Shown here: piece by piece, positions 1 to 64,000 of the stretch
How positions within the stretch are numbered: the stretch's first letter is position 1
Layout of the letters: every line of letters starts with the position of its first letter
NCBI RefSeq assembly: GCF_004115975.1
Contig: NZ_SDDZ01000008.1
Location: 1-64,000 of the forward strand
Reading direction: 5' to 3'
Length of the DNA: 64,000 nt
Source of the DNA: Gelidibacter gilvus
GTDB lineage: Bacteria > Bacteroidota > Bacteroidia > Flavobacteriales > Flavobacteriaceae
Program-made: the position numbers and the translations under genes
The notes under the pieces: model-generated
The model's input: only the letters and a program-made list of their open reading frames with translations
The model's database searches: none
Told to the model about the DNA's origin: nothing

Positions 1-735
1 TTAGGAGCTTTGTGGGATCTTCAATCCCTTTTGCCAGGCTTGCTTGAGCGTTTTTTCGTTTGAACTATTTTCATCCTTAATTATTGTTAGGAGCTTTGTG
101 GGATCTTCAATCCCTTTTGCCAAGCTTCCTTGAGCGTTTTTCCGTTTGAACTATTTTCATCCTTAATTATTGTTAGGAGCTTTGTGGGATCTTCAATCCC
201 TTTTGCCAAGCTTGCTTGAGCGTTTTTTCGTTTTAACTACTTTCAAAGCGGAGCTTTGTGGGATATGCAATCCCTTAAGTCAAGCTTCCTTGAGCGTTTT
301 TTCGTTTGAACTATTTTCATCGTTAATTATTGTTAGGAGCTTTGTGGGATCTTCAATCCCTTTTGCCAGGCTTGCTTGAGCGTTTTTTCGTTTGAACTAT
401 TTTCATCCTTAATTATTGTTAGGAGCTTTGTGGGATCTTCAATCCCTTTTGCCAAGCTTGCTTGAGCGTTTGTTCGTTTTTACTATTTTCACCCTTAATT
501 ATCGTTAGGAGCATTGAGGGATATACAATCCCTTAAGCCAAGCTTGCTTGAGCGTTTATTTGTTTGAACTATTTTCTCCTTAATTATTGTTAGGAGCTTT
601 GTGGGATCTTCAATCCCTTTTGCCAAGCTTGCTTGAGCGTTTTTCCATTTGAACTATTTTCTCCCTAATTATTGTTAGGAGGTTTGAGGTAAATGTAATC
701 CCTTTCATCCAATTTTGCTTGAGCATTTTTTCATT
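1..735. repeat. 86-bp tandem repeat array (family A)
   Basis: Imperfect head-to-tail repeats with starts (ttaggagctttg or a variant) near 1, 87, 173, 248, 333, 419, 504, 590 and 675, giving a period of 84-87 bases. Each unit holds a conserved piece ending in aatccc, a caagctt(g/c)cttgagcg piece, and an AT-rich tail with aattattgtta. The array continues off the left edge. Copies differ by substitutions and short indels, so the array is partly degenerate. Short reading frames across it are low-complexity and I do not call them genes. A further unit lies near 1020-1100. Confidence 0.9.
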
Positions 736-1022
736 TGAATATTCATATTTTTTGTGACGAGTCTTTCAAATCAGATTCTTAAAGGGAGGTGTTTTATTTT
801 GAATTTTAAGACCAGCATTTTGATCTTGAAATCTAAAGTTTAGAAATGATGACTAAATAATAATTTAACTTTATTTAGATGAAGTATTTTAAAATCAGAT
901 CGATGCGAATTGTTGGCTCTAGTCAAATTTCTTGTTATGTGTAAAGAATGAATCAGATCAAAGAGTCTTGGGAATTTATGTTGTGAGGAAATTGTTGGTG
1001 GAAAACACCAACAATGGCAGAA
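675..1022 (+). repeat. ~348-bp hairpin-ended element, copy 1
   Basis: This block starts with a family-A unit variant (ttaggaggtttgagg) and runs to a hairpin followed by ggcagaaa. It is repeated almost base for base 418-419 bases downstream (copy 2), and a diverged third copy lies at 8222-8568. All three are 347-349 bases long and end at the same hairpin. No transposase or other gene is inside. A non-autonomous mobile element is one reading, a plain segmental duplication is the other. Confidence 0.65.
992..1014. repeat. 9-bp stem hairpin at the end of element copy 1
   Basis: TTGTTGGTG, loop GAAAA, CACCAACAA: a perfect 9-bp stem with a 5-base loop. No T-run follows, so it does not look like an intrinsic terminator. 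Confidence 0.8.
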
Positions 1023-1092
1023 ATATGCAATCCCTTTGTCCAAGCTTCCTTGAGCGTTTTTTCGTTTGAGCTATTTTCATCCTTAATTATTG

Positions 1093-1441
1093 TTAGGAGC
1101 TTTGAGGTAAATGTAATCCCTTTCATCCAATTTTGCTTACGTATTTTTTCCTTTGAATATTCATGTTTTATAGTGCCGAGTCTTTCAAATCAGATCCTTA
1201 AAGGGAGGTGTTTTATTTTGAATTTTAAGACCAGCATTTTGATCTTGAAATCTAAAGTTTAGAAATGATGACTAAATAATAATTTAACTTTATTTAGATG
1301 AAGTATTTTAAAATCAGAATGATGCGAATTGTTGGATCTAGTCAAATTTCTTGTTATGTGTAAAGAATGAATCAGGTCAAAGAGTCTTGGGAATTTATGT
1401 TGTAAGGAAATTGTTGGTGCAAAACACCAACAATGGCAGAA
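1093..1441 (+). repeat. ~348-bp hairpin-ended element, copy 2
   Basis: Near-identical to 675-1022, with the same start, internal text and terminal hairpin. The hairpin is at 1411-1433: TTGTTGGTG, loop CAAAA, CACCAACAA. Copies 1 and 2 are separated by one family-A repeat unit. The 246 bases after this copy, up to the next gene at 1688, hold nothing I can name. Confidence 0.65.
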
Positions 1442-1687
1442 AAACTCTTTCTTTCAGGGTTGTGGTAATTTGCAAAACTAAAGGCATGATAAGAATCCAA
1501 CCAACCGTGATTGGTGTGTCATCTGTTATCTGCATTCTGATAAATGGTTTTCATTTTTGTTTCTGAAAGTTTGAATTTCAGATCTGAAGGGTATGAAATC
1601 TGTGTATCGCTTTGTCTTGGTGATTGGACACAAAACGGAATGGGTTTTCAAATGTTAGACCTTTCATTTTAGAGTCTCTCGTGGTAT

Positions 1688-1894
1688 TTATGGTTTGATG
1701 CTTAACGCTCCGGAAGGGCATTTAGCCACTTGGGCAATCAATTCCTCTGAAGTTGCATTTTCTGGTTTTATCCAAGGTCTGTTCTTTGGATTGTAGACTT
1801 TGGGTAATGTTTTTACACATATTCCAGAATGGATACATCTTTCAGATTTCCATAAAATAGTCACCTTTCCATTTGAATATTCTTTTGTTTTCAT
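1688..1894 (-). CDS. yjdI: Divergent mono-cluster 4Fe-4S protein, YjdI-like
   Basis: A 68-residue protein of the divergent 4Fe-4S mono-cluster family (Fer4_19; E. coli YjdI is similar in size). Visible cysteines are C20 and C26 in CIHSGIC and C59 in a KCPSGAL motif, the pattern that defines this family. A small electron-transfer or cluster-carrying role is expected but not established. It follows a small GNAT gene by 34 bases on the same strand, as in the E. coli yjdI-yjdJ pair, which supports the assignment and suggests one operon. There is no signal peptide, so it is probably cytoplasmic. It is the last gene before the repeat array. Confidence 0.85.
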   Translation of the reverse strand: MKTKEYSNGKVTILWKSERCIHSGICVKTLPKVYNPKNRPWIKPENATSEELIAQVAKCPSGALSIKP

Positions 1895-1928
1895 TATTTG
1901 ATTGTCTTTGTCTATCTTCCATTAAGGC

Positions 1929-2213
1929 TTATGACAAAACGTCTCTAATACTTTTATCCCTATCAAATCTGCTTTTGGCATAAGGGCAAAGGGGAATGAT
2001 TTTTACGTCGTTTTTCCTTGCATAATCAACGCCAGCCATGACCAATTCTTTTGCGAATCCTTTCCCTTCAAATGCTGGCTCCACGCCTGTGTGGTCAATT
2101 ATAAATTTGTCCTTACCAGCCCAAGTAAAGGTCATTTCACCAGCTTCTTCATTATTTTCATAAATAACGAATCGTCCTTTTTTGCCATTGTCTTCTCGTT
2201 CTATCTTTGTCAT
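1929..2213 (-). CDS. yjdJ: Small GNAT-family acetyltransferase, YjdJ-like
   Basis: A 94-residue single-domain protein of the short GNAT group (Acetyltransf_CG, PF14542). The acetyl-CoA-binding segment is residues 41-57 (HTGVEPAFEGKGFAKEL), followed by a PLCPYAK segment at 74-80 that is typical of the family. Full-size GNAT enzymes are about 150 residues, but this length is normal for the short group. The substrate is unknown. It is transcribed just upstream of the 4Fe-4S protein gene, repeating the yjdI-yjdJ neighbourhood, so the two products may work together. The ATG start is supported by the length of homologous proteins. Confidence 0.85.
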   Translation of the reverse strand: MTKIEREDNGKKGRFVIYENNEEAGEMTFTWAGKDKFIIDHTGVEPAFEGKGFAKELVMAGVDYARKNDVKIIPLCPYAKSRFDRDKSIRDVLS

Positions 2214-2261
2214 AGTACAGTGTGTTTATAAGTTATTAACGTTCTCAATTGTCATTATTCG

Positions 2262-3197
2262 TTACAGATCCTCCAAATCGGGAACTCTGAATTTTTTAAT
2301 ATCCCAATTCGCTTTTTTGGCGCCTGCTTGATACGTGGACTCCAGAAAATTGAGTAACTCTTGCCTTGGATTTTCTGTGTTCAGTAAATCTTTGTATTTC
2401 AGAAGTGCCATAGGGCTCCCGTTACTCTCGATCCATGCTGCAGTTGCAGGTTTTATAGGTTCCTTATCAATTCCCTTAGGTGAAGGATAGGTATAGGAAT
2501 AGAATGCTGGTTCGGGAACATTCTCATCGCCTGGCCAAAATCCAAAACTTATGCATTCGTGGGTGTAAGCATCCTTGTCTGATAGTCGTGCATCTGCTGG
2601 CATTGGAGGGGCTTCGTTCCCGGAGAATCGCGTGACTACTAAATCAAACGAATGCCAATAAAGTTGGACAGGACAGGTTTTGCCATAAAAACGACCGCTG
2701 AATTCTGTGAAAACGTTATTTATCCAAAGCATTATTCGCCATAAATCTTTGGTGTAATCGGGGTCATAGTGATGGTATTCTGTAATTTCATCAAAAGGTT
2801 TTTCGATACCCAAGTCAAAAGGCACATTTACAATGGATACCGAAATATGCCGTTTTTCTAGGATCCCCATCAATTGTTTATAGAAATCGGCAACCGTAAG
2901 CGTATTGTGTAGCGGGAAGTGATCAAAATCACCTCGACTTGTAGTAACCTCCAACTGTTGATCTACAACGTTTATGGTGATTTCAAACTGATCTGATCCT
3001 GAGTTGTAGGGGATTGGACCTGATGTGAATCCACGGGTTCCTATGTACTGCGTAATGTACCACCAATGATTTTTTCTTGGGGTCATTTTTAGACGAATTT
3101 TCCCTATAATCTGTAAAAACAGATGTAGCGTCATTTTCTTTTGTACATTCTCCTTATAGGGAAGGTTGGGAAGTTGAAGTGGATTTTCCATAATCAT
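2262..3197 (-). CDS. DUF5996 family protein
   Basis: A 311-residue soluble protein that I recognise as the DUF5996 family from its N-terminal LPxLPY segment, a WWYITQYI stretch near residue 45 and an aromatic C-terminal half with YSYTYPSP. The function of this family is unknown and no catalytic motif is clear. There is no signal peptide or membrane segment. A second ATG lies two codons downstream (3191), so the exact start is uncertain by two residues. It may be co-transcribed with the GNAT and 4Fe-4S genes, which begin 48 bases after its stop on the same strand. Confidence 0.75.
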   Translation of the reverse strand: MIMENPLQLPNLPYKENVQKKMTLHLFLQIIGKIRLKMTPRKNHWWYITQYIGTRGFTSGPIPYNSGSDQFEITINVVDQQLEVTTSRGDFDHFPLHNTLTVADFYKQLMGILEKRHISVSIVNVPFDLGIEKPFDEITEYHHYDPDYTKDLWRIMLWINNVFTEFSGRFYGKTCPVQLYWHSFDLVVTRFSGNEAPPMPADARLSDKDAYTHECISFGFWPGDENVPEPAFYSYTYPSPKGIDKEPIKPATAAWIESNGSPMALLKYKDLLNTENPRQELLNFLESTYQAGAKKANWDIKKFRVPDLEDL

Positions 3198-3209
3198 TTT
3201 ATTATCTAG

Positions 3210-3317
3210 TTAAGGGTAAAAACCCTGAAATTTCATAGCAGGTACTTTAGTTTCTTCAAATGTTTTAGCCACGTCTCGATGGCTATCGGGAACACGAATA
3301 ATTATGTATTTTTTCAT
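3210..3317 (-). CDS. Possible 35-residue small ORF
   Basis: An ATG-started frame encoding 35 residues (begins MKKYIIIRVPDSHRD, ends GFYP). It stops 12 bases before the start of the DUF5996 gene. The spacing fits a translationally coupled leader, and the protein looks normal rather than repetitive, but I recognise no family. It could be the remnant of a longer gene. The call is tentative. Confidence 0.3.
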   Translation of the reverse strand: MKKYIIIRVPDSHRDVAKTFEETKVPAMKFQGFYP

Positions 3318-3448
3318 ATCCTATGTTCGCTATTTTGCTACGCAGACTTTCAGTCTGCCAATATAAACTAATGGTTTCCCAGTCCGTGGTGGTTTGTTTT
3401 GGATTGGAACTTGTTTAAATCATTTTCAATTCTAAAAGTTAATCAATC

Positions 3449-4021
3449 TTATGCATTATCTCGCATATTTTTTAAGGCTTTTGTCCAACGCTCCAATGTG
3501 TTTAGCATGGCGTTTGCCGAATTCTCAATAGACTTGCTAGCTTCAAAAACATCATTTTCATTGATAAATTGAGCGAAAAACGGAATGTTTACGGCCTGCG
3601 GCAACGGCATCATTCCTAAAGCAGTTACTGGAGATTTTAGTTCTTGAACAGCTCTAGTTCCTCCTGAAATCCCACCATAACTCACAAATCCCATTGGTTT
3701 TTCACTCCATTCCGCAGAGAGATAATCGAGGGCATTTTTCAATGCGGCTGGATAACCAAAATTATATTCGGGGGTCACGATCACAAAAGCATCGGCACTA
3801 TCGATAGTTTCGCTCCATTTTCTGGTATGTGCTTTGGTGTATTTCTGTAGCCTCGGATGCTCTGGTTCGTCCATAAAAGGAAGATCTATTTCCTTTAAGT
3901 CGAGCACTTCTACTTCGAAATTAGAATGTTGATTTACAATATTTAAAAACCAATCTGCCACGATAGGACCCTTACGTGAAGGTCTGGTACTGCCAATAAT
4001 GATTTTGAGTTGGAATTTCAT
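3449..4021 (-). CDS. NAD(P)H-dependent FMN reductase family protein
   Basis: A 190-residue flavodoxin-like protein of the NADPH-dependent FMN reductase family (PF03358). The FMN phosphate-binding loop is GSTRPSRKG at residues 10-18. The conserved TPEYNFGYPAALKNALDYL segment is at 83-101, and SYGGISGG at 114-121 contacts the flavin ring. The family reduces FMN, quinones or azo compounds with NAD(P)H in the cytoplasm; the substrate here is unknown. It lies downstream of the pirin gene on the same strand. An unusual ATT/AAT triplet run sits directly upstream of its start codon (4022-4043). The length is normal. Confidence 0.88.
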   Translation of the reverse strand: MKFQLKIIIGSTRPSRKGPIVADWFLNIVNQHSNFEVEVLDLKEIDLPFMDEPEHPRLQKYTKAHTRKWSETIDSADAFVIVTPEYNFGYPAALKNALDYLSAEWSEKPMGFVSYGGISGGTRAVQELKSPVTALGMMPLPQAVNIPFFAQFINENDVFEASKSIENSANAMLNTLERWTKALKNMRDNA

Positions 4022-4043
4022 CTATTATTATTATTATTATTAT
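4022..4043. repeat. Trinucleotide (ATT/AAT) microsatellite abutting a start codon
   Basis: About seven consecutive ATT units on the plus strand, read as AAT/TAA on the coding strand, immediately before the ATG of the FMN reductase gene (4021). It occupies the place where a ribosome binding site would lie. Confidence 0.85.
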
Positions 4044-4112
4044 TCATTGTTATTATTGGTTATTTACGATGAGGCTTATGCGACTGATTTCATGACAAGG
4101 ATTATGTTAATA

Positions 4113-4991
4113 TTAATCCTCCAAATAACCGAATTTTCCGATATTGTAATCATTGAACGCTTGGATCAATTCTTCCCTCGTGTTCATTACAAAAGGACCT
4201 TGCGCGGCAATTGGTTCGTTGATGGGTTCACCACTCAAAACTAAAACTACGGCATCATCGGTGGCTTCAATTTCAAAAGTATCGCCATGATTGGCCATGA
4301 GTGCCAAATGGTCGTTTGGTGTTTCTTCTTTTCCATTGATCACAATATTGCCCTCGATGACCAGAAGTGCCGTGTTGTACTCAGCCGGGAATTGAAAGTC
4401 GGCTTTTCCTCCTTGTTTGAGCTTGGCGTTGAACATATGTACCGGAGTAAAGGTCGAAGCTGATCCTTTTGTGCCTTTGTATTCTCCTGCAATGACTTCA
4501 ATAGTTCCAGCGCCATTTTGCAATTCATATCGATTGATATCCTTGTATTTTATGGCTTGGTACTTCGGATCGGTCTTTTTGTCCTTGGCGGGCAAGTTGA
4601 CCCATAGCTGCACCATCTGGAAGTCGCCACCTTTTTTGCTCCATTCAGCTTCGTGGTATTCTTTGTGTAAAATGCCTTTTGCTGCGGTCATCCATTGAAC
4701 GTCCCCTTCGCCAATAATGCCACCACCGCCACTACTGTCGTGATGGGCTACTTTCCCTTTATAGGCAATGGTTACCGTCTCAAATCCTTTGTGGGGGTGG
4801 ACGCCAACTCCTTTTGGCTTATCGGAAGGTGGGAATTTATAAGTTGAATTGTAATCCAACATTATAAAGGGACTCATGCGTTGCATGTCCAAGCGAAAAC
4901 CGCTCGGTATGAAGTTGTGTACCCGAAACCCATCGCCAACAAAATGCGGCTCGCGTGGGCTTGCTACTAATTCTACTGTTCTTGTTTTCAT
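4113..4991 (-). CDS. Pirin family protein
   Basis: A 292-residue bicupin. The N-terminal pirin domain carries the metal-site pattern H65-P-H67 in GVHPHKGFETVT and H109/E111 in GILHKEYHE, which matches the His-His-His-Glu iron site of known pirins. The DSSGGGGIIGEGDVQWMTA stretch between them is the family signature. The C-terminal pirin domain starts near residue 190 (FTPVHMFNAKLKQGG). Bacterial pirins have been reported as quercetin-dioxygenase-like or redox-sensing proteins; the role here is unknown. It is on the same strand as the YceI gene upstream and the FMN reductase downstream. The 112-base leader contains a large inverted repeat. Confidence 0.92.
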   Translation of the reverse strand: MKTRTVELVASPREPHFVGDGFRVHNFIPSGFRLDMQRMSPFIMLDYNSTYKFPPSDKPKGVGVHPHKGFETVTIAYKGKVAHHDSSGGGGIIGEGDVQWMTAAKGILHKEYHEAEWSKKGGDFQMVQLWVNLPAKDKKTDPKYQAIKYKDINRYELQNGAGTIEVIAGEYKGTKGSASTFTPVHMFNAKLKQGGKADFQFPAEYNTALLVIEGNIVINGKEETPNDHLALMANHGDTFEIEATDDAVVLVLSGEPINEPIAAQGPFVMNTREELIQAFNDYNIGKFGYLED

Positions 4992-5016
4992 TTTATGGGT
5001 TTTTTATATCTCATAA

Positions 5017-5082
5017 ATAAAGGTCGGTACTTCTCGTCATATCGGAAATCCGATTTATGATGTGTGAGTTACCGACCTTTAT
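5017..5082. promoter_or_regulatory. 13-bp inverted repeat with inner palindrome in the pirin leader
   Basis: Perfect 13-base arms, ATAAAGGTCGGTA (5017-5029) and TACCGACCTTTAT (5070-5082), flank 40 bases. Inside lies a second dyad at 5041-5054 (ATCGGA, AA, TCCGAT). It sits between the YceI stop and the pirin start. It could be a regulator-binding region, an RNA structure or a terminator for the YceI gene, though no clear U-run follows. Confidence 0.6.
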
Positions 5083-5103
5083 AAATAAACTTTTATTTAT
5101 TTA

Positions 5104-5628
5104 TTACTGTTTGATAAATTGAAGATTGGCAATCAACCTCACTTTGTCACTTACTACAATACTACCTGCCTCCGTCACTGCGTTCCAGCTTAAGTTGAAG
5201 TCTTTACGGTTAAGTGTTCCTTCAGCTTCAAAACCTGCCTTGGTTTGACCGTATGGATCAACAGCCACCCCGTTGAAATCAACTTTAAGGGAAACTTCCT
5301 TGGTGATATCTCTAATTGTTAAATCGCCGACCATTGTTTCTCCATCAAAAGATTTTGATTTGAAAGAAAGGTTAGGGTGTTTTTCTGCGTTGAAAAAATC
5401 ATCCGACTTTAAATGCTTGTCTCTATCACTGTTTTTTGTATTGATAGAATCGATTTTTGCACTGAAACTGAATTTTGCATCTTTAAAGGTATCATCAGCT
5501 GATTCAACATGCGCATCAAATTCTCCGAAGCTGCCTGTTACCGTTGAAATCATCATATGTTTTACTTTGAATTCAATTTCTGAATGTGTTGGATCTATTT
5601 TCCAAGTTGTTTTTCCTGTTGTTGTCAT
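5104..5628 (-). CDS. YceI family protein
   Basis: A 174-residue lipocalin-like YceI protein (PF04264). It opens with the family signature WKIDPTHSEIEFKVKHMM (residues 9-26), and has VTGSFGEFDAHV next and a C-terminal VRLIANLQF strand. YceI proteins bind isoprenoid or other amphiphilic ligands. Many are periplasmic, but this one has no signal peptide, so a cytoplasmic location is expected. It lies in tandem with the pirin gene and downstream of the Crp/Fnr regulator gene, all on one strand. A TAGTTTTG box at 5665-5672 could be its promoter -7 element. Confidence 0.92.
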   Translation of the reverse strand: MTTTGKTTWKIDPTHSEIEFKVKHMMISTVTGSFGEFDAHVESADDTFKDAKFSFSAKIDSINTKNSDRDKHLKSDDFFNAEKHPNLSFKSKSFDGETMVGDLTIRDITKEVSLKVDFNGVAVDPYGQTKAGFEAEGTLNRKDFNLSWNAVTEAGSIVVSDKVRLIANLQFIKQ

Positions 5629-6055
5629 TTTTTAAGATTTATATGTTAAACATTTAATTTGATACAAAACTACGTTACTATATCAACCTGTGCATTGATG
5701 TATGATAAGAAGTGAGCTGTTTGGTAGTCAATTGTTTAAGATGAACCTATAGATGAAGGAGATTTGCCCTGATTCGGGAGATTTCTAGTCCGACAACCCC
5801 AGAAGAAAGGATGATGAGCATTGGAAATTGTGGCATTCCCTAATAAAGAAGTATGATTTTCTGTATAATTTCTTAAGGTTCTAATAGGGCATAGGACGCT
5901 TCGGTTTTCATATAAGGAAATGTTACTTGGCCACTTTTTAACCTTAATATCTTATATCTATAGAAGTGGCTTTACCGATAAGCAAATTAAATAAATGATT
6001 TCTAATTCCAAGATACAGCAATTTGAGAGCTGCTGCAGTGACGAAGGATAAGACC
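5629..6055. other. Gene-free stretch between the regulator and YceI genes
   Basis: 427 bases with no reading frame I can support on either strand. The only signal I see is a TAnnTTTG-type box (TAGTTTTG, minus strand, 5665-5672) placed about 37 bases before the YceI start. No TTG was found at the usual -33 distance, so the promoter call is weak. Confidence 0.5.
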
Positions 6056-6649
6056 TTATGTTCTGAAGTTTTTTCGTGCCAATTCTTTACGGACCCGGCT
6101 TAAACTTTCAGGGGTTATACCTAAATAAGAAGCGACCATGGTTTGTGGGACACGTAAAAGGATGTCTGGATACATTTCAATAAACTGAAGGTAGCGTTCC
6201 TCCGCGCTCGCGCTTAATAACATATTGACGCGATTCTGTAAATGGCGAATGTGGTTGTGGAGAAGTTTAGTGTTGAATTCTGTGAAAGACGGAATTTTTT
6301 CTGAAAGCAATGCGATGAAATTCTCATCGATCAGTACCACTTTGCTGTTTTCCTGGGCTTGGATATAATAAGAGGATGATTCATTAAAATAGGCACTTTC
6401 CCTATCGGATACAAACCAGTTTTCTGGCGCAAATGAAATGGTGTGCTCTTTGCCCTTACTGTCTATGGAATATTGTCTTAACAATCCCTCTTCGACAAAA
6501 AATGTGTGCTTGCAATGTTCATTTTCCCGCAGGAGGAACGCGTCTCTTTTAACGTTTTTTACCGGACAGGTTTTAACTATCGACAGAATATCATTTTCGT
6601 CAACTTCAAGATTTGAACTGAGATATTTTGTTAGTTTGAGACGGTCCAT
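6056..6649 (-). CDS. Crp/Fnr family transcriptional regulator
   Basis: A 197-residue regulator with an N-terminal cyclic-nucleotide-binding-like beta roll (about residues 25-125, including RDAFLLRENEHCKHTFFVEEG) and a short C-terminal helix-turn-helix at about 165-197 (VASYLGITPESLSRVRKEL). This architecture and length are common for Bacteroidota Crp/Fnr proteins. The ligand is unknown, and cAMP-contacting residues are not obviously conserved. It probably regulates nearby stress genes (YceI, pirin, FMN reductase), but that rests on position only. A TAAATTTG box at 6698-6705 on the minus strand is a plausible -7 element, about 50 bases before the ATG. Confidence 0.88.
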   Translation of the reverse strand: MDRLKLTKYLSSNLEVDENDILSIVKTCPVKNVKRDAFLLRENEHCKHTFFVEEGLLRQYSIDSKGKEHTISFAPENWFVSDRESAYFNESSSYYIQAQENSKVVLIDENFIALLSEKIPSFTEFNTKLLHNHIRHLQNRVNMLLSASAEERYLQFIEMYPDILLRVPQTMVASYLGITPESLSRVRKELARKNFRT

Positions 6650-7017
6650 TTTTGTTCGGAATGTTCGATTAAGTTACTGACTATTTATTGTGGGTATCAA
6701 ATTTACATTTTTAACTAATGGCATATAAAAATAAATAACATGAAGAAGTGTTTTTATTATCTAGTTAAAGGTTAAAATTATACTCTTGATAAGTATCAGG
6801 ATCCGTTCCGATATTATTGATTCTATGCCTATTTTAGCCACGAACCTGCCCGTCCGTTCAGGCGAGTACAGGAATTATGATGTGTTTTTTTTAAATTTAT
6901 GACCTGCACCTATCAAAGTTATTTTAAAATCTGTTATGAATAGGTAGAGATATGCGTTCCTCTCATTTTTCACATTGTACAGAACAATTTCTTTTTCTTA
7001 GCTCGTTTGGATTTATT
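6650..7017. other. Gene-free stretch with one GC-rich repeat fragment
   Basis: About 370 bases without a supportable gene. Besides the half promoter for the Crp/Fnr gene, it holds one dispersed GC-rich element near 6845-6873 (cctgcccgtccgttcaggcg). That element matches a sequence family found in the array just downstream and inside the cysQ frame at 27182. Confidence 0.55.
6698..6705 (-). promoter_or_regulatory. TAnnTTTG -7 box upstream of the Crp/Fnr gene
   Basis: TAAATTTG on the minus strand fits the Bacteroidota -7 consensus TAnnTTTG. No TTG is present 17-23 bases further upstream, so only half of the promoter is supported. Confidence 0.35.
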
Positions 7018-8221
7018 CTCCATACACTATCCATACATTATCCATGGAGTATCTATGGAGTATCTATGGATTGGATCCGTCCAAAAACAGCCACTAAAAT
7101 ATCGAATATTGAAGGCTGAACATCGAATATCGAAGTAGGTCCATTTTTGCCCATATTTTGTGAAAGTTGAAATTGCCTGCCCGTCCATAGCTTTAGCGAA
7201 GGCGGGTAGCATTTGCGGAGGGGGGAAAATGAACTTAAACTTGAACTTGAACTTGAACTTGAACTTGAACTTGAAAGAGTTTGACTTTGAATGTTAAATT
7301 CGGGACCTTGAAGATGTCTATCGTGTATGTAGGGAGTATCTATGGATTGGATCCTTCCAAAAACAACCATTAAAGTATCGAATATTGAAGGCTGAACATC
7401 GAATATCGAAGTAGGTCCATTTTAGTCCATATTTTGTGAAGTTGATATTGCCTGCCCGTCCGCCTGCCCATCCATAGCTTTAGCGAAGACGGGCAGCATT
7501 TGCGGAGGTGGGGGAAAATGAAAATGAAAATGAAAATGAACTTGAACTTGAAAGAGTTTGACTTTGAATGTTAAATTCGGAATCTTGAAGATGTCTATGG
7601 TGTATGTAGGGAGTATCTAGGGAGTATGTATGGAGTATCTATGGATTGGATCCGTCCAAAAACGACCATTAAAGTATCCAATATTGAAGGCTGAACATCG
7701 ACTATCGAAGTAGGTCCATTTTTGCCCATATTTTGTGAAGTTGAAATTGCCTGCCCGTCCGCTGCCCGTCCATAGCTTTAGCGAAGGCGGGAAAATGAAC
7801 TTGAACTTGAACTTGAAAGAGTTTGACTTTGAATGTTAAATTCGGAATCTTGAAGATGTCTATGGTGTATGTAGGGAATATGTAGGGAGTTTCTCTGGAT
7901 GAGACCTGTACAAAAATAACCATTAAAATATCGAATATTGAAGGCTTAATATCGAATATCGAAGTAGGTCCATTTTTGCCCATATTTTGTGAAGTTGAAA
8001 TTGACTTACCATCCGACTGCCCGACCATAGCTTTAGCGAAGGTGGGTAGCATTTGCGGAGGGGGGAAAATGAACTTGAACTTGAACTTGAACTTGAAAGA
8101 GTTTGACTTTGAATGTTAAATTCGGAATCTTGAAGATGTCTATGGTGTATGTAGGGAGTAAGTAGGGAGTATATCTGGATTGGATCCGTCCAAAAACAAC
8201 CATTAATGTATCGAATATTGA

Positions 8222-8568
8222 TTTCAAAGTGGAGCTTTTAGGGAAATGTAATCCTTTAATGATAATAACTCCTAGCTTGCTTGAGTGTTTTTCGTTTACT
8301 CCATTTTCAAAGCCGAGCTTTAAGAGATAACCAATCCCTCTTTCCCAAATCACTTTTCTTCAAGTTTTTAAGCGAATTCTCCTGATTTTCACTTCTAATG
8401 CATCGATAAGAACGTGTTGTAATATAACTTCATGTTCTTTAATTAAATATTTCTGAAAGTTGATAAACCTTAGTTGTTGTGGCTTTATAAAGAAATAATG
8501 AAGTCAAAAAGTTATGGGCTTTTCCTTTGGGCAAAATTGTTGGTGGAAAACACCAATAATGGCAGAAA
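8222..8568 (+). mobile_element. ~348-bp hairpin-ended element, copy 3, inside family B array
   Basis: A 347-base block of family-A-type sequence interrupts a family-B unit. It starts with ttcaaagtggagctttt and ends with the same hairpin (8537-8559) and ggcagaaa as copies 1 and 2. It is bounded by a 14-base direct repeat: gtatcgaatattga at 8208-8221 and gtatcgattattga at 8569-8582, with one mismatch. That looks like a target-site duplication of the host repeat. There is no coding capacity, so if mobile it must depend on enzymes encoded elsewhere. Confidence 0.55.
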
Positions 8569-9301
8569 GTATCGATTATTGAAGGCTGAACATCTAATAT
8601 CGAAGTAAGGTGCATTTTTGTCCATATTTTGTGAAGTTGAAATTGCCCGTCCGTCCGACTGTCCGTCCATAGCTTTAGCGAAGGAGGGAAAATGAACTTG
8701 AACTTGAAAGAGTTTGACTTTGAATGTTAAATTCGGAATCTTGAAGATGTCTATGGTGTATGTAGGGAGTAAGTAGGGAGTATCTCTGGATTGGATCCGT
8801 CCAAAAACAACCATTAAAGTACCGAATATTGAAGGCTGAACATTGAATATCGAAGTAGGTCCTCTTTTGTCCATATTATGTGAAGTTGAAATTACCTGCT
8901 CGTCCGACTGCCCGTCCATAGCTTTAGCGAAGCTGGGTAGCATTTGCGGAGGCGGGAACTTGAAAGCGTTAGCCTTTGAGTTTTAAGTTCGGGACCTTGA
9001 AGATGTCTATCGTGTATGTAGGGAGTATCCAGGGAGTATCCATGGAGTATCTCTGGATTGGACCCGTCCAAAAACGACCATTAAAATAGCGAATATTGAA
9101 GGCTGAACATCGAATATCGAAGTAGGTCCGTTTTTGTCCATATTTTGTGAAGTTGAAATTGACTGCCCATCCGCTTGCCTGTCCATAGTTTTAGCGAAGA
9201 CGGGTAGCATTTGCGGAGGGGGAAAATGAAAATGAACTTGAACTTGAACTTGAAAGAGTTTGACTTTGAATGTTAAATTCGGAATCTTGAAGAGGTCTAT
9301 G

Positions 9302-9369
9302 GTGTATGTAGGGAGTATCTAGGGAGTATCTAGGGAGTATCTAGGGAGTATGTAGGGAGTATCTATGAA
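9302..9369. repeat. 11-bp tandem microrepeat (gggagtatcta)
   Basis: The longest run of the 11-base motif in the array, about five consecutive copies. Other units hold one to three copies, so copy number varies between units. Confidence 0.8.
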
Positions 9370-10255
9370 TGGGACCCGTCCAAAAACAACCATTAAAGTA
9401 TCGCATATTGAAGGCTGAACATCGAATATCGAAGTCGGTCCGTTTTTGTCCATATTTTGTGAAGTTGAAATTGACTGCCCATCCGCTTGCCTGTCCATAG
9501 TTTTAGCGAAGACGGGTAGCATTTGCGGAGGGGGAAAATGAAAATGAAAATGAACTTGAACTTGAACTTGAACTTGAAAGAGTTTGACTTTGAATGTTAA
9601 ATTCGGAATTTTGAAGATGACTATGGTGTATGTAGGGAGTAAGTAGGGAGTATCTCTGGATTGGACCTTTCCAAAAACAACCATTAAAGTATCGAATATT
9701 GAAGGCTGAACATCGAATATCGAAGTTGGTCCGTTTTAGTCCATATTTTGTGAAGTTGATATTGCCTGCTTGTCCGACTGCCCGTCCATAGCTTTCGCGA
9801 AGGCGGGTAGCATTTGCGGAGGTGGGGGAAAATGAAAATGAAAATGAACTTGAACTTGAACTTGAAAGAGTTTGACTTTGAATGTTAAATTCGGAATCTT
9901 GAAGAGGTCTATGGTGTATGTAGGGAGTATCTAGGGAGTATGTAGGGGTATCTATGAATGGGACCCGTCCAAAAACAACCATTAAAGTATCGCATATTGA
10001 AGGCTGAACATCGACTATCGAAGTAGGTTCATTTTAGTCCATATTTTGTGAAGTTGAAATTGCCTCCCCGTCCGCCTGCCCGTCCATAGCTTTAGCGAAG
10101 GCGGGTAGCATTTGCGGAGGGGGAAAATGAACTTGAACTTGAACTTGAACTTGAACTTGAACTTGAAAGAGTTTGACTTTGAATGTTAAATTCGGAATCT
10201 TGAGGATGTCTATGGTGAATGTAGGGAGTAAGTAGGGGGTATCTAAGGAGGAGAT

Positions 10256-10598
10256 ACGCTATACCTATTTTGTGTGACCCGTCCTAAAATAGCTATACAG
10301 ATCTATAAATAAATCTTGGTCTAGTGTACCAATAAATTTATTTAACCTTTTATGAGTCAGTATGTTTGAGAAATAGGCAATAAATGCCAATATTATTCAG
10401 AATCTTTTATACGGCTTATGCCGATGCAGATCAAGGCTGAGAGGTTTTGGATAGGACTTCCAGCTTCTGATCATTGAAACATTCATAAACTCTCCAAGAC
10501 TATATTATATATTCTAGTTTTATGAAATATAAGACATCCTAAAGAAGCTGCTAAAATTTAGGTCTGCAGGCAATTAGATAAGTATTGAAATGTAGAAT
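10256..10598. other. Gene-free stretch after the repeat array
   Basis: About 340 bases of unique AT-rich sequence between the array and the outer-membrane protein gene. I see no reading frame, RNA gene or clear promoter in it. Confidence 0.5.
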
Positions 10599-11168
10599 TT
10601 ACAGACGGAACACGACTTGCAACACGTGTTGCCAGTGATTGTTTGCGTATTCTCGGTCATTTGCATTTGCCGCGAATTTTCCGGTAGTTTGAAGGCGTAA
10701 GGCTATTTTTCGATTAAGCCAATACTGAACGCCACCTGAGAGGTTTGCAGAGGCATTTAATTCACTCATATAAAATATACCGATACCTGCACTAGCATAG
10801 ACATCAAGGGATTCTAATTTAAAAAGATAGTCTCCAAAATACCATTTTAAATTGCTGTTTGTGGAAAAGTATGTTAGATTTTCACTTGGATAGCCATCAT
10901 TTAAATATTTTCCTGCTTTAAAACCATTTAGACTTAAATCTTGTTCCAAAGCGAATTCTTCTGTCCATTGGCGTTCAAGGGCGATAGCAAGTGGAAATGT
11001 AAAACCATAATCACCCAAGTCTTTAACAGGATTTCGTGATCCTAAGTTGCCGACAGCGTTCACACCAACACTAACTTTCCAATCTTTATCAAAAGCTCGG
11101 AATCTTTGAGCATTAACGGTAGTATATCCTAAAACGGAAATAAACAAACAAATCATCAACTTTCTCAT
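10599..11168 (-). CDS. Outer-membrane beta-barrel protein
   Basis: A 189-residue exported protein. A Sec signal peptide covers residues 1-20 (cleavage after VNA, before QRF). The mature part alternates short strands rich in aromatic and small residues with loops (LNLKWYFGDYLF-like strands, SAGIGIFYMSEL), as in small 8-stranded barrels of the OmpA/OmpX type. It ends in VVFRL, close to the usual aromatic C-terminal strand. It lies 72 bases downstream of the nucleotidyltransferase gene on the same strand and may belong to that operon. Whether it has anything to do with the peptide gene at 13501-13665 is unknown. Confidence 0.75.
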   Translation of the reverse strand: MRKLMICLFISVLGYTTVNAQRFRAFDKDWKVSVGVNAVGNLGSRNPVKDLGDYGFTFPLAIALERQWTEEFALEQDLSLNGFKAGKYLNDGYPSENLTYFSTNSNLKWYFGDYLFKLESLDVYASAGIGIFYMSELNASANLSGGVQYWLNRKIALRLQTTGKFAANANDREYANNHWQHVLQVVFRL

Positions 11169-11240
11169 AAAAAAAAACTTTGAGCAAAAATACTCCTTTA
11201 CTTCTAAACTACAAAGCTAATTTGTTGTGTTTTTGAAAGA

Positions 11241-12284
11241 TTATCTTTTCCTAATTGATATTTTGTTTTTTAAAATGTGGGTTCTGTAACTTTTATTGAC
11301 CATAAGCAATTTTAGTCGCTCCAAAAAAGCAGTGATAAATGTTAAAGTTTTTTGAGTGAGCCATCCTAGCCTAGGATGCTTTGTTTTAAAACAAAAATAA
11401 GTTTTCAATAGCCTAGAATAGCTGCTAGTCTTGAAAGGTTGAAGTTCTGAAAAGAATATGCTTGATAATTTCAAGAAAGACTGTGATTGTTTTATGTTGG
11501 AGAGAACTTGTTGTAATTCAACATTATCTTGCAGCCCTAATGCTAAGCAATCATAAATGGTCTTTAATTTTATATATCCAAAAAAGTGAGCGTTATCGTT
11601 AATTTGTGTGGTAAAAATAGCGATCCGAATGGAATCTTCAGTGGAAGCAACATTTATACCATCGATTTTCTGTTTGTTTTTGAGCAATACATTAGGATCC
11701 AAGAGCGCTCTGTACTTATGCACTAAAACCTCACTATGCAATTCGATGGCGCCTAGTTTATTAGGGTCTATTTGTCGTGCTAAATGGCGATAGTTTTTTG
11801 TTTCGTAATTGAACGAGACATTTTCAGTATAGCCTTTGTGTTCCAGAAGATTAAAAGCTTCATCTATTTGCGAAGGAGCAATCAAAATGTCTATATCTCC
11901 AATCATGCGTTCCCCTATATCTTTAAAAGTCCCTCCTGCTATTAGTGCAATTCCCTTAATAAAAACATGATCTATTTGTGCATGATTCAATACCTCTGAG
12001 ATAGCACGTGCTTCTTTTAAAAGTTTTTCATTTCTATTGCGATTAATGGCTGTGAGCTCTTCTAAATACTCATCTAAATCTGTTGGAATGTAAGGCAAAA
12101 GATTCTTTGCCTTGAGTTGGCAATAGAGCGCTGGTAACATTAAATGTTGACTGGCAATGATTACAATATGCTCCCAATTGAGCTTGGTCGCTCTAATTTT
12201 TGAGGTTAACTGGGCTTCATTATTCTTGAAACTCAGGATCTCAGCAATCCATTGTAATGTTTGATAAGTTGAACTTTTCTCCAA
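11241..12284 (-). CDS. Nucleotidyltransferase family protein (PF14907 type)
   Basis: A 347-residue protein of the uncharacterised nucleotidyltransferase family NTP_transf_5. The active-site region shows FIKGIALIAGG at 108-118 and then RMIGDIDILI at 126-135. The pair D130/D132 is the metal-binding D-x-D of this fold. The N-terminal 100 residues are helical. Members of this family occur in lasso-peptide and other RiPP clusters next to HPr-kinase-like proteins. Here the gene follows such a kinase by 53 bases. The start is a TTG, since an in-frame TAA lies four codons upstream (12296-12298) and the next ATG would cut into the helical domain. A peptide or protein substrate is inferred, not shown. 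Confidence 0.82.
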   Translation of the reverse strand: MEKSSTYQTLQWIAEILSFKNNEAQLTSKIRATKLNWEHIVIIASQHLMLPALYCQLKAKNLLPYIPTDLDEYLEELTAINRNRNEKLLKEARAISEVLNHAQIDHVFIKGIALIAGGTFKDIGERMIGDIDILIAPSQIDEAFNLLEHKGYTENVSFNYETKNYRHLARQIDPNKLGAIELHSEVLVHKYRALLDPNVLLKNKQKIDGINVASTEDSIRIAIFTTQINDNAHFFGYIKLKTIYDCLALGLQDNVELQQVLSNIKQSQSFLKLSSIFFSELQPFKTSSYSRLLKTYFCFKTKHPRLGWLTQKTLTFITAFLERLKLLMVNKSYRTHILKNKISIRKR

Positions 12285-12337
12285 GGTCGTTAGTTAGTCA
12301 CCTTCAAATGTAATTAACACAAATGATATAGCGATAA

Positions 12338-13480
12338 TTATGAGTCAAATAACTCAGAAAATTTTGAAACCGCAAAGGCATTATCAGCATAGGTGAGCTC
12401 ATAACAGCAAAGACCTTTAAGCCAATCTAAAAAAAGTTTAGAATTTGATCCCAATGGCGAGAGCCATGACTCAGGGATTAATGTTTCTAATATTTTTTCA
12501 ATACCGATTTCCTTCATTTCTGATGTATTAGCATTAGCATCATAATTGACATACACAATCTTTTTACAAGGAAAATGTGATTTTGTTTGCCCAAAACCAT
12601 TGATGGGAGGAATGTACTTGATCGTTACATTTTTTGAATTACTCTTGTATAAAGGGAATTCATTAAAGTTTGGAAATAAAGGTTCCAAGACACTAAATGC
12701 TCCTTTTTTAACAGAGATGCCAGATGGGAAACGATATGCTTCGCAATCTTCTGCCAATAAAGGGGTGAAATCATCTGCCAAAACATCAATGCCATTGGCC
12801 ATCAACACAGCAGAGAGGGTGCTTTTCCCATTCCCCGAATCGCCAATGATCATGATGGCTTCTTTGTCATTGCACACCGTAGATGCGTGAAACGTGGCAA
12901 TCCAATCAGCTTCGTTTTTATGGTAAAGCGTATTGATGAGCTGTAGTGCGAATTGGCCGGTTAACAAATGGTATTCTGATACAGGATAATGGCCAATATA
13001 CCTCTTATTTATAAATAAATAAAGATGATTCTCCTTCTCAAAGATATCAAATACGGTGGATGACATGTCCTCTTTCAATACTGCGGCATGCGACCATTGT
13101 GGATGAATTAAGTTTTGAATGTCAATAGAACCATAATTCACGGTGATTGACGTGTTACCAAACCTATAATTCTTTTTAAAGTCCGTCTTTTTTATGTAAA
13201 CAGTACTGGATTTATTTGAGGTATCGCTTTTTGAAGAGGTGTTTACCTCTTTTAGTAATTCATTGATCTCAGCGTAGTAAGTATTTGAGTTGCGGTTTGA
13301 AATATTTATAAATGATTTTAATTGTTTATTAAAATCATATTCACTTTCAGAGGCAAAATAAACATCCAATAGTACCTTGAGTGCTTTGGAAATAACAATA
13401 TATTGATTGGAAGCCTCAAACCACAAAACCCAACTGTCTGATAGTTGGGTAGAATTTGTTGCGAAAAAGTTGTTTTTCAA
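12338..13480 (-). CDS. HPr-kinase-like protein with possible PqqD/RRE-like N-terminus
   Basis: A 380-residue protein. The C-terminal part is a HprK-type kinase: H198 in ATFHASTV, Walker A GDSGNGKST at 213-221, and the catalytic-aspartate motif LADDFTPL at 235-242. Residues 15-80 (VLWFEASNQYIVISKALKVL, then a helix with ELLKEV) resemble the strand-helix pattern of PqqD-like peptide-binding domains; this is my reading, not a database result. True HPr kinases regulate sugar transport, but here the neighbours are a 54-residue secreted-type peptide (stop 20 bases upstream) and a nucleotidyltransferase, so a peptide kinase is more likely. The start is TTG, four codons after an in-frame TAG. Confidence 0.82.
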   Translation of the reverse strand: MKNNFFATNSTQLSDSWVLWFEASNQYIVISKALKVLLDVYFASESEYDFNKQLKSFINISNRNSNTYYAEINELLKEVNTSSKSDTSNKSSTVYIKKTDFKKNYRFGNTSITVNYGSIDIQNLIHPQWSHAAVLKEDMSSTVFDIFEKENHLYLFINKRYIGHYPVSEYHLLTGQFALQLINTLYHKNEADWIATFHASTVCNDKEAIMIIGDSGNGKSTLSAVLMANGIDVLADDFTPLLAEDCEAYRFPSGISVKKGAFSVLEPLFPNFNEFPLYKSNSKNVTIKYIPPINGFGQTKSHFPCKKIVYVNYDANANTSEMKEIGIEKILETLIPESWLSPLGSNSKLFLDWLKGLCCYELTYADNAFAVSKFSELFDS

Positions 13481-13500
13481 GTCAAAAAGCTATTGTGTAA

Positions 13501-13665
13501 TTATGGAAATGGATCTCCTCCAGTTATAGGAGGTGTTGAATCCTGCTGTGCCTTAGCGGGAGTTAATATAGCAAATGTGCCTATAGCCGTCAGAGCGGCA
13601 TATTTACCCATGCGCTGCAGAGCTTCTTTTCGTGTGATTTCTGTTTTAGGATTTTTCTTTTTCAT
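13501..13665 (-). CDS. 54-residue secreted-type peptide, candidate modified precursor
   Basis: An ATG-started small gene encoding 54 residues. The N-terminus is basic (MKKKNPKTEITRKEALQRMG), followed by a hydrophobic stretch at 22-35 and an AKA-Q cleavage-like site after residue 39. That leaves a 15-residue tail with S43, T44 and T48 and a PPITGGDPFP end. The TRKEALQR segment is loosely twin-arginine-like, with RK in place of RR. A full consensus promoter ends 4 bases before the ATG. It is the first gene of a likely operon with the HprK-like kinase (20-base gap) and the nucleotidyltransferase. I infer a precursor peptide phosphorylated or nucleotidylated on its tail; the product is unknown. 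Confidence 0.72.
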   Translation of the reverse strand: MKKKNPKTEITRKEALQRMGKYAALTAIGTFAILTPAKAQQDSTPPITGGDPFP

Positions 13666-13669
13666 GTTT

Positions 13670-13700
13670 CAAATATATGGTAATTTTATTAATACACAAA
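13670..13700 (-). promoter_or_regulatory. Full Bacteroidota-type promoter of the peptide gene
   Basis: On the minus strand TTTG (13700-13697) and TATATTTG (13677-13670) are separated by 19 bases, matching the Bacteroidota consensus TTG/TTTG-N(17-23)-TAnnTTTG. The -7 box ends 4 bases before the ATG at 13665, so transcription should start within a few bases of the start codon. The mRNA would then be leaderless or nearly so. Confidence 0.7.
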
Positions 13701-13730
13701 CACTACCCGTCAAATCTGACGTGATATAGT

Positions 13731-16001
13731 TTATTGATTAATCTGTATTTTCTTTATTTTAGAACCTGTTGTATTGTTTATTTTTACAATATAAATTCCT
13801 GAAGACAAGCCGCTAACATCAAATCGGTTTGTTGTTTCATTGTTGCTGAAGACAGCTGTTTGCAATAAACGTCCATTCAAATCATAAACTTCTAATCTGG
13901 AGTTTTCAGAGACCTGACCTTTCACTATAATATGTCCTGAATTGTATGGATTGTAAATTTGTAGATTATCAAAATGAGAACTTTCCAAATTTAGTGTGCT
14001 GTTTGTGAATCTTAATGAGAATCTTTTTGATCCTGAAAGATTGGTGTCTGGTGTGAAAACGTAATCACCAGTAGTAAGAAGTATAGAGGTGTTCGTTATG
14101 TTATCCTCAAAATAAACGTCAACCTCCCTAGGTAGTGGTAGAGGATACGGAGTATATATGCCACTTATCGTTAATTGCTCGCCTTGATTGGCTTTAATAC
14201 CAATAGGGACAATTACCTCAGAGTCTAATATGCTATAAGGTAAAGTTTGTAAAAGTAACTGAAGATTACGATTGTCTTTGTCTTCAACTAATTTGGAATA
14301 TATCGAAAAAGTAGGGTTTCCTATTAGTTTTGAATCGTAGCCAGGATCATGATCTAGGGTGCCGTAAATGTTGAAATAGATGTCGGTGTGATAAGATTTT
14401 GAGCCACTTGCAATCCTGATGCGTATGCTCGCTTCGTCCTCTTCTGCTGTACTTCTATTTGGGATAAAATCATCGCTCTCTCCAGGTTCTCTTAAGGTTG
14501 GGTCAAAGGTTATAGTACCTCCGGTAATTTTTGAAAGTACGTAGAAGCCTTGCCCAGGAGCTATCAAATGGTTAGAATTGGACAAGTTTACGACGTCCCA
14601 AATATCAGGGCTACCTCCAGCATACCCATAAATACCTATACCGTTATCATCAATTTCATTTAAATTGTTTGAAAGAAATTGTCTCGTGTTTATATAAGAA
14701 CTATAAGGATTTCCAATGAGGTTCCATTGTGCAAATTCGTTGGAAGTATTTAATATTGGAATACTTACCGCATTTGTATTTACGGTTCCAGTAAACGTAA
14801 ATAAACCACCAATACCTGTTGAAGACGCTCTATAGCCTGAGGCAGATGTTAAAATGGTATTTGCGTTGTTGATGGTATCATAATTTTCATATTTTCCAGT
14901 AGTCTTGTTAAATGGAGCAAAAGCCTTTTGAGCATTGTTAATAGGATTACTCAGCAAGTTACTGTTAGCAGCTGCAAAAGCACCAAATGTCTGTCCGGCA
15001 AGTGGTGCAGAGATTAAATCATTGCGACCTATTGGTGAATTCCCATTAACATACCTGCTATAATGTATCGTACCTATGCCATTCACTGATGTAGGAATTA
15101 AACTTGGAAACTTCGTTGAGTTAGATACTAAAGTGACCAAACCGTTATTGGTAAAAGTGCCATCTACCGTCAAGGCGCTAGCTGGACCAATATAAGCGGT
15201 GCCTCCTGCCACAAGCTCTATATCTCCTGTAACTGTGCGTTGATATTCATCATCGATGACAATATGTGCGTATTTTCCGCCAGCAAATAGTTCCTCGAAG
15301 GCGTTTTCGTTATTAAAAGTATGTAAAATTGGGGTATTTGTATGTTGTGTTGGTATAACTGTATTGGTATTGATGCCAATACCACCGAAGTAACCTGAGC
15401 TAGTATTGCCATTAAAAGTAATTGGATATCCAACATCTCCATAGCCGAAAAACCCACTATTATTAGACATAAATATACTGAAATAAATGCCTTTTGCATG
15501 GTCTATTTTAGATTTTGGTATGGCGATTTCTAATGCTGTTGAAGAAGTGTATTGTATGAAACTTGATAAATTTCCAGACGTTTGGTCTGTCCATTTTGTT
15601 CCATTGTTTCTGTGGTGGAAGGATTGACCGCCAACATTATTTCTTATTGCAATGCTGTGATCAGCCCTGTAAGGAAGAGTAGGTATTCTACCATCGCGAG
15701 GGAATCCTGTAGGAGAACCCTTGCCCTTTAAATCTGGTGTAGGATCTGTATCAAGATATAATGTAAAATGGTCATAAGCATCAAAGTTTTCTCCGTTTGT
15801 TCTAAATGCACCAAAATACATCGTAGTCTCGTCAAATGTGACGTAATAATCAACGTTATCCCCGCCAGTTATCTTTTCTACGGCATTAAAATCATTTGGA
15901 TTACCAGTAAACGTAATGGTATGATGAGGTTGCGAATAAGAGATGTTAAAAGTTATAAGAAGGATAGTTAAAAGCATCCAGCGCTTGTAATTTTTTGCCA
16001 T
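13731..16001 (-). CDS. T9SS-exported protein with type A sorting domain (paralogue 1)
   Basis: A 756-residue secreted protein. The signal peptide is residues 1-23 (cut before QPHHT). A calcium-binding-like or DOMON-like segment follows, with DHFTLYLDTDPTPDLKG. The middle region is shared with the neighbouring gene (SAPLAGQTF, WNLIGNPYSSYI, GQGFYVLSK). The last ~75 residues form the type A C-terminal sorting domain (LEVYDLNGRLLQ, SGLSSGIYIVKI, KIKKIQINQ). Such domains direct transport through the outer membrane by the T9SS and attachment to, or release from, the surface. No enzyme motif was seen; an adhesive or structural role is plausible. It sits upstream of the peptide operon on the same strand, but that operon has its own promoter. 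Confidence 0.88.
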   Translation of the reverse strand: MAKNYKRWMLLTILLITFNISYSQPHHTITFTGNPNDFNAVEKITGGDNVDYYVTFDETTMYFGAFRTNGENFDAYDHFTLYLDTDPTPDLKGKGSPTGFPRDGRIPTLPYRADHSIAIRNNVGGQSFHHRNNGTKWTDQTSGNLSSFIQYTSSTALEIAIPKSKIDHAKGIYFSIFMSNNSGFFGYGDVGYPITFNGNTSSGYFGGIGINTNTVIPTQHTNTPILHTFNNENAFEELFAGGKYAHIVIDDEYQRTVTGDIELVAGGTAYIGPASALTVDGTFTNNGLVTLVSNSTKFPSLIPTSVNGIGTIHYSRYVNGNSPIGRNDLISAPLAGQTFGAFAAANSNLLSNPINNAQKAFAPFNKTTGKYENYDTINNANTILTSASGYRASSTGIGGLFTFTGTVNTNAVSIPILNTSNEFAQWNLIGNPYSSYINTRQFLSNNLNEIDDNGIGIYGYAGGSPDIWDVVNLSNSNHLIAPGQGFYVLSKITGGTITFDPTLREPGESDDFIPNRSTAEEDEASIRIRIASGSKSYHTDIYFNIYGTLDHDPGYDSKLIGNPTFSIYSKLVEDKDNRNLQLLLQTLPYSILDSEVIVPIGIKANQGEQLTISGIYTPYPLPLPREVDVYFEDNITNTSILLTTGDYVFTPDTNLSGSKRFSLRFTNSTLNLESSHFDNLQIYNPYNSGHIIVKGQVSENSRLEVYDLNGRLLQTAVFSNNETTNRFDVSGLSSGIYIVKINNTTGSKIKKIQINQ

Positions 16002-16159
16002 AATATAGTGTTAATATGAGGGTTGTGATTAGATTTTAATTGCGTGCAAGATATTAAAAGTAAATGCATTTTTCGAACAAAGGGATGAAAAAATTAAATA
16101 GAGGTCTGTTTTATGCAGTTTTCATGAGATCAAGCTTTTAAGATTTTCAATTTGGAAGC

Positions 16160-18382
16160 TTAATATACGAAAATATTCTTAATCTTCTCCATCGATCCTG
16201 ATCGTAATTTTACAAGATACATCCCGCGAGATACTATAGATAAGTCCACTTTATTGTTTTCGATTTGGGCATCAAGCTGACTGTTGATCAAACGTCGCCC
16301 TTGGGTATCATAAACCGTGATGATTGTATCTGGCTTTAATTTCCCCTCGATGTGTAGGGTTTGGGACCCGTTGGTGGTGAAGATTTGAAGATCGTTCAGA
16401 CCAGTGTCGCCGTAAGTCAAGGTAGCCTTAACCAAATGTAAAAAGAAACGTCCAGAATCTGGCTCTTCAGAATTTGCGATGAATTGATAATCGGCCAAGT
16501 TCAAATGGGTAAAGGTCTCTGTCCATTTATCCTCCAAGTACACTTCGGTCTCTTCTGGTAGAATGGCATCGGCAATACTTATGGTGACGCGTTGCCCTTT
16601 AGAAGCATTAAGTCCTATTGGAATGCTAAGCTCGTGGGCAAGATCAGCATAGGCAAAAGATTGGATGGCCATATCAAGAACCTTATTATTTTCTACCAAA
16701 TGTGAAAAGATTGCAAAATCTGGAGCTTTTCCACCATAGATACCGGCATCATAACCTGGATCCAGACCTTTTGTTGAGTGTTCATTAAAATAAAACTCGG
16801 TGTGATAATTATGCACGCCGCTTTCAAGTTTCAGCCTTAAATAGCCTACTTTATCTTCCACTGGTGATTTGTCCACACTAAATTCGTTCGGTTTACCAGC
16901 GGTACGCATCGTTGGGTTGAAGCTAACTAGTCCGCCACCATTTTTGGAGGCTACCATAAAGCCTTGTCCAGGGGTTAATTCTGCATTGGGATATAGGGTA
17001 AGATAGGCGAGGTTGTAAATGCTCCAGCCCTGTGAAACATCGCCATTGAAAGTGTACATCCCGGATGAAACTGGTGCAAATTGTGCATTATTTACGGCTA
17101 AAAAATCGGACACTTTGATGTAGGAAGGATACGGATTCCCGATAAGGTTCCATTCGGTCAAGGCGGGTCCCGAGTTTGAAATTTCTTTATGCACTGCGCT
17201 GGTGTTCACGGTGCCTTTATAGGTGAAACTGCCATTGTTGGTAGCCGCTGCTTTGTATCCTGTTGCTGGTGTGAACACGGCGTTATCTTTCTTGGAATAG
17301 TTGGTATATGCCGCTTTTCCTTTTTCAAATGGACCATATAAAAACGGCGTATTGGTCGTGTTGGTCACAATATTGGGGTTTCTTGCTCTAAAATCATTAA
17401 AGTTCTCCCCGGTTACCGGGGCTGAAACAAGCAGTTCATTGCCAGAACCTCCCAGCAAGGTTTTGGTTTTCATTTGACGTTGGTACTTGACAGTTCCTGT
17501 AACATTACCAGTGACAATCAAGCTTGAATACTCATCTTCCCCAGAATGTAAAGTGATATTGCTTGCGGTGGATACATCGCCGTTCACAGTAATGGCACCT
17601 GTTTTTTGAACCATAACCCCGGCTTCCGGATTCACGATTAAATTTTTGACCTGTACGTGGTTCTTTTCCTTATAAATGCCATTAAAAATTATGACGTTCT
17701 CTCCGGCAGTTTTTGCGTTAGGGGCGTGCGGTATCCAAGTACCATCAGTATATTGTAAACCATCGTAGATAATCTTGCCTGCAAGACGAATTCCGGTATT
17801 TTCCAATCCAAGCACCGTGCCCAGTCCGCCCTCTATGTCCAAGGTTCCCAATGGTCCCAACATGCCAATATTGGCTGCAAATCCATAAAGTCTGAAAATT
17901 ATGGTATCTCCAGGAGCAGATCTAAGTGCTGTTTCAATGGTAGGGGACTGTCCAGAATTACTTACTTTGTCATGGGCATAGATGTCAGATTTAAAATCGT
18001 CTAAACTGGTTCTTATTCTTATTTTGGCGGGGCCATTCCCAGTAAAAAAATGAGAAAACCCATCGGGATCTCTGTCAAAGTTAATTTGTAATTCAGTGAT
18101 GTTTATAATATAGCCGGGGGCGGCGGTTACAGACCATTCAATATAGTCTCTAAGATCAATACTCTTATCGGTAGTCCAATTGCCACTATTAAATGTTAGC
18201 CCACCACTGACGGTCAGTCCCGGACCTCGGGTTAATGGTGCAGCAGTTATATTTGGAGCGGTCGCAACTTCTGGTGTTTTAGTTCCGGAAAATGCGGCAA
18301 TATCCTGACCGAAAAATGGTAATGCCATACATGTTGACAAGCATATTGTCATCATTTGTTTCATCAGAATTCTATTAGCCAT
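16160..18382 (-). CDS. T9SS-exported protein with type A sorting domain (paralogue 2)
   Basis: A 740-residue secreted protein. I start it at the ATG at 18382, because an upstream in-frame TTG (18400) overlaps a TAATTTTG promoter box. The signal peptide runs to about residue 25. The N-terminal part (GLTFNSGNWTTDKSIDLRDY, IEWSVTAAPGY) resembles a lectin-like or PEP-type surface domain. The central region parallels the neighbour (SAPVTGENFNDF, TEWNLIGNPYPSYI, GQGFMVASK). The C-terminus is a type A sorting domain (VYDTQGRRLINS, SRGMYLVKL, EKIKNIFVY). No catalytic residues were recognised. The gene opens the minus-strand half of the window, back to back with upxY across ~500 bases. Confidence 0.86.
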   Translation of the reverse strand: MANRILMKQMMTICLSTCMALPFFGQDIAAFSGTKTPEVATAPNITAAPLTRGPGLTVSGGLTFNSGNWTTDKSIDLRDYIEWSVTAAPGYIINITELQINFDRDPDGFSHFFTGNGPAKIRIRTSLDDFKSDIYAHDKVSNSGQSPTIETALRSAPGDTIIFRLYGFAANIGMLGPLGTLDIEGGLGTVLGLENTGIRLAGKIIYDGLQYTDGTWIPHAPNAKTAGENVIIFNGIYKEKNHVQVKNLIVNPEAGVMVQKTGAITVNGDVSTASNITLHSGEDEYSSLIVTGNVTGTVKYQRQMKTKTLLGGSGNELLVSAPVTGENFNDFRARNPNIVTNTTNTPFLYGPFEKGKAAYTNYSKKDNAVFTPATGYKAAATNNGSFTYKGTVNTSAVHKEISNSGPALTEWNLIGNPYPSYIKVSDFLAVNNAQFAPVSSGMYTFNGDVSQGWSIYNLAYLTLYPNAELTPGQGFMVASKNGGGLVSFNPTMRTAGKPNEFSVDKSPVEDKVGYLRLKLESGVHNYHTEFYFNEHSTKGLDPGYDAGIYGGKAPDFAIFSHLVENNKVLDMAIQSFAYADLAHELSIPIGLNASKGQRVTISIADAILPEETEVYLEDKWTETFTHLNLADYQFIANSEEPDSGRFFLHLVKATLTYGDTGLNDLQIFTTNGSQTLHIEGKLKPDTIITVYDTQGRRLINSQLDAQIENNKVDLSIVSRGMYLVKLRSGSMEKIKNIFVY

Positions 18383-18397
18383 CCACTGAGTTTTGAG

Positions 18398-18405
18398 CAA
18401 AATTA
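18398..18405 (-). promoter_or_regulatory. TAnnTTTG -7 box of the second T9SS gene
   Basis: TAATTTTG on the minus strand ends 15 bases before the ATG at 18382. No TTG lies at the -33 distance. It also argues against the TTG at 18400 as the start codon. Confidence 0.4.
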
Positions 18406-18846
18406 TAAATGAATTTATTTAAGATGAAATTTAAGTCTTGGAAAATTCAAGTCAAAAGTAGGTATAAACTACTTATGTCCAAAACGCCTTAGTAATTTTA
18501 TAACATTACGACCAGGGTGTGCACTACAAATAATGGGAAATAAACGCTTTGATCTTCAGGTATAATTTCACCTAGGTTCTTCTTATTCTTCTTCTTAATT
18601 CTAGGATTTTGGCCATATCTAATTTTAAATCTTTTATTACCTAGTGGAAGTCGTAAGTCTGCAGTAATTTTAATGATTAGAGAATTCCATATGATCTTTT
18701 AGTTCTAGCGGGTTTCTTAGGGACAATTACAAAGCACAAAATAAAACTCTCAATTGTGGCACTTCTAACATTTCAGTTTTTCTGATTTAAAGGAGATTCA
18801 ATCATTTTAAATTCTGTGGCTTTCGTGATTTTGACTCACAGTTTCC
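18406..18846. other. Divergent intergenic region left of upxY
   Basis: About 440 bases between the divergent T9SS gene and upxY promoters, with no supportable gene. It contains a pyrimidine-rich stretch (ttcttcttattcttcttctt near 18576) and otherwise AT-rich sequence. Leader signals for the polysaccharide locus may lie here, but I cannot identify one. Confidence 0.45.
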
Positions 18847-18854
18847 TATCTTTG
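18847..18854 (+). promoter_or_regulatory. TAnnTTTG -7 box upstream of upxY
   Basis: TATCTTTG lies 28 bases before the upxY ATG, and an aggag Shine-Dalgarno-like sequence follows at about 18875. The nearest upstream TTG is only 13 bases away, outside the usual range, so the -33 part is uncertain. Confidence 0.4.
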
Positions 18855-18882
18855 TAAACCCAATTCATCTAAACAGGAGCCC

Positions 18883-19344
18883 ATGCCTTGGTACGTACTC
18901 ATTACAAAACCCAAATACGAACTTAAAGTTGCCGATCGGTTGGAAAAAGATGGATTTGAAATCTGTTGTCCCACCCGAGTAGAAATAAGGCAATGGAGTG
19001 ACCGTAAGAAGAAAGTTATCGTGCCGCTATTGCCTTCAATGGTCCTGATTAACATCGCTGAAAAAGATCGCGCAAAAGTTTTTACGGTTCCCGGGGCAGT
19101 TAGATATCTGTTCTGGTTGGGTGAACCTGCTATTGTACCGGAAAAGGAAGTGCAAGTGCTCAAAGACATTGCCAACCAAAAGCAACAAGTCATCTCTACA
19201 GAAAAGATTGACGTAGGTCATGAAATCAATTTAAAGGAGTTTGGTTTCGCTGCAAATAAAGGTACTGTAAAATATATTTCAGGAAACCAATGTTGGGTTG
19301 TTTTGCACAATTTGGGCTTCGTGATAAAGTTAAAAATTAAGTAA
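18883..19344 (+). CDS. upxY: UpxY-type transcription antiterminator (NusG paralogue)
   Basis: A 153-residue NusG-like protein. The NGN domain covers residues 1-100, opening with PWYVLITKPKYELKVADRL and including LLPSMVLINI. The C-terminal part is a short KOW-like domain (VGHEINLKEFGFAANKGTVKYI). Paralogues of this kind (UpxY in Bacteroides) head capsule loci and let RNA polymerase read through the long operon; each acts mainly on its own locus. This one sits at the 5' end of about 45 kb of same-strand polysaccharide genes, which fits that role. No partner UpxZ inhibitor gene is seen next to it. Confidence 0.9.
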   Translation: MPWYVLITKPKYELKVADRLEKDGFEICCPTRVEIRQWSDRKKKVIVPLLPSMVLINIAEKDRAKVFTVPGAVRYLFWLGEPAIVPEKEVQVLKDIANQKQQVISTEKIDVGHEINLKEFGFAANKGTVKYISGNQCWVVLHNLGFVIKLKIK

Positions 19345-19512
19345 AACAGTCCATCCATTCTATAAATTAATCCTATTTTTGCCTGTTTTTGGGGCTAAAT
19401 TCAACCAATTTAGTTATTAAATAGTTCGCTTTATATCAGGTGGTTGCACAGGTTTGTGTGATTGTCAATGGCGAAGCCATTAAGTTACTTAAGAATCAAT
19501 TATACGTTTAAA

Positions 19513-20628
19513 ATGAAAAAAATTGCACTAATTACTGGAATTACTGGTCAGGATGGCGCTTATCTTGCGGAATTTCTATTGAATAAAGATTATGAAGTTC
19601 ATGGTGTCAAAAGACGGACTTCTTTGTTCAATACCGATAGGATTGATCATCTATACCAAGACCCACACGAAAAAGATCGAAATTTTTTCTTACATTATGG
19701 TGACTTGACCGATAGTACTAACCTAATCCGACTGATTAAGGAGATCCAGCCTGACGAGATTTATAATCTTGCCGCAATGAGCCACGTTAGTGTTTCTTTT
19801 GAAATTCCTGAATATACTGGAAATACAGATGGTCTAGGAACCTTAAGAATTTTGGAAGCAGTACGTCTGTTAGGGATGGAGAAGAAAACACGGATCTATC
19901 AAGCCTCCACATCTGAACTTTTTGGAAAAGTTCAAGAAGTGCCACAATCTGAAACCACGCCATTTTATCCGCGTTCGCCTTATGCAGTTGCCAAGATGTA
20001 TGCCTATTGGATAACGGTCAATTACCGGGAAGCTTATGGCATGTATGCTTGTAATGGTATTTTGTTCAATCACGAATCCCCAATTAGAGGTGAGACTTTT
20101 GTTACAAGAAAAATTACACGTGCGGTATCCCGAATTGCTCTTGGTTTACAGGATAAGGTTTTCTTAGGGAATTTGGATGCTAAAAGAGACTGGGGGCATG
20201 CTAAGGATTACGTCCGAATGATGTGGATGATCCTTCAAGCAGATAAACCTGAAGACTGGGTCATTGCTACAGGAAAAACCACCACGGTTAGAGATTTTAT
20301 AAAAATGGCCTTTGCGGAGGTTGGGGTTGACTTAGAATTTAAAGGTTCAGGAGTTGAAGAAAAAGCCTTTGTAACAGCGTGCCATAATGATAAATTTCAA
20401 TTGCCAATAGGAAAAGAAGTGGTGAATGTTGATCCTAAATATTTCAGACCAACAGAGGTGGATCTTCTAATAGGAGACGCTTCTAAAGCTAAAAATAAAT
20501 TAGGATGGGTGCCTCAACTCAATTTGCAGGATTTGGTTAAGGATATGATGAAAGGCGATGTTAAACTCATGCAGAAAGAACAGTACCTAAAAGATGGAGG
20601 TCATAAGACGCTGAACTATTTTGAATAG
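19513..20628 (+). CDS. gmd: GDP-mannose 4,6-dehydratase
   Basis: A 371-residue extended SDR enzyme that converts GDP-D-mannose to GDP-4-keto-6-deoxymannose, the first step to GDP-L-fucose. Visible features are the NAD(P)-binding GITGQDG loop (residues 9-15), the catalytic Y157-x3-K161 in SPYAVAK, and the [16 protein letters not shown] segment typical of Gmd. I start at the ATG at 19513 because it puts the dinucleotide loop at the usual distance and the total matches the family length; an upstream in-frame ATG at 19468 is less likely. The fcl gene follows after 2 bases, so the two are surely co-transcribed. Cytoplasmic. Confidence 0.96.
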
Positions 20629-20630
20629 CC

Positions 20631-21578
20631 ATGGATAAAAATGTAAAAATATATATTGCTGGCCATAATGGGATGGTAGGCTCTGCCGTATGGCGGGCTC
20701 TCAGCCATTTAGGATACACCAACTTAATTGGGAAAAGCAGTAAGGAACTCGATTTGCGAAACCAGGCTCAGGTCACTGATTTTTATGAGCGTGAACGACC
20801 TGTGGTTGTGATTGACGCGGCTGCTAAGGTTGGCGGCATTTTGGCCAATAGTGAACACCCTTATATGTTTTTAATGGAAAATCTTCAAATTCAAAATAAT
20901 TTGATCGATGGCGCTCATCAGAACGAAGTGAAAAAATTCATCTTTTTAGGAAGTTCGTGTATTTACCCCAAGTTGGCACCGCAACCTTTAAAAGAAGACT
21001 ATTTGTTGACGGACAGTTTAGAACCCACTAACGAGTGGTATGCTATTGCGAAAATTGCCGGTGTAAAAGCCTGTGAAGCCATTAGAAAGCAATTCAAAAA
21101 AGATTTTGTCAGTCTTATGCCGACAAATCTATATGGACCTCATGATAATTTCGATCTGAAATCGTCCCACGTCTTACCTGCAATGCTCAGAAAGTTCCAT
21201 GAAGCAAAACTGACCAATGAAACTGTAGAATTATGGGGAAGTGGAACGCCTATGCGGGAATTCCTTCATGTGGATGATATGGCACAAGCGGTGGTTTATG
21301 CTTTAGAAAATGTTCTTCCTGAACATCTCTATAATGTAGGTACGGGTAAAGATGTGACCATAAAAGAGTTAGCTGAAACCATTCAGAACATTGTGGGGCA
21401 TGAAGGTCCTATTAAATGGGACGCCTCAAAACCTGATGGCACCCCACGTAAATTAATGGATGTATCCCGATTAAAGGAGCAGGGGTGGCAGGCTAAAATT
21501 GATTTGAATACGGGTATAAAAATGACTTACGAGTGGTTTCTTGAAAATCAGAAGTCGATAAAAAAGAATATTTTATAA
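20631..21578 (+). CDS. fcl: GDP-L-fucose synthase
   Basis: A 315-residue epimerase-reductase that turns GDP-4-keto-6-deoxymannose into GDP-L-fucose. Residues seen: the G11-x2-G14-x2-G17 cofactor loop (IAGHNGMVGSAVW), the SSCIYPKLAPQP segment with catalytic C110, and Y137-x3-K141 in WYAIAK. The NLYGPHDNFD motif is also typical. It lies 2 bases after gmd. Together they supply fucose (or a related 6-deoxyhexose) to the polysaccharide made by this locus. The length is normal. Confidence 0.96.
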   Translation: MDKNVKIYIAGHNGMVGSAVWRALSHLGYTNLIGKSSKELDLRNQAQVTDFYERERPVVVIDAAAKVGGILANSEHPYMFLMENLQIQNNLIDGAHQNEVKKFIFLGSSCIYPKLAPQPLKEDYLLTDSLEPTNEWYAIAKIAGVKACEAIRKQFKKDFVSLMPTNLYGPHDNFDLKSSHVLPAMLRKFHEAKLTNETVELWGSGTPMREFLHVDDMAQAVVYALENVLPEHLYNVGTGKDVTIKELAETIQNIVGHEGPIKWDASKPDGTPRKLMDVSRLKEQGWQAKIDLNTGIKMTYEWFLENQKSIKKNIL

Positions 21579-21645
21579 AATAAGAATGATTTGTGTCAGC
21601 TGACTTTTGAATTAATCTGACATCTAATAAAAATACTTAAAGAGA

Positions 21646-23037
21646 ATGAAAATCAAGAATATTTGCTGTATTGGTGCTGGATATGTTGGAGGCCCTACCA
21701 TGGCGGTCATTGCACAAAAAAACCCAGACATTAAAGTAACCGTTGTGGATATCAACGCCGCTCGTATTGCCGCTTGGAATGACGAAGACCTGAGTAAGTT
21801 GCCTATTTACGAGCCCGGTTTAGATCAAGTTGTGGCAGGCGCCCGAAATCGGAACTTATTTTTTAGTACGGACGTTGATGCCGCTATTGAAGCTGCCGAT
21901 ATGATTTTTATTTCGGTCAATACACCCACCAAAACCTATGGTCAAGGGAAGGGGATGGCTGCCGATTTAAAATATATTGAGTTATGCGCAAGACAGATTG
22001 CCAGAGTCGCCAAAACGGATAAGATCGTTGTAGAGAAATCTACATTGCCTGTAAGGACGGCCCAAGCCATCAAAAGTATTTTGCACAATACCGGGAATGG
22101 GGTACAATTTCAGATTCTGTCCAATCCAGAATTTTTAGCGGAAGGCACTGCAGTACAGGATTTAATGGCGCCAGATCGTGTGCTGATTGGAGGTGAACAA
22201 ACAAAAGAAGGCTTTGAAGCCATCCAAGCTTTGGTGGATATCTATGCCACATGGGTGCCACTTGAAAATATTCTGACCACCAATCTATGGTCTTCTGAAT
22301 TATCAAAATTAACCGCCAACGCATTTTTGGCCCAACGGGTATCTTCCATCAACGCACTTTCAGAATTATGTGAAGTGACAGGGGCTGATGTCAACGAGGT
22401 CGCCATCGCCATTGGGAAAGATAGCAGAATCGGGCCAAAATTTTTAAAAGCATCGGTCGGGTTTGGAGGTTCCTGTTTTCAAAAGGATATTTTAAACCTC
22501 GTCTATATTGCTAAATCTTATGGATTAAATGAGGTAGCCGATTATTGGGAGCAAGTCATCATTATGAACGACTATCAAAAACGCCGTTTCGCTTCTAAAA
22601 TCATTCAAACGCTTTACAATACCATTTCAGGTAAGAAAATCGCCTTCTTAGGTTGGGCCTTTAAAAAGGACACCAACGATACGCGAGAGTCTGCTGCCAT
22701 TTATGTGGCAGATCAATTAATGGAAGAGCAAGCCCATATCGTTGTTTATGATCCAAAAGTAACTGCTCAACAAATGCAGGCAGACCTTAATTATCTCAAT
22801 ACGCGTTCTGAAGCCGATAACGAACAGAATTTAACCACAGTTCTTAATCCTTATGACGCCTGTAAAGATTCGCATGCCGTAGCTGTTTTAACGGAATGGG
22901 ATGAATTTAAGACCTACGATTGGCAAAAAATTTATGACGAGATGAAAAAACCGGCGTTTGTATTTGATGGTCGCGGAATTTTGGATCAGTCGGCTTTAGA
23001 AACCATAGGCTTCCATTTTTATGCCATTGGGAAATAA
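21646..23037 (+). CDS. ugd: UDP-glucose 6-dehydrogenase, animal-like type
   Basis: A 463-residue enzyme that oxidises UDP-glucose to UDP-glucuronate with two NAD+. The N-terminal Rossmann loop is [12 protein letters not shown] (residues 7-18), the catalytic cysteine is C277 in [10 protein letters not shown], and the third domain has [15 protein letters not shown]. The length and text are closer to the animal UGDH type than to the shorter ~390-450-residue bacterial Ugd enzymes; this is a judgement from memory, not an alignment. It feeds the 4-epimerase gene directly downstream and the UDP-xylose synthase at 62579, both of which use UDP-glucuronate. Confidence 0.94.
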
Positions 23038-23047
23038 CACTAAGCTT

Positions 23048-24073
23048 ATGTCAAAAACGATATTGGTTACCGGAGCAGCTGGATTTATAGGTTTTCATGT
23101 ATCCAAAGCGCTTTTAGAAAAAGGTCACAAGGTCATCGGGATCGATAATATTAACGATTACTATGATGTCAATTTAAAATTGGCACGTTTAGAAGCGTTA
23201 GGTATTGATAAAAGTGAAGCCATTCAAGAGTTGAATTCTACATCAAGTTCCACTTATGGTGATAGGATGATCTTTGTCAAGATGAATTTAGAAGATCGAA
23301 TTGCTCTGCCCAAACTTTTTGAGACACATACTATTGATCTCGTTTGCAATTTGGCAGCTCAAGCTGGAGTGCGTTATTCCTTAGAAAACCCTGAGGCTTA
23401 TGCGGATAGTAATTTGACGGGATTTTTAAATATTTTGGAATGTTGTCGCAACTACAAAGTCCAAAAATTGGTCTATGCGAGCAGTTCAAGTGTTTATGGC
23501 AACAGTGATGCGGTACCTTTTGAGGAAACGGCTAATGTGGATCATCCCATAAGCTTATATGCCGCAACCAAAAAAGCCAATGAGTTGATGGCGCATGCCT
23601 ACAGCCATCTCTACGGTTTTGAATCGATTGGCTTACGGTTTTTTACAGTGTACGGCCCCTGGGGGCGTCCTGATATGGCCATGTTCCTGTTTACTGAAGC
23701 CATTCTCAATGAGCAACCTGTGAAGGTGTTTAACAACGGCGATCTGTCTCGCGATTTCACCTATATTGATGATATTGTTTCAGGGGTCGTGAAAACATTA
23801 CTGGACACTTCCACCAATGCATCACCATATAAACTTTACAATATTGGGAATAGTCAGCCTGTGCAGCTTTTAGAGTATATTGAAGCGATAGAAGAAGCTT
23901 TAGGGAAAAAAGCAATCAAGGAAATGATGCCCATGCAACCTGGAGATGTCAAACAGACTTATGCCAACGTCAACTTATTAAAAAATGATTTTAACTATCA
24001 GCCCGACACTGAGGTTGCTGAAGGAATAGCGGCCTTTGTGAAGTGGTATCGGGGGTTTTATAAAAAAGAATAA
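23048..24073 (+). CDS. NAD-dependent epimerase, probable UDP-glucuronate 4-epimerase
   Basis: A 341-residue extended SDR enzyme. Features: cofactor loop TGAAGFIGFH (residues 8-17), the NDYYDVNLKLARLEAL segment that marks the CapI/GAE group, the SSSVYGNSDAVPFEE motif, a Y-x3-K in LYAATKK, and RFFTVYGPWGRPDMA. This group converts UDP-glucuronate to UDP-galacturonate. I start at the ATG at 23048, 11 bases after the ugd stop; an in-frame upstream start at 23021 would overlap ugd and add residues before the cofactor loop. Close relatives act on UDP-N-acetylglucosamine, but placement next to ugd favours the uronate. Confidence 0.88.
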   Translation: MSKTILVTGAAGFIGFHVSKALLEKGHKVIGIDNINDYYDVNLKLARLEALGIDKSEAIQELNSTSSSTYGDRMIFVKMNLEDRIALPKLFETHTIDLVCNLAAQAGVRYSLENPEAYADSNLTGFLNILECCRNYKVQKLVYASSSSVYGNSDAVPFEETANVDHPISLYAATKKANELMAHAYSHLYGFESIGLRFFTVYGPWGRPDMAMFLFTEAILNEQPVKVFNNGDLSRDFTYIDDIVSGVVKTLLDTSTNASPYKLYNIGNSQPVQLLEYIEAIEEALGKKAIKEMMPMQPGDVKQTYANVNLLKNDFNYQPDTEVAEGIAAFVKWYRGFYKKE

Positions 24074-24588
24074 AGACGGCTTGCTTCGACTGCGCTCAGC
24101 ACAGGTCGCTTTTAGAATCAAGAATCTAGAATCAAGACCGCTTCGCTATTAGAATCAAGACTAGAGTCCTAAAACATTGAAAATATTTGATACAAAAGCA
24201 CGAATCTAAATGAAGGCGTCCTTGCGAGGAATGAGGCACGAATGACGAAGCAATCTCATGAATATTAGCCAGTGTTATTTTGAGAGAGAAGACTATTAAC
24301 GAAATAAGGAAAAGTATTCAAAGGCTTTTGTCCTTGCTGTCATTGCGAAAAAAACATCGTTAGCTTTATGTTCAAATTTAACCGCTAGGGCGCAAAGTTT
24401 ACCGCAAGGGACGCCAGGATGGCTCTTGGGGATTGTTCGCCTTTAATTAGGGCAAGAACTCAAAATTAAATAATTTAACAGGCACTTTAATAAGATTCAA
24501 GTCAAGCCCAAAATCAACATTCAGAAATCAAAAATCGTTAATCGTTAATCGTCAATCCGCTAATCCTTAATCCCTAATGCCTCACCTC
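24074..24588. other. Gene-free stretch rich in small dispersed repeats
   Basis: About 515 bases with no supportable gene. It contains an agaatcaaga repeat cluster (24113-24170), a cattgcgaggaatgag element resembling a common Bacteroidota intergenic repeat (24212 onward), and a low-complexity heptamer-like run (taatcgt, taatccc, taatgcc) at about 24536-24575 that runs right up to the next start codon. Confidence 0.6.
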
Positions 24589-25545
24589 ATGAAAAACTTC
24601 GCTTTAATCGGTGCCGCAGGCTATATCGCGCCCCGTCACATGAAAGCCATAAAGGAAACAGGTAACACCTTGGTGGCTGCTTTGGATCCTTATGACGGTA
24701 TTGGGGTGATGGACAGTTATTTTCCCCAAGCCAGTTTTTTTACGGAGTTTGAGCGCTTTGATCGTTTTGTGGATAAATGGCGACGGGATAGCGGGAATAA
24801 AATCGATTATGTCTCCATCTGTTCCCCAAACTATTTACATGACTCCCATATTCGTTTTGCATTGCGAAGTGGGGCAGATGCCATTTCGGAAAAACCTTTG
24901 GTCTTGAATCCGTGGAATGTGGATCAGTTGAAAGTTATTGAAAATGAGACAGGAAAGAAAATTCACAATATCCTGCAATTAAGGCTTCATCCTGCTATTG
25001 TCGCATTAAAAGAGAAGGTTACAAAGGAGTTGCAAAATGATCCTGACAAACTATATGATATTGAGTTGACTTATTTGACCTCAAGAGGTAAATGGTATTT
25101 TGTATCTTGGAAAGGCGATGAATCCAAATCAGGAGGGATTGCTTCCAATATTGGGGTGCATTTTTTTGATATGTTATGTTGGATTTTTGGCGAGGTGGAG
25201 GAAAATATCGTCCATCTAAAGTCTGCGGATGCTAACGCGGGCTTTTTGAAATTAAAAAACGCCAACGTCCGATGGTTTTTATCGGTGAACTATAATTATA
25301 TTCCTGACGCCATGAAAAATAATGGTCACACAACGTTCCGTTCCATAACCATTGATGATGAAGCCATAGAATTTAGTGGGGGTTTTGCAGACCTGCACAC
25401 AAAAAGTTATGAGGAAATATTAAAAGGTAACGGATTTGGTCTTGATGAGGCTTATGGATCCATCAGTACGGTGTCTGCTATCAGAAACCTCGACCCTATT
25501 GGCTTGAAAGGAGATTATCATCCGTTTTGTAGGTTGGTGAAATGA
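24589..25545 (+). CDS. wbpB: Gfo/Idh/MocA oxidoreductase, WbpB/WlbA type
   Basis: A 318-residue NAD-dependent sugar oxidoreductase. The N-terminus is FALIGAAGYIAPRHMKAI, the typical opening of WbpB/WlbA. E101-K102-P103 (SEKPLVL) is the catalytic EKP motif of the family, and the SGGIASNIGVHFFDMLCW segment matches the C-terminal domain. The enzyme oxidises C3 of UDP-N-acetyl-glucosaminuronate on the way to UDP-2,3-diacetamido-glucuronate. The WbpD-type acetyltransferase lies nearby (26048), but the WbpA and WbpE steps are not obvious in the window. I start at 24589 because the four codons before it lie in the low-complexity run. Confidence 0.9.
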   Translation: MKNFALIGAAGYIAPRHMKAIKETGNTLVAALDPYDGIGVMDSYFPQASFFTEFERFDRFVDKWRRDSGNKIDYVSICSPNYLHDSHIRFALRSGADAISEKPLVLNPWNVDQLKVIENETGKKIHNILQLRLHPAIVALKEKVTKELQNDPDKLYDIELTYLTSRGKWYFVSWKGDESKSGGIASNIGVHFFDMLCWIFGEVEENIVHLKSADANAGFLKLKNANVRWFLSVNYNYIPDAMKNNGHTTFRSITIDDEAIEFSGGFADLHTKSYEEILKGNGFGLDEAYGSISTVSAIRNLDPIGLKGDYHPFCRLVK

Positions 25546-25582
25546 GTGGTGAGAGGTGAGTTATGAGAGGTGAGTGATAAGT

Positions 25583-25790
25583 GGGGAGAGAGTAGTGGTT
25601 AATGAGAAGAAGACGGATGACTTTCGAGTTATGAGTTCAGAGTTATGAGTGGGGAGAGGGTAGTGGTTAATGAGAGGAAGACGGATGACTTTCGAGTTAT
25701 GAGTTCAGAGTTATGAGTGGTGAGTGGGTAGTGTCTAATGAGAAGAAGACGGATGACAGATGACGGGAGACCGGTGACCGAAATGCTAAG
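25583..25790. repeat. 68-bp tandem repeat
   Basis: Two nearly identical 68-base copies start at 25583 and 25651 (ggggagag(a/g)gtagtggtta), and a partial third copy starts at about 25719. The unit contains gacggatgactttcgag and gagttcagagttatgag. Confidence 0.85.
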
Positions 25791-25801
25791 ACTGATTAAC
25801 G

Positions 25802-25836
25802 ACCCGCCCAAACGTGCCATTTCGCTACGGGCGGGT
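25802..25836. repeat. GC-rich inverted repeat
   Basis: ACCCGCCC (25802-25809) and GGGCGGGT (25829-25836) form an 8-bp stem around 19 bases. No T-run follows, so I do not call it a terminator. Confidence 0.6.
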
Positions 25837-26047
25837 TGAAGAATGTTGATTTTTGATTACGAACAAGGGATAAGACTAATCAGGGAAGTTGAGAAGAGTG
25901 CAGAGCGAAAAATGCCAACTGCCTGCCCGTCCGAAGTATTTCACGAAGGCGGGAAGACTGCGGACTGCCAACTGAATACTAACCCACCCGTTCTAAAAGT
26001 TGCGTTCGGGCAAGTCCCTCACACCTAATTACTAATGCCTATTTTCT

Positions 26048-26623
26048 ATGAGCACTTTTTTCGTACATGAATCCAGTTATATCGATGCCGATGTGAGCAT
26101 TGGAAACAATACCAAAATCTGGCATTTCAGTCATGTTTTGGCCAATACGACCATTGGTGAAAACTGTTCCTTTGGGCAGAATTGTGTGGTAGGACCCAAC
26201 GTAACTATTGGAAACAATGTTAAAGTGCAGAATAACATTTCTATTTACGAAGGTGTTGAAGTAGAAGATGATGTGTTTATTGGGCCGTCGGTGGTATTCA
26301 CCAATGTTATCAATCCCAGAAGTTTTATTGTCAGAAAACAGGAGTTTAAAAAGACCTTACTAAAAAAAGGTGTGTCTATTGGCGCTAACGCAACCATCGT
26401 TTGCGGAAACACGCTTGGTTCCTACGCCTTTATTGGTGCCGGCACTGTGGTGACCAAAGATGTCCCTGATTTTGCATTAGTGGTCGGAAATCCTGGGCGA
26501 CAAATAGGTTGGGTGAGTAAGGCCGGTCATAAATTAGAATTTGATCAAGTCCATTTGGCAACCTGTCCGGAAACGGGAGCGGCTTATCGATTGGAGGATG
26601 ATATGGTGTTTAGTACTGAGTAA
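26048..26623 (+). CDS. wbpD: Hexapeptide-repeat N-acetyltransferase, WbpD/WlbB type
   Basis: A 191-residue left-handed beta-helix protein built of hexapeptide repeats (IGNNTKIWHFSHV, IGENCSFGQNCVVG, IGNNVKVQNNISIYEGV). The opening FVHESSYIDADVSIG and the VVFTNVINPRS segment match WbpD/WlbB, which acetylates the 3-amino group of UDP-2-acetamido-3-amino-glucuronate using acetyl-CoA. These proteins act as trimers. It is separated from the wbpB homologue by ~500 bases of repeats, where many genomes have the genes closer together. No WbpE-type aminotransferase is adjacent; it may lie outside the window. Confidence 0.92.
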   Translation: MSTFFVHESSYIDADVSIGNNTKIWHFSHVLANTTIGENCSFGQNCVVGPNVTIGNNVKVQNNISIYEGVEVEDDVFIGPSVVFTNVINPRSFIVRKQEFKKTLLKKGVSIGANATIVCGNTLGSYAFIGAGTVVTKDVPDFALVVGNPGRQIGWVSKAGHKLEFDQVHLATCPETGAAYRLEDDMVFSTE

Positions 26624-26787
26624 TAAGTATTAAGAATTAAGTTCTGAGTATTAAGCATGCAAATTTCAAATTAATGAACAACGATTAACGAATACCTTTG
26701 AACCAATACCGGCACTGAGCTTTTCGTAGTGTGCTTGTCGAAGTGGAGCCTGAAAAATTGAACTGAAACCCTAATGCCTAATCCCTA

Positions 26788-27708
26788 ATGCCTCATCCCT
26801 CAAACCTACATACCGCCATCACCGCTGCCTTAGAAGCTGGGAAAGTCATTTTGGACATTTACAATTCCGATGAATTTGAGGTGGCATTTAAAGACGATAA
26901 TTCACCATTGACCAAAGCAGATGTGGCTGCTCACGAGGTTATCATGGCTCACTTAAGTACTACGGACATTCCTATACTCTCAGAAGAAGGGAAATCCATT
27001 CCTTACATTGAGCGCAAAGATTGGGAGCGACTCTGGATCGTCGATCCTATAGATGGTACCAAAGAATTTATTAAGCGCAATGGCGAATTCACCGTCAATA
27101 TTGCCTTAATTGAAAATCAAAAACCAGTATTGGGTGTAATTTTTGTGCCAGTTACTGGTGAATTATATTTTTCCTGCCTCGCCCTGCCCGACAAGGTCAT
27201 TCAGGCGGGCAACAGGCAGGCAACTTCCCTCCTTCGCAGAGCTACGGATGGGCAGGCAATTTTTCACCCGAACGAAGGGCGGGCAAGTTCAACTTCAGGT
27301 TCATATAAGGTTAATGTAAATATCAATCACTTTGATGTTGATGATTTAATTAAATGTGCCATAAAGCTTCCTTTACCCAGAAAGGACGAGACTTTTACCA
27401 TTCTAACAAGCCGCTCGCATCCATCTCAAGAAACAGACGCCTATATTCAACAAATACGTGATAAGTATGATAATATCAACATCATCTCTAAAGGCAGTTC
27501 ATTAAAGTTTTGCCTGATTGCAGAGGGACAGGCGGACTGCTATCCAAAATTTGGACCAACCATGGAATGGGATACTGCCGCAGGACAAGCTATTTGCGAA
27601 CAGTCCGGAATTGAAGTCGTAGATTGGGAAACTAAAAAGCCCATAATGTACAATAGGAAAGAGCTTTTAAACAATTGGTTTATCGTTCAGAAACAAAAGC
27701 CACTTTAA
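26788..27708 (+). CDS. cysQ: CysQ-type 3'(2'),5'-bisphosphate nucleotidase with an in-frame repeat insertion
   Basis: A 306-residue protein of the inositol-monophosphatase superfamily. Metal and phosphate motifs are SEEG at 65-68, DPIDGTKEF at 86-94 and EWDTAAGQAI at 260-269. CysQ removes the 3'-phosphate of PAP or PAPS and recycles the by-product of sulfation. CysQ proteins are usually nearer 250-275 residues. Here residues ~131-168 form an inserted, Gln/Arg/Ala-rich stretch encoded by copies of a GC-rich repeat that is otherwise intergenic (27182-27286). Its place between the FVPVTGELY strand and the next domain may be tolerated. The start codon lies in a low-complexity taatgcc run and is the only good choice. 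Confidence 0.88.
   Translation: MPHPSNLHTAITAALEAGKVILDIYNSDEFEVAFKDDNSPLTKADVAAHEVIMAHLSTTDIPILSEEGKSIPYIERKDWERLWIVDPIDGTKEFIKRNGEFTVNIALIENQKPVLGVIFVPVTGELYFSCLALPDKVIQAGNRQATSLLRRATDGQAIFHPNEGRASSTSGSYKVNVNINHFDVDDLIKCAIKLPLPRKDETFTILTSRSHPSQETDAYIQQIRDKYDNINIISKGSSLKFCLIAEGQADCYPKFGPTMEWDTAAGQAICEQSGIEVVDWETKKPIMYNRKELLNNWFIVQKQKPL
27182..27286 (+). repeat. GC-rich dispersed repeat inside the cysQ frame
   Basis: Several pieces of the same family: ctgcccgacaaggtcattca, then (reverse-complemented) the cctgcccatccgtagctctg core found in the 7-10 kb array, then a gaacgaagggcgggcaag piece. The total keeps the reading frame open. Confidence 0.75.
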
Positions 27709-27733
27709 AAAGGGTATTTTCTCAATATTGTCG

Positions 27734-27741
27734 TAATTTTG
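27734..27741 (+). promoter_or_regulatory. TAnnTTTG -7 box upstream of rmlB
   Basis: TAATTTTG followed by cagccgc lies just after the cysQ stop. If used, the rmlB message would carry a leader of about 205 bases. No good -33 TTG is present. Confidence 0.4.
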
Positions 27742-27953
27742 CAGCCGCTTAAAATACTGATTCTAGTGTTTTAGGCTTTAGTTTAAATAGCTGTTTGTCA
27801 TGACGTTAATGAGTTTAATGGGAGTGATAGGGGCGGAGCCATATTAAGTGCGGAGTGGCTTAAGGCAAGATTTCTAATTTAAACTTAACATAAAAGTAAC
27901 TGATCTATTAAAATAGTCATCAAATAATAGTCAACAAACATAAACGTATAGAT

Positions 27954-29003
27954 ATGCAAAGAAAAATTTTAATTACCGGGGGCGCAGGCTTTATAGGATC
28001 TCACGTTGTGAGACTTTTTGTTAATACATACCCCAATTACCAAATTATAAATTTAGATAGTCTGACTTATGCAGGTAATCTCATGAATCTAAAGGATGTT
28101 GAGAATAAGGAAAACTATAAGTTTGTAAAAGGGGATATTACCGATGAAGTTTTTATAGAACATTTGTTTAAATCTGAAAAACCAGATAGTGTTATTCATT
28201 TAGCAGCAGAATCGCATGTGGATAGATCAATAACAGATCCATTGGCATTTGCAAAGACCAATATTATGGGCACCATGATTTTGCTGAATGCGTTTAAGAA
28301 TTTATGGTCAGACAACTGGGATAACAAGTTGTTTTACCATGTTAGTACCGACGAAGTTTATGGCACCTTAGGGAAGGAAGGTTTATTTTTAGAAACGACG
28401 TCATATAGCCCAAATTCGCCATATTCTGCGTCAAAAGCGAGTTCAGATCATTTTGTAAGAGCCTATGGGGAAACCTATGATTTACCTTATGTAATTTCCA
28501 ATTGCTCAAATAATTACGGGGCTTATCAATTTCCAGAAAAACTAATTCCATTATTTATAAATAATGTGATTCAAGAAAAGCCACTCCCTGTTTATGGCGA
28601 TGGAAATTATACAAGAGACTGGTTGTATGTTATCGATCATGCTATTGCAATTGATTTGGTTTTTCATAAAGGTGAATTAAGAGAGACCTACAATATTGGC
28701 GGTTTTAATGAATGGAAAAATATTGATTTAGTCAAGTTGTTATGTCAACAAATGGATCTTAAACTAAACCGAGAACCCGGTACTAGTGAAAAACTGATTA
28801 CTCATGTAAAAGACCGTCCAGGTCACGATTTGAGATACGCTATTGACGCCACAAAAATCAACAAGGAATTAGGTTGGAGTCCTACGGTAACATTTGAAGA
28901 GGGCTTATCGAAAACAATCGATTGGTATTTAAGTAACAGTGTTTGGTTGAACAACGTCACGAGTGGTGATTATTTGGAGTATTATAGCAAACAATACAAA
29001 TAG
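27954..29003 (+). CDS. rmlB: dTDP-glucose 4,6-dehydratase
   Basis: A 349-residue extended SDR enzyme that forms dTDP-4-keto-6-deoxyglucose. Seen: TGGAGFIGSH (residues 8-17), the catalytic T132-D133-E134 in VSTDEVYG, Y157-x3-K161 in SPYSASK, and NCSNNYGAYQFPEKLIP. The product can lead to rhamnose, Fuc4N, Qui4N and other sugars. As there is no rmlC or rmlD here, and two 4-aminotransferases are present (31560 and 54681), amino-sugar production is favoured. It lies 71 bases upstream of rmlA. Confidence 0.96.
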   Translation: MQRKILITGGAGFIGSHVVRLFVNTYPNYQIINLDSLTYAGNLMNLKDVENKENYKFVKGDITDEVFIEHLFKSEKPDSVIHLAAESHVDRSITDPLAFAKTNIMGTMILLNAFKNLWSDNWDNKLFYHVSTDEVYGTLGKEGLFLETTSYSPNSPYSASKASSDHFVRAYGETYDLPYVISNCSNNYGAYQFPEKLIPLFINNVIQEKPLPVYGDGNYTRDWLYVIDHAIAIDLVFHKGELRETYNIGGFNEWKNIDLVKLLCQQMDLKLNREPGTSEKLITHVKDRPGHDLRYAIDATKINKELGWSPTVTFEEGLSKTIDWYLSNSVWLNNVTSGDYLEYYSKQYK

Positions 29004-29074
29004 CTCTTAAGTTTTATCCGACTAGACAACATATATAATATAGGTTTAATAATACATCTTTAGAAAGGTCAAAA

Positions 29075-29947
29075 ATGAAAGGAATTATTTTAGCAGGTGG
29101 ATCAGGTACGCGATTACACCCATTAACTTTGGCAGTGAGTAAGCAGTTATTGCCCATTTATGACAAACCGATGATTTATTATCCCTTATCGGTTTTGATG
29201 TTGGCTGGGATAAGAGATATCCTCATTATATCTACTCCACATGATCTTCCAAACTTTAAACAGCTATTTGGAAATGGAAGTCAGTTTGGAATTAATTTGA
29301 CTTATAAGGAGCAACCGAGTCCAGATGGATTGGCACAGGCTTTTATTCTGGGTGAAGAATTTATTGGTAATGACGATGTTTGTTTGGTGTTAGGAGATAA
29401 TATTTTTTACGGTTCAGGATTACAAAAAATATTAAAGGAATCAGTAAAATCTGTTGAAGAAAAAGGAAAGGCCATAGTTTTTGGGAATTATGTAAGAGAT
29501 CCTGAACGTTACGGCGTTGCCGAATTTGATGCAGAACACAATGTCATCAGTATAGAGGAAAAGCCTGAACATCCAAAATCCAACTTTGCAGTAGTGGGCT
29601 TATATTTTTACCCAAATTCAGTGATTGAAATTGCGAAAAATGTTAAACCCTCCCATCGTGGCGAATTAGAAATCACTTCAGTAAATCAAGCTTATTTAGA
29701 GGATGAGAATTTAAAACTTCAAATATTAAGTAGAGGATTTGCATGGTTAGATACTGGCACCCATGAGGCGCTTACAGAAGCTACTGAGTTTGTTAAGGCC
29801 GTTGAAAAGCGTACCGGTCTTAAAATTGCGTGTTTAGAGGAAATAGCCATCAATTATGGATGGGTTAGCAAAGAGAAGGTCGCTAAAGAAATTGAAAACC
29901 TAAAAGGTGATTATTTTGATTATCTAAAGTTAATAATTTCAAAATAA
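29075..29947 (+). CDS. rmlA: Glucose-1-phosphate thymidylyltransferase
   Basis: A 290-residue nucleotidyltransferase that makes dTDP-glucose from glucose-1-phosphate and dTTP. The N-terminal [11 protein letters not shown] signature (residues 8-18), [17 protein letters not shown] next to it, [10 protein letters not shown] near 108 and the [10 protein letters not shown] segment are all present. The length is standard for the long RmlA type. It acts directly before RmlB, encoded just upstream. The rmlBA order without rmlCD differs from a classic rhamnose operon. Confidence 0.96.
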
Positions 29948-30120
29948 ATAAGCGGAAAGTGAAGTGATTATTCATAACCAAAGTAGCCACATCTTTCTTG
30001 AAGAAAGTGCACTTATGACTTTCTTTAGGCCTTTTAATGAAACCGTTGTTAAATCGGTTTTTATGAAAAACTTGCAAAAGAAAAATTTCAATATAAGCGT
30101 TATTGCGCTTAAAATATTAT

Positions 30121-31563
30121 ATGACGCTTAAAAAAAGAGCTCTCACCGCCTTATTTTGGTCTGCTTTAGAACAATTTGGCAACCAGATCATTGGATTTAT
30201 TATTTCAATCATTTTGGCAAGATTATTATTGCCAGCCGAATTTGGTCTTTTGGCCATGGTTGCAGTAATTATCGCCATTGGTAATATACTTATCCACGGT
30301 GGACTTACACAATCGTTAATTCGTTCTGGTGAAGTAGATAATAGGGATTATTCTACGGTGTTCTATTTTAACTTGTTTGGAAGTGTAGTAATTTATGCCA
30401 TTACTTTTGTTTCTGCCCCGCTGATTGCCGACTTTTTTGGCCAACAGGAATTAATTCCAATTCTTCGTGTTTTAGGGATTACTTTCATCATAGGTGCCTT
30501 TTCTGCAATCCAATCGACAAGACTAAATAAGATGATGGATTTTAAAACGCAAATGATAGTTTCCACGCCCTCAATGATCATCGGAGGCATATCAGGGATA
30601 TTGCTGGCGTTTTATGGCTATGGGGTATGGAGTTTGGTGTATAGTCGTATTATTCAATCTACGGCATCTACTGTACAATTGTGGTTTCACTCGAAATGGC
30701 AACCTATGTTAGTTTTCGATAGAGAACGGTTCAGAAAACATTTCGGATTTGGTTTTAAGTTAATGCTTTCGGGTCTCATTGATACAATTTTTACTAACGC
30801 TTATACCATTATCATCGGTAAGTTCTTTGCGGCTTCACAAGTGGGATATTACTATAAAGCTGACGGACTTCAAATGTTACCCGTTCGCAGTTTGAGTCAG
30901 ATTGTGACTAAAATCACCTATCCGCTTTTTTCGGAAGTACAAAATAATAATGTGCAATTAAGGGGTATCTATAAAAGGATTATGCAAATGGTACTTTTCT
31001 TTATCGCTCCTACACTAATAATTATGGCAGTATTAGGGGAGCCATTGTTTCGTTTTTTATTTACAGAGAAATGGTTGCCATCAGTTCCTTATTTTCAAAT
31101 TTTATGCGTGGGTGGAATTCTTTATCCCATACATGCCTATAATTTACAAATCTTGAATGTTAAAGGAAAAAGTGGATTATTTCTTAAACTTGAAATTGTT
31201 AAAAAAATATTATTGGTTATCGTTATATTAATCTCTTTCCAGTTTGGTATTTTTGGTTTACTTTATGGAAGCGTCATAGTTTCTATGTTGAGTTTTTTCG
31301 TAAACACGCATTACAGCGGGAAATTTATTGACTATCCAGCTTGGGAGCAGATTAAAGAGTTGGCACCCATCATATTGTTAGCAATGATCACAGGAATTTT
31401 AGTTTATATTATCGATATATTTATGGTAACTATTGATGCCATTGATTTCGTCAGGCTTCTTATCGGTGGAACCGTTGGCGTTTTGTCATTTATCCTATTA
31501 GCTCAAATTGTTAAACTAAGTATATTTAAAGAACTTAAAATAATCGTATTAAAAAGAAAATGA
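30121..31563 (+). CDS. wzx: Polysaccharide flippase, Wzx/WzxC type
   Basis: A 480-residue integral membrane protein of the MOP/MVF-like polysaccharide transporter family (PF13440-type). It opens with TLKKRALTALFWSALEQFGN, the usual start of WzxC-like proteins, and has about 12-14 predicted membrane segments with few charged residues. It should flip the lipid-linked repeat unit to the periplasmic side. I start at the ATG at 30121; the upstream in-frame TTG (30103) only adds six residues. The stop overlaps the next start (ATGA), so the downstream aminotransferase gene is translationally coupled. Confidence 0.92.
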   Translation: MTLKKRALTALFWSALEQFGNQIIGFIISIILARLLLPAEFGLLAMVAVIIAIGNILIHGGLTQSLIRSGEVDNRDYSTVFYFNLFGSVVIYAITFVSAPLIADFFGQQELIPILRVLGITFIIGAFSAIQSTRLNKMMDFKTQMIVSTPSMIIGGISGILLAFYGYGVWSLVYSRIIQSTASTVQLWFHSKWQPMLVFDRERFRKHFGFGFKLMLSGLIDTIFTNAYTIIIGKFFAASQVGYYYKADGLQMLPVRSLSQIVTKITYPLFSEVQNNNVQLRGIYKRIMQMVLFFIAPTLIIMAVLGEPLFRFLFTEKWLPSVPYFQILCVGGILYPIHAYNLQILNVKGKSGLFLKLEIVKKILLVIVILISFQFGIFGLLYGSVIVSMLSFFVNTHYSGKFIDYPAWEQIKELAPIILLAMITGILVYIIDIFMVTIDAIDFVRLLIGGTVGVLSFILLAQIVKLSIFKELKIIVLKRK

Positions 31564-32642
31564 TACCAATAACAAAACCATTTTTACCTCCTCAGGAGGC
31601 ATATGAAAACTATCTCAACGGTATTTGGAAACGTCAATGGCTAACTAACATGGGGCCTTTAGCTAGTGAGTTAGAAATGAAACTTAAGGCCGAATTAAAA
31701 CTTAAGCATTTATTATTTGTAACTAATGGAACCGTGGCTCTTCAAATGGCAATTAAGGCTTTAGATTTAAAAGGTGATATTATTACAACACCTTTTTCAT
31801 TTGTGGCTACTACTAGCAGTATCGTTTGGGAAGGTTGCCAACCTGTATTTGTGGATATTGATAAGAATTCCTTAAACATAGATGCTACCAAAATAGAAGC
31901 CGCGATTACCGAAAAAACAACGGCGATATTAGCGACACATGTGTACGGGAATCCTTGTGATGTAGTGTCAATCGACAGAATAGCTAAAAAGCACAACTTA
32001 AAAATCATTTATGATGGCGCACATGCATTTGGCGTTGAAATCTATGGTAAATCTATTTTTGAGTATGGTGACATTAGTATATGCAGTTTGCATGCAACAA
32101 AATTGTATCATTCTGTAGAGGGTGGTTTAGTCATCACAAAAGATGCTAGTTTATTGAAAAAATTGGCATACGTTAGAAATTTCGGTTTCGATGGTCCAGA
32201 GTCTTTTGCTGAATTAGGAATTAACGGTAAAAACTCCGAATTTCATGCAGCAATGGGTTTGGCTAATTTGTCTTATATTGATGCCATACACTTAAAAAGA
32301 AAACTTCTAACTGAAGGTTATGATAAGAATCTAAAAGGATTAAAAGCTGTTAAACCAGTATTTCATAGAGAGGGAAGTTTAAACTATGCATATTATGCTT
32401 TGATATTTGATGATGAATCTTTAATGTTAAAATGTATGAAAGGATTAGCCGCTACTGAAATATTCACTAGACGTTATTTTTATCCCTCTTTAGCAAATTC
32501 ATTACCATATGTAGAACCAAAAGACCTTGAGGTTACCGATGATATTGCGAAAAGAGTTCTTTGCTTACCATTGTATTATGACTTGACAGTGGAAGAAGTT
32601 GAGTTGATCAGTAGGCTTTTACTGCGAATCCAGAATAATTAA
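31560..32642 (+). CDS. DegT/DnrJ/EryC1 aminotransferase, VioA-like
   Basis: A 360-residue PLP-dependent sugar aminotransferase. The PLP-binding lysine is K181 in LHATKLYHSVEGG, and the D152-G-A-H pattern provides the pyridine-nitrogen aspartate. The opening PITKPFLPPQEAYENYLNGI and the WLTNMGPLASELE segment resemble VioA-type enzymes, which aminate dTDP-4-keto-6-deoxyglucose to dTDP-Qui4N. That substrate is made by rmlA and rmlB just upstream. The exact stereochemistry is inferred from resemblance. It is coupled to wzx by a 4-base overlap, and the ATP-grasp gene starts one base after its stop. Confidence 0.87.
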   Translation: MIPITKPFLPPQEAYENYLNGIWKRQWLTNMGPLASELEMKLKAELKLKHLLFVTNGTVALQMAIKALDLKGDIITTPFSFVATTSSIVWEGCQPVFVDIDKNSLNIDATKIEAAITEKTTAILATHVYGNPCDVVSIDRIAKKHNLKIIYDGAHAFGVEIYGKSIFEYGDISICSLHATKLYHSVEGGLVITKDASLLKKLAYVRNFGFDGPESFAELGINGKNSEFHAAMGLANLSYIDAIHLKRKLLTEGYDKNLKGLKAVKPVFHREGSLNYAYYALIFDDESLMLKCMKGLAATEIFTRRYFYPSLANSLPYVEPKDLEVTDDIAKRVLCLPLYYDLTVEEVELISRLLLRIQNN

Positions 32643-32643
32643 G

Positions 32644-33843
32644 ATGAAGAAATTATTACTTTTAGGCGGTCTAAGGTATTTAATACCGGTCATTAAAGCG
32701 GCTCAAAATATGGGGCATTATGTTATAACCTGTGACTATCTACCTGAAAATATAGCTCATAAGTATTCAGATGAATATCATAATGTTAGTATACTTGATA
32801 AAGACGCTGTTTTAAAATTAGCACAAAAGTTAAAAATAGACGGTATTATGTCTTTTGCTGTTGATCCTGGGGTTACAACAGCGGCATATGTTTCAGAAAA
32901 CATGAACATACCTAGTCCTGGCCCGTATAATTCAGTGAATATTCTCCAAAATAAAGGATTGTTTAGAGCGTTTTTAGAAAAGCACAATTTCAATGTTCCA
33001 AAATCAAGAACATTTAACAATAATTATGAAGCAATTTCAACTATATCCGATTTTGAATTGCCTGTAATTGTAAAGCCTGTTGATTCAGCGGGTAGCAAAG
33101 GGGTTATGAAAGTGAGTAACGAAGATGAACTACCTAAAGCAATTGAAAATGCCCTTTCTAATTCGCCTTCTAAGACATTTATTATTGAAGATTATTTACA
33201 AGGAAAAACATTTTCTTCAGATTCAGATAGCTTTTCTGTTAATGGAGATTTAAAATTCGTTTCATTTTCCAATCAACGGTTTGATGCTAATTCTCCCAAC
33301 CCATATACCCCATCAGCGTATAGTTGGCCTTCATCTATTTCTGAAGAAAATCAGAATTATTTAAAATCGGAATTACAAAGATTAATCACCCTGCTCAAAA
33401 TGGAGTCATCAATCTATAATATTGAAGTTCGTGAGGCTACAAATGGAAAAGCATACATCATGGAGGTTTCGCCTAGAGGAGGTGGGAATAGACTTTCTGA
33501 AATGGTAAAATCAGTAACTGGTATTGATTTAATTTCGATGTCTATTCAAGCAGCTTTAGGAGAAGAAATATCGAAAGTATTTCAACCTAAATATAATGGT
33601 AGTTGGGCTGAAATAATATTATATAGTAATGTGAATGGATTCTTTAAAGAGCTATATATAGAACCAGTGTTAAATGAATATTTAAAAGAAATCGATATCT
33701 GGGTTAATGAAGGAGATAAGGTGAATGCCTTTATAGGTGCAAATGAAACAATTGGAACTTTAGTTCTTCAATGTGAAAATGCAAGTAGCTTAGAATCTAT
33801 TTTGGCTGATTATACAAAGTATATTAAAGTTATAGTTAATTAA
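32644..33843 (+). CDS. ATP-grasp ligase (first of two in the locus)
   Basis: A 399-residue ATP-grasp protein. The N-terminal domain (KLLLLGGLRYLIPVIKAA) is a pre-ATP-grasp fold. The central lid has PVIVKPVDSAGSKGVMKV, and the metal-binding end has VREATNGKAYIMEVSPRGGG, with the E and N expected of the family. Such enzymes join a carboxylate to an amine by an acyl-phosphate. Directly after an amino-sugar transaminase, it could form an amide between an acid and the 4-amino group of a dTDP-sugar. That is inference. The last ~90 residues form an extra C-terminal domain. It is not closely coupled to the next gene (219-base gap without a visible gene). Confidence 0.85.
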   Translation: MKKLLLLGGLRYLIPVIKAAQNMGHYVITCDYLPENIAHKYSDEYHNVSILDKDAVLKLAQKLKIDGIMSFAVDPGVTTAAYVSENMNIPSPGPYNSVNILQNKGLFRAFLEKHNFNVPKSRTFNNNYEAISTISDFELPVIVKPVDSAGSKGVMKVSNEDELPKAIENALSNSPSKTFIIEDYLQGKTFSSDSDSFSVNGDLKFVSFSNQRFDANSPNPYTPSAYSWPSSISEENQNYLKSELQRLITLLKMESSIYNIEVREATNGKAYIMEVSPRGGGNRLSEMVKSVTGIDLISMSIQAALGEEISKVFQPKYNGSWAEIILYSNVNGFFKELYIEPVLNEYLKEIDIWVNEGDKVNAFIGANETIGTLVLQCENASSLESILADYTKYIKVIVN

Positions 33844-34062
33844 TTTTGGAAGAATTGTAAATTATAATATTGAACAAACAAAATACAAGAGATTTCCTTT
33901 CAACCTAAATTTTTATGGGCATGGAAACTTTATTATTTAAATGATTTATTTTTGAGTTTTCATAGTCCAATGAATTTGCTAGTTTAAAAAGCACATTGTT
34001 ATTCCAGTATGCATTGCAATTAATTAAAAAGAATTTGAAATCCGAAGTAAATTAAATCATAG

Positions 34063-34494
34063 ATGTCAGTTAAGCATTATCAAAAGGAAAATCTTAAATT
34101 TAGTTTTATACATGATTTAATTGTAAGTGTTAATCATCATTTTGTTCCAATTTTGTCGTCCGAACTTGATTTATACGAGTATGCCAAGAAATTACAAAAA
34201 AATGCCAATTGTTTAATTATCGAAGAAGAAAACGAATTATTAGCTTTCATGTTTTACTATATTGTAAGTCCTATAGAACCCTCTGTATACATTACATTAG
34301 TGTGTAGTTTAAAACCGGGTGGAGGCGCAGAGATATATAACGAATTAATTAATTTAGTTTCTCCCAAGGTTGTAAAATTGGAAGTTGATAGAGAAAACCT
34401 CAGAGCATTTTCTTTTTATAAGAAACTGGGTTTCTTAGTTGATTCCGAAAGTATACATGACAGTAAATTAATATTAAAGCATCAATTGAAATGA
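34063..34494 (+). CDS. GNAT-family N-acyltransferase
   Basis: A 143-residue GNAT protein. The acyl-CoA-binding loop is SLKPGGGAEIYNEL (residues ~85-98), and the RAFSFYKKLGFLVDSES segment near the C-terminus is the usual GNAT ending. It probably acylates an amino-sugar nucleotide made by this locus, such as the product of the VioA-like transaminase. The substrate cannot be read from the sequence. Its stop overlaps the next glycosyltransferase start by 4 bases, so the pair is coupled. Confidence 0.8.
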   Translation: MSVKHYQKENLKFSFIHDLIVSVNHHFVPILSSELDLYEYAKKLQKNANCLIIEEENELLAFMFYYIVSPIEPSVYITLVCSLKPGGGAEIYNELINLVSPKVVKLEVDRENLRAFSFYKKLGFLVDSESIHDSKLILKHQLK

Positions 34495-35378
34495 AAGTTT
34501 CTATAATCGTTCTGTCCTATAATCACGAATCATATCTTCATGAAACTCTTCAGTCATTGACTGATCAAAAAACTAAGTTTGAGTATGAAATATTAGTTGG
34601 AGATGACTGTTCACCTGACAATTCTAGATTAATCATAGATCAATTTTATGGGAAGCACCCAAACAAAATAAAAAGAATATATCCTGAAAAAAATTTAGGA
34701 CCTAATGCGAATTATTTAAATTGTTTAAGAAATGCAAAGGGTCAGTTCATTGCGTTCTGTGAAGGCGATGATTATTGGATAGACGAAAATAAGCTCCAAA
34801 AGCAGGTTGATTTTTTAGAGCAGAATCCGAAATATGGAGGTGTTTGTGGAGAAGTAATTAGTAGAGATATTGAAAAAAAATCAGAAGAGCGAATTCCTCT
34901 AAAAGAGGAAGGGGTTATATGTTTTGAGGATATCGTCTTCCAAAATAAAATTCATTCCAATACAATTCTCTTTAGAAATGAACTGATCAATATTGATTCT
35001 CTAGATGTGATTAAACAATTGTCTATAGGAGATTGGTATTTGCATTTATTAGTAACCATGCAAAGACCTTATTATTATTTACCACAGTATTTAGCACTTT
35101 ATAGAGTCCACAATGCAGGTATTTTTTCTAAAAAATCTGATTTTTTTAAGGCTTATCAGAAATCGCGATTACTAGCTATTTTTATGAAAAGTGAAGGTAA
35201 TGATGAAAATTCAAGATTAATTAAAAAATCCTTAGAAAGTCAAGTATTTACCGCATTTCGAGCTTCTGGTAGAGATAATAAGAAAGAATTAAAAGAATTG
35301 TTTAATATAATGTTGAACCACAAAATAATTAAATTGAATCGCTCTCTTATTCGAGGTGCTTTTAACTTTGTAAAATGA
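34491..35378 (+). CDS. Family 2 glycosyltransferase
   Basis: A 295-residue GT-A enzyme. Features are SIIVLSYNHESYLHETLQSL at the N-terminus, the nucleotide-binding GDDCSPDNS, and EGDDYWIDENKLQKQ, which holds the metal-binding acidic motif. It transfers a sugar from a nucleotide donor to a lipid-linked acceptor at the cytoplasmic face. Donor and linkage are unknown. It is coupled to the genes on both sides by 4-base overlaps (ATGA). Confidence 0.9.
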   Translation: MKVSIIVLSYNHESYLHETLQSLTDQKTKFEYEILVGDDCSPDNSRLIIDQFYGKHPNKIKRIYPEKNLGPNANYLNCLRNAKGQFIAFCEGDDYWIDENKLQKQVDFLEQNPKYGGVCGEVISRDIEKKSEERIPLKEEGVICFEDIVFQNKIHSNTILFRNELINIDSLDVIKQLSIGDWYLHLLVTMQRPYYYLPQYLALYRVHNAGIFSKKSDFFKAYQKSRLLAIFMKSEGNDENSRLIKKSLESQVFTAFRASGRDNKKELKELFNIMLNHKIIKLNRSLIRGAFNFVK

Positions 35379-36562
35379 AATACGCTGAAATACAAATAGG
35401 TCAAACGGCAGAAGTGACTCATACCTTAACCGCAAAAGATATTTCTAATTTTGTGGAATTAACAGGTGATGATAATAGATTGCACGTTGATGCTGAATTT
35501 GCAAAAAAAACGGCATTTAAAAAACAAGTAGCTCACGGTATGTTGGGTGCGTCTTTCATCTCAACAGTAATCGGTACTAAGTTACCAGGTGATGGTGCTT
35601 TATGGTATTCCCAAAGTCTTGATTTCTTGCTACCTGTTCGAATAGGAGATACAATAACTGTAATTGCAGAGGTCATAAAGAAATATGATCGTGATGAAAT
35701 AATTGAACTTTCAACTAATATTTTCAATCAAAATAAACAACAAGTTACTAAAGGTGTTGCCAAAGTAAAGTTGGTACAACACACCGAGGAGGAGCCAAAA
35801 GAGATTGATGAAACTATTAAGGAAACTCAAAAAGTAGCTTTAGTTTTAGGGGCCTCTGGAGGTATTGGTTATGAAACAGTAAGATTATTGCTTAAGCAAA
35901 ACTGGAAAGTTATTGCACATTATAACTCATCTTCAGAAGCCTTATTAAAAATAAAGAGAGAATTTTCAGACAATCAATTACTATTATTAAAAGCTAATTC
36001 AAATCAACTCGATTTTGATATGGTTTTTGGACAATTTTTGGAGCGCTACCAATTAAAGATAGACGCTTTTGTTAATGCTTTGTCCACTCCAATTCCAGTA
36101 ATACCCTTCGAAAAATTGGAGTGGAGTGATTTTATAAGTCAATTGGATATAAACATTAAGATTCCATTGTCAATTATTCAAGATTGTTTGCGGAATTCCT
36201 TATTCAAAAGTAATGCTTCTATAGTCATGATTTCATCTCAGGTTGTTGAGCATCCAAGTAATAATTGGTCGCATTACATTACAGCGAAATCTGCTTTACA
36301 AGGCTTCGTGAAATCTATGGCATTGGATTTGGCAACAAAAAAGATCAGGGTAAATCAAGTTTCACCAAGTCTTACACCGACGAATCTGGTAAGTGAAATT
36401 CCAGAAAAAGTAAAACTGCTCACCGCAGCAAAAACGCCACTCAAACGTTTGGCAACACCACAGGATATAGCCAAGGCCATTGTGTTTTTGGCCGATTCAT
36501 CAAAAAGTGGTTTTATTACTGGAGAGACCATTCGTATTAATGGTGGTCAGGTGATGTGGTAA
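35375..36562 (+). CDS. MaoC-like hydratase / SDR reductase fusion
   Basis: A 395-residue two-domain protein. Residues 1-135 are a hot-dog MaoC/(R)-hydratase domain with the catalytic pair D32 and H37 in GDDNRLHVDAEFAKK. Residues ~150-395 are a FabG-like SDR: cofactor loop LVLGASGGIGYE, then a catalytic Ser in VMISSQ and Y301-x3-K305 in HYITAKSAL. This pairs an enoyl hydratase with a ketoacyl reductase in one chain. It is directly followed by an FkbH-like gene and an acyl carrier protein gene. It probably acts on a carrier-bound acyl group that later decorates the polysaccharide, which is inferred. The length of each domain is normal. Confidence 0.88.
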   Translation: MKYAEIQIGQTAEVTHTLTAKDISNFVELTGDDNRLHVDAEFAKKTAFKKQVAHGMLGASFISTVIGTKLPGDGALWYSQSLDFLLPVRIGDTITVIAEVIKKYDRDEIIELSTNIFNQNKQQVTKGVAKVKLVQHTEEEPKEIDETIKETQKVALVLGASGGIGYETVRLLLKQNWKVIAHYNSSSEALLKIKREFSDNQLLLLKANSNQLDFDMVFGQFLERYQLKIDAFVNALSTPIPVIPFEKLEWSDFISQLDINIKIPLSIIQDCLRNSLFKSNASIVMISSQVVEHPSNNWSHYITAKSALQGFVKSMALDLATKKIRVNQVSPSLTPTNLVSEIPEKVKLLTAAKTPLKRLATPQDIAKAIVFLADSSKSGFITGETIRINGGQVMW

Positions 36563-36598
36563 TAATTAAACAAGTTTAAATCATTAGTCAATATTGAA

Positions 36599-38329
36599 AT
36601 GAACAGTTATTTAGAACTTTTAAAAGCTAATGCACAGTTGAAGAAAGAACAGCAGCCACACACTGTTGACTTGCTGGTGCTTAATAATATTACTACCAAT
36701 CCCATTAAGGAGTACTTAAAGTATAGTTGTGCAGTGCACAAAATTAGGGCTGAAGTGGCTTTTGGCGATTATGATAACATTGTACAAAATGCACAAGATT
36801 TAAATGTGGAGCATAAAACCGTTCTTATTTTTTGGGAGATAGCTAATTGTTTGCATGGGTTGGAATATAAAATCGACACTTTTACAGATGAACATTTAGA
36901 TGCACTGGAACAAAAAATACAACATGAATTAAAGCTTACTTTTGATGCGCTTTCAAAAGCATCTTTAGTAATTATGAACCGGTTTACGGCATTGCCCTTC
37001 ACTTTTTTGCAGACGCAAAATGGTGCGCTTGAAGCGCTTGCAGGTCGTCTCAATCATTTTTGTGAGCAATACGCACCATCGTCCATCAAGTGGATCAATA
37101 CTGATAAATGCATGGTACAATCTGGGATTGATAAAACCATCGATTATAAAGGCTATCTTAAAAATAAGTTGCTCTACAAACATGATTTTTATTGGAATTA
37201 TGTGCAATTGGTACAGCCTTATTTTAATGCTTTGACGGGCCAAGTCAATAAACTATTAGCACTGGACTGTGACAATACTTTGTGGAAAGGTATCTTGGGA
37301 GAAGATGGGGATGATAACATTGGCATGGATGAGAATGAGTACAAAGGTCAACCTTTCGCAGCAGCACAATACAGAGCAATGGGTCTGGGCAAAAAAGGCG
37401 TGCTTTTGGCATTGGCTAGTAAGAATAATGCGGCCGATGTGGATGCTGTTTTAAGCGATCATTTGGATCTGTCATTAAAAGAGGACCAATTAGTAGCAAA
37501 AAAAGTAAATTGGGAACCCAAGGGAGAAAATCTCAAGAAACTAGCTGAGCAACTCAACATTGGGATTGATTCCTTCGTGTTTGTTGATGATTCTGACTTT
37601 GAAGTACAGATGATGCGTGATCAAGTACCTTCCGTAACCACCATTCAAGTACCTAAAAATGCTGTTCAATATTATATCGATCAGCAAGAGTGGTCAAATT
37701 ACTTTATTCAACTTAACGAAAGTGAAGAAGATGCCAAAAAACTTGAACAATACAAGCAGAATGTTGAGCGCGCCAATGCTGAAACAAAATTTGAAGATTT
37801 TGCGGGGTTTTTGGAATCTTTGGATTTAGAATTGACCATTCACATAAATGATGCACAGCTCATTTCTCGAATGGCACAAATGACCCAGAAAACCAACCAA
37901 TTTAACTTGACCACGCAAAGATATACTGAATCTCAAATAGAACATTTTGTTAACAATGCTGACTATGATTGTTTTGCGTTTAGTGTTAAGGATAAGTTTG
38001 GTGATAGTGGTATCACTGGACTTTGCATTATCCATCACACTGAAGAGAATATCGCAAGCATTGATACCTTATTGATGAGTTGCCGGATTCTGGGAAGAAA
38101 TATTGAATATCAATTTTTAGAAGAAGTGCTTTCGCAAGTATTTAAGAAAACCGAGTTTTTAAAAGCACAATATAAAGTCAGTAAAAAAAATGCTCAAGTT
38201 GTTGATTTTTATGATAAGATACATTTTGAACTTATAGAGGAATCAGAAGCAGGGAAGTCATATGCAATGAAAAAACCTAGTTTTGCAGCTACAAATGCTT
38301 ATAATTATATAAAAGTAAATTATGCCTAA
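36599..38329 (+). CDS. fkbH: FkbH-like HAD-IIIC family protein
   Basis: A 576-residue FkbH-type protein. The HAD motif is LLALDCDNTLWKGILGEDG with D223 and D225; KNNAADVDAVL and VFVDDSDFEVQMMRDQVP follow. The C-terminal ~150 residues (SRMAQMTQKTNQFNLTTQRY) form the GNAT-like part found in the family. FkbH proteins load a glyceryl group from 1,3-bisphosphoglycerate onto an acyl carrier protein. The gene overlaps the ACP start by 8 bases, a strong sign that the ACP is its partner. A glyceryl or derived group is therefore a good candidate decoration for this polysaccharide. Confidence 0.9.
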   Translation: MNSYLELLKANAQLKKEQQPHTVDLLVLNNITTNPIKEYLKYSCAVHKIRAEVAFGDYDNIVQNAQDLNVEHKTVLIFWEIANCLHGLEYKIDTFTDEHLDALEQKIQHELKLTFDALSKASLVIMNRFTALPFTFLQTQNGALEALAGRLNHFCEQYAPSSIKWINTDKCMVQSGIDKTIDYKGYLKNKLLYKHDFYWNYVQLVQPYFNALTGQVNKLLALDCDNTLWKGILGEDGDDNIGMDENEYKGQPFAAAQYRAMGLGKKGVLLALASKNNAADVDAVLSDHLDLSLKEDQLVAKKVNWEPKGENLKKLAEQLNIGIDSFVFVDDSDFEVQMMRDQVPSVTTIQVPKNAVQYYIDQQEWSNYFIQLNESEEDAKKLEQYKQNVERANAETKFEDFAGFLESLDLELTIHINDAQLISRMAQMTQKTNQFNLTTQRYTESQIEHFVNNADYDCFAFSVKDKFGDSGITGLCIIHHTEENIASIDTLLMSCRILGRNIEYQFLEEVLSQVFKKTEFLKAQYKVSKKNAQVVDFYDKIHFELIEESEAGKSYAMKKPSFAATNAYNYIKVNYA

Positions 38330-38561
38330 TATTGAAGAGAAATTAAAAGAAATCATGGCGTTGGTATTTGATGTTCCAACCACAGATATTAACGAAGACA
38401 CTGGACCAGATGACTTGGACAATTGGGATTCTATCGGTACTATTAACCTAATTACTGCTTTGGAGGAAGAATTTGACATCGAATTTGAAGATGAGGAAAT
38501 TTTGGACCTGCTCAATTTTCAATTGATCAAGATCAATCTTGAGGAAAAATTAGAAGTGTAG
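38322..38561 (+). CDS. Acyl carrier protein
   Basis: A 79-residue acidic four-helix carrier protein. The phosphopantetheine attachment serine is S37 in DNWDSIGTINLI, where DSI replaces the common DSL. It overlaps the fkbH end by 8 bases and the next GNAT start by one base, so it belongs to the same coupled cassette. Its likely job is to carry the glyceryl or hydroxyacyl group between FkbH, the MaoC-SDR fusion and an acyltransferase. It is unlikely to be the general fatty-acid ACP, given its context and divergence. Confidence 0.92.
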   Translation: MPNIEEKLKEIMALVFDVPTTDINEDTGPDDLDNWDSIGTINLITALEEEFDIEFEDEEILDLLNFQLIKINLEEKLEV

Positions 38562-39466
38562 TGGCGGTTACGTTACGTGAGGTCGAAAAGTATGATTTCG
38601 ATCAAATTTACCAGTTATTTATCGAAGTCTATGGCAAGCAACCATTTGACGGATTCAAAAAAGCATTTTTTGATCATGATTTATTATTGGGGTACTGCCT
38701 AATAGATACGTCGATTGAAACACAACCCATGGTAGGGTATTTTGGTTGTTTTACATATTATCGAACCATAGATGATATACCCGTTAAGTTTTATAATTCA
38801 CACACTTGGATTGTAAAAGAGGCTTACAGAAAACAATCTTTAAAACTCTTGATGCCATACATGCGGTTGAAAGATGGTATTGTTACCAATTTTAGCGCAA
38901 ACGGCAAGGTTGCGCAGATACTGGAACAATTAAAGTTCTCAAAATTAGGCATAGTCAATACTATAATAAAGCCTTCATATAGCATGACATCTTTTCTTGC
39001 CCAAGTCAAGATAAAATCCATACCGATTCAATCAGCTATTACCAAATGGCACGAGCCCTATATTGGATTAAGTTTAAATCTAAAATTACCAAATCAAGAG
39101 AAAACACTTGAATTGGTTTTAAAGGCAGTTGATAAAAAACCGGCATGGGTAAAACAAATAAATAATTTAGCCAGGTCACTGACTACGAAGCCATTGGTCA
39201 CAAAATCCTATTTTCTTTATAAAGTACATTACACAAATTCTCCTGAAATGTTAATAGAAAATGTGGATAGTTTGATTCATTATTTGTTTTTCAAAAAAAA
39301 AGTTGGGGGTTTGGTTTTACCTGAATCATTTATTGAAGTTTTACCTTCAGATCGTATAGATACTCAGTACAAAGATACTATTTATGTCAAAGCCAATCAA
39401 GATGGTATCCCGATGATAGATTATTTATATTCTGAAGTTTTTTATTTAAATATTGGAGATAAGTAA
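38561..39466 (+). CDS. GNAT-like acyltransferase of the ACP cassette
   Basis: A 301-residue protein that begins at a GTG overlapping the ACP stop by one base (TAGTG). Residues 1-150 have a GNAT-like layout (TLREVEKYDFDQIYQLFIEV, HTWIVKEAYRKQSLKLLMPY, where the RKQ segment is the acyl-CoA loop position). The C-terminal half is unfamiliar. Its position suggests it moves the carrier-bound acyl group to a sugar. The acyl donor may be the ACP rather than CoA; that is inferred. Its stop overlaps the deacetylase start by one base. Confidence 0.65.
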   Translation: MAVTLREVEKYDFDQIYQLFIEVYGKQPFDGFKKAFFDHDLLLGYCLIDTSIETQPMVGYFGCFTYYRTIDDIPVKFYNSHTWIVKEAYRKQSLKLLMPYMRLKDGIVTNFSANGKVAQILEQLKFSKLGIVNTIIKPSYSMTSFLAQVKIKSIPIQSAITKWHEPYIGLSLNLKLPNQEKTLELVLKAVDKKPAWVKQINNLARSLTTKPLVTKSYFLYKVHYTNSPEMLIENVDSLIHYLFFKKKVGGLVLPESFIEVLPSDRIDTQYKDTIYVKANQDGIPMIDYLYSEVFYLNIGDK

Positions 39467-40365
39467 TGATAAATAATCTTAAAAATCGAATAAAGAAACA
39501 GTTGGTGCCTAAATCAAAACTTGTTGTGCTGAACTACCATCAAATTGGTGAAACATTTGATCCAAATATTCATAATGAGAATATTTGGAATAGTGTGTCG
39601 TTATTTAAAGAACATCTTTCTTTTCTAAAACAAAATTTTAAAATAGTATCACTTACTGAGGGGTTGGAGGCTTTAAAAAATAAAACCATCAACGAAACTT
39701 TAATAAGTATCACTTTTGATGATGGCGACGCCTCCATGACCAAGTTGGCATTGCCCATCTTAGAGCAATTGAAAATTCCCGCAACTTTTTTCATTAATAC
39801 GGCATACGGTTCAGAAAAAATTGGTTATTGGTATAATTTGGGACCTTATTTTAAGGATATGGACTTAATTAATGCAGCACCAATTATTAGAAACACAATA
39901 GATCACAATACGTATCATGAACTACTTAAATTGGAAAATCAGTGTAACGAAAAATATAGCGGTCGCGATTCGCCATTTTATGCAAACTATGAGGCTTTTG
40001 AAAAATGCACCAACCCCTTATTTCATTTTGGATTACATGGTCACGAGCATTTACGGTTTTCTATGCTATCACGTGAAGCACAGAAAGAAAATCTGCTAAA
40101 GAATATTGAACATATGCAAAGATGGCCTAATTATGTGCCGCATTTCGCGATTCCATTTGGTAAGCCTCACGATTGGAATGCAGATACTTTGGAAATTTCT
40201 GAAGAATTGGGTGTTGTTCCCTTTTTAGCACATCATGGTTATAATACTTTTTATAGACAACCGTTTTTAAGGTTCTCTGTAGATACCAAAAATTTGCAAT
40301 CCGTATTTAATAGCTTCAGTCCATTTCAAAAAAGTTATGATAAATTAAATCATTTAAATAATTAA
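39466..40365 (+). CDS. Polysaccharide deacetylase family protein
   Basis: A 299-residue NodB-fold protein. The metal site is visible as ITFDDGDASM with D85/D86, and LHGHEHLRFSML with H191 and H195. It opens with a conserved VVLNYHQIGETFD segment. The family removes N- or O-acetyl groups from polysaccharides or lipid-linked sugars. There is no signal peptide, so it may act in the cytoplasm on a precursor. It is tightly coupled with the genes on both sides (1-base overlap upstream, immediate start downstream). Confidence 0.87.
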   Translation: MINNLKNRIKKQLVPKSKLVVLNYHQIGETFDPNIHNENIWNSVSLFKEHLSFLKQNFKIVSLTEGLEALKNKTINETLISITFDDGDASMTKLALPILEQLKIPATFFINTAYGSEKIGYWYNLGPYFKDMDLINAAPIIRNTIDHNTYHELLKLENQCNEKYSGRDSPFYANYEAFEKCTNPLFHFGLHGHEHLRFSMLSREAQKENLLKNIEHMQRWPNYVPHFAIPFGKPHDWNADTLEISEELGVVPFLAHHGYNTFYRQPFLRFSVDTKNLQSVFNSFSPFQKSYDKLNHLNN

Positions 40366-41604
40366 ATGAAACGAATTTATTATTTTACGGACAATTACCC
40401 GTTTTCGGATGATTATACTTGGAAATCTGCTGAAATTAACCAAGCTGCAATGGAGTTCGATGAGGTTGTTATTGTGCCTTTTACCTATATAAAGGATAAT
40501 ACTTTTACATTTCCAAAAAATGTGCGCGTTGTTAATCCCACTTTAAGGAAGTCATTTTTCGCAAAACGAAAATATTTAAAACATGTGTTTGCATCGACAC
40601 AACCACAACCTTGGTATTTTGAAATTTTTAAAGCTTTATTACACGGTAAAAAAGGTGTTGTGGATTGGTATTTATCTACAGTGTATAGCAATATTATTGT
40701 ACAAAAGGATATATTCAAGGAACTCAAGGATAGGAGAGAAGAACAGGGACAGATTGTTTTATTCTTTCAATGGACCATGCACAATGCCTTAATTGTGCCA
40801 TTACTTTACAAATGGGGCTACCGACATATCGTCTGTAGAATGCATGGTTATGATTTATATGAATTTAGACATAACAATTATATTCCTTATAAAAAGGAAA
40901 TATTAAAACGCTCTAAGATTTGTACTTTTATAAGTGAACACGGTCGCAATTATGCTGCTGAGTTATATCCGTTTATTAAAAAGAAATACTATTTACATTA
41001 TTTGGGCGCCAATGCCATGGCACAAAATGAAGTGAGCAATAGACAAAAATTTCACATCATAAGTGTGTCTCGAATTATACCTTTAAAAAGGGTGGAGCTT
41101 ATTATAGAAGCGCTAAAACAAGTTAAAATACCAATCAAATGGACGCATATTGGTGATGGACCTGGAGATGCCTTACATAACTTAAAAAAAATCGTGGCCA
41201 AAGTGAGTGCCAAAAATCCCACCTGCGAGGTGGAGTTTTTAGGCTGGTTAACTCCAGACGCTATTCGATCTTATTTTTCTAAAAGCGGCATCAATGCCTT
41301 AATATTGGTTAGTGAAACTGAAGGGTTGCCATTGGTAATCATGGAGGCATTCTCTGCTTCAATTCCTGTAATCGCGACAGATGTAGGTGGCATTTCTGAA
41401 TTGGTAAATTCAAAAAACGGCATTTTACTAAATTCGAACCCAGAGGTTGAAGAGGTTGTCGATGCTATTGAAGTCTTAGCCAACGAGACCTTTGAATTAC
41501 ATCAATTACGTCGTCAGGAAGCATTGCAATCCTATCTAAAATCTTTTGATTTAGCGAAAAATAGTAAGAATTTTATTGATTTTTTAGCGCAACAATGTTC
41601 TTAG
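40366..41604 (+). CDS. Family 4 glycosyltransferase
   Basis: A 412-residue GT-B enzyme. The C-terminal Rossmann half has HIISVSRIIPLKRVELIIEA and SETEGLPLVIMEAFSASIPV, the E-x7-E donor-binding motif of GT4 enzymes, followed by IATDVGGISELV. The N-terminal acceptor domain (YYFTDNYPFSDDYTWKSAEI) is less conserved. It starts immediately after the deacetylase stop and overlaps the next glycosyltransferase by 10 bases, so it belongs to a tightly packed operon. Confidence 0.9.
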   Translation: MKRIYYFTDNYPFSDDYTWKSAEINQAAMEFDEVVIVPFTYIKDNTFTFPKNVRVVNPTLRKSFFAKRKYLKHVFASTQPQPWYFEIFKALLHGKKGVVDWYLSTVYSNIIVQKDIFKELKDRREEQGQIVLFFQWTMHNALIVPLLYKWGYRHIVCRMHGYDLYEFRHNNYIPYKKEILKRSKICTFISEHGRNYAAELYPFIKKKYYLHYLGANAMAQNEVSNRQKFHIISVSRIIPLKRVELIIEALKQVKIPIKWTHIGDGPGDALHNLKKIVAKVSAKNPTCEVEFLGWLTPDAIRSYFSKSGINALILVSETEGLPLVIMEAFSASIPVIATDVGGISELVNSKNGILLNSNPEVEEVVDAIEVLANETFELHQLRRQEALQSYLKSFDLAKNSKNFIDFLAQQCS

Positions 41605-42554
41605 TTTCAGTTATTATACCAATGTATAATAGTAGCGAATTTATTAAAGAGACACTAAACTCTGTTTCTGATCAAACTTATAAGGATATCGAAATTATTG
41701 TAGTTGATGACAATTCAACAGATGGATGCTTCGAGTTGGTAAATAAACTCAATAGACCAAATCTAAAATTGGTAAAAAATCCAAGAAAAGGAGCTTGTGC
41801 TGCACGTAATTATGGGTTTGAAATATCAAAGGGAGAATATATCCAATATTTGGATGCGGACGATTTGTTAAGTCCGAATAAAATACATGATCAAATGAAT
41901 TTGGCTTCCAAATTTGGTTTGAACGCTATTTATTTCTGTGAATGGATCAGATTTGTTGGATTTATCGATGAATATGCTACCAATCATCAATTCATAAATA
42001 AAAATTATGACCAAGCGTACATGTGGTTAAATGATTCTTGGAGTGGGAAAGGAATGGCTGCTGTTCATAGTTGGTTGGTCCCAAGGCAGATCATAATCAT
42101 GGCAGGTCAATGGAATGAGGACTTGTTAATTAACCAAGACGGCGAATTTTTCACCCGTGTTTTAGTGAACGCATCCAGTATTAAATATGCTACTTCAGCG
42201 AAGGTGTATTACAGATCTGGAAATCCTGATTCGATCTCGCAATCTCAAAATACAAGTTGGGTTAAAGCAGATTCTTTATTGAATTCCTTAATATTAAATA
42301 AAAAGACCTGTTCCGATTATGGATTGACCGATGAATTGAAGGAGGGGCTTGGATATACATTTCTAAATTTCATCTATCGCAATTTTAATGTGCATTCTGA
42401 TCTGGTAGCCAAGGCAAAATTTCATTTTTACGATTTAGGATATATGAAAATGTGGCCTGTAGGTGGTGAAAACTTTAAAAAGGGGGCAAAATTAATTGGG
42501 TTTTTACCGATGCTTAAAATTAAATCGTACATTTTGAATGTCATAAAATTTTAA
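41595..42554 (+). CDS. Family 2 glycosyltransferase (paralogue of the one at 46224)
   Basis: A 319-residue GT-A enzyme: VSVIIPMYNSSEFIKETLNS, VVDDNSTDG, then YLDADDLLSPNKIHDQM with the metal-binding D-A-D, and an NQDGEFFTRV segment later. It shares a run of identical or similar text with the 324-residue enzyme at 46224, including KGACAARN and the LDADD motif, so the two are probably a duplicated pair with similar or alternate acceptors. It overlaps the preceding GT4 gene by 10 bases. Confidence 0.9.
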   Translation: MFLVSVIIPMYNSSEFIKETLNSVSDQTYKDIEIIVVDDNSTDGCFELVNKLNRPNLKLVKNPRKGACAARNYGFEISKGEYIQYLDADDLLSPNKIHDQMNLASKFGLNAIYFCEWIRFVGFIDEYATNHQFINKNYDQAYMWLNDSWSGKGMAAVHSWLVPRQIIIMAGQWNEDLLINQDGEFFTRVLVNASSIKYATSAKVYYRSGNPDSISQSQNTSWVKADSLLNSLILNKKTCSDYGLTDELKEGLGYTFLNFIYRNFNVHSDLVAKAKFHFYDLGYMKMWPVGGENFKKGAKLIGFLPMLKIKSYILNVIKF

Positions 42555-42556
42555 AA

Positions 42557-43669
42557 ATGCGACTCGCTTACATTACTAATACAAGTTTAAATGAATCTAG
42601 CGGTGGCGGTTCGGGTGTTAATTTTGCAACCTATAACTATTTAAAGGATGTTTACGAGATTAGTTATTTTTTAATATATCCCTGCCCGGATTTGAAGTCA
42701 AAAGCGGGCTCGGTTCTTTTGAGAAAGTTGTATTTAAAAAGGAATTATCATTATTTTTCAGAATTAAGATTGGATGATGTTCGAAAAAAATTTGAAACTA
42801 TAGAAGGGGATTTCGATGCTTATTTTTTCCACGGGTTTACCCAATGGATAGCAATAAAACCTAACAAGCCCTACTTTTGCTTTAATGACGCCTGTTTTGC
42901 AACTTATGTGGACATCTATAATAATAAAGAGGAATTTAAAGAGTCGGATTTAGACAGGATTTATAAAAAAGAAGCCGTCTGGTTAAAAAACGCCGAGAAA
43001 GTGTTTTTCAGATCACAGTGGGCTCTGAACGAGACTAAAAAAGTCTACAACATGGACGGTAACAATTTCGTAAACGTGGGCGTAGGTGGCTTTATCGACA
43101 TTCCTGATGCAGATACTTACAAAGAAGGCTTTAATTTTTTGTTTATCTCAAGAGAATTTATTCCTAAAGGAGGAAAGGTTGTAGTAGAAGCTTTTCAAGA
43201 ATTAAAAAAGACCTATGACGATATAAATTTACAGATTGTGGGAGAAGATCCAGGAGATGCTATCAAAGCTGTTGAAGGGGTTTATTATCTGGGCTTTTTT
43301 AATAAAGCTGATGCATTGGAAAAGAAAGCCTTGATGAATGTTTTCGCGAATGCTTTTGCTTTAATTCATCCCACAATTAAGGACACTAATACTTTAGTCA
43401 TAAATGAGTTGGCCTACTATGGATGCGTTGCCATCTCGTCAAATAAATTCGCCATTCCAGAATATTTAATTGACGGTCAAACTGGATACTTATTAAACGA
43501 TCCAAGAGATTCTAAAGAATTGAAATCCTTGATGAAAAAACTAATTGTCAATCCTGTTGATTATAGCGTAATGCGGAAGAATGCGCGTAAAAATGCGGTA
43601 CAATATAATACTTGGAATGCTGTAGGTCAACGAGTAATAAAGGAGATTACAAATTCAGTGCAAGCATAA
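42557..43669 (+). CDS. Family 4-like glycosyltransferase
   Basis: A 370-residue GT-B-type protein. The glycine-rich N-terminal SSGGGSGVNFATYNYLKDVY, then FLFISREFIPKGGKVVVEAF, and the donor-site segment HPTIKDTNTLVINELAYYGC with the E of the GT4 motif, are visible. It starts 3 bases after the preceding stop and is followed immediately by the next glycosyltransferase gene. Donor and acceptor are unknown. Confidence 0.85.
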   Translation: MRLAYITNTSLNESSGGGSGVNFATYNYLKDVYEISYFLIYPCPDLKSKAGSVLLRKLYLKRNYHYFSELRLDDVRKKFETIEGDFDAYFFHGFTQWIAIKPNKPYFCFNDACFATYVDIYNNKEEFKESDLDRIYKKEAVWLKNAEKVFFRSQWALNETKKVYNMDGNNFVNVGVGGFIDIPDADTYKEGFNFLFISREFIPKGGKVVVEAFQELKKTYDDINLQIVGEDPGDAIKAVEGVYYLGFFNKADALEKKALMNVFANAFALIHPTIKDTNTLVINELAYYGCVAISSNKFAIPEYLIDGQTGYLLNDPRDSKELKSLMKKLIVNPVDYSVMRKNARKNAVQYNTWNAVGQRVIKEITNSVQA

Positions 43670-44851
43670 ATGCCCCAAATTAAAAAAAATAGAATCTTTG
43701 TTTTTCACTTTCTACCCATTGAAATGTACCCGCCTGCACTTAATTTTGCGTCTTATTTGTCAAATAATGTACACCCCAATAATACTACAGAAATAATACT
43801 TGTTACCACAAAACCCAATACGGGATTGCGTCTGGTTGCTTTGCCCAATATTCAAATCATAAGATACCGAGGTATTGAAAAAGGGATGAGTGCATTTAAA
43901 AAGCTTACTCAGTATATATATATATATAGTGCGGTAATCATGAAGCTTTTTAAGTACAAACCTCAGAGCCTTTTCTTTTATGAGACCTTGTCGTCTTTTC
44001 CGTTTGTTGTATACAGTTTATTTTATAAGAAAATCAATTTGTACATTCATTATCATGAATTGTTTACCATTGAACAATTAAAAAAAGGCAGACCTTTACA
44101 TAATTTTTTAAACAGATTGGAGAAAAGGTATTTATATGCCAAAGCAAAATGGATTTCAGAGACCAATAGGTACAGGATGAAGATTTTTATTGATCAATAT
44201 CATTTGAATTTTGATCGTGTAAAGCATAGGATATTGCCAAATTATCCACCAAAAAAGTGGATTGACCAATCCAAAATAGTTAATGTTAATCAAAGGGATA
44301 AAAGTAAAATAAAACTTCTTCATATTGGTTCCCTATCTTTTGAGACCATGTACCTAAATGAAGTTTTGAAGCAATACGGTAATCATGAAAAATTCGAAAT
44401 CACCTTCTATTCGCACTTAAGAGACAGAATTATTATCGAAAAATTGACATCCTATGATAATGTAACTTTTAAAGGAAGTCTTAATTATGATGAGATCCCT
44501 AATTTAAAAGGTTTATATGATGTAGGTTTAGTGCTTTATAAAGGTAATTCTCTCAATTTCACGTACAATGCGCCAAATAAAATTTTCGAATATTTAGCTT
44601 TGGATTTAGATGTGTGGTGTTCTGACAAACTTGTTACATCAAAAGATTATGAAATTAGAAGTTCGTATCCGAAAATGTTAATGGTGGATTTTGAAAATCT
44701 TTACAGATTCAATTTTCAAAACGCACTGGACAAAGATAAACTAACGTATAAAGAAAGTCCGTATTATTGTGAAACGGTATATGAACCATTAGCGGCGCAA
44801 ATGTACAGCGATTTTGATTTAGAGGCTGCAACCGAGCGAAAATCATTATAG
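43670..44851 (+). CDS. GT-B-type glycosyltransferase with a (TA)8 tract in the coding region
   Basis: A 393-residue protein of GT-B fold by overall layout (N-terminal FVFHFLPIEMYPPALNFAS, C-terminal KLLHIGSLSFETMYLNEVLK and YDVGLVLYKGNSLNFTYNAP). The classic E-x7-E is not obvious, so the family is less certain. It starts directly after the preceding stop. Codons for QYIYIYS cover a TATATATATATATATA tract (43913-43928); a change of one TA unit would shift the frame. It ends with a 144-base gap before the next gene. Confidence 0.75.
   Translation: MPQIKKNRIFVFHFLPIEMYPPALNFASYLSNNVHPNNTTEIILVTTKPNTGLRLVALPNIQIIRYRGIEKGMSAFKKLTQYIYIYSAVIMKLFKYKPQSLFFYETLSSFPFVVYSLFYKKINLYIHYHELFTIEQLKKGRPLHNFLNRLEKRYLYAKAKWISETNRYRMKIFIDQYHLNFDRVKHRILPNYPPKKWIDQSKIVNVNQRDKSKIKLLHIGSLSFETMYLNEVLKQYGNHEKFEITFYSHLRDRIIIEKLTSYDNVTFKGSLNYDEIPNLKGLYDVGLVLYKGNSLNFTYNAPNKIFEYLALDLDVWCSDKLVTSKDYEIRSSYPKMLMVDFENLYRFNFQNALDKDKLTYKESPYYCETVYEPLAAQMYSDFDLEAATERKSL
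43913..43928 (+). repeat. (TA)8 microsatellite inside a glycosyltransferase gene
   Basis: Eight uninterrupted TA units about 240 bases into the coding region. Gain or loss of one unit would move the frame. Confidence 0.9.
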
Positions 44852-44995
44852 AAATCTCAAGATTTTATTTAATGCGGAAATATAGTTTTTATCAATAATA
44901 ATAGAAATTGAACAAAGATATGTCATCTAACTCTTCAGTCATAAGAATCATTTTTTTTAATTATACTTTTAAAGATTGAGCATATCTTGAACAAG

Positions 44996-46030
44996 ATGTT
45001 TAAAGCAAAGGAAATTAACTCGTTTTTATATATAGGACAATATTCGGAAGGCACGACCAGTAAAATGCGTGCTAATCAATTGATCGCTCTATTAAACCCT
45101 AAGACCGTTGAGATTATTGATACTCATATTCCCTTTCTAAAAACAAATAAACTCCTAAGATCTTTTGGTTTCCGCTATAAGATGGGGCCGCTAATATTGG
45201 CCGTTAACGATTATATTCAGGCTAATGTAAAGGGCGAAAGATTTGATTTGATTTGGGTAGATAAAGGTGTTTATATAAAGCCAATAATTTTAAAAGAGTT
45301 GAAGCGTAAAGCTGGAAAAATCGTGCATTATACCCCTGATATGGCATTTTATGAAAACGAATCCCGGTTTTTTGAAAAGACTATAAAATACTATGACTAT
45401 TGTATTACTACAAAAACCGCCGAAATAGATAAGTATTTAAAAAGAATACCTGAGGGAAAATTATTATTTGTTACTCAAGGTTTTTCGAAAATTATTCATA
45501 AACCATTTCATCAATATCACGATAAAACCAATTCTGTCGTATTTATCGGTTTGGCGGAACCTCACAGATTTGAAATTGCAGAGAAATTGTTAACGGCTGG
45601 AATTCATTTAACTATCGTTGGCAAAAAATGGGAATTATTTGTTGAACGAAATGGGCATTTTGATAATCTTAACTTCTTGGGAGAATTAGTTTATGATGAA
45701 GACTATAGTAAATTAATATCTTCTTCAAAATTCGCCTTGGGCTTACTTTCTAAAAGATTCCCTGAATATCACACCACCCGAACCTTTGAAATTCCTGCCT
45801 GCGGAACAGCATTACTTACCGAGAAAAATAGCGAACTAACGTCTTTTTATAATGATGATGAAGTTATTTTTTATGACGACGCTGATGATTTAGTGGAAAA
45901 AATTGAATATTATCTAAATAATTCTGACGAGCTTGAAGAACTTATAAACAAAGGGAAGCAGAAAGTTGATTCAAGTGGTTTTGATTATGAATCCATACTT
46001 GGGGACCTTTTAAAAATAATATTAAATTGA
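44996..46030 (+). CDS. CgeB-like glycosyltransferase family protein
   Basis: A 344-residue GT-B-type protein related to the spore-maturation CgeB/glycosyltransferase group: FLYIGQYSEGTTSKMRANQL at the start, VHYTPDMAFYENESRFFEKT in the centre, and RTFEIPACGTALLTEKNSEL in the donor domain. I start at the ATG at 44996; an in-frame TTG three codons earlier is less likely. The gap before it (44852-44995) and after it (46031-46223) hold no gene I can support. Its likely role is a sugar transfer to the repeat unit. Confidence 0.82.
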   Translation: MFKAKEINSFLYIGQYSEGTTSKMRANQLIALLNPKTVEIIDTHIPFLKTNKLLRSFGFRYKMGPLILAVNDYIQANVKGERFDLIWVDKGVYIKPIILKELKRKAGKIVHYTPDMAFYENESRFFEKTIKYYDYCITTKTAEIDKYLKRIPEGKLLFVTQGFSKIIHKPFHQYHDKTNSVVFIGLAEPHRFEIAEKLLTAGIHLTIVGKKWELFVERNGHFDNLNFLGELVYDEDYSKLISSSKFALGLLSKRFPEYHTTRTFEIPACGTALLTEKNSELTSFYNDDEVIFYDDADDLVEKIEYYLNNSDELEELINKGKQKVDSSGFDYESILGDLLKIILN

Positions 46031-46223
46031 AATTAAGCATTGTATTAAATCAGGAAATGGTTTCAAAATACTCGAAAATATGTTCTATAAATCTGTATCA
46101 AATTTAATTAACAATTCAGCATCCCTTGAGAACAAAGAATGCCTGACCTGACTGTAGAATTAGAAAATCATTGATTCCCAACACTCAAGTTGTTGAGATC
46201 AATGTTTTAGGAAAAAAAATAAA

Positions 46224-47198
46224 ATGCATTCAAAATTAGTTTCCATCATCATCCCAAATTATAACAGTTTAAAATTTATCAAAGAGACATTAGACTGCGT
46301 ATTCAATCAGACTCATAAAAATTTGGAAGTCATCATAGTTGATGACGGTTCAACAGATGGGTCGTTTGAATGGATTGCGAATCTTAATCAGCCAAATCTT
46401 AAACTTGCTAAAAATCCTAAAAAAGGAGCCTGCGCCGCACGTAACCACGGCTTGCGTTTGGCTAAAGGTGATTACATTCAATTTTTAGATGCGGATGATG
46501 TATTGGATCATGATAAGATTAAAGCACAAGTGACCTTACTGGAAAACGAACCTACAAAGGTTGCGATATGCAGTACTCGGCATTTTTATGAAACCATTGA
46601 TGAAGGAGTTATTACGGATGCTTCGTTTTTAGACACAACAGATACTCCTGGGGATTTTTTATTAAATCTTTATGGCGGTGATGGCATAAACCATAATATG
46701 GTTGCACAGCATGCCTGGTTAACGCCAAAATCAGTGATGGACAAAGCAGGGTTTTGGAATGAAGAATTAGTGAAAGACCAAGATGGCGAGTTTTTCTGCA
46801 GAGTAGCTATGGCCTCACAAGGCATTTGTTTTGCGGAAGGTGTGTTGTGTTATTATAGAAAACACAGAAATGCAGGCAGCATTAGTAGTGGAAAGACCGA
46901 AAAGCATATTTCTAGTCAATTCGAGTCTCTCAACTCTAAAGCCGAGCAACTAAGTAGTTTTAAAGACACTAAAGCTTATAAGAATGCCATGGCGCTCCAA
47001 TATAAAATAATCGCTATAGATGCCTATCCTAAGCATCTTGCCATCTATAAGACGGCTATTCAAAATGTAAAGTACTTTGGAGGCAGCGCCTATATGCCCG
47101 TGTTGGGAGGAAAATTGATTGAAAGTATAAAACACTTATTTGGCTGGCGAGCTGCAAAGGCGTTCTCTGTTTTTGCTCATAAATACATAAAATCCTAA
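46224..47198 (+). CDS. Family 2 glycosyltransferase (paralogue of the one at 41595)
   Basis: A 324-residue GT-A enzyme with SIIIPNYNSLKFIKETLDCV, IVDDGSTDGSFEW, KGACAARNHGL, QFLDADDVLDHDKI and a later VKDQDGEFFCRVAM segment. The similarity to the gene at 41595 extends over most of the first 110 residues. Its stop is immediately followed by the ATG of the next glycosyltransferase. The donor is unknown. Confidence 0.9.
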   Translation: MHSKLVSIIIPNYNSLKFIKETLDCVFNQTHKNLEVIIVDDGSTDGSFEWIANLNQPNLKLAKNPKKGACAARNHGLRLAKGDYIQFLDADDVLDHDKIKAQVTLLENEPTKVAICSTRHFYETIDEGVITDASFLDTTDTPGDFLLNLYGGDGINHNMVAQHAWLTPKSVMDKAGFWNEELVKDQDGEFFCRVAMASQGICFAEGVLCYYRKHRNAGSISSGKTEKHISSQFESLNSKAEQLSSFKDTKAYKNAMALQYKIIAIDAYPKHLAIYKTAIQNVKYFGGSAYMPVLGGKLIESIKHLFGWRAAKAFSVFAHKYIKS

Positions 47199-48389
47199 AT
47201 GAATAAAATTCTATTTATCACAACGTCAAGTTTGGCTTCTAACCCAAGATTGGTAAAAGAATTTGAAGCTTTAAAAAGCGATTATGATTGTCATGTCCTG
47301 TGTTTTAAGCATCACGATTGGAGCTCGGAACTTTCAGAAGCTATTATAACTAGAAATCCTGACGTTCAATTTATCGAAATTGATAGAAAAAAAGCGGTGT
47401 TCCAAACGCTGAAAAGTAAACTTGCCCATAAAGCAGCCATCTTGTATAACAGTAAAGCACCTCAAAATTTTAAAATTTGTGCTTTTGCCAACAATGACAA
47501 AGCTTTACAGCTATCGGACACGGCTCAAATGTTATCGGAAAAAACAAACTATTCTAGGATAGTGGCACATAATTTAGGTGCTTTTTACGCCGCCGTAAAG
47601 CTATCAGAACAGAAGGGAATCGCATTGCAGTTAGATATAGAAGATTATTATCCAGGAGAGGCGCTTTATTTTAATGAGCATTTGGAAAAACAGAACAGAA
47701 TGCACCTCATGGCAGAAAGTTTTGCCAAGGCACAGGCCATTACTTATGCTTCAAAAGGAATTCAATTGGAATGTGAAAAACATTTCAAAGTTCCCGATGG
47801 AACCAAACAGGAAACCATTATTAATGCATTCCATGCCACTGATTTTGTGGAACCCAAAGAAAACTCTTCAGAGCGTATCAAAGCCGTTTGGTTTTCTCAG
47901 CATATTGGCCCCAATCGAGGCTTGGAACAGGTGTTTGATGCGGCAAAGAGTTATGAACACATCGAATTTCACCTTATAGGTAACAAAAATAAGGACTATT
48001 TAAAGACATTCAGTTTTGACGAGAATGTCATATTTCATGATATTATGCAGCAAGAGGCGTTGCATGAATTTCTAAGTCGTATGGATATTGGTCTAGCTCT
48101 TGAAAATGTAAAGGCCGATCTTAATAGGGACATCTGTCTGACAAATAAGTTTTTAGCGTATGCCCAAGCTGGTCTATACATTGTAGCAACAGATACGTTT
48201 GGGCAAACGCAATTTATGAATTCCCTAGACTATGAATCAGGTGTTATTATAAGTAAAACTTTAATTGAATCTTTAGTGGAAATTGATGAGAAACAAATTG
48301 CAATAGAAAGAAAAAAGCATAGATGGAACAAGGCAAAATTATTTGCTTGGGAAAATGAACAACTTAAATTAAAGAGGCTTCTTGCATAA
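47199..48389 (+). CDS. Family 4-like glycosyltransferase
   Basis: A 396-residue protein with a GT-B layout: KILFITTSSLASNPRLVKEF at the N-terminus, DIEDYYPGEALYFNEHL in the middle, AVWFSQHIGPNRGLEQVFDA at the start of the donor domain, and NKFLAYAQAGLYIVATDTFG near the end. No GT4 E-x7-E is sharp, so the exact family is unsure. It follows the preceding GT2 gene without a gap. Likely cytoplasmic. Confidence 0.8.
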   Translation: MNKILFITTSSLASNPRLVKEFEALKSDYDCHVLCFKHHDWSSELSEAIITRNPDVQFIEIDRKKAVFQTLKSKLAHKAAILYNSKAPQNFKICAFANNDKALQLSDTAQMLSEKTNYSRIVAHNLGAFYAAVKLSEQKGIALQLDIEDYYPGEALYFNEHLEKQNRMHLMAESFAKAQAITYASKGIQLECEKHFKVPDGTKQETIINAFHATDFVEPKENSSERIKAVWFSQHIGPNRGLEQVFDAAKSYEHIEFHLIGNKNKDYLKTFSFDENVIFHDIMQQEALHEFLSRMDIGLALENVKADLNRDICLTNKFLAYAQAGLYIVATDTFGQTQFMNSLDYESGVIISKTLIESLVEIDEKQIAIERKKHRWNKAKLFAWENEQLKLKRLLA

Positions 48390-48473
48390 TTTTCTTTAGT
48401 AAGTTTTTAGACGCCTGAGGATTGGCTATATAGAGTTTAATTTTTGAAAATAGAATGTATTACATATAAGCAT

Positions 48474-49724
48474 ATGAAAACTGTATTGATAATTCATCCA
48501 CATTGGGTGCCAGCGAATTTAGCTAGTGTTCAGCGTCCACGTTTAATGGGCAACTATCTAAAACAATTTGGGTGGCATCCGCTATTGCTCACGGTCGATT
48601 CTAAATATTATGAAGAAACACCTGATCCGCTCATAGGTAAAACAGTTTCTAAGGATATTGAAGTGGTTTATACCAAAGCCTATAACGTGACCAAACCTAG
48701 ATTGATAGGTGATATTGGGTTGCGGGCCTTTCCATTTTTAAAAAAGGAAGCATTGCGGCTGTGTAGAGAACGACAGATTGATTTTATTTGGATTCCAATA
48801 CCATCGTTCTATACAGCGCTATTGGGACGGATAGTTCATGACAAAACCGGAATTCCTTATGGTATTGATTATATAGATCCATGGGTACGTGATATTACCA
48901 ATCAGAGTGATTTTAGAGCGAAGCTAAGCCAAGCTGTGGCAAGAACTTTAGAACCTTATGCGGTTAAAAAGGCCGCTTTGATTACTGGGGTGTCAACGCC
49001 CTATTACCAGCCCGTCATCGATCGAAATTTTAAAACACCTCCAGTTCATGCAGGAATGCCCTATGGGTTTGATCCTAATGATCATGAGATTGAGTTGGAA
49101 GGCTTAAAAATGCCTTGGGACGATCAGCCTGATTGTAAGCCGTGGTTGTATGCCGGTGCATTTTTGCCTAACTCGCATCTTTTTGTGCAGTCTTTTTTTG
49201 AATCCGTAGCTGCCTTAAGGGCAGATGGAAAATGGGACGCCGCAGTGCGATTGTATTTTGTGGGTACCGGATCTTATCCGGCTAAGCGTATTACCGCCTA
49301 TGCCAAAGATTATGGATTGGAGGATATTGTCATTGAACATCGCCAACGGTTCCCGTTTTTGCATATCCTTAATTTCTTGTCTAAAGCGGATCGGGTCATG
49401 CTTTTTGGCAGTACAGAAATCCACTATACCGCTTCTAAAACATTCCAATGTTTGTTGAGTAAACGCCCTTTATTCTCAATGTTGCACGCTGAAAGTTCTG
49501 CGGTTGATGTGATTAGAGAGGCTAATGCTGACGCGTTTTTAATGCCTTATAATGATGGAGACTCCAAAGAAGTGATTGTGAAAAAATTAAGATCCATCCT
49601 AATCAATTTTCAACACGAAGTGCAATGGGATCTTAATTTGGAGCATTTGGGCGCCTATACCTGTATTCAATCTGCAAAAGTATTGGCTGAGGCGATGGAT
49701 AAAGCTCTAGAAATTAAAAATTAA
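48474..49724 (+). CDS. Glycosyltransferase family 4 protein
   Basis: A 416-residue GT-B enzyme. The opening VLIIHPHWVPANLASVQRPR and the GIDYIDPWVRDITNQSDFR segment are typical of a large group of Bacteroidota glycosyltransferases, and the donor domain has KPWLYAGAFLPNSH and ETFQCLLSKRP-like text (KTFQCLLSKRPLFSM). I start at the ATG at 48474; the in-frame TTG at 48444 is a poorer choice. It is 84 bases after the previous gene and 14 bases before the next. Confidence 0.85.
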   Translation: MKTVLIIHPHWVPANLASVQRPRLMGNYLKQFGWHPLLLTVDSKYYEETPDPLIGKTVSKDIEVVYTKAYNVTKPRLIGDIGLRAFPFLKKEALRLCRERQIDFIWIPIPSFYTALLGRIVHDKTGIPYGIDYIDPWVRDITNQSDFRAKLSQAVARTLEPYAVKKAALITGVSTPYYQPVIDRNFKTPPVHAGMPYGFDPNDHEIELEGLKMPWDDQPDCKPWLYAGAFLPNSHLFVQSFFESVAALRADGKWDAAVRLYFVGTGSYPAKRITAYAKDYGLEDIVIEHRQRFPFLHILNFLSKADRVMLFGSTEIHYTASKTFQCLLSKRPLFSMLHAESSAVDVIREANADAFLMPYNDGDSKEVIVKKLRSILINFQHEVQWDLNLEHLGAYTCIQSAKVLAEAMDKALEIKN

Positions 49725-49738
49725 GTTCATTAAAAATT

Positions 49739-50674
49739 ATGCAAAACACAATCGACGTTTCAATAGTAGTACCCGTATATAAAAGCACTAAAAGTTTGGA
49801 ACTTTTGACCCAACAAATTGGTGTTCTCGGAAATGAAATAGACATTAAATTTGAACTCATTTTTGTTAACGACAGCCCATTTTTCTTAGACACCAATAAA
49901 ACCTTAGAGACACTCGATTTGCTTTTTGACTTTGTACATGTAATTACGTTACGTAAGAATCAAGGACAACACATGGCCTTGTTAGTCGGATTATCCAAAG
50001 CCAAAGGAGAATTTGTTATTACAATGGATGATGATCTGCAACACCCTGTTAGTGAAATTCCAAAGTTAATTTCAAGGATAGCTGAAAAAAATGGACCAGA
50101 TGCTGTATTCGCTATTCCTTTTTCAGGAGACAAAAAACACTCTCCATGGCGAAATTTTGGGAGTTACGTTATTAACAAAGCTGACGTCATGTTCTTGAGC
50201 AAACCAGCAGGTTTAAAAAAATCACCATTTAGAATTATGCGCAATGATTTGGTAAATGTTATTGTTAATAATTATAATTCTTCTCCAGCCGTTTCTAGTC
50301 TTATAATTAGAGCAACCCATAACATTGAGAATATCGAAGTGAAGCATAATGACCGACAGTTTGGTAAAAGTGGTTATTCTCTGAAGCAATTGATGAGTCT
50401 GACTTTAAATAACATTCTACATTATTCCTCGCTCCCTTTAAAACTTTTAGGCTATGTAGGCGCTTTTGGTTTTATATGCTCCATCTTATTCATAATAACT
50501 GTATTGATCAGAAAATTATTTTTTGATATCAATTTTCCTGGTTACGCCTCTATTGTATCTTTAATAAGCCTATTTGGAGGATTGAATTTATTGGCTTTGG
50601 GAATCATTGGAGAATACTTAATTAGAATTGTAAAGGAACAACAAAAACCGGGTTTAGATTCTCTATATAAATAG
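49739..50674 (+). CDS. Family 2 glycosyltransferase with C-terminal membrane segments (GtrB/ArnC-like)
   Basis: A 311-residue protein. The N-terminal ~230 residues form a GT-A domain (SIVVPVYKSTKSLELLTQQI, KNQGQHMALLVGLSKAKGEF, then TMDDDLQHPVSEIPKLI with the metal-binding DDD). Two membrane helices follow at about 233-255 and 265-295 (LGYVGAFGFICSILFIITVL and SLISLFGGLNLLALGIIGEY). This layout is that of dolichyl/undecaprenyl-phosphate sugar transferases, which prepare a lipid-linked sugar for later transfer on the periplasmic side. It is immediately followed by the second ATP-grasp gene. Confidence 0.88.
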   Translation: MQNTIDVSIVVPVYKSTKSLELLTQQIGVLGNEIDIKFELIFVNDSPFFLDTNKTLETLDLLFDFVHVITLRKNQGQHMALLVGLSKAKGEFVITMDDDLQHPVSEIPKLISRIAEKNGPDAVFAIPFSGDKKHSPWRNFGSYVINKADVMFLSKPAGLKKSPFRIMRNDLVNVIVNNYNSSPAVSSLIIRATHNIENIEVKHNDRQFGKSGYSLKQLMSLTLNNILHYSSLPLKLLGYVGAFGFICSILFIITVLIRKLFFDINFPGYASIVSLISLFGGLNLLALGIIGEYLIRIVKEQQKPGLDSLYK

Positions 50675-50675
50675 A

Positions 50676-51860
50676 ATGGAAAAAATACTAATATTAGGAG
50701 CTGGAATTTTTCAGGTTAATCTCATTAAAAGAGCTAAGGAATTTGGCTATTGGATAATTGTGGCGACTTACAAAGGCAATTATCCCGGACTTGAATTCTG
50801 TGATGAGGTTGTAGATATAGATATTACAGATTACGATAAGCTATCCGCACTTGTAGAGAAAAAGGACATTAAAGCCATAATGACTACGGGTTCTGATGTG
50901 GCGCTCCCTACTATTGGAAAATTGGTGGATAAATATCAGTTAATTGGGCCTACATTTTTCGCCGCAGATATCGTATCCAGTAAAACAAATTTTAGAAAAT
51001 TCCAAAAGGATAATCAAATTGAATCTCCTGATTTTATAAAATGTAAAGATGTTAAATTGTATTTAGAATATATTCAAAATTCTTCCGGTAGATTTGTTGT
51101 AAAGCCTGATGATGCTTCAGGTTCAAGGGGAATTCATTTCATTAGCGCAAATGATTCAATTGAAACTTTAGAGTCAACGTTTATTTCTGCTAAATCTTAT
51201 TCCCGTAACGGATGGGTGTGCATAGAGGAATTTATCCTAGGTCAAGAAGTTGGAGGGGATGCTTTTATGGTGAACGGCAAAGTGGAATTTATTGTAACAA
51301 CTACTAAACATTTAAAAGGAGCTTTAGTTTTGGGTCATACCATTCCGGGCAGCCTTAATCCAACAGTTATTGATCAAATTAGAGTGCATCTCGAAGCTAT
51401 CTGTAATACTCTTGGTTATAGGTCAGGGCCTTTAAATTTTGATGTTATGGTAAATGAAGGCATTTTAACAGTCATTGAGATGGGATTAAGAAATGGCGGT
51501 AACGGTATTGTCGATCTTATCAAGAAAAGTTATGGAATTGACTTAAACGAAAAATTAATTCAATGGACTATGGGATTGGAGGTCGAATTTTCTCCAAATA
51601 AGAATCCAACAACCTATAGTAGCGCTGTTTTTGGGTCTCATCGAAAGGGTCTAATTTCAAAAATCGCCAATCGGAATGTTTTAAAGTCGAAATATTCATT
51701 TATCGAACATATTAATTACGCAAAAAGGGAGGGAGAAGAAGCAAATATAATGACTAATAATTCTGATTTAATTGGTTATATGATATTGAAATCTGATGCA
51801 GACAATTATTATAAAAATGTGGCAGCTATAAAGAATGATGACTTGTTTATGTTAATATAA
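50676..51860 (+). CDS. ATP-grasp ligase (second of two in the locus)
   Basis: A 394-residue ATP-grasp protein. N-terminal ILGAGIFQVNLIKRAKEFGY, a lid with RFVVKPDDASGSRGIHFI, the IEEFILGQEVGGDAFMV strand, and the metal site IEMGLRNGGNGIVDLIK. Its layout parallels the enzyme at 32644, so the two are paralogues and probably activate different acids. It sits 26 bases upstream of a formyltransferase gene and near a GT2 gene, so an amino-sugar or sugar-acid amide is a reasonable product. The actual substrate is unknown. Confidence 0.85.
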   Translation: MEKILILGAGIFQVNLIKRAKEFGYWIIVATYKGNYPGLEFCDEVVDIDITDYDKLSALVEKKDIKAIMTTGSDVALPTIGKLVDKYQLIGPTFFAADIVSSKTNFRKFQKDNQIESPDFIKCKDVKLYLEYIQNSSGRFVVKPDDASGSRGIHFISANDSIETLESTFISAKSYSRNGWVCIEEFILGQEVGGDAFMVNGKVEFIVTTTKHLKGALVLGHTIPGSLNPTVIDQIRVHLEAICNTLGYRSGPLNFDVMVNEGILTVIEMGLRNGGNGIVDLIKKSYGIDLNEKLIQWTMGLEVEFSPNKNPTTYSSAVFGSHRKGLISKIANRNVLKSKYSFIEHINYAKREGEEANIMTNNSDLIGYMILKSDADNYYKNVAAIKNDDLFMLI

Positions 51861-51886
51861 CATAAAATAATCTAAAGAATAAAAAT

Positions 51887-52591
51887 ATGATCAATAATTG
51901 GATACTATTAGGCCCTGCCAATGCAAAAAAAACAGAGATAGTTATTTCTGCATTGATCGATAATCCAATCATAAGAACGAAACCATTCGTTTTAATGTGC
52001 GAAACTGATACTGGATGTGCTGTAGAACTTGCTATAAAACATAAAATAGAAATTCATATAGTTGATGATATAAAGCTTAAAAGCCCGAAAGTAATTGAAA
52101 TGTTGAAAAGTCTCCAAGCTGATGTTTTGATTAGCTGCGGATGGAGTTACAAGATTCCTGTTGAACATAACATTTATTTTAAATATCCGATTATAAATTG
52201 TCATGGTTCTGTATTGCCAGATTATAAAGGTAAAAGAGCATATCTACATCAATGGGCGAATATTGAGGGTTTTTATGGAGCAACTATCCATACAATAAGT
52301 GATAAATTTGATCAAGGAGAAATTATCATACAAGGCAAACAGAAGTTGTTCTTAAAGGAGAATCTAATAATGATTCATAGAAGATTATCAGAGTTAACGG
52401 CACAACTTATTCCTCAAGCGTTACTAATGATTGATTATAATTTGCCTACTCAGAATAATTATATGAAGAAAAACAGTCAGAGTAGGTATTTTTATAACAT
52501 AAAAAAAAGGAAGTTAGTTTTACATCGTCTAATAAATCGATTCGCATACTATTTTAATTTAAAAAAGTGGTCGACCCCTCACAAAATGTAA
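51887..52591 (+). CDS. Formyltransferase family protein, probable sugar N-formyltransferase
   Basis: A 234-residue protein of the formyl-tetrahydrofolate-dependent formyltransferase fold. The catalytic residues are N104, H106 in PIINCHGSVLPDYKG, and D142 in DKFDQGEIII. Methionyl-tRNA formyltransferase is longer (~310 residues) and has a C-terminal RNA-binding domain that is missing here. In this setting it most likely formylates a 4-amino-4,6-dideoxy sugar, as VioF and related enzymes do. It is 26 bases after the ATP-grasp gene. The donor should be N10-formyl-tetrahydrofolate. Confidence 0.85.
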   Translation: MINNWILLGPANAKKTEIVISALIDNPIIRTKPFVLMCETDTGCAVELAIKHKIEIHIVDDIKLKSPKVIEMLKSLQADVLISCGWSYKIPVEHNIYFKYPIINCHGSVLPDYKGKRAYLHQWANIEGFYGATIHTISDKFDQGEIIIQGKQKLFLKENLIMIHRRLSELTAQLIPQALLMIDYNLPTQNNYMKKNSQSRYFYNIKKRKLVLHRLINRFAYYFNLKKWSTPHKM

Positions 52592-52728
52592 GGTTACTAA
52601 TTTTGAAAAATCTGTTTTCAATAATAAAAGTGCTTTAATTTAAAAAACCCAATTAAAATAAGTACTATAGAATATTATTAATTTTCTCACTTCAACAACA
52701 GATTTATTGATAATTAAAAATTTAAATT

Positions 52729-53802
52729 ATGAAAATTAATTTTGTTGGAGATTTAATATTTGGAGATCAACCCGTGAAATTCGGTTTTGGCTTTGATAGC
52801 TTACATCATAAAACGAACTATAAAAAAGTATTTCAGGGTGTTGAAAATTCTTTTTCTCAGGCTCAGTTCAATGTAGCAAATTTTGAATCCATAATTAAGG
52901 ATCGCCCTCTAAAACCAACCGTTTCCAACTGGTCAATGTGTTGTGACAATAATGTTGTAGAGGTAATGCTACAAGCCAACATCAATGTGGTCAGTGTAGC
53001 AAATAATCACAGTATGGATTATGGTCTGGATTCATTTAATAACACTGTCAACTCATTAGAAGCAGCTGCTATTAAAGTAATTGGAAAAAAAAACCACCCA
53101 TATGCCATCTTGAGTCATGATAATCTCAAATTAGCGATAATTGGTGTTAGTTATCTTAAGGTGAAAACTCCTGATGTGCCTTATTTCTATAATCCCACAA
53201 ATGAGGAATGGAAAAATTTAATAGAACGATTGAAAATAGAATCTGTTAATAAAGTTGTCATCTATGTCCATTGGGGTAATGAATTTGTTGATCATCCTAG
53301 TGAGAAACAGCTAGAAATTTTAAATGATTTATCCAAATTAGGTGTTGATGCTATAGTAGGACATCATCCTCATGTTTTACAGCCAGCATATTTATTTAAG
53401 AACATTCCTGTTTTTTTTAGTTTGGGTAATTTTGTTTCAGATTATTGGCAGAAACGAGCAAGAATTTCAACTATATTAAATTTATCTATAGACAAGGACG
53501 CATTAATGGATTGGAAGCAAACTTCATGTTATTTAAATGAAGAGGGATGCCCAGCTGTAACTAAGGACAAGATTGATGTCGAATTTAAAAGCGAAATTAT
53601 AAGTTCAACTATTGAAGATGTTAATGCTTCGCGAAAGCGACTCAGAGTTGAATACCTTAATATGCTAAGTAAAAACTTCTATAAGATTAAAAATAAAAGA
53701 CTTTTTTTAAATTGGTTATATCGACGTTTTGTTTTTATAGTGAAGTATGGAAAAGAAGAAAAGATTAATCCTGATATAATTTATGAAAAATATAAACATT
53801 AA
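52729..53802 (+). CDS. capA: CapA family protein
   Basis: A 357-residue protein of the CapA/PGA-synthesis metallophosphatase-like family (PF09587): KINFVGDLIFGD (D8), NFESIIKDRP, SVANNHSMDYGLDSF, VIYVHWGNEFVDHPSEKQL, VGHHPHVLQPAYLFKNIPVF and FFSLGNFVSD. CapA proteins occur in poly-gamma-glutamate and other capsule loci; the biochemical role is not settled. There is no clear signal peptide. The gene starts 138 bases after the formyltransferase and overlaps the next membrane-protein gene by 20 bases. Confidence 0.9.
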   Translation: MKINFVGDLIFGDQPVKFGFGFDSLHHKTNYKKVFQGVENSFSQAQFNVANFESIIKDRPLKPTVSNWSMCCDNNVVEVMLQANINVVSVANNHSMDYGLDSFNNTVNSLEAAAIKVIGKKNHPYAILSHDNLKLAIIGVSYLKVKTPDVPYFYNPTNEEWKNLIERLKIESVNKVVIYVHWGNEFVDHPSEKQLEILNDLSKLGVDAIVGHHPHVLQPAYLFKNIPVFFSLGNFVSDYWQKRARISTILNLSIDKDALMDWKQTSCYLNEEGCPAVTKDKIDVEFKSEIISSTIEDVNASRKRLRVEYLNMLSKNFYKIKNKRLFLNWLYRRFVFIVKYGKEEKINPDIIYEKYKH

Positions 53803-54655
53803 ATTAATTTTAAAGATTATATTTTCATTTTCTTTATTGATTTTTCTTTTCTTAAAGCTGGATATTTCGGTTCTTCTCAATTTAGATAAGACGGTATTCA
53901 TTTATATCTTTATTGCATGCCTAATAACTTGTGTGTCTCTTTTTATAATGTCTTACAGATATCATTTAATTGTGCTTTATTTTCTAAAAAAATCAATTAA
54001 TTCGATAGTTATTTTTAAGTATTATTTGATTGGTATGTTTTTCAATATTTTTCTTCCAGGGGCCATTGGTGGAGATGCGGTAAGAATAAAGAAATTGGTT
54101 TCCAATCATGGCGTCAATTATAAGAATTCAGCTGCTGTCACATTAGGCGAGCGACTTACTGGCCTGTACGGTTTATTAGTCCTATTAAGCATCAGTTTTT
54201 TCTTTCAAAATTTCCCATCAGGTTTCAATTTACAATCTTATGTGCCCAACGTGATTTTAAAAGCCTCGCCTTTTGTTCTTATTTTAATGCTTCCAATCCT
54301 GACTTTAGTATTAAATAGATTTAAACTAAAGGTTACAAATCTATTCGCATTTAAAACGGTCTTGGTAATTTTATTGGCCCAGATGGGAGACATATTAATT
54401 GCTTATTTATTCTCTAATTTTTTAGGATTAGACATCCCATTTGTTTCTTATATTTTTATTATGCCAATCGTTTACATCGGTACTGTGTTACCAATCTCGT
54501 TAGGAGGCTTAGGAGTTAGAGAAGGTGTTTTTTCAGGACTTCTAACACTCTACGGTGTAGATGCCTCTATTGCTATTACCATTTCATTATTAATGTATTT
54601 TACTAAAATTATTGTCGGACTAGTTGGCTATGTCATCTATCTGAAAGACAAATAA
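53783..54655 (+). CDS. Flippase-like membrane protein (AglD/MprF transmembrane type)
   Basis: A 290-residue integral membrane protein of the lysylphosphatidylglycerol synthase transmembrane/UPF0104 family. About 7-8 membrane segments are visible. The family hallmark NIFLPGAIGGDAVRIKKL is near residue 88, and PISLGGLGVREGVFSGLL is near 238. These proteins are thought to move lipids or lipid-linked sugars. It overlaps the CapA gene by 20 bases, so the two are translationally coupled. Its exact cargo is unknown; a second translocation step besides Wzx is possible. Confidence 0.85.
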   Translation: MKNINIKLILKIIFSFSLLIFLFLKLDISVLLNLDKTVFIYIFIACLITCVSLFIMSYRYHLIVLYFLKKSINSIVIFKYYLIGMFFNIFLPGAIGGDAVRIKKLVSNHGVNYKNSAAVTLGERLTGLYGLLVLLSISFFFQNFPSGFNLQSYVPNVILKASPFVLILMLPILTLVLNRFKLKVTNLFAFKTVLVILLAQMGDILIAYLFSNFLGLDIPFVSYIFIMPIVYIGTVLPISLGGLGVREGVFSGLLTLYGVDASIAITISLLMYFTKIIVGLVGYVIYLKDK

Positions 54656-54680
54656 TTCACAATAATAAAATTTTATTTTT

Positions 54681-55826
54681 ATGAGTATACCTTTTAATAA
54701 GCCTTATATCACTGGTAAGGAAGTTCACTTTATTTATGATGCCGTCAGTACAGGTCATATCAGTGGGAACGGAAAATACACAAAACTCTGTCAAGCCTAT
54801 TTTCAAGAGAAGTTAGGGGTGAAAAAAGCACTGTTAACTACTAGCTGCACTGATGCTTTAGAAATGTGTGCGTTGTTGTTGGATATTAAGCCCGGAGATG
54901 AGGTTATTGTACCGTCCTATACTTTTGTGTCAACGGCCTTAGCGTTTGTGCGCCAAGGCGCTAAAATTGTCTTTGCCGATAGTCGTAGTGACCATCCAGG
55001 TATTGATGAGCAAAGTTTGGAAGCGTTGATCACATCTAAGACCAAAGCTATTGTTCCTGTCCATTATGCTGGAGTTGCCTGTGATATGGATATTATTATG
55101 TCCATTGCCAACAAACATAACATATTTGTTGTGGAAGATGCTGCTCAAGCCATTGACAGTTTTTACACCGGAAAAGATGGTGTAACAAGGGCATTGGGAA
55201 GTATTGGCCACTTAAGTGCGTTTTCGTTTCACGAAACCAAGAATATTCAATGTGGTGAAGGTGGCTTTTTAGGGATCAACGACGACCGCTTTGTGGCAAG
55301 AGCTGAGGTTATATGGGAAAAAGGGACCAATCGTGCTGAGTTTTTTAGAGGAGAGATTAATAAATACGGCTGGGTAGATACAGGTAGTAGCTTCCTACCC
55401 AGCGAAATTACCGCCGCTTTTTTATGGGCGCAATTGGAAGCTCTTGAACACATTCAAAGCAAACGCAAAGCAATTTGGAAAACGTATTACACCAATTTAA
55501 AGCCTTTAGAAGCTAAAGGGGTATTAAAGTTGTCCAAAATACCAGAATTTGCGTCGAGAAATGGTCATATGTTTTATGTACTGTGTAAAGATTTAGAAGA
55601 ACGTACCGCTTTAATAAAACATTTAAAATTAAATAGCATTAGTGCCGTTTTTCACTATTTGGCTTTGAATAAGTCTGAATATTATTTGGAGAACCATCAG
55701 ATTTTTACCTTGCCAAATACAGATAGATACGAAGCTACATTATTAAGATTACCGTTGTTTTGTGATCTCAATGTAGAAGATGTAGAACAGGTTAGTCAAT
55801 TGATCATTAATTTTTATAATGCTTAA
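54681..55826 (+). CDS. wecE: dTDP-4-amino-4,6-dideoxygalactose transaminase
   Basis: A 381-residue PLP-dependent sugar aminotransferase of the RffA/WecE type. K187 in FHETKNIQCGEGG binds PLP. VEDAAQAI at 151-158 holds the pyridine-nitrogen aspartate. The opening IPFNKPYITGKEVHFI and the LTTSCTDALEMCALLL segment match this group. It converts dTDP-4-keto-6-deoxyglucose to dTDP-Fuc4N (galacto configuration), the counterpart of the VioA-like enzyme at 31560. The substrate is supplied by rmlA and rmlB. The product could be formylated or acylated by enzymes of the locus. Confidence 0.92.
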   Translation: MSIPFNKPYITGKEVHFIYDAVSTGHISGNGKYTKLCQAYFQEKLGVKKALLTTSCTDALEMCALLLDIKPGDEVIVPSYTFVSTALAFVRQGAKIVFADSRSDHPGIDEQSLEALITSKTKAIVPVHYAGVACDMDIIMSIANKHNIFVVEDAAQAIDSFYTGKDGVTRALGSIGHLSAFSFHETKNIQCGEGGFLGINDDRFVARAEVIWEKGTNRAEFFRGEINKYGWVDTGSSFLPSEITAAFLWAQLEALEHIQSKRKAIWKTYYTNLKPLEAKGVLKLSKIPEFASRNGHMFYVLCKDLEERTALIKHLKLNSISAVFHYLALNKSEYYLENHQIFTLPNTDRYEATLLRLPLFCDLNVEDVEQVSQLIINFYNA

Positions 55827-55829
55827 TTC

Positions 55830-57770
55830 GTGGAGTTCTCAAAAATAGTATTTGACATTTTAACACTACCCATATATTTGCTTTTCTTCCTTTTAATAGG
55901 AAAATTTATATATGGTAGTTTACGCCAATTTTTTAACGATGATTTTTTAGGTTCTTTTTTAGAAATCACTTTAGGTTTCATTTTATCAATTTGTTTTTAT
56001 GCCATTTTTATAACTTCAGGAAAAACAATAATGGTGCTTTTTGTTCTGCTTTTATTGAGTCAGTATTTGTATTCAAAATTAAAACCTGATTTCTTATGGT
56101 ATAAAAAAATAAATAAAACAGATTTTAAAACTATTGGACTGTTTTTTGGGTTTTCATTGGTCTTTCTTGGAGTTCAATTATTTAGACATGATTACTTTAA
56201 TCCAGACATAGTGAAACTGGGATGGGGTGATTTTGGCTTTTATTCCGATGTCGCTGAATCGTTAAATATATATGGAATAGAAAAATCAAATAGCTGGTAC
56301 AATTATTTTGCTTCCGAAACATTATTTTATAGTGCCAATCCCATTCCATACCATTATTTTGAGATTTGGACACAGGCTTTGTTTTTGAACACTTCTTTAA
56401 ATAGTGGCGTATTCGTTTTTATATATGTTTTCACGCCATTTGTTTGCGCATTGGCAGCCCTGGCTTTTTATGTGTTAGGACGTTCGTTATTAAAGATAAC
56501 TTCAATATATAGAAATTTATTATTATTAGTAGCCTCACTATTAATTCCATTCTCAATGGGTAAATTACCTTTTTTATTAGGCGGTTTGCAAGATAATATT
56601 ATAAATTATCCAAGGAATTATATGTTCTATATATGTTTTGTATGCTTTTTTATATTTTATAGAAAAGGATATAAGAGCTTTGCAGTTTATTTCTTAGCCT
56701 TTTTAAGTTGTATTAATATTTTATACCTGCCTACAATTTCGGTGGTTTTGGTTGTTTTAGGTATTTTTCAATATTACTATCAGAAGGAAAAAGGTTCAAT
56801 AGCCTTACACACCATAATTGTAGGAACCCTTCCTGCATTTTTTATTATATTATTTTATTTTTTTCTATTTAAAACAGTGGGAGGTAGAGGAATTGACTTA
56901 TCTGCATTGAATATAATAAAGATATATCTACTTGAAGGATTAAGATATTTTTTTAGACTTAACTTGGCACGCATTTGGTTATTCTATCTACCATTCGTTC
57001 TTATCTCTTTGGTCTATTTATGGCGCAATAGAAATGAAAATAAAAAAAGTAGCTATACCATAGTCATTATTTTTGTTGCTGTTTGTATGGAAATATTTAG
57101 TTTGCTATTTGCCTCATTTGTCCCACATTTGGAAGCAGGAACTTTTAATAGCATAGTGCTTAATCCGATGTTAGCTTCTTTGACGTTTGTCGGATTAATG
57201 TATGCCTTAAATACTATAAAAACCCTCCTAAGTAAAGTTGTATTTGTTTTACTGGGATTTCAGCTTTTATATTCTTTTATCTTTGTGCTTTTCAACTTAG
57301 AAGGTTCCCGATTTGTAGGGACATTTAATTTCAGTAAATCATTTTTAAAACAAGTGTCACAACTTGAAATTAACAACAAAATAGGTGGTTTTTATAAAAA
57401 CATTGAAAATAGAGAAAATTCTGAATTTGCAGCCAAATCAAATTTGTCCTTGGTTTCTTCTTTGTTTGATCATAAAGGCAATGGTTATTTTCAAGTAGAC
57501 TTAACTACTTATATAAGAGAAGAGAACATCCCATTTCAATCTATAAAGGCTGCGGAAATGAATACCCCAATGTATAAATATGGAAGTAATAAAATCAAAA
57601 ACAATCCTGGTCTAAGTCGAAATTCTATAGAATTAAGCTTCATAAATGATTATAAAATAGATTATATTATTTTTAATCCAAATGTAGATGTACCTGAATA
57701 TTTATTGACAGAAGTTGAGAAAATAATCACAGATCCATACTCAAACGTCAAAGTTATTGTGTTGAAATAG
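55830..57770 (+). CDS. Large membrane protein of unknown function
   Basis: A 646-residue integral membrane protein that starts at a GTG three bases after the WecE stop. I count roughly 12-14 hydrophobic segments over residues 1-490, then a soluble C-terminal tail of about 150 residues (from NLEGSRFVGTF on). An aromatic loop near residues 130-190 (GWGDFGFYSDVAESLNIYG, PIPYHYFEIWTQALF) sits where GT-C-type enzymes have their active site, but no clear D-x-D or other signature is visible. A GT-C glycosyltransferase or lipid-linked modification enzyme is possible. I do not recognise the family. Confidence 0.7.
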   Translation: MEFSKIVFDILTLPIYLLFFLLIGKFIYGSLRQFFNDDFLGSFLEITLGFILSICFYAIFITSGKTIMVLFVLLLLSQYLYSKLKPDFLWYKKINKTDFKTIGLFFGFSLVFLGVQLFRHDYFNPDIVKLGWGDFGFYSDVAESLNIYGIEKSNSWYNYFASETLFYSANPIPYHYFEIWTQALFLNTSLNSGVFVFIYVFTPFVCALAALAFYVLGRSLLKITSIYRNLLLLVASLLIPFSMGKLPFLLGGLQDNIINYPRNYMFYICFVCFFIFYRKGYKSFAVYFLAFLSCINILYLPTISVVLVVLGIFQYYYQKEKGSIALHTIIVGTLPAFFIILFYFFLFKTVGGRGIDLSALNIIKIYLLEGLRYFFRLNLARIWLFYLPFVLISLVYLWRNRNENKKSSYTIVIIFVAVCMEIFSLLFASFVPHLEAGTFNSIVLNPMLASLTFVGLMYALNTIKTLLSKVVFVLLGFQLLYSFIFVLFNLEGSRFVGTFNFSKSFLKQVSQLEINNKIGGFYKNIENRENSEFAAKSNLSLVSSLFDHKGNGYFQVDLTTYIREENIPFQSIKAAEMNTPMYKYGSNKIKNNPGLSRNSIELSFINDYKIDYIIFNPNVDVPEYLLTEVEKIITDPYSNVKVIVLK

Positions 57771-57922
57771 TCTTTTTGGTAAATTATTGCCATGACGTAT
57801 TCTCTTTATTAACAATAGATATTGTTCTATTCATTTTGTCCTTTTACGTTTTGATCTCTTTTGCCAATAACTTAGTACGGAAGAAAGTAAACTTTATAAT
57901 ATAAAGAAGGTATTTATTAAAA

Positions 57923-59095
57923 ATGAAAAAATTAGCTATAGTTATAACACATCCAATTCAATATTATGCACCTTGGTTTAAACTATTGGCAATACGTGGC
58001 CGTGTGAAATTAAAAGTATTCTATACGTGGTCTCAAACATCGGATACGGTAAAGGATAAAACCTTTGGTCGAGAAATTAAATGGGACATTCCGCTGCTCG
58101 ATGGATATGAATATGAGTTTATTAACAATGTCTCTAAGGAACCAGGCTCACATCACTTCTTTGGCATTGATTGTCCAGAGTTGATCTCTAAACTAACGGA
58201 ATATCATCCCGATGCCATATTATTCTTTGGATGGAATTTTAAAAGTCATTTAGGAGCTATGCGTTATTTCCATGGAAAAACTCCCGTTTGGTTTCGAGGA
58301 GATTCAACACTTTTAAACGAATCGGGAGGGTTAAGAACCAGAATAAGACGCTTAGTACTTAAAAAAGTTTATAAGTATATCGACAAAGCTTTTTACGTAG
58401 GTCAAGAAAATAAATCATATTTTAAGAAACATGGATTAGAAGAATCACAATTAATTAGAGCTTCACACGCAATTGATAATAGTCGATTTGATGATGACAC
58501 TCATAAAAAGTATGATATTAGAGCTGAGGAATGGAGAGAGGAGCTAGGCTATGAAAGTGACAACATTCTTATTGTCTATGCTGGTAAATTGGAAATGGTA
58601 AAACAAGTCGGTTTTTTAATCGAAGCATTCAAAATTGCAATTAAAAAAAACACGAAAATCCGTCTCTTAATTGTAGGGAATGGACCTTTAGAAACCAAAC
58701 TAAAAGAAATGAGTTCACATACTACTGAAATTAAATTTTTACCATTTCAGAATCAAACAAAAATGCCATTACTATATCGCATGTCTAATGTGTTTTGCTT
58801 GCCTTCAAAAAGCGAGACCTGGGGATTAGGTGTTAATGAGGCCATGGCAAGCTCTAGACCAGTGTTAGTTTCTGATAAGGTTGGGTGTGCAAAAGATATG
58901 GTTACTAATGGTCATAATGGCTTTATTTTCAGACATGACGACATCATTGAACTTGTGAATATTATTCAAGATTTGAAATTAATACAATTAAACCAAATGA
59001 AAGCGCGGGCATATAAGAACGTTCAAAACTTTAATTTTCTAAATATTGTAGACGCCTTGGAGAAAGAACTTTTAAATATTGACCAATATAAATAG
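57923..59095 (+). CDS. Family 4 glycosyltransferase
   Basis: A 390-residue GT-B enzyme. The start is LAIVITHPIQYYAPWFKLLA, a sequence frequent in capsule-locus glycosyltransferases. The donor domain has ILIVYAGKLEMVKQVGFLIE, and the donor motif is PSKSETWGLGVNEAMASSRP (E-x7-E). A 152-base gap separates it from the membrane protein upstream. The next gene (Wzy-like) starts 8 bases after its stop. Sugar specificity is unknown. Confidence 0.92.
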   Translation: MKKLAIVITHPIQYYAPWFKLLAIRGRVKLKVFYTWSQTSDTVKDKTFGREIKWDIPLLDGYEYEFINNVSKEPGSHHFFGIDCPELISKLTEYHPDAILFFGWNFKSHLGAMRYFHGKTPVWFRGDSTLLNESGGLRTRIRRLVLKKVYKYIDKAFYVGQENKSYFKKHGLEESQLIRASHAIDNSRFDDDTHKKYDIRAEEWREELGYESDNILIVYAGKLEMVKQVGFLIEAFKIAIKKNTKIRLLIVGNGPLETKLKEMSSHTTEIKFLPFQNQTKMPLLYRMSNVFCLPSKSETWGLGVNEAMASSRPVLVSDKVGCAKDMVTNGHNGFIFRHDDIIELVNIIQDLKLIQLNQMKARAYKNVQNFNFLNIVDALEKELLNIDQYK

Positions 59096-59103
59096 TTAAT
59101 AAT

Positions 59104-60372
59104 ATGGGATTTTGGTCTTATATAGGACTTATCACCGTTATTTATGTCGCTTACAAATTCGTTAAGCGTTTAGGTAAAGGGTTGCCTGTGCTTGAATTAA
59201 TGCTACTTATTGCAGGCTTACAATGGATTGTTGGTGCTTTAATAGAATACCGTTCACCATCGATGCACTGGAAGTACTACATGTATGTAGAACAATCTAC
59301 ATATATGGGCTTTGTCGTACCTGCATATGCTTTGTTTTCAATTGTTGTACTTTTTGTCATCAGAAAATCAGTGAACATAGAGGTGGAATTAGACCGATTG
59401 AAAAACTATTCAAATTACGGTGTAATTATTTTTGTTATTGGTGTCGTGTTTGATGTTTTAGGAGGCGTTTTGCCAGGAGCACTTAGTTTTTTAGGTTTCA
59501 TCCTTTCCAATTTTAAATTTGTTGGCGCCATTATTTTGTATTATTCTGAAAATAAGAAACTAAAAAAAATATTTTATGTTGCAATTATATATTTATTGAT
59601 TACTTCAATTTTCAGAGCGCTCTTTCATGATTTTCTTTTATGGTCTGTATTTTTTTATATGTTTTATGCGCTTAAGAACAAGCCTTCTATCTCTAAAGTC
59701 TTATTGACAATTGTTGCTGGTGGACTTCTTGCTGCAACTTTACAAACCGTAAAATCGACCTTCAGATCAGAGGTTTGGAATAATTATTCAGGGAATAAAT
59801 TGGAATTATTTGTGGGTTTAATGGTAGATTCTTTCTTCGTGGACAGCACGGAACTTGAAGACCTTAATGATGGGGTCGATTCTAATGTGAGACTTAATCA
59901 AGGTTGGATTATCAGTGCTGTCATGGACAATATTCCAAATAATCAAGAATATCTTGATGGGGCAACTATTAGTGATGCCGTGTTCGCCTCGATTTTACCA
60001 AGAGTTTTAAACCCTAGCAAAACACAAGCGGGAGGTCGAGAGAACTTTAGGGTTTTTACGGGGCTAGAAATTCTTGAAGCATCAATGGGCATTAGTATTG
60101 TAGGTGAGGCTTACGGGAACTTTGCACATTTTGGTGGCATTATATTTATGATTGTCTGGGGCTTTTTTCTAGGGAAAATTTGGTTGTATTTTTGGCGAAA
60201 AATCAGATACAATATTATATTTATTGCTTTTATTCCACTTATATTTTTGCAGGTAATTAAGGCGGAAACGGAATTAGTAGTGGTTCTGAACCATCTAATA
60301 AAATCGATGATCGTTGTGTTTCTTTTCCTATGGTTTGTTAAGAAATATTTAAAATGGAGTTTTGAAAAATGA
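59104..60372 (+). CDS. wzy: O-antigen/capsule polymerase, Wzy-like
   Basis: A 422-residue integral membrane protein with about 10-12 hydrophobic segments and a long periplasmic-type loop near residues 215-335 (EDLNDGVDSNVRLNQGWIIS, then a PRVLNPSKTQAGGREN segment), the usual layout of Wzy polymerases. Its place among capsule glycosyltransferases and a Wzx flippase supports a Wzx/Wzy-dependent pathway. Wzy proteins share little sequence, so the call rests on topology, length and context. Its stop overlaps the next start (ATGA). Confidence 0.8.
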   Translation: MGFWSYIGLITVIYVAYKFVKRLGKGLPVLELMLLIAGLQWIVGALIEYRSPSMHWKYYMYVEQSTYMGFVVPAYALFSIVVLFVIRKSVNIEVELDRLKNYSNYGVIIFVIGVVFDVLGGVLPGALSFLGFILSNFKFVGAIILYYSENKKLKKIFYVAIIYLLITSIFRALFHDFLLWSVFFYMFYALKNKPSISKVLLTIVAGGLLAATLQTVKSTFRSEVWNNYSGNKLELFVGLMVDSFFVDSTELEDLNDGVDSNVRLNQGWIISAVMDNIPNNQEYLDGATISDAVFASILPRVLNPSKTQAGGRENFRVFTGLEILEASMGISIVGEAYGNFAHFGGIIFMIVWGFFLGKIWLYFWRKIRYNIIFIAFIPLIFLQVIKAETELVVVLNHLIKSMIVVFLFLWFVKKYLKWSFEK

Positions 60373-61358
60373 CAGAAACTATCATTTTTATTTTCAGAAA
60401 GCCAGATCCCAATTACAAAAGTATTGAAGGTCTGTTCGGCAACATTTCAAAAACTGTTGGATTACGGGAGTCCGTTTCCTTTTTGACCATGAATTTTTCA
60501 GGGGGTAGCCCGAGAACATTATGGTCCAATATAAAATCTTTCACTAAAGAGGAAAATAGAATTTACCATATTACAGGAGATGTCCAATATATGGCTTTGG
60601 TAACTGGAAAGAAATCCGTGCTTACTGTACATGATGTCAAGTCCATTGTAAACGGACACTTCTTGAAAAGAATTTACATGAAACTGTTTTGGTTTTGGTT
60701 GCCAGCATTATTTGTCAGCCGTATTACGGTTATTTCAGAGTTTACAAAAAAGGAACTAGAAAAAATCATACCTTTTTCTAAGAATAAAATCAGGGTTGTG
60801 CACAATCCAGTCAACTTCTTATTTCAATTCAGTGATTATCAGTTTAATCAAACAAAACCAAGGATTCTATTATTGGGTGCAAAGCGCAATAAAAACTTAA
60901 ATCGGGTGTTAGAGAGCTTAAAAGATATCCCTTGTGAAGTGGTATTGATTGGCCAACCTACACATGAACAAGAGGTTCTGGCCGAAACGTTTGGTCTTGA
61001 TTTTACATATAAATTCAATTTAAAAATAGAGGACGTGATAGCCGAATATCACTCGTGTGATATGCTTTGTTTTGCATCGACTTATGAGGGATTTGGAATG
61101 CCAATAATCGAGGCACAATCGGTGGGTAGGCCTGTGCTGACCTCAAACATAGGGGCTATGAAAGAGGTCGCAGCAGATTCAGCTTTGTTAGTAGATCCTT
61201 ATGATATTACTTCAATCAGAGAAGGGGTAATAAAATTGATTGAAGATGTTGATTTAAGGGAAGGTCTGGTCCAAAAAGGATTGCGAAATGTGAAACGCTT
61301 TAGTACCGAAGCGGTGGCAGAAGACTATTTGAAAATCTATAGAGAACTAAGTGTCTAG
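60369..61358 (+). CDS. Family 4 glycosyltransferase
   Basis: A 329-residue GT-B enzyme, coupled to wzy by a 4-base overlap. SVLTVHDVKSIVNGHFLKRI in the acceptor half, KPRILLLGAKRNKNLNRVLE in the donor half and FASTYEGFGMPIIEAQSVGR (E-x7-E) are clear GT4 features, with NIGAMKEVAADSALLVDPYD after. Length and motifs are normal. It probably adds one of the first or last sugars of the repeat unit. Confidence 0.93.
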   Translation: MTETIIFIFRKPDPNYKSIEGLFGNISKTVGLRESVSFLTMNFSGGSPRTLWSNIKSFTKEENRIYHITGDVQYMALVTGKKSVLTVHDVKSIVNGHFLKRIYMKLFWFWLPALFVSRITVISEFTKKELEKIIPFSKNKIRVVHNPVNFLFQFSDYQFNQTKPRILLLGAKRNKNLNRVLESLKDIPCEVVLIGQPTHEQEVLAETFGLDFTYKFNLKIEDVIAEYHSCDMLCFASTYEGFGMPIIEAQSVGRPVLTSNIGAMKEVAADSALLVDPYDITSIREGVIKLIEDVDLREGLVQKGLRNVKRFSTEAVAEDYLKIYRELSV

Positions 61359-61417
61359 TGATGATTTGGAATCACCAGGAATTAATCCAAGGCTTAAAAT
61401 AGAATAGTAACAGCGTT

Positions 61418-62569
61418 ATGAGCAAGATAAAAACGAGATTATGGATATTTATTGATTGGTATTTACCAGCTTATAAGGCTGGTGGTCCTATCCAATCGGT
61501 ATCAAATTTGGTTGGTAGGTTGAAGAAGGAATTTGACATCTCTATTGTTACTTCAAATTCTGATTTGGGAGAACCATTGGCTCTTGAAACAAAAGATATA
61601 AATGTTTGGATGCCAAAAGATGGGTATCGCGTGATGTATGTGGATGAGGAACATCAAAACAAACAGTTTTATGAAGAACTTTTTTCTAATAATACTTTCG
61701 ACGTTGTTTATTTTAACTCTCTGTTTTCCATAAAGTATACGCTTTTACCCTTTTGGCTCTTAAGAAACCAACCAATCAGACGTGTGTTGGCATCGAGGGG
61801 AATGCTCGGCAAAGGTGCTTTGGCAATCAAGCCGTTAAAGAAAAATTTGTTTTTGAAGCTCTTCAAAGTTTTGGGGCTTCACAACAAAGTAGTGTGGCAT
61901 GCTACGGCACAAACTGAGGTCGATGAAATCAAAGATCATTTTGGACCGGAAATAAAAATTATGTTAGCGCCTAATTTATCGTCTATTGGAGCATATGGTT
62001 TTATCGAAAAAGAGAAACAGATCCATCAGTTGAATATATTTTTCCTTTCCCGTATTGCCATTAAAAAGAATTTGTTAGGGGCACTTGACACCTTATCGAA
62101 TATTAAAATCAATTCCAAAATTAGGTTTAACATTATTGGACCTATTGACGATAAAGTGTATTGGCAGAAATGTGGTAAATGGATCAAGTCTCTACCTGAA
62201 AACATAAATGTGAACTACCTCGGTGCAATCCCTAATAGCGAATTACCTTTGATCTTAAAAGAGGAACATATCTTATTTTTACCAACCTATGGAGAGAATT
62301 TTGGGCACGTGATCATGGAATCTTGGCAAAATGGGTGTCCAGTAATCATTTCAGATCAAACTCCGTGGCTTGACTTGGAATCTAATAAACTTGGTTTTGA
62401 TATTTCACTAGAAAGAAATAAGAAGTTTATTGAGGCGATTGAACAGTTTTGCGATATGTCTGAAGCAGAATATAATGTGTGGTCAGCTTCCGCTTTCAAT
62501 TATGCGAAAAAATTTGTAGAAAATCCGGAAGTGTTAGAGCAAAATAAAGCCTTATTTTTGAACGCTTAA
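61418..62569 (+). CDS. Family 4 glycosyltransferase
   Basis: A 383-residue GT-B enzyme. Seen: WIFIDWYLPAYKAGGPIQSV with the glycine-rich acceptor loop near residue 20, RVLASRGMLGKGALAIKPLK, and the donor motif PTYGENFGHVIMESWQNGCP (E-x7-E) with VIISDQTPW after it. A poly-A stretch directly follows its stop, and the UDP-xylose synthase gene starts 9 bases after it. Donor unknown; UDP-xylose or another UDP-uronate-derived sugar is possible from the neighbour. Confidence 0.92.
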   Translation: MSKIKTRLWIFIDWYLPAYKAGGPIQSVSNLVGRLKKEFDISIVTSNSDLGEPLALETKDINVWMPKDGYRVMYVDEEHQNKQFYEELFSNNTFDVVYFNSLFSIKYTLLPFWLLRNQPIRRVLASRGMLGKGALAIKPLKKNLFLKLFKVLGLHNKVVWHATAQTEVDEIKDHFGPEIKIMLAPNLSSIGAYGFIEKEKQIHQLNIFFLSRIAIKKNLLGALDTLSNIKINSKIRFNIIGPIDDKVYWQKCGKWIKSLPENINVNYLGAIPNSELPLILKEEHILFLPTYGENFGHVIMESWQNGCPVIISDQTPWLDLESNKLGFDISLERNKKFIEAIEQFCDMSEAEYNVWSASAFNYAKKFVENPEVLEQNKALFLNA

Positions 62570-62578
62570 AAAAAAAAT

Positions 62579-63523
62579 ATGAAACGAATATTAATTACAG
62601 GAGGTGCTGGTTTTGTGGGCTCTCATTTATGTGAACGCTTATTGAATGAAGGTAATGAAGTCATCTGTTTGGATAATTACTTTACAGGGAGTAAGAAGAA
62701 TATTGAACATTTGATGGACCATCGCTATTTTGAGTTGGTAAGACATGATGTCATCAACCCATATATGATTGAGGTGGACGAAATCTACAATATGGCTTGT
62801 CCTGCCTCCCCGGTACATTACCAATACAATCCCATAAAAACGATTAAAACCTCGGTGATGGGAGCCATCAATATGTTGGGGCTGGCAAAACGTGTTGGCG
62901 CAAAAATTTTGCAGGCATCAACTAGTGAGGTTTATGGTGATCCAGCCGTGCATCCACAACCTGAAACGTATTGGGGCAATGTTAATCCAATCGGGTTACG
63001 TTCCTGTTATGATGAAGGAAAACGCTGTGCGGAAACCTTATTCATGGATTACCATATTCAGAATGAAGTTAAAATTAAAATTATTAGAATCTTTAATACC
63101 TACGGGCCAAATATGAATCCAAATGATGGCCGTGTTGTTTCTAATTTTATCGTGCAAGCCTTACAAGGAAAAGACATCACAATTTTTGGTGAGGGGACGC
63201 AAACGCGGAGCTTTCAATACGTCGATGACTTAGTGGAAGGCACCATTAGAATGATGAACAGTAGGGATGGCTTTACAGGTCCGGTGAATATTGGTAATCC
63301 TGTAGAATTCACCATGTTGGAATTGGCTGAAAATGTCATCAAATTAACCAACTCCAAATCAAAATTGGTTTACATGCCTTTGCCACAAGATGATCCTTTG
63401 CAACGTCAGCCTATAATTGATTTAGCTAAAAAGGAATTGAATGGTTGGGAGCCAAAAGTACATCTGGAGGAAGGTTTGAAAAAGACGATTGGATATTTTG
63501 ATGACTTGTTGCAGAATAGATAG
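62579..63523 (+). CDS. uxs: UDP-glucuronate decarboxylase (UDP-xylose synthase)
   Basis: A 314-residue extended SDR enzyme that decarboxylates UDP-glucuronate to UDP-xylose. Markers: [11 protein letters not shown] (residues 7-17), the [20 protein letters not shown] segment that is diagnostic of [12 protein letters not shown] with E117, and Y144-x3-K148 in SCYDEGKRC. Its substrate is made by ugd at 21646. The shared use of UDP-glucuronate by this enzyme and the 4-epimerase means that the polysaccharide may hold xylose and galacturonate as well as glucuronate. Confidence 0.96.
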
Positions 63524-63579
63524 AAGGAAAGGTAATCTTTGAAAAGATAATACGATGAGAATGGACATAAGAAAATGCT

Positions 63580-63622
63580 TGGCTAATTCTTAATTCCTAA
63601 TCCCTCATGCCTAATCTCTGAG
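63580..63622. repeat. Low-complexity taat-ccc/taat-gcc run
   Basis: A short run of taattcctaatccctcatgc-type steps before the wcaF-like gene. The same kind of run occurs before wbpB (24536-24575), wbpD (26021-26040) and cysQ (26769-26799). Confidence 0.6.
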
Positions 63623-63676
63623 CTACATATATCAATTTAAGCTAATATCCATGATTAAATATTTAATAACATACAT

Positions 63677-64000
63677 TTGAAAATCGATCTCTCTAAATAT
63701 AACAACAGTTGGTACCAACCTGGGTCTAAAGTCAAACGCTTGTTATGGTACTTTATCAATGAGTTGTTTCTGAAATGCAGTTTGAATCCTTCTTCAGGAC
63801 TCAAGATTTTTTGGTTAAAATGCTTTGGGGCTAAAATAGGAAATGGAGTTGTTATCAAACCAGGGATCAATATAAAGTATCCCTGGAAATTAACTATTGG
63901 CAATCATTGTTGGATAGGCGAGGAGGTTTGGATCGATAATCTAGATCAAGTGACTCTTGAAGATCACGTGTGCCTCTCGCAAGGCGCATTTTTACTTTGC
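63677..64000 (+). CDS. wcaF: WcaF-type acetyltransferase (5' part, runs off the right edge)
   Basis: 108 residues of a hexapeptide-repeat acetyltransferase. It starts at a TTG with KIDLSKYNNSWYQPG, the typical N-terminus of WcaF-like colanic-acid acetyltransferases. RLLWYFINELFLKCSLNPSS and the first hexapeptide turns (IGNGVVIKPGINIKYPWKLT, IGNHCWIGEEVWI) follow. A nearby ATG (63651) is in another frame and gives only nine codons, so the TTG is preferred. It probably O-acetylates a sugar of the repeat unit. The 3' end lies outside the window. Confidence 0.85.
   Translation, partial: MKIDLSKYNNSWYQPGSKVKRLLWYFINELFLKCSLNPSSGLKIFWLKCFGAKIGNGVVIKPGINIKYPWKLTIGNHCWIGEEVWIDNLDQVTLEDHVCLSQGAFLLC

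Follow-up and report, generated by a model that had tools for sequence, protein, structure and literature searches.

HprK-related kinase A proteins (TIGR04352) have PqqD-like and nucleotidyltransferase (PF14907) partners, and in the SynChlorMet cassette a small peptide is accompanied by the HprK-like protein ScmC (TIGR04249). For pseudomycoidin, PsmK is reported to phosphorylate a serine of the precursor and PsmN to add hexoses to that phosphate. Here, a locus of Gelidibacter gilvus encoding a comparable pair of enzymes was analysed within a stretch of 64,000 nucleotides, referred to as the window (Table 1). The analysis was computational, and its results concern gene order, co-occurrence, the conservation of catalytic and substrate positions, and the predicted RRE-like and kinase folds; from these we infer leader binding, a phosphorylation site, a second modification, export and a partnership at the cell surface. 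The system suggests a type of modified peptide that has yet to be described; in the open-access literature searched, none of the matches listed reports this family of peptides or a kinase fused to an RRE.

An original prediction had placed at this locus an operon for a small secreted peptide, an HprK-like kinase, a nucleotidyltransferase and a barrel protein. The four open reading frames are indeed present on the minus strand in that order, and the kinase frame contains the GDSGNGKST and LADDF motifs. However, the proposed extent left out the gene for a surface protein sorted by type IX secretion (T9SS), which lies 65 nt upstream of that for the peptide. The full unit thus has five members: the T9SS surface protein, the peptide, the HprK-like kinase, the PF14907 nucleotidyltransferase and the barrel-like protein. 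Since genomes of different genera share the order peptide, kinase, nucleotidyltransferase, the cluster is not a product of chance, an explanation that is ruled out also by co-occurrence of the genes both when linked and when unlinked. Neither promoter-like sites (26, against 31.0 in shuffled sequences) nor terminator-like sites (10, against 5.8) were informative. Among the operon proteins scanned there was no match to a radical SAM protein, nor to the leader peptidase and Asn-synthetase-like cyclase of a lasso peptide cluster.

Table 1. Features of the locus, with positions in the window and the basis of each assignment.
Feature	Position	Strand	Basis
Secreted barrel-like protein, 189 aa, optional last gene	10599..11168	-	alignment; weak OMP matches
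PF14907 (NTP_transf_5) nucleotidyltransferase-like enzyme, 347 aa, TTG start	11241..12284	-	98.5 bits, cut-off 31.2
HprK-like kinase with N-terminal RRE-like domain (predicted), 380 aa	12338..13480	-	AF2 pLDDT 93; PEPCK/HprK fold
Kinase LADDF, residues 234-238, Asp pair	12767..12781	-	aligned to ADD of 1ko7
Kinase Walker A GDSGNGKST, residues 213-221	12818..12844	-	alignment of 36 homologues; aligned to 1ko7
Predicted RRE-like (PqqD-like) domain, about residues 1-85	13226..13480	-	predicted fold, Foldseek
Precursor peptide, 54 aa	13501..13665 (13665..13501)	-	homologue search and alignment
Variable core, residues 40-54, QQDSTPPITGGDPFP	13504..13548	-	alignments
Ser43 codon, proposed phosphorylation site	13537..13539	-	sole invariant post-leader residue, 32-peptide alignment
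Conserved leader, residues 1-39, signal-peptide-like, AxA-type site, ITRKEALQRMGKYAALTAIGTFAILTPAKA	13549..13665	-	32-peptide alignment
T9SS-sorted surface protein, 756 aa, PF18962 tail	13731..16001	-	Por_Secre_tail 44.7 bits, cut-off 27
Paralogous T9SS-sorted protein, 746 aa	16160..18400	-	Por_Secre_tail 30.5 bits

The peptide has the signal-like N-terminus that had been predicted, and the tail after A39 is 15 residues long (QQDSTPPITGGDPFP). Within an alignment of 32 peptides the leader residues R12, E14, A15, G20, A24, T26, A27, L34 and P36 are invariant; six further peptides, not part of this alignment, have Q or K at position 14. A profile of 56 peptides shows ten leader positions to be identical in 54–56 of them. 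A short precursor with a conserved leader and a variable core, encoded together with its enzyme, is the arrangement of an RRE-dependent RiPP. Because the leader also looks like a normal signal peptide, some of its conservation might be for export alone. A Tat signal was rejected on the grounds that the twin arginines are not conserved: the first Arg alone is invariant, and is followed mostly by K, also by N or T, and in peptides of viral contigs by A, Q, V, K or R. A conserved serine follows the signal-peptidase-like site, within cores that otherwise differ. This residue, Ser43, is retained in 56 of 57 assessable chromosomal peptides (one of the 56 having been read by eye) and in 6/6 further peptides, all from a single genome (G749), which brings the chromosomal total to 62/63; the only exception, a Tyr, belongs to a genome with no detected kinase. 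The original prediction had taken the whole tail as the target of modification; most likely, the target is this one serine.

With respect to the kinase, residues H198, G213, S215, G216, G218, K219, D236 and D237 are invariant in 36 homologues and line up with those of solved HprK, and the P-loop, His and Asp pair are set, by alignment and predicted fold, in an HprK/PEPCK framework. The possibility that catalytic residues had been lost, raised with the original prediction, is thereby answered: the kinase retains them. The exact start of the protein is uncertain because of its TTG start codon. The kinase scored below threshold for every library family, including TIGR04352 HprK_rel_A (54.7 bits, cut-off 200), which was its best library match, Hpr_kinase_C (16.3 bits, cut-off 33.3) and the HPr kinase/phosphorylase TIGR00679 (16.8 bits, cut-off 240), yet the predicted fold matches PEPCK and HprK. 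A scan of the genome contigs with the bare P-loop pattern returned one match, an unrelated P-loop.

Residues 3-84 of the kinase are predicted to form a domain like the RRE, by which RiPP enzymes bind leaders, as would be expected of the modifying enzyme of an RRE-dependent RiPP. The model of this domain has E-E-E-H-H-H topology (pLDDT 90), and in a Foldseek search of the PDB its top 11 matches all belong to RiPP proteins, as chains of TbiB1, lasso B1, two sactipeptide-synthase entries, ThcOx and TigE, all of which we take to carry RREs; individually the E-values are weak, at 0.013 at best. Superposition on 6jx3_B, from a lasso B1–leader complex, gave a Z-score of 8.5 (2.7 A over 77 residues), compared with only 4.7 for PqqD. 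At the level of sequence, hhalign against PqqD-like proteins returned an E-value of 9e-5 with a probability of 59% in local and 10% in global mode, whereas searches with Pfam, PDB sequences and PF05402 in the genome itself returned nothing, and no profile identified the domain as PqqD. The N-terminal domain did not feature in the original description of the kinase.

The predicted assignment of the next gene product to PF14907 proved sound, and K110, G111, R126, D130 and D132 are invariant in an alignment of 35 such proteins. The reading frame described as a barrel is present, but the protein matches library families only weakly (PagL, 14.8 bits, cut-off 23; OMP_myx_plus, 19.3 bits, cut-off 60), and the gene was found in 19/40 kinase loci.

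The original prediction anticipated that peptide homologues would occur together with HprK-like and PF14907 genes in a constant neighbourhood. Both expectations are borne out within the family, the second of them largely: the peptide gene is located 5' of the kinase gene in 33/40 kinase loci, and the nucleotidyltransferase gene directly 3' of it in 34/40, being situated away from the kinase in three genomes (G062, G215 and G389). Among 397 family genomes, 35 have both peptide and kinase, 5 the peptide only, 1 the kinase only and 356 neither (Fisher p 1.2e-43); counted by genus, the corresponding figures are 24 with both, 1 with peptide only and 1 with kinase only, of 237. Three of the 7/40 loci without an adjacent peptide have no upstream sequence, while L072, L076, L093 and L094 have it in full and encode the peptide elsewhere in the same genomes; overall, six of the seven genomes carry a peptide at another site. 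The pairing holds for unlinked genes too, as in a genome with one kinase and six scattered peptides (G385). The five peptide-only genomes have no nucleotidyltransferase match either; two have broken peptide frames (G360 and G380), a third has Tyr in place of the serine, and the remaining two, with intact peptides, are 84% and 82% complete (G202 and G340). G217 has the kinase and a peptide shortened by a stop codon.

So far the system is seen in one family of Bacteroidota (f1). A draw of 345 genomes from the phylum returned six peptide matches, of which the sixth had an E-value of 0.005; the strong matches came from only 5 genomes, all of the same family, and full-length kinases were found in the same 5, with 53 of the 58 kinase matches being partial and mostly around the P-loop. 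On this draw, a wide distribution across the phylum was rejected. Likewise, the peptide was found in 0/68 relatives (59 from other families of the order, 9 from the same family) with a query that does match elsewhere in the family. A genome of family f15 (G144, 72% complete), without a peptide match, has a partial kinase beside a PF14907 gene, which indicates that the enzyme pair reaches beyond f1.

The usual gene partner of the peptide encodes a T9SS-sorted protein, in the window the 756-aa neighbour, whose PF18962 C-terminal sorting domain marks it as type A cargo. The 746-aa paralogue further upstream is 37% identical to it over residues 271-753 of the 756-aa protein and has no peptide of its own. 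In 32/33 peptide-bearing kinase loci a T9SS-tail gene is located upstream and no more than 4 kb from the kinase, and 51/58 distinct peptides have one within 2.5 kb upstream; of seven partner or paralogous proteins, two of them from the window, 4 matched PF18962 above the cut-off, 2 below it and 1 not at all. In several genomes unlinked peptide copies stand beside other T9SS genes, so the peptide also occurs outside the operon.

The leader of the chromosomal peptide is also encoded on twelve viral contigs. Their peptides retain the serine in 11/11 assessable cases, but the cores are Gly/His/Asn-rich and differ from the chromosomal ones. No T9SS tail was found on the examined stretches of these contigs, and no kinase was confirmed on viral contigs among 600 P-loop pattern matches. 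One viral-contig peptide, used as a query, had no match in 50,697 records of named phages. Plasmids gave no peptide match, and nine plasmid records, from Rhizobium, Sinorhizobium, Ensifer, Methylosinus and Methylobacterium, gave partial kinase matches covering at most 61%. That viral contigs carry mimics of the precursor suggests that, during infection, the modified peptide is of importance at the cell surface.

These observations are probably best explained by a RiPP-type system in which the RRE-kinase modifies a leader-bearing peptide, the PF14907 enzyme elaborates the phosphate, and the peptide is exported as a partner of a T9SS protein. The RRE-like domain would bind the conserved leader in the cytoplasm, presenting Ser43, just past the leader, for phosphorylation by the HprK-like domain; the PF14907 enzyme would then extend the serine phosphate by a nucleotide or, most likely, by a sugar, as happens in pseudomycoidin. 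The leader would double as the export signal, the peptide crossing the inner membrane and being cleaved at the AxA-type site, on the assumption that a phospho- or glycosyl-peptide can pass the export machinery. A short, Pro/Gly-rich modified peptide would be left in the envelope to work with the T9SS surface protein of the neighbouring gene, with the barrel-like protein perhaps assisting in some species. A far more speculative extension, which we consider improbable, is that PorU uses the modified peptide instead of A-LPS as an acceptor or cap, by way of the free N-terminal amine of the exported peptide, such that co-encoded cargo would end in a phosphoglycosyl-peptide, and that orphan phage precursors, with the same leader and serine on foreign cores, are decorated by the host RRE-kinase to remodel the surface, a change that may exclude rival phages.

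The second enzyme may add a sugar instead of a nucleotide. It is conceivable, if somewhat doubtful, that the RRE-kinase acts on the peptide by phosphorylation alone, with the PF14907 protein acting elsewhere or adding a nucleotide. The family's name fits nucleotide transfer, and one review still allows for a true nucleotidylation by PsmN followed by glycosylation by the host; on the other hand, the sole experimental precedent found reports hexoses, and the three genes occur together, which speaks for a shared pathway.

Less likely still, the two enzymes might modify the T9SS protein, or its attachment sugar or lipid, with the peptide docking on the RRE as an activator or adaptor. The adjacency of peptide and T9SS-tail genes is consistent with this, as are the polysaccharide genes of the window's type found on the opposite strand within about 7 kb in 15/40 loci (BLAST clusters), an NDP-sugar pyrophosphorylase family gene after the kinase in L072 and L094, and the kinase and nucleotidyltransferase of G144 with no detected peptide. 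However, the G. gilvus genome encodes only one peptide for five proteins with the T9SS module; it is thus the kinase, and not the type of cargo, that tracks the peptide. Moreover, an adaptor needs no invariant serine in its core, and on the viral contigs no T9SS tail accompanies the peptide in the stretches examined. It seems very improbable that the peptide is just a common small protein, exported or anchored in the membrane, which stays unmodified and merely shares an operon with a regulatory kinase. Its leader does have the n-region, hydrophobic stretch and AxA site of a normal signal peptide, but the near-identity of ten leader positions is more than export alone should need, unlinked peptides still track the kinase, the N-domain of the kinase has a predicted RRE-like fold, and the serine persists in viral-contig peptides despite their other cores.

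If the RiPP-type reading is true, the system would represent a RiPP class whose hallmark is a protein kinase fused to an RRE and which requires a very small gene set; its leader may also act as a secretion signal, and it is steadily partnered with T9SS surface proteins. The HprK-like/PF14907 pair would also gain a natural substrate that can be seen in the genome, down to the candidate residue, making its chemistry directly testable. With respect to described systems, the small peptide with an HprK-like protein recalls ScmC, but the kinase scores only 13.1 bits against TIGR04249 (cut-off 125). It is nearer to TIGR04352, its best match albeit far below the cut-off, differing in that the RRE-like domain is fused to the kinase and a candidate substrate peptide is visible. 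In published RRE-enzyme fusions the RRE is likewise joined to a modifying enzyme, which here is an HprK-like kinase; the word 'kinase' is absent from the main text of the paper describing them. The neighbouring gene encodes cargo of the kind handled by T9SS and the PorU sortase, but with a small peptide partner, of which none turned up in the searched passages of a review of T9SS effectors (PMC10202324). The likeness to pseudomycoidin and paeninodin (PsmK/PadeK with PsmN) lies in the pairing of an HprK-homologous kinase with a nucleotidyltransferase-like enzyme and in the serine of a precursor as the proposed target. In contrast to those systems, neither a lasso protease nor a cyclase occurs among the operon proteins, the RRE forms part of the kinase instead of being a separate B1 protein, the candidate serine is at the start of the core instead of the C-terminus, and the precursor has a signal-peptide-like leader and a T9SS partner gene.

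The original prediction of a peptide-modification operon, comprising a peptide, an HprK-like kinase, a nucleotidyltransferase and a barrel protein, was right in substance; the analysis supports a RiPP-like system whose kinase is predicted to be fused to a leader-binding domain (RRE). The four genes are real, and all lie on the minus strand at the proposed place.

Coordinates of the cassette genes and their neighbours in the window
Feature	Position	Strand	Remark
Peptide gene	13665..13501	-	
Kinase gene	13480..12338	-	
PF14907 enzyme gene	12284..11241	-	
Barrel-like protein gene	11168..10599	-	
T9SS-sorting-tail protein, ~750 aa	16001..13731	-	Immediately upstream of peptide, same strand
Second T9SS-sorting-tail protein, ~750 aa	18400..16160	-	Further upstream, same strand
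Polysaccharide-related cluster (by eye), UpxY-family antiterminator first	18883-63523		Divergent from cassette

An array of approximately ten diverged direct repeats of ~300 bp, with no clear gene, occupies positions 7028-10290, between the cassette and a cNMP-binding regulator. BLAST-cluster relatives of the polysaccharide-like genes were seen near the cassette at 15 of 40 kinase loci. The T9SS tails and the UpxY gene point to an origin in Bacteroidota.

In the AlphaFold2 model of the kinase (pLDDT 93), residues 88-380 aligned with PEPCK (best Z 13.8, 5.2 Å over 277 residues), and residues 192-380 aligned with HprK 1ko7 (Z 11.5, 2.9 Å over 127 residues). Profile alignment matched the His, GDSGxGKS and ADD motifs to those of solved HprK. 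The kinase keeps its catalytic residues, with H198, G213, S215, G216, G218, K219, D236 and D237 the same in all 36 homologues; K110, G111, R126, D130 and D132 of the PF14907 enzyme are kept in 35 of 35 aligned homologues. The first ~85 residues of the kinase, predicted alone (pLDDT 90), form three strands followed by three helices. The top 11 Foldseek PDB-chain matches to this N-domain comprised TbiB1 and lasso B1 (both with leader peptides), two sactipeptide-synthase entries, ThcOx and TigE, with weak E-values (0.013 to 0.49) and no unrelated fold above rank 12. Structural alignment gave a Z of 8.5 for 6jx3_B (2.7 Å, 77 residues). TbiB1 reached 7.9 and 7.7, the sactipeptide-synthase entries 7.4 and 7.2, TigE 5.8 and PqqD 3g2b 4.7. 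When hhalign was run against 30 PqqD-like sequences taken from other genomes within the phylum, the local probability was 59% (E 9e-5) and the global one 10%. Sactipeptide synthases, ThcOx and TigE carry RREs, and we read the modelled N-domain as a putative RRE.

Of 148 genomes, 21 (own genome counted) had a kinase match at E ≤ 0.001; these include all eight of the same genus (G001-G008) and two from other families of the order, G128, where the match is to the P-loop, and G144. Within the window's family, 37 of 397 genomes had a match at E ≤ 1e-6, that of G311 being confined to the P-loop. Gene order was compared at 40 kinase loci (stretches from 40 genomes plus the window, minus the non-member L086 from G311) and is largely constant. 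The peptide lies upstream of the kinase on the same strand at 33 loci, and the PF14907 gene directly downstream at 34; L065 has it between peptide and kinase, and L079 is too short downstream to judge. The barrel-like gene comes next at 19 loci. At three of the seven peptide-less loci (L071, L073 and L078) the sequence extends <80 nt upstream, and all seven genomes but one (G055) carry a peptide elsewhere. Signs of cassette duplication and decay come from G006 (L062 5959-6571) and G002 (C16:11322-11537), where degenerate kinase remnants adjoin a cassette that is intact and extra copies of the peptide are present. At L069 (G047) the kinase is split across two frames, while the peptide, nucleotidyltransferase and T9SS matches look intact. 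At L072 and L094, from two small incomplete genomes, the kinase is followed by a gene of the NDP-sugar pyrophosphorylase family (PF00483) and preceded by a DUF3089 gene (assigned by Pfam at L072 and by BLAST cluster at L094), and the PF14907 gene is elsewhere.

The peptide also tracks the kinase where the two are unlinked. The peptide profile gave 43 matches at E ≤ 0.01 in the 397 family genomes. With weak peptide matches (G201, G420 and G437; E 0.003-0.009) and the G311 kinase match set aside, 35 genomes had both, five the peptide only, one the kinase only and 356 neither (Fisher p 1.2e-43); retaining them gave 35/8/2/352 (p 4.9e-40), and counting by genus gave 24 with both and one exception of each kind among 237 (p 1.3e-30), values which are descriptive because the genomes are not independent. 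All 30 kinase-bearing genomes of ≥90% completeness have the peptide, as read off the match tables, and the single kinase-only genome, G055, has its kinase at a contig end. Several genomes carry peptides away from the kinase, with six scattered peptides and one kinase in G385. Among the peptide-only genomes, the peptide frames are interrupted in G360 and G380, Tyr replaces the expected serine in G348, and the peptides of G202 (84% complete) and G340 (82% complete) are intact; none of the five had a PF14907 match. In kinase genomes without an adjacent copy, the PF14907 enzyme is unlinked in G062, G215 and G389, and no match to it turned up in the incomplete genomes G074 and G217.

The peptide had no convincing match in Pfam or NCBIfam. 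M1, R12, E14, A15, G20, A24, T26, A27, L34, P36 and S43 are invariant in 32 aligned peptides, with E14 replaceable by Q or K in peptides beyond that alignment. When 56 peptides were anchored at the leader proline, most leader positions varied little or not at all, and the position seven past the proline held Ser in 55 and Tyr in one. L128, unplaced by the script, shows Ser by eye, making 56 of 57, and so do all six additional G749 peptides, none of which had entered a model, making 62 of 63; three segments were beyond judging (L079 is cut off early, L137 is a weak remnant and L141 has a broken first half). The serine comes after an AxA-type cleavage site, so that cleavage would leave it close to the presumed mature N-terminus. 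The core is typically SSPPDPGGNPFD or SPEAPGSGF; in the window peptide it is QQDSTPPITGGDPFP.

The leader also occurs on 12 viral contigs (two scans; IMG/VR contigs, L226-L243). Ten proteins from four of these were scanned for families, revealing a terminase large subunit and exonuclease VIII (L231), a DNA helicase (L227), a ParB-like protein (L229), and a tail protein and metallophosphoesterase (L226); L236-L239 have a terminase-like ORF by eye. These contigs are taken as phages, and the viral status of the remainder rests on the collection's label. The serine is kept in all 11 assessable viral peptides (nine by script, two by sight), the broken L243 peptide being excluded. Viral cores are unlike those of the host, being mostly Gly/His/Asn-rich, some with basic ends. 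Since leader and serine are shared and cores differ, leader plus serine is the conserved unit in host and virus, which fits recognition by an enzyme better than it fits a function of the host core. The viral stretches examined gave no match to the kinase, the PF14907 enzyme, the barrel protein or the T9SS tail. Some orphan viral peptides adjoin lipoprotein-like or terminase-like ORFs.

For 51 of the 58 distinct peptides (53 of 60 rows if two duplicated loci are counted), a same-strand T9SS-tail gene is found no more than 2.5 kb upstream, and many peptide genes overlap it or lie within 20 nt, even without a kinase nearby. The seven misses comprise three at contig ends (L140, L143 and L144), two among genes T9SS-related by eye (L127 and L141) and two with other neighbours (L096 and L129). 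Among the 33 peptide-bearing kinase loci, 32 have an upstream T9SS-tail gene, L096 being the only exception. The six G749 peptides have T9SS-tail matches upstream, one with a second peptide in between. The T9SS-tail profile was trained on proteins from these same loci; an independent Pfam T9SS model placed four of seven scanned proteins above cut-off, matched two below it and missed one. With 40 T9SS-tail matches in the 4.63 Mb of the own genome, the two would seldom be neighbours by chance. Seen from the peptide, the partnership is steady, and its meaning is something that we infer. The own genome has five proteins with this module but only one peptide was found there, so the cargo type is wider than the peptide.

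No peptide match was found in 68 relatives (59 of other families), including G144 (72% complete), where a partial kinase (L020, 113 bits) sits at the start of a contig and a PF14907-type gene (276 bits) comes next. A possible two-gene form of the same idea was seen in G463, G468 and G513, which belong to another family of the phylum and have stand-alone PqqD genes about 1 kb or less from HprK-like P-loop matches.

The RRE-Finder report describes RRE-glycosyltransferase and other new RRE fusions, and the word "kinase" is absent from its main text (PMC7470986). According to two reviews, HprK homologues phosphorylate lasso precursors at their C-terminal Ser, and in the case of pseudomycoidin a nucleotidyltransferase adds one or two hexoses to that Ser phosphate (PMC8498205, PMC9266682).
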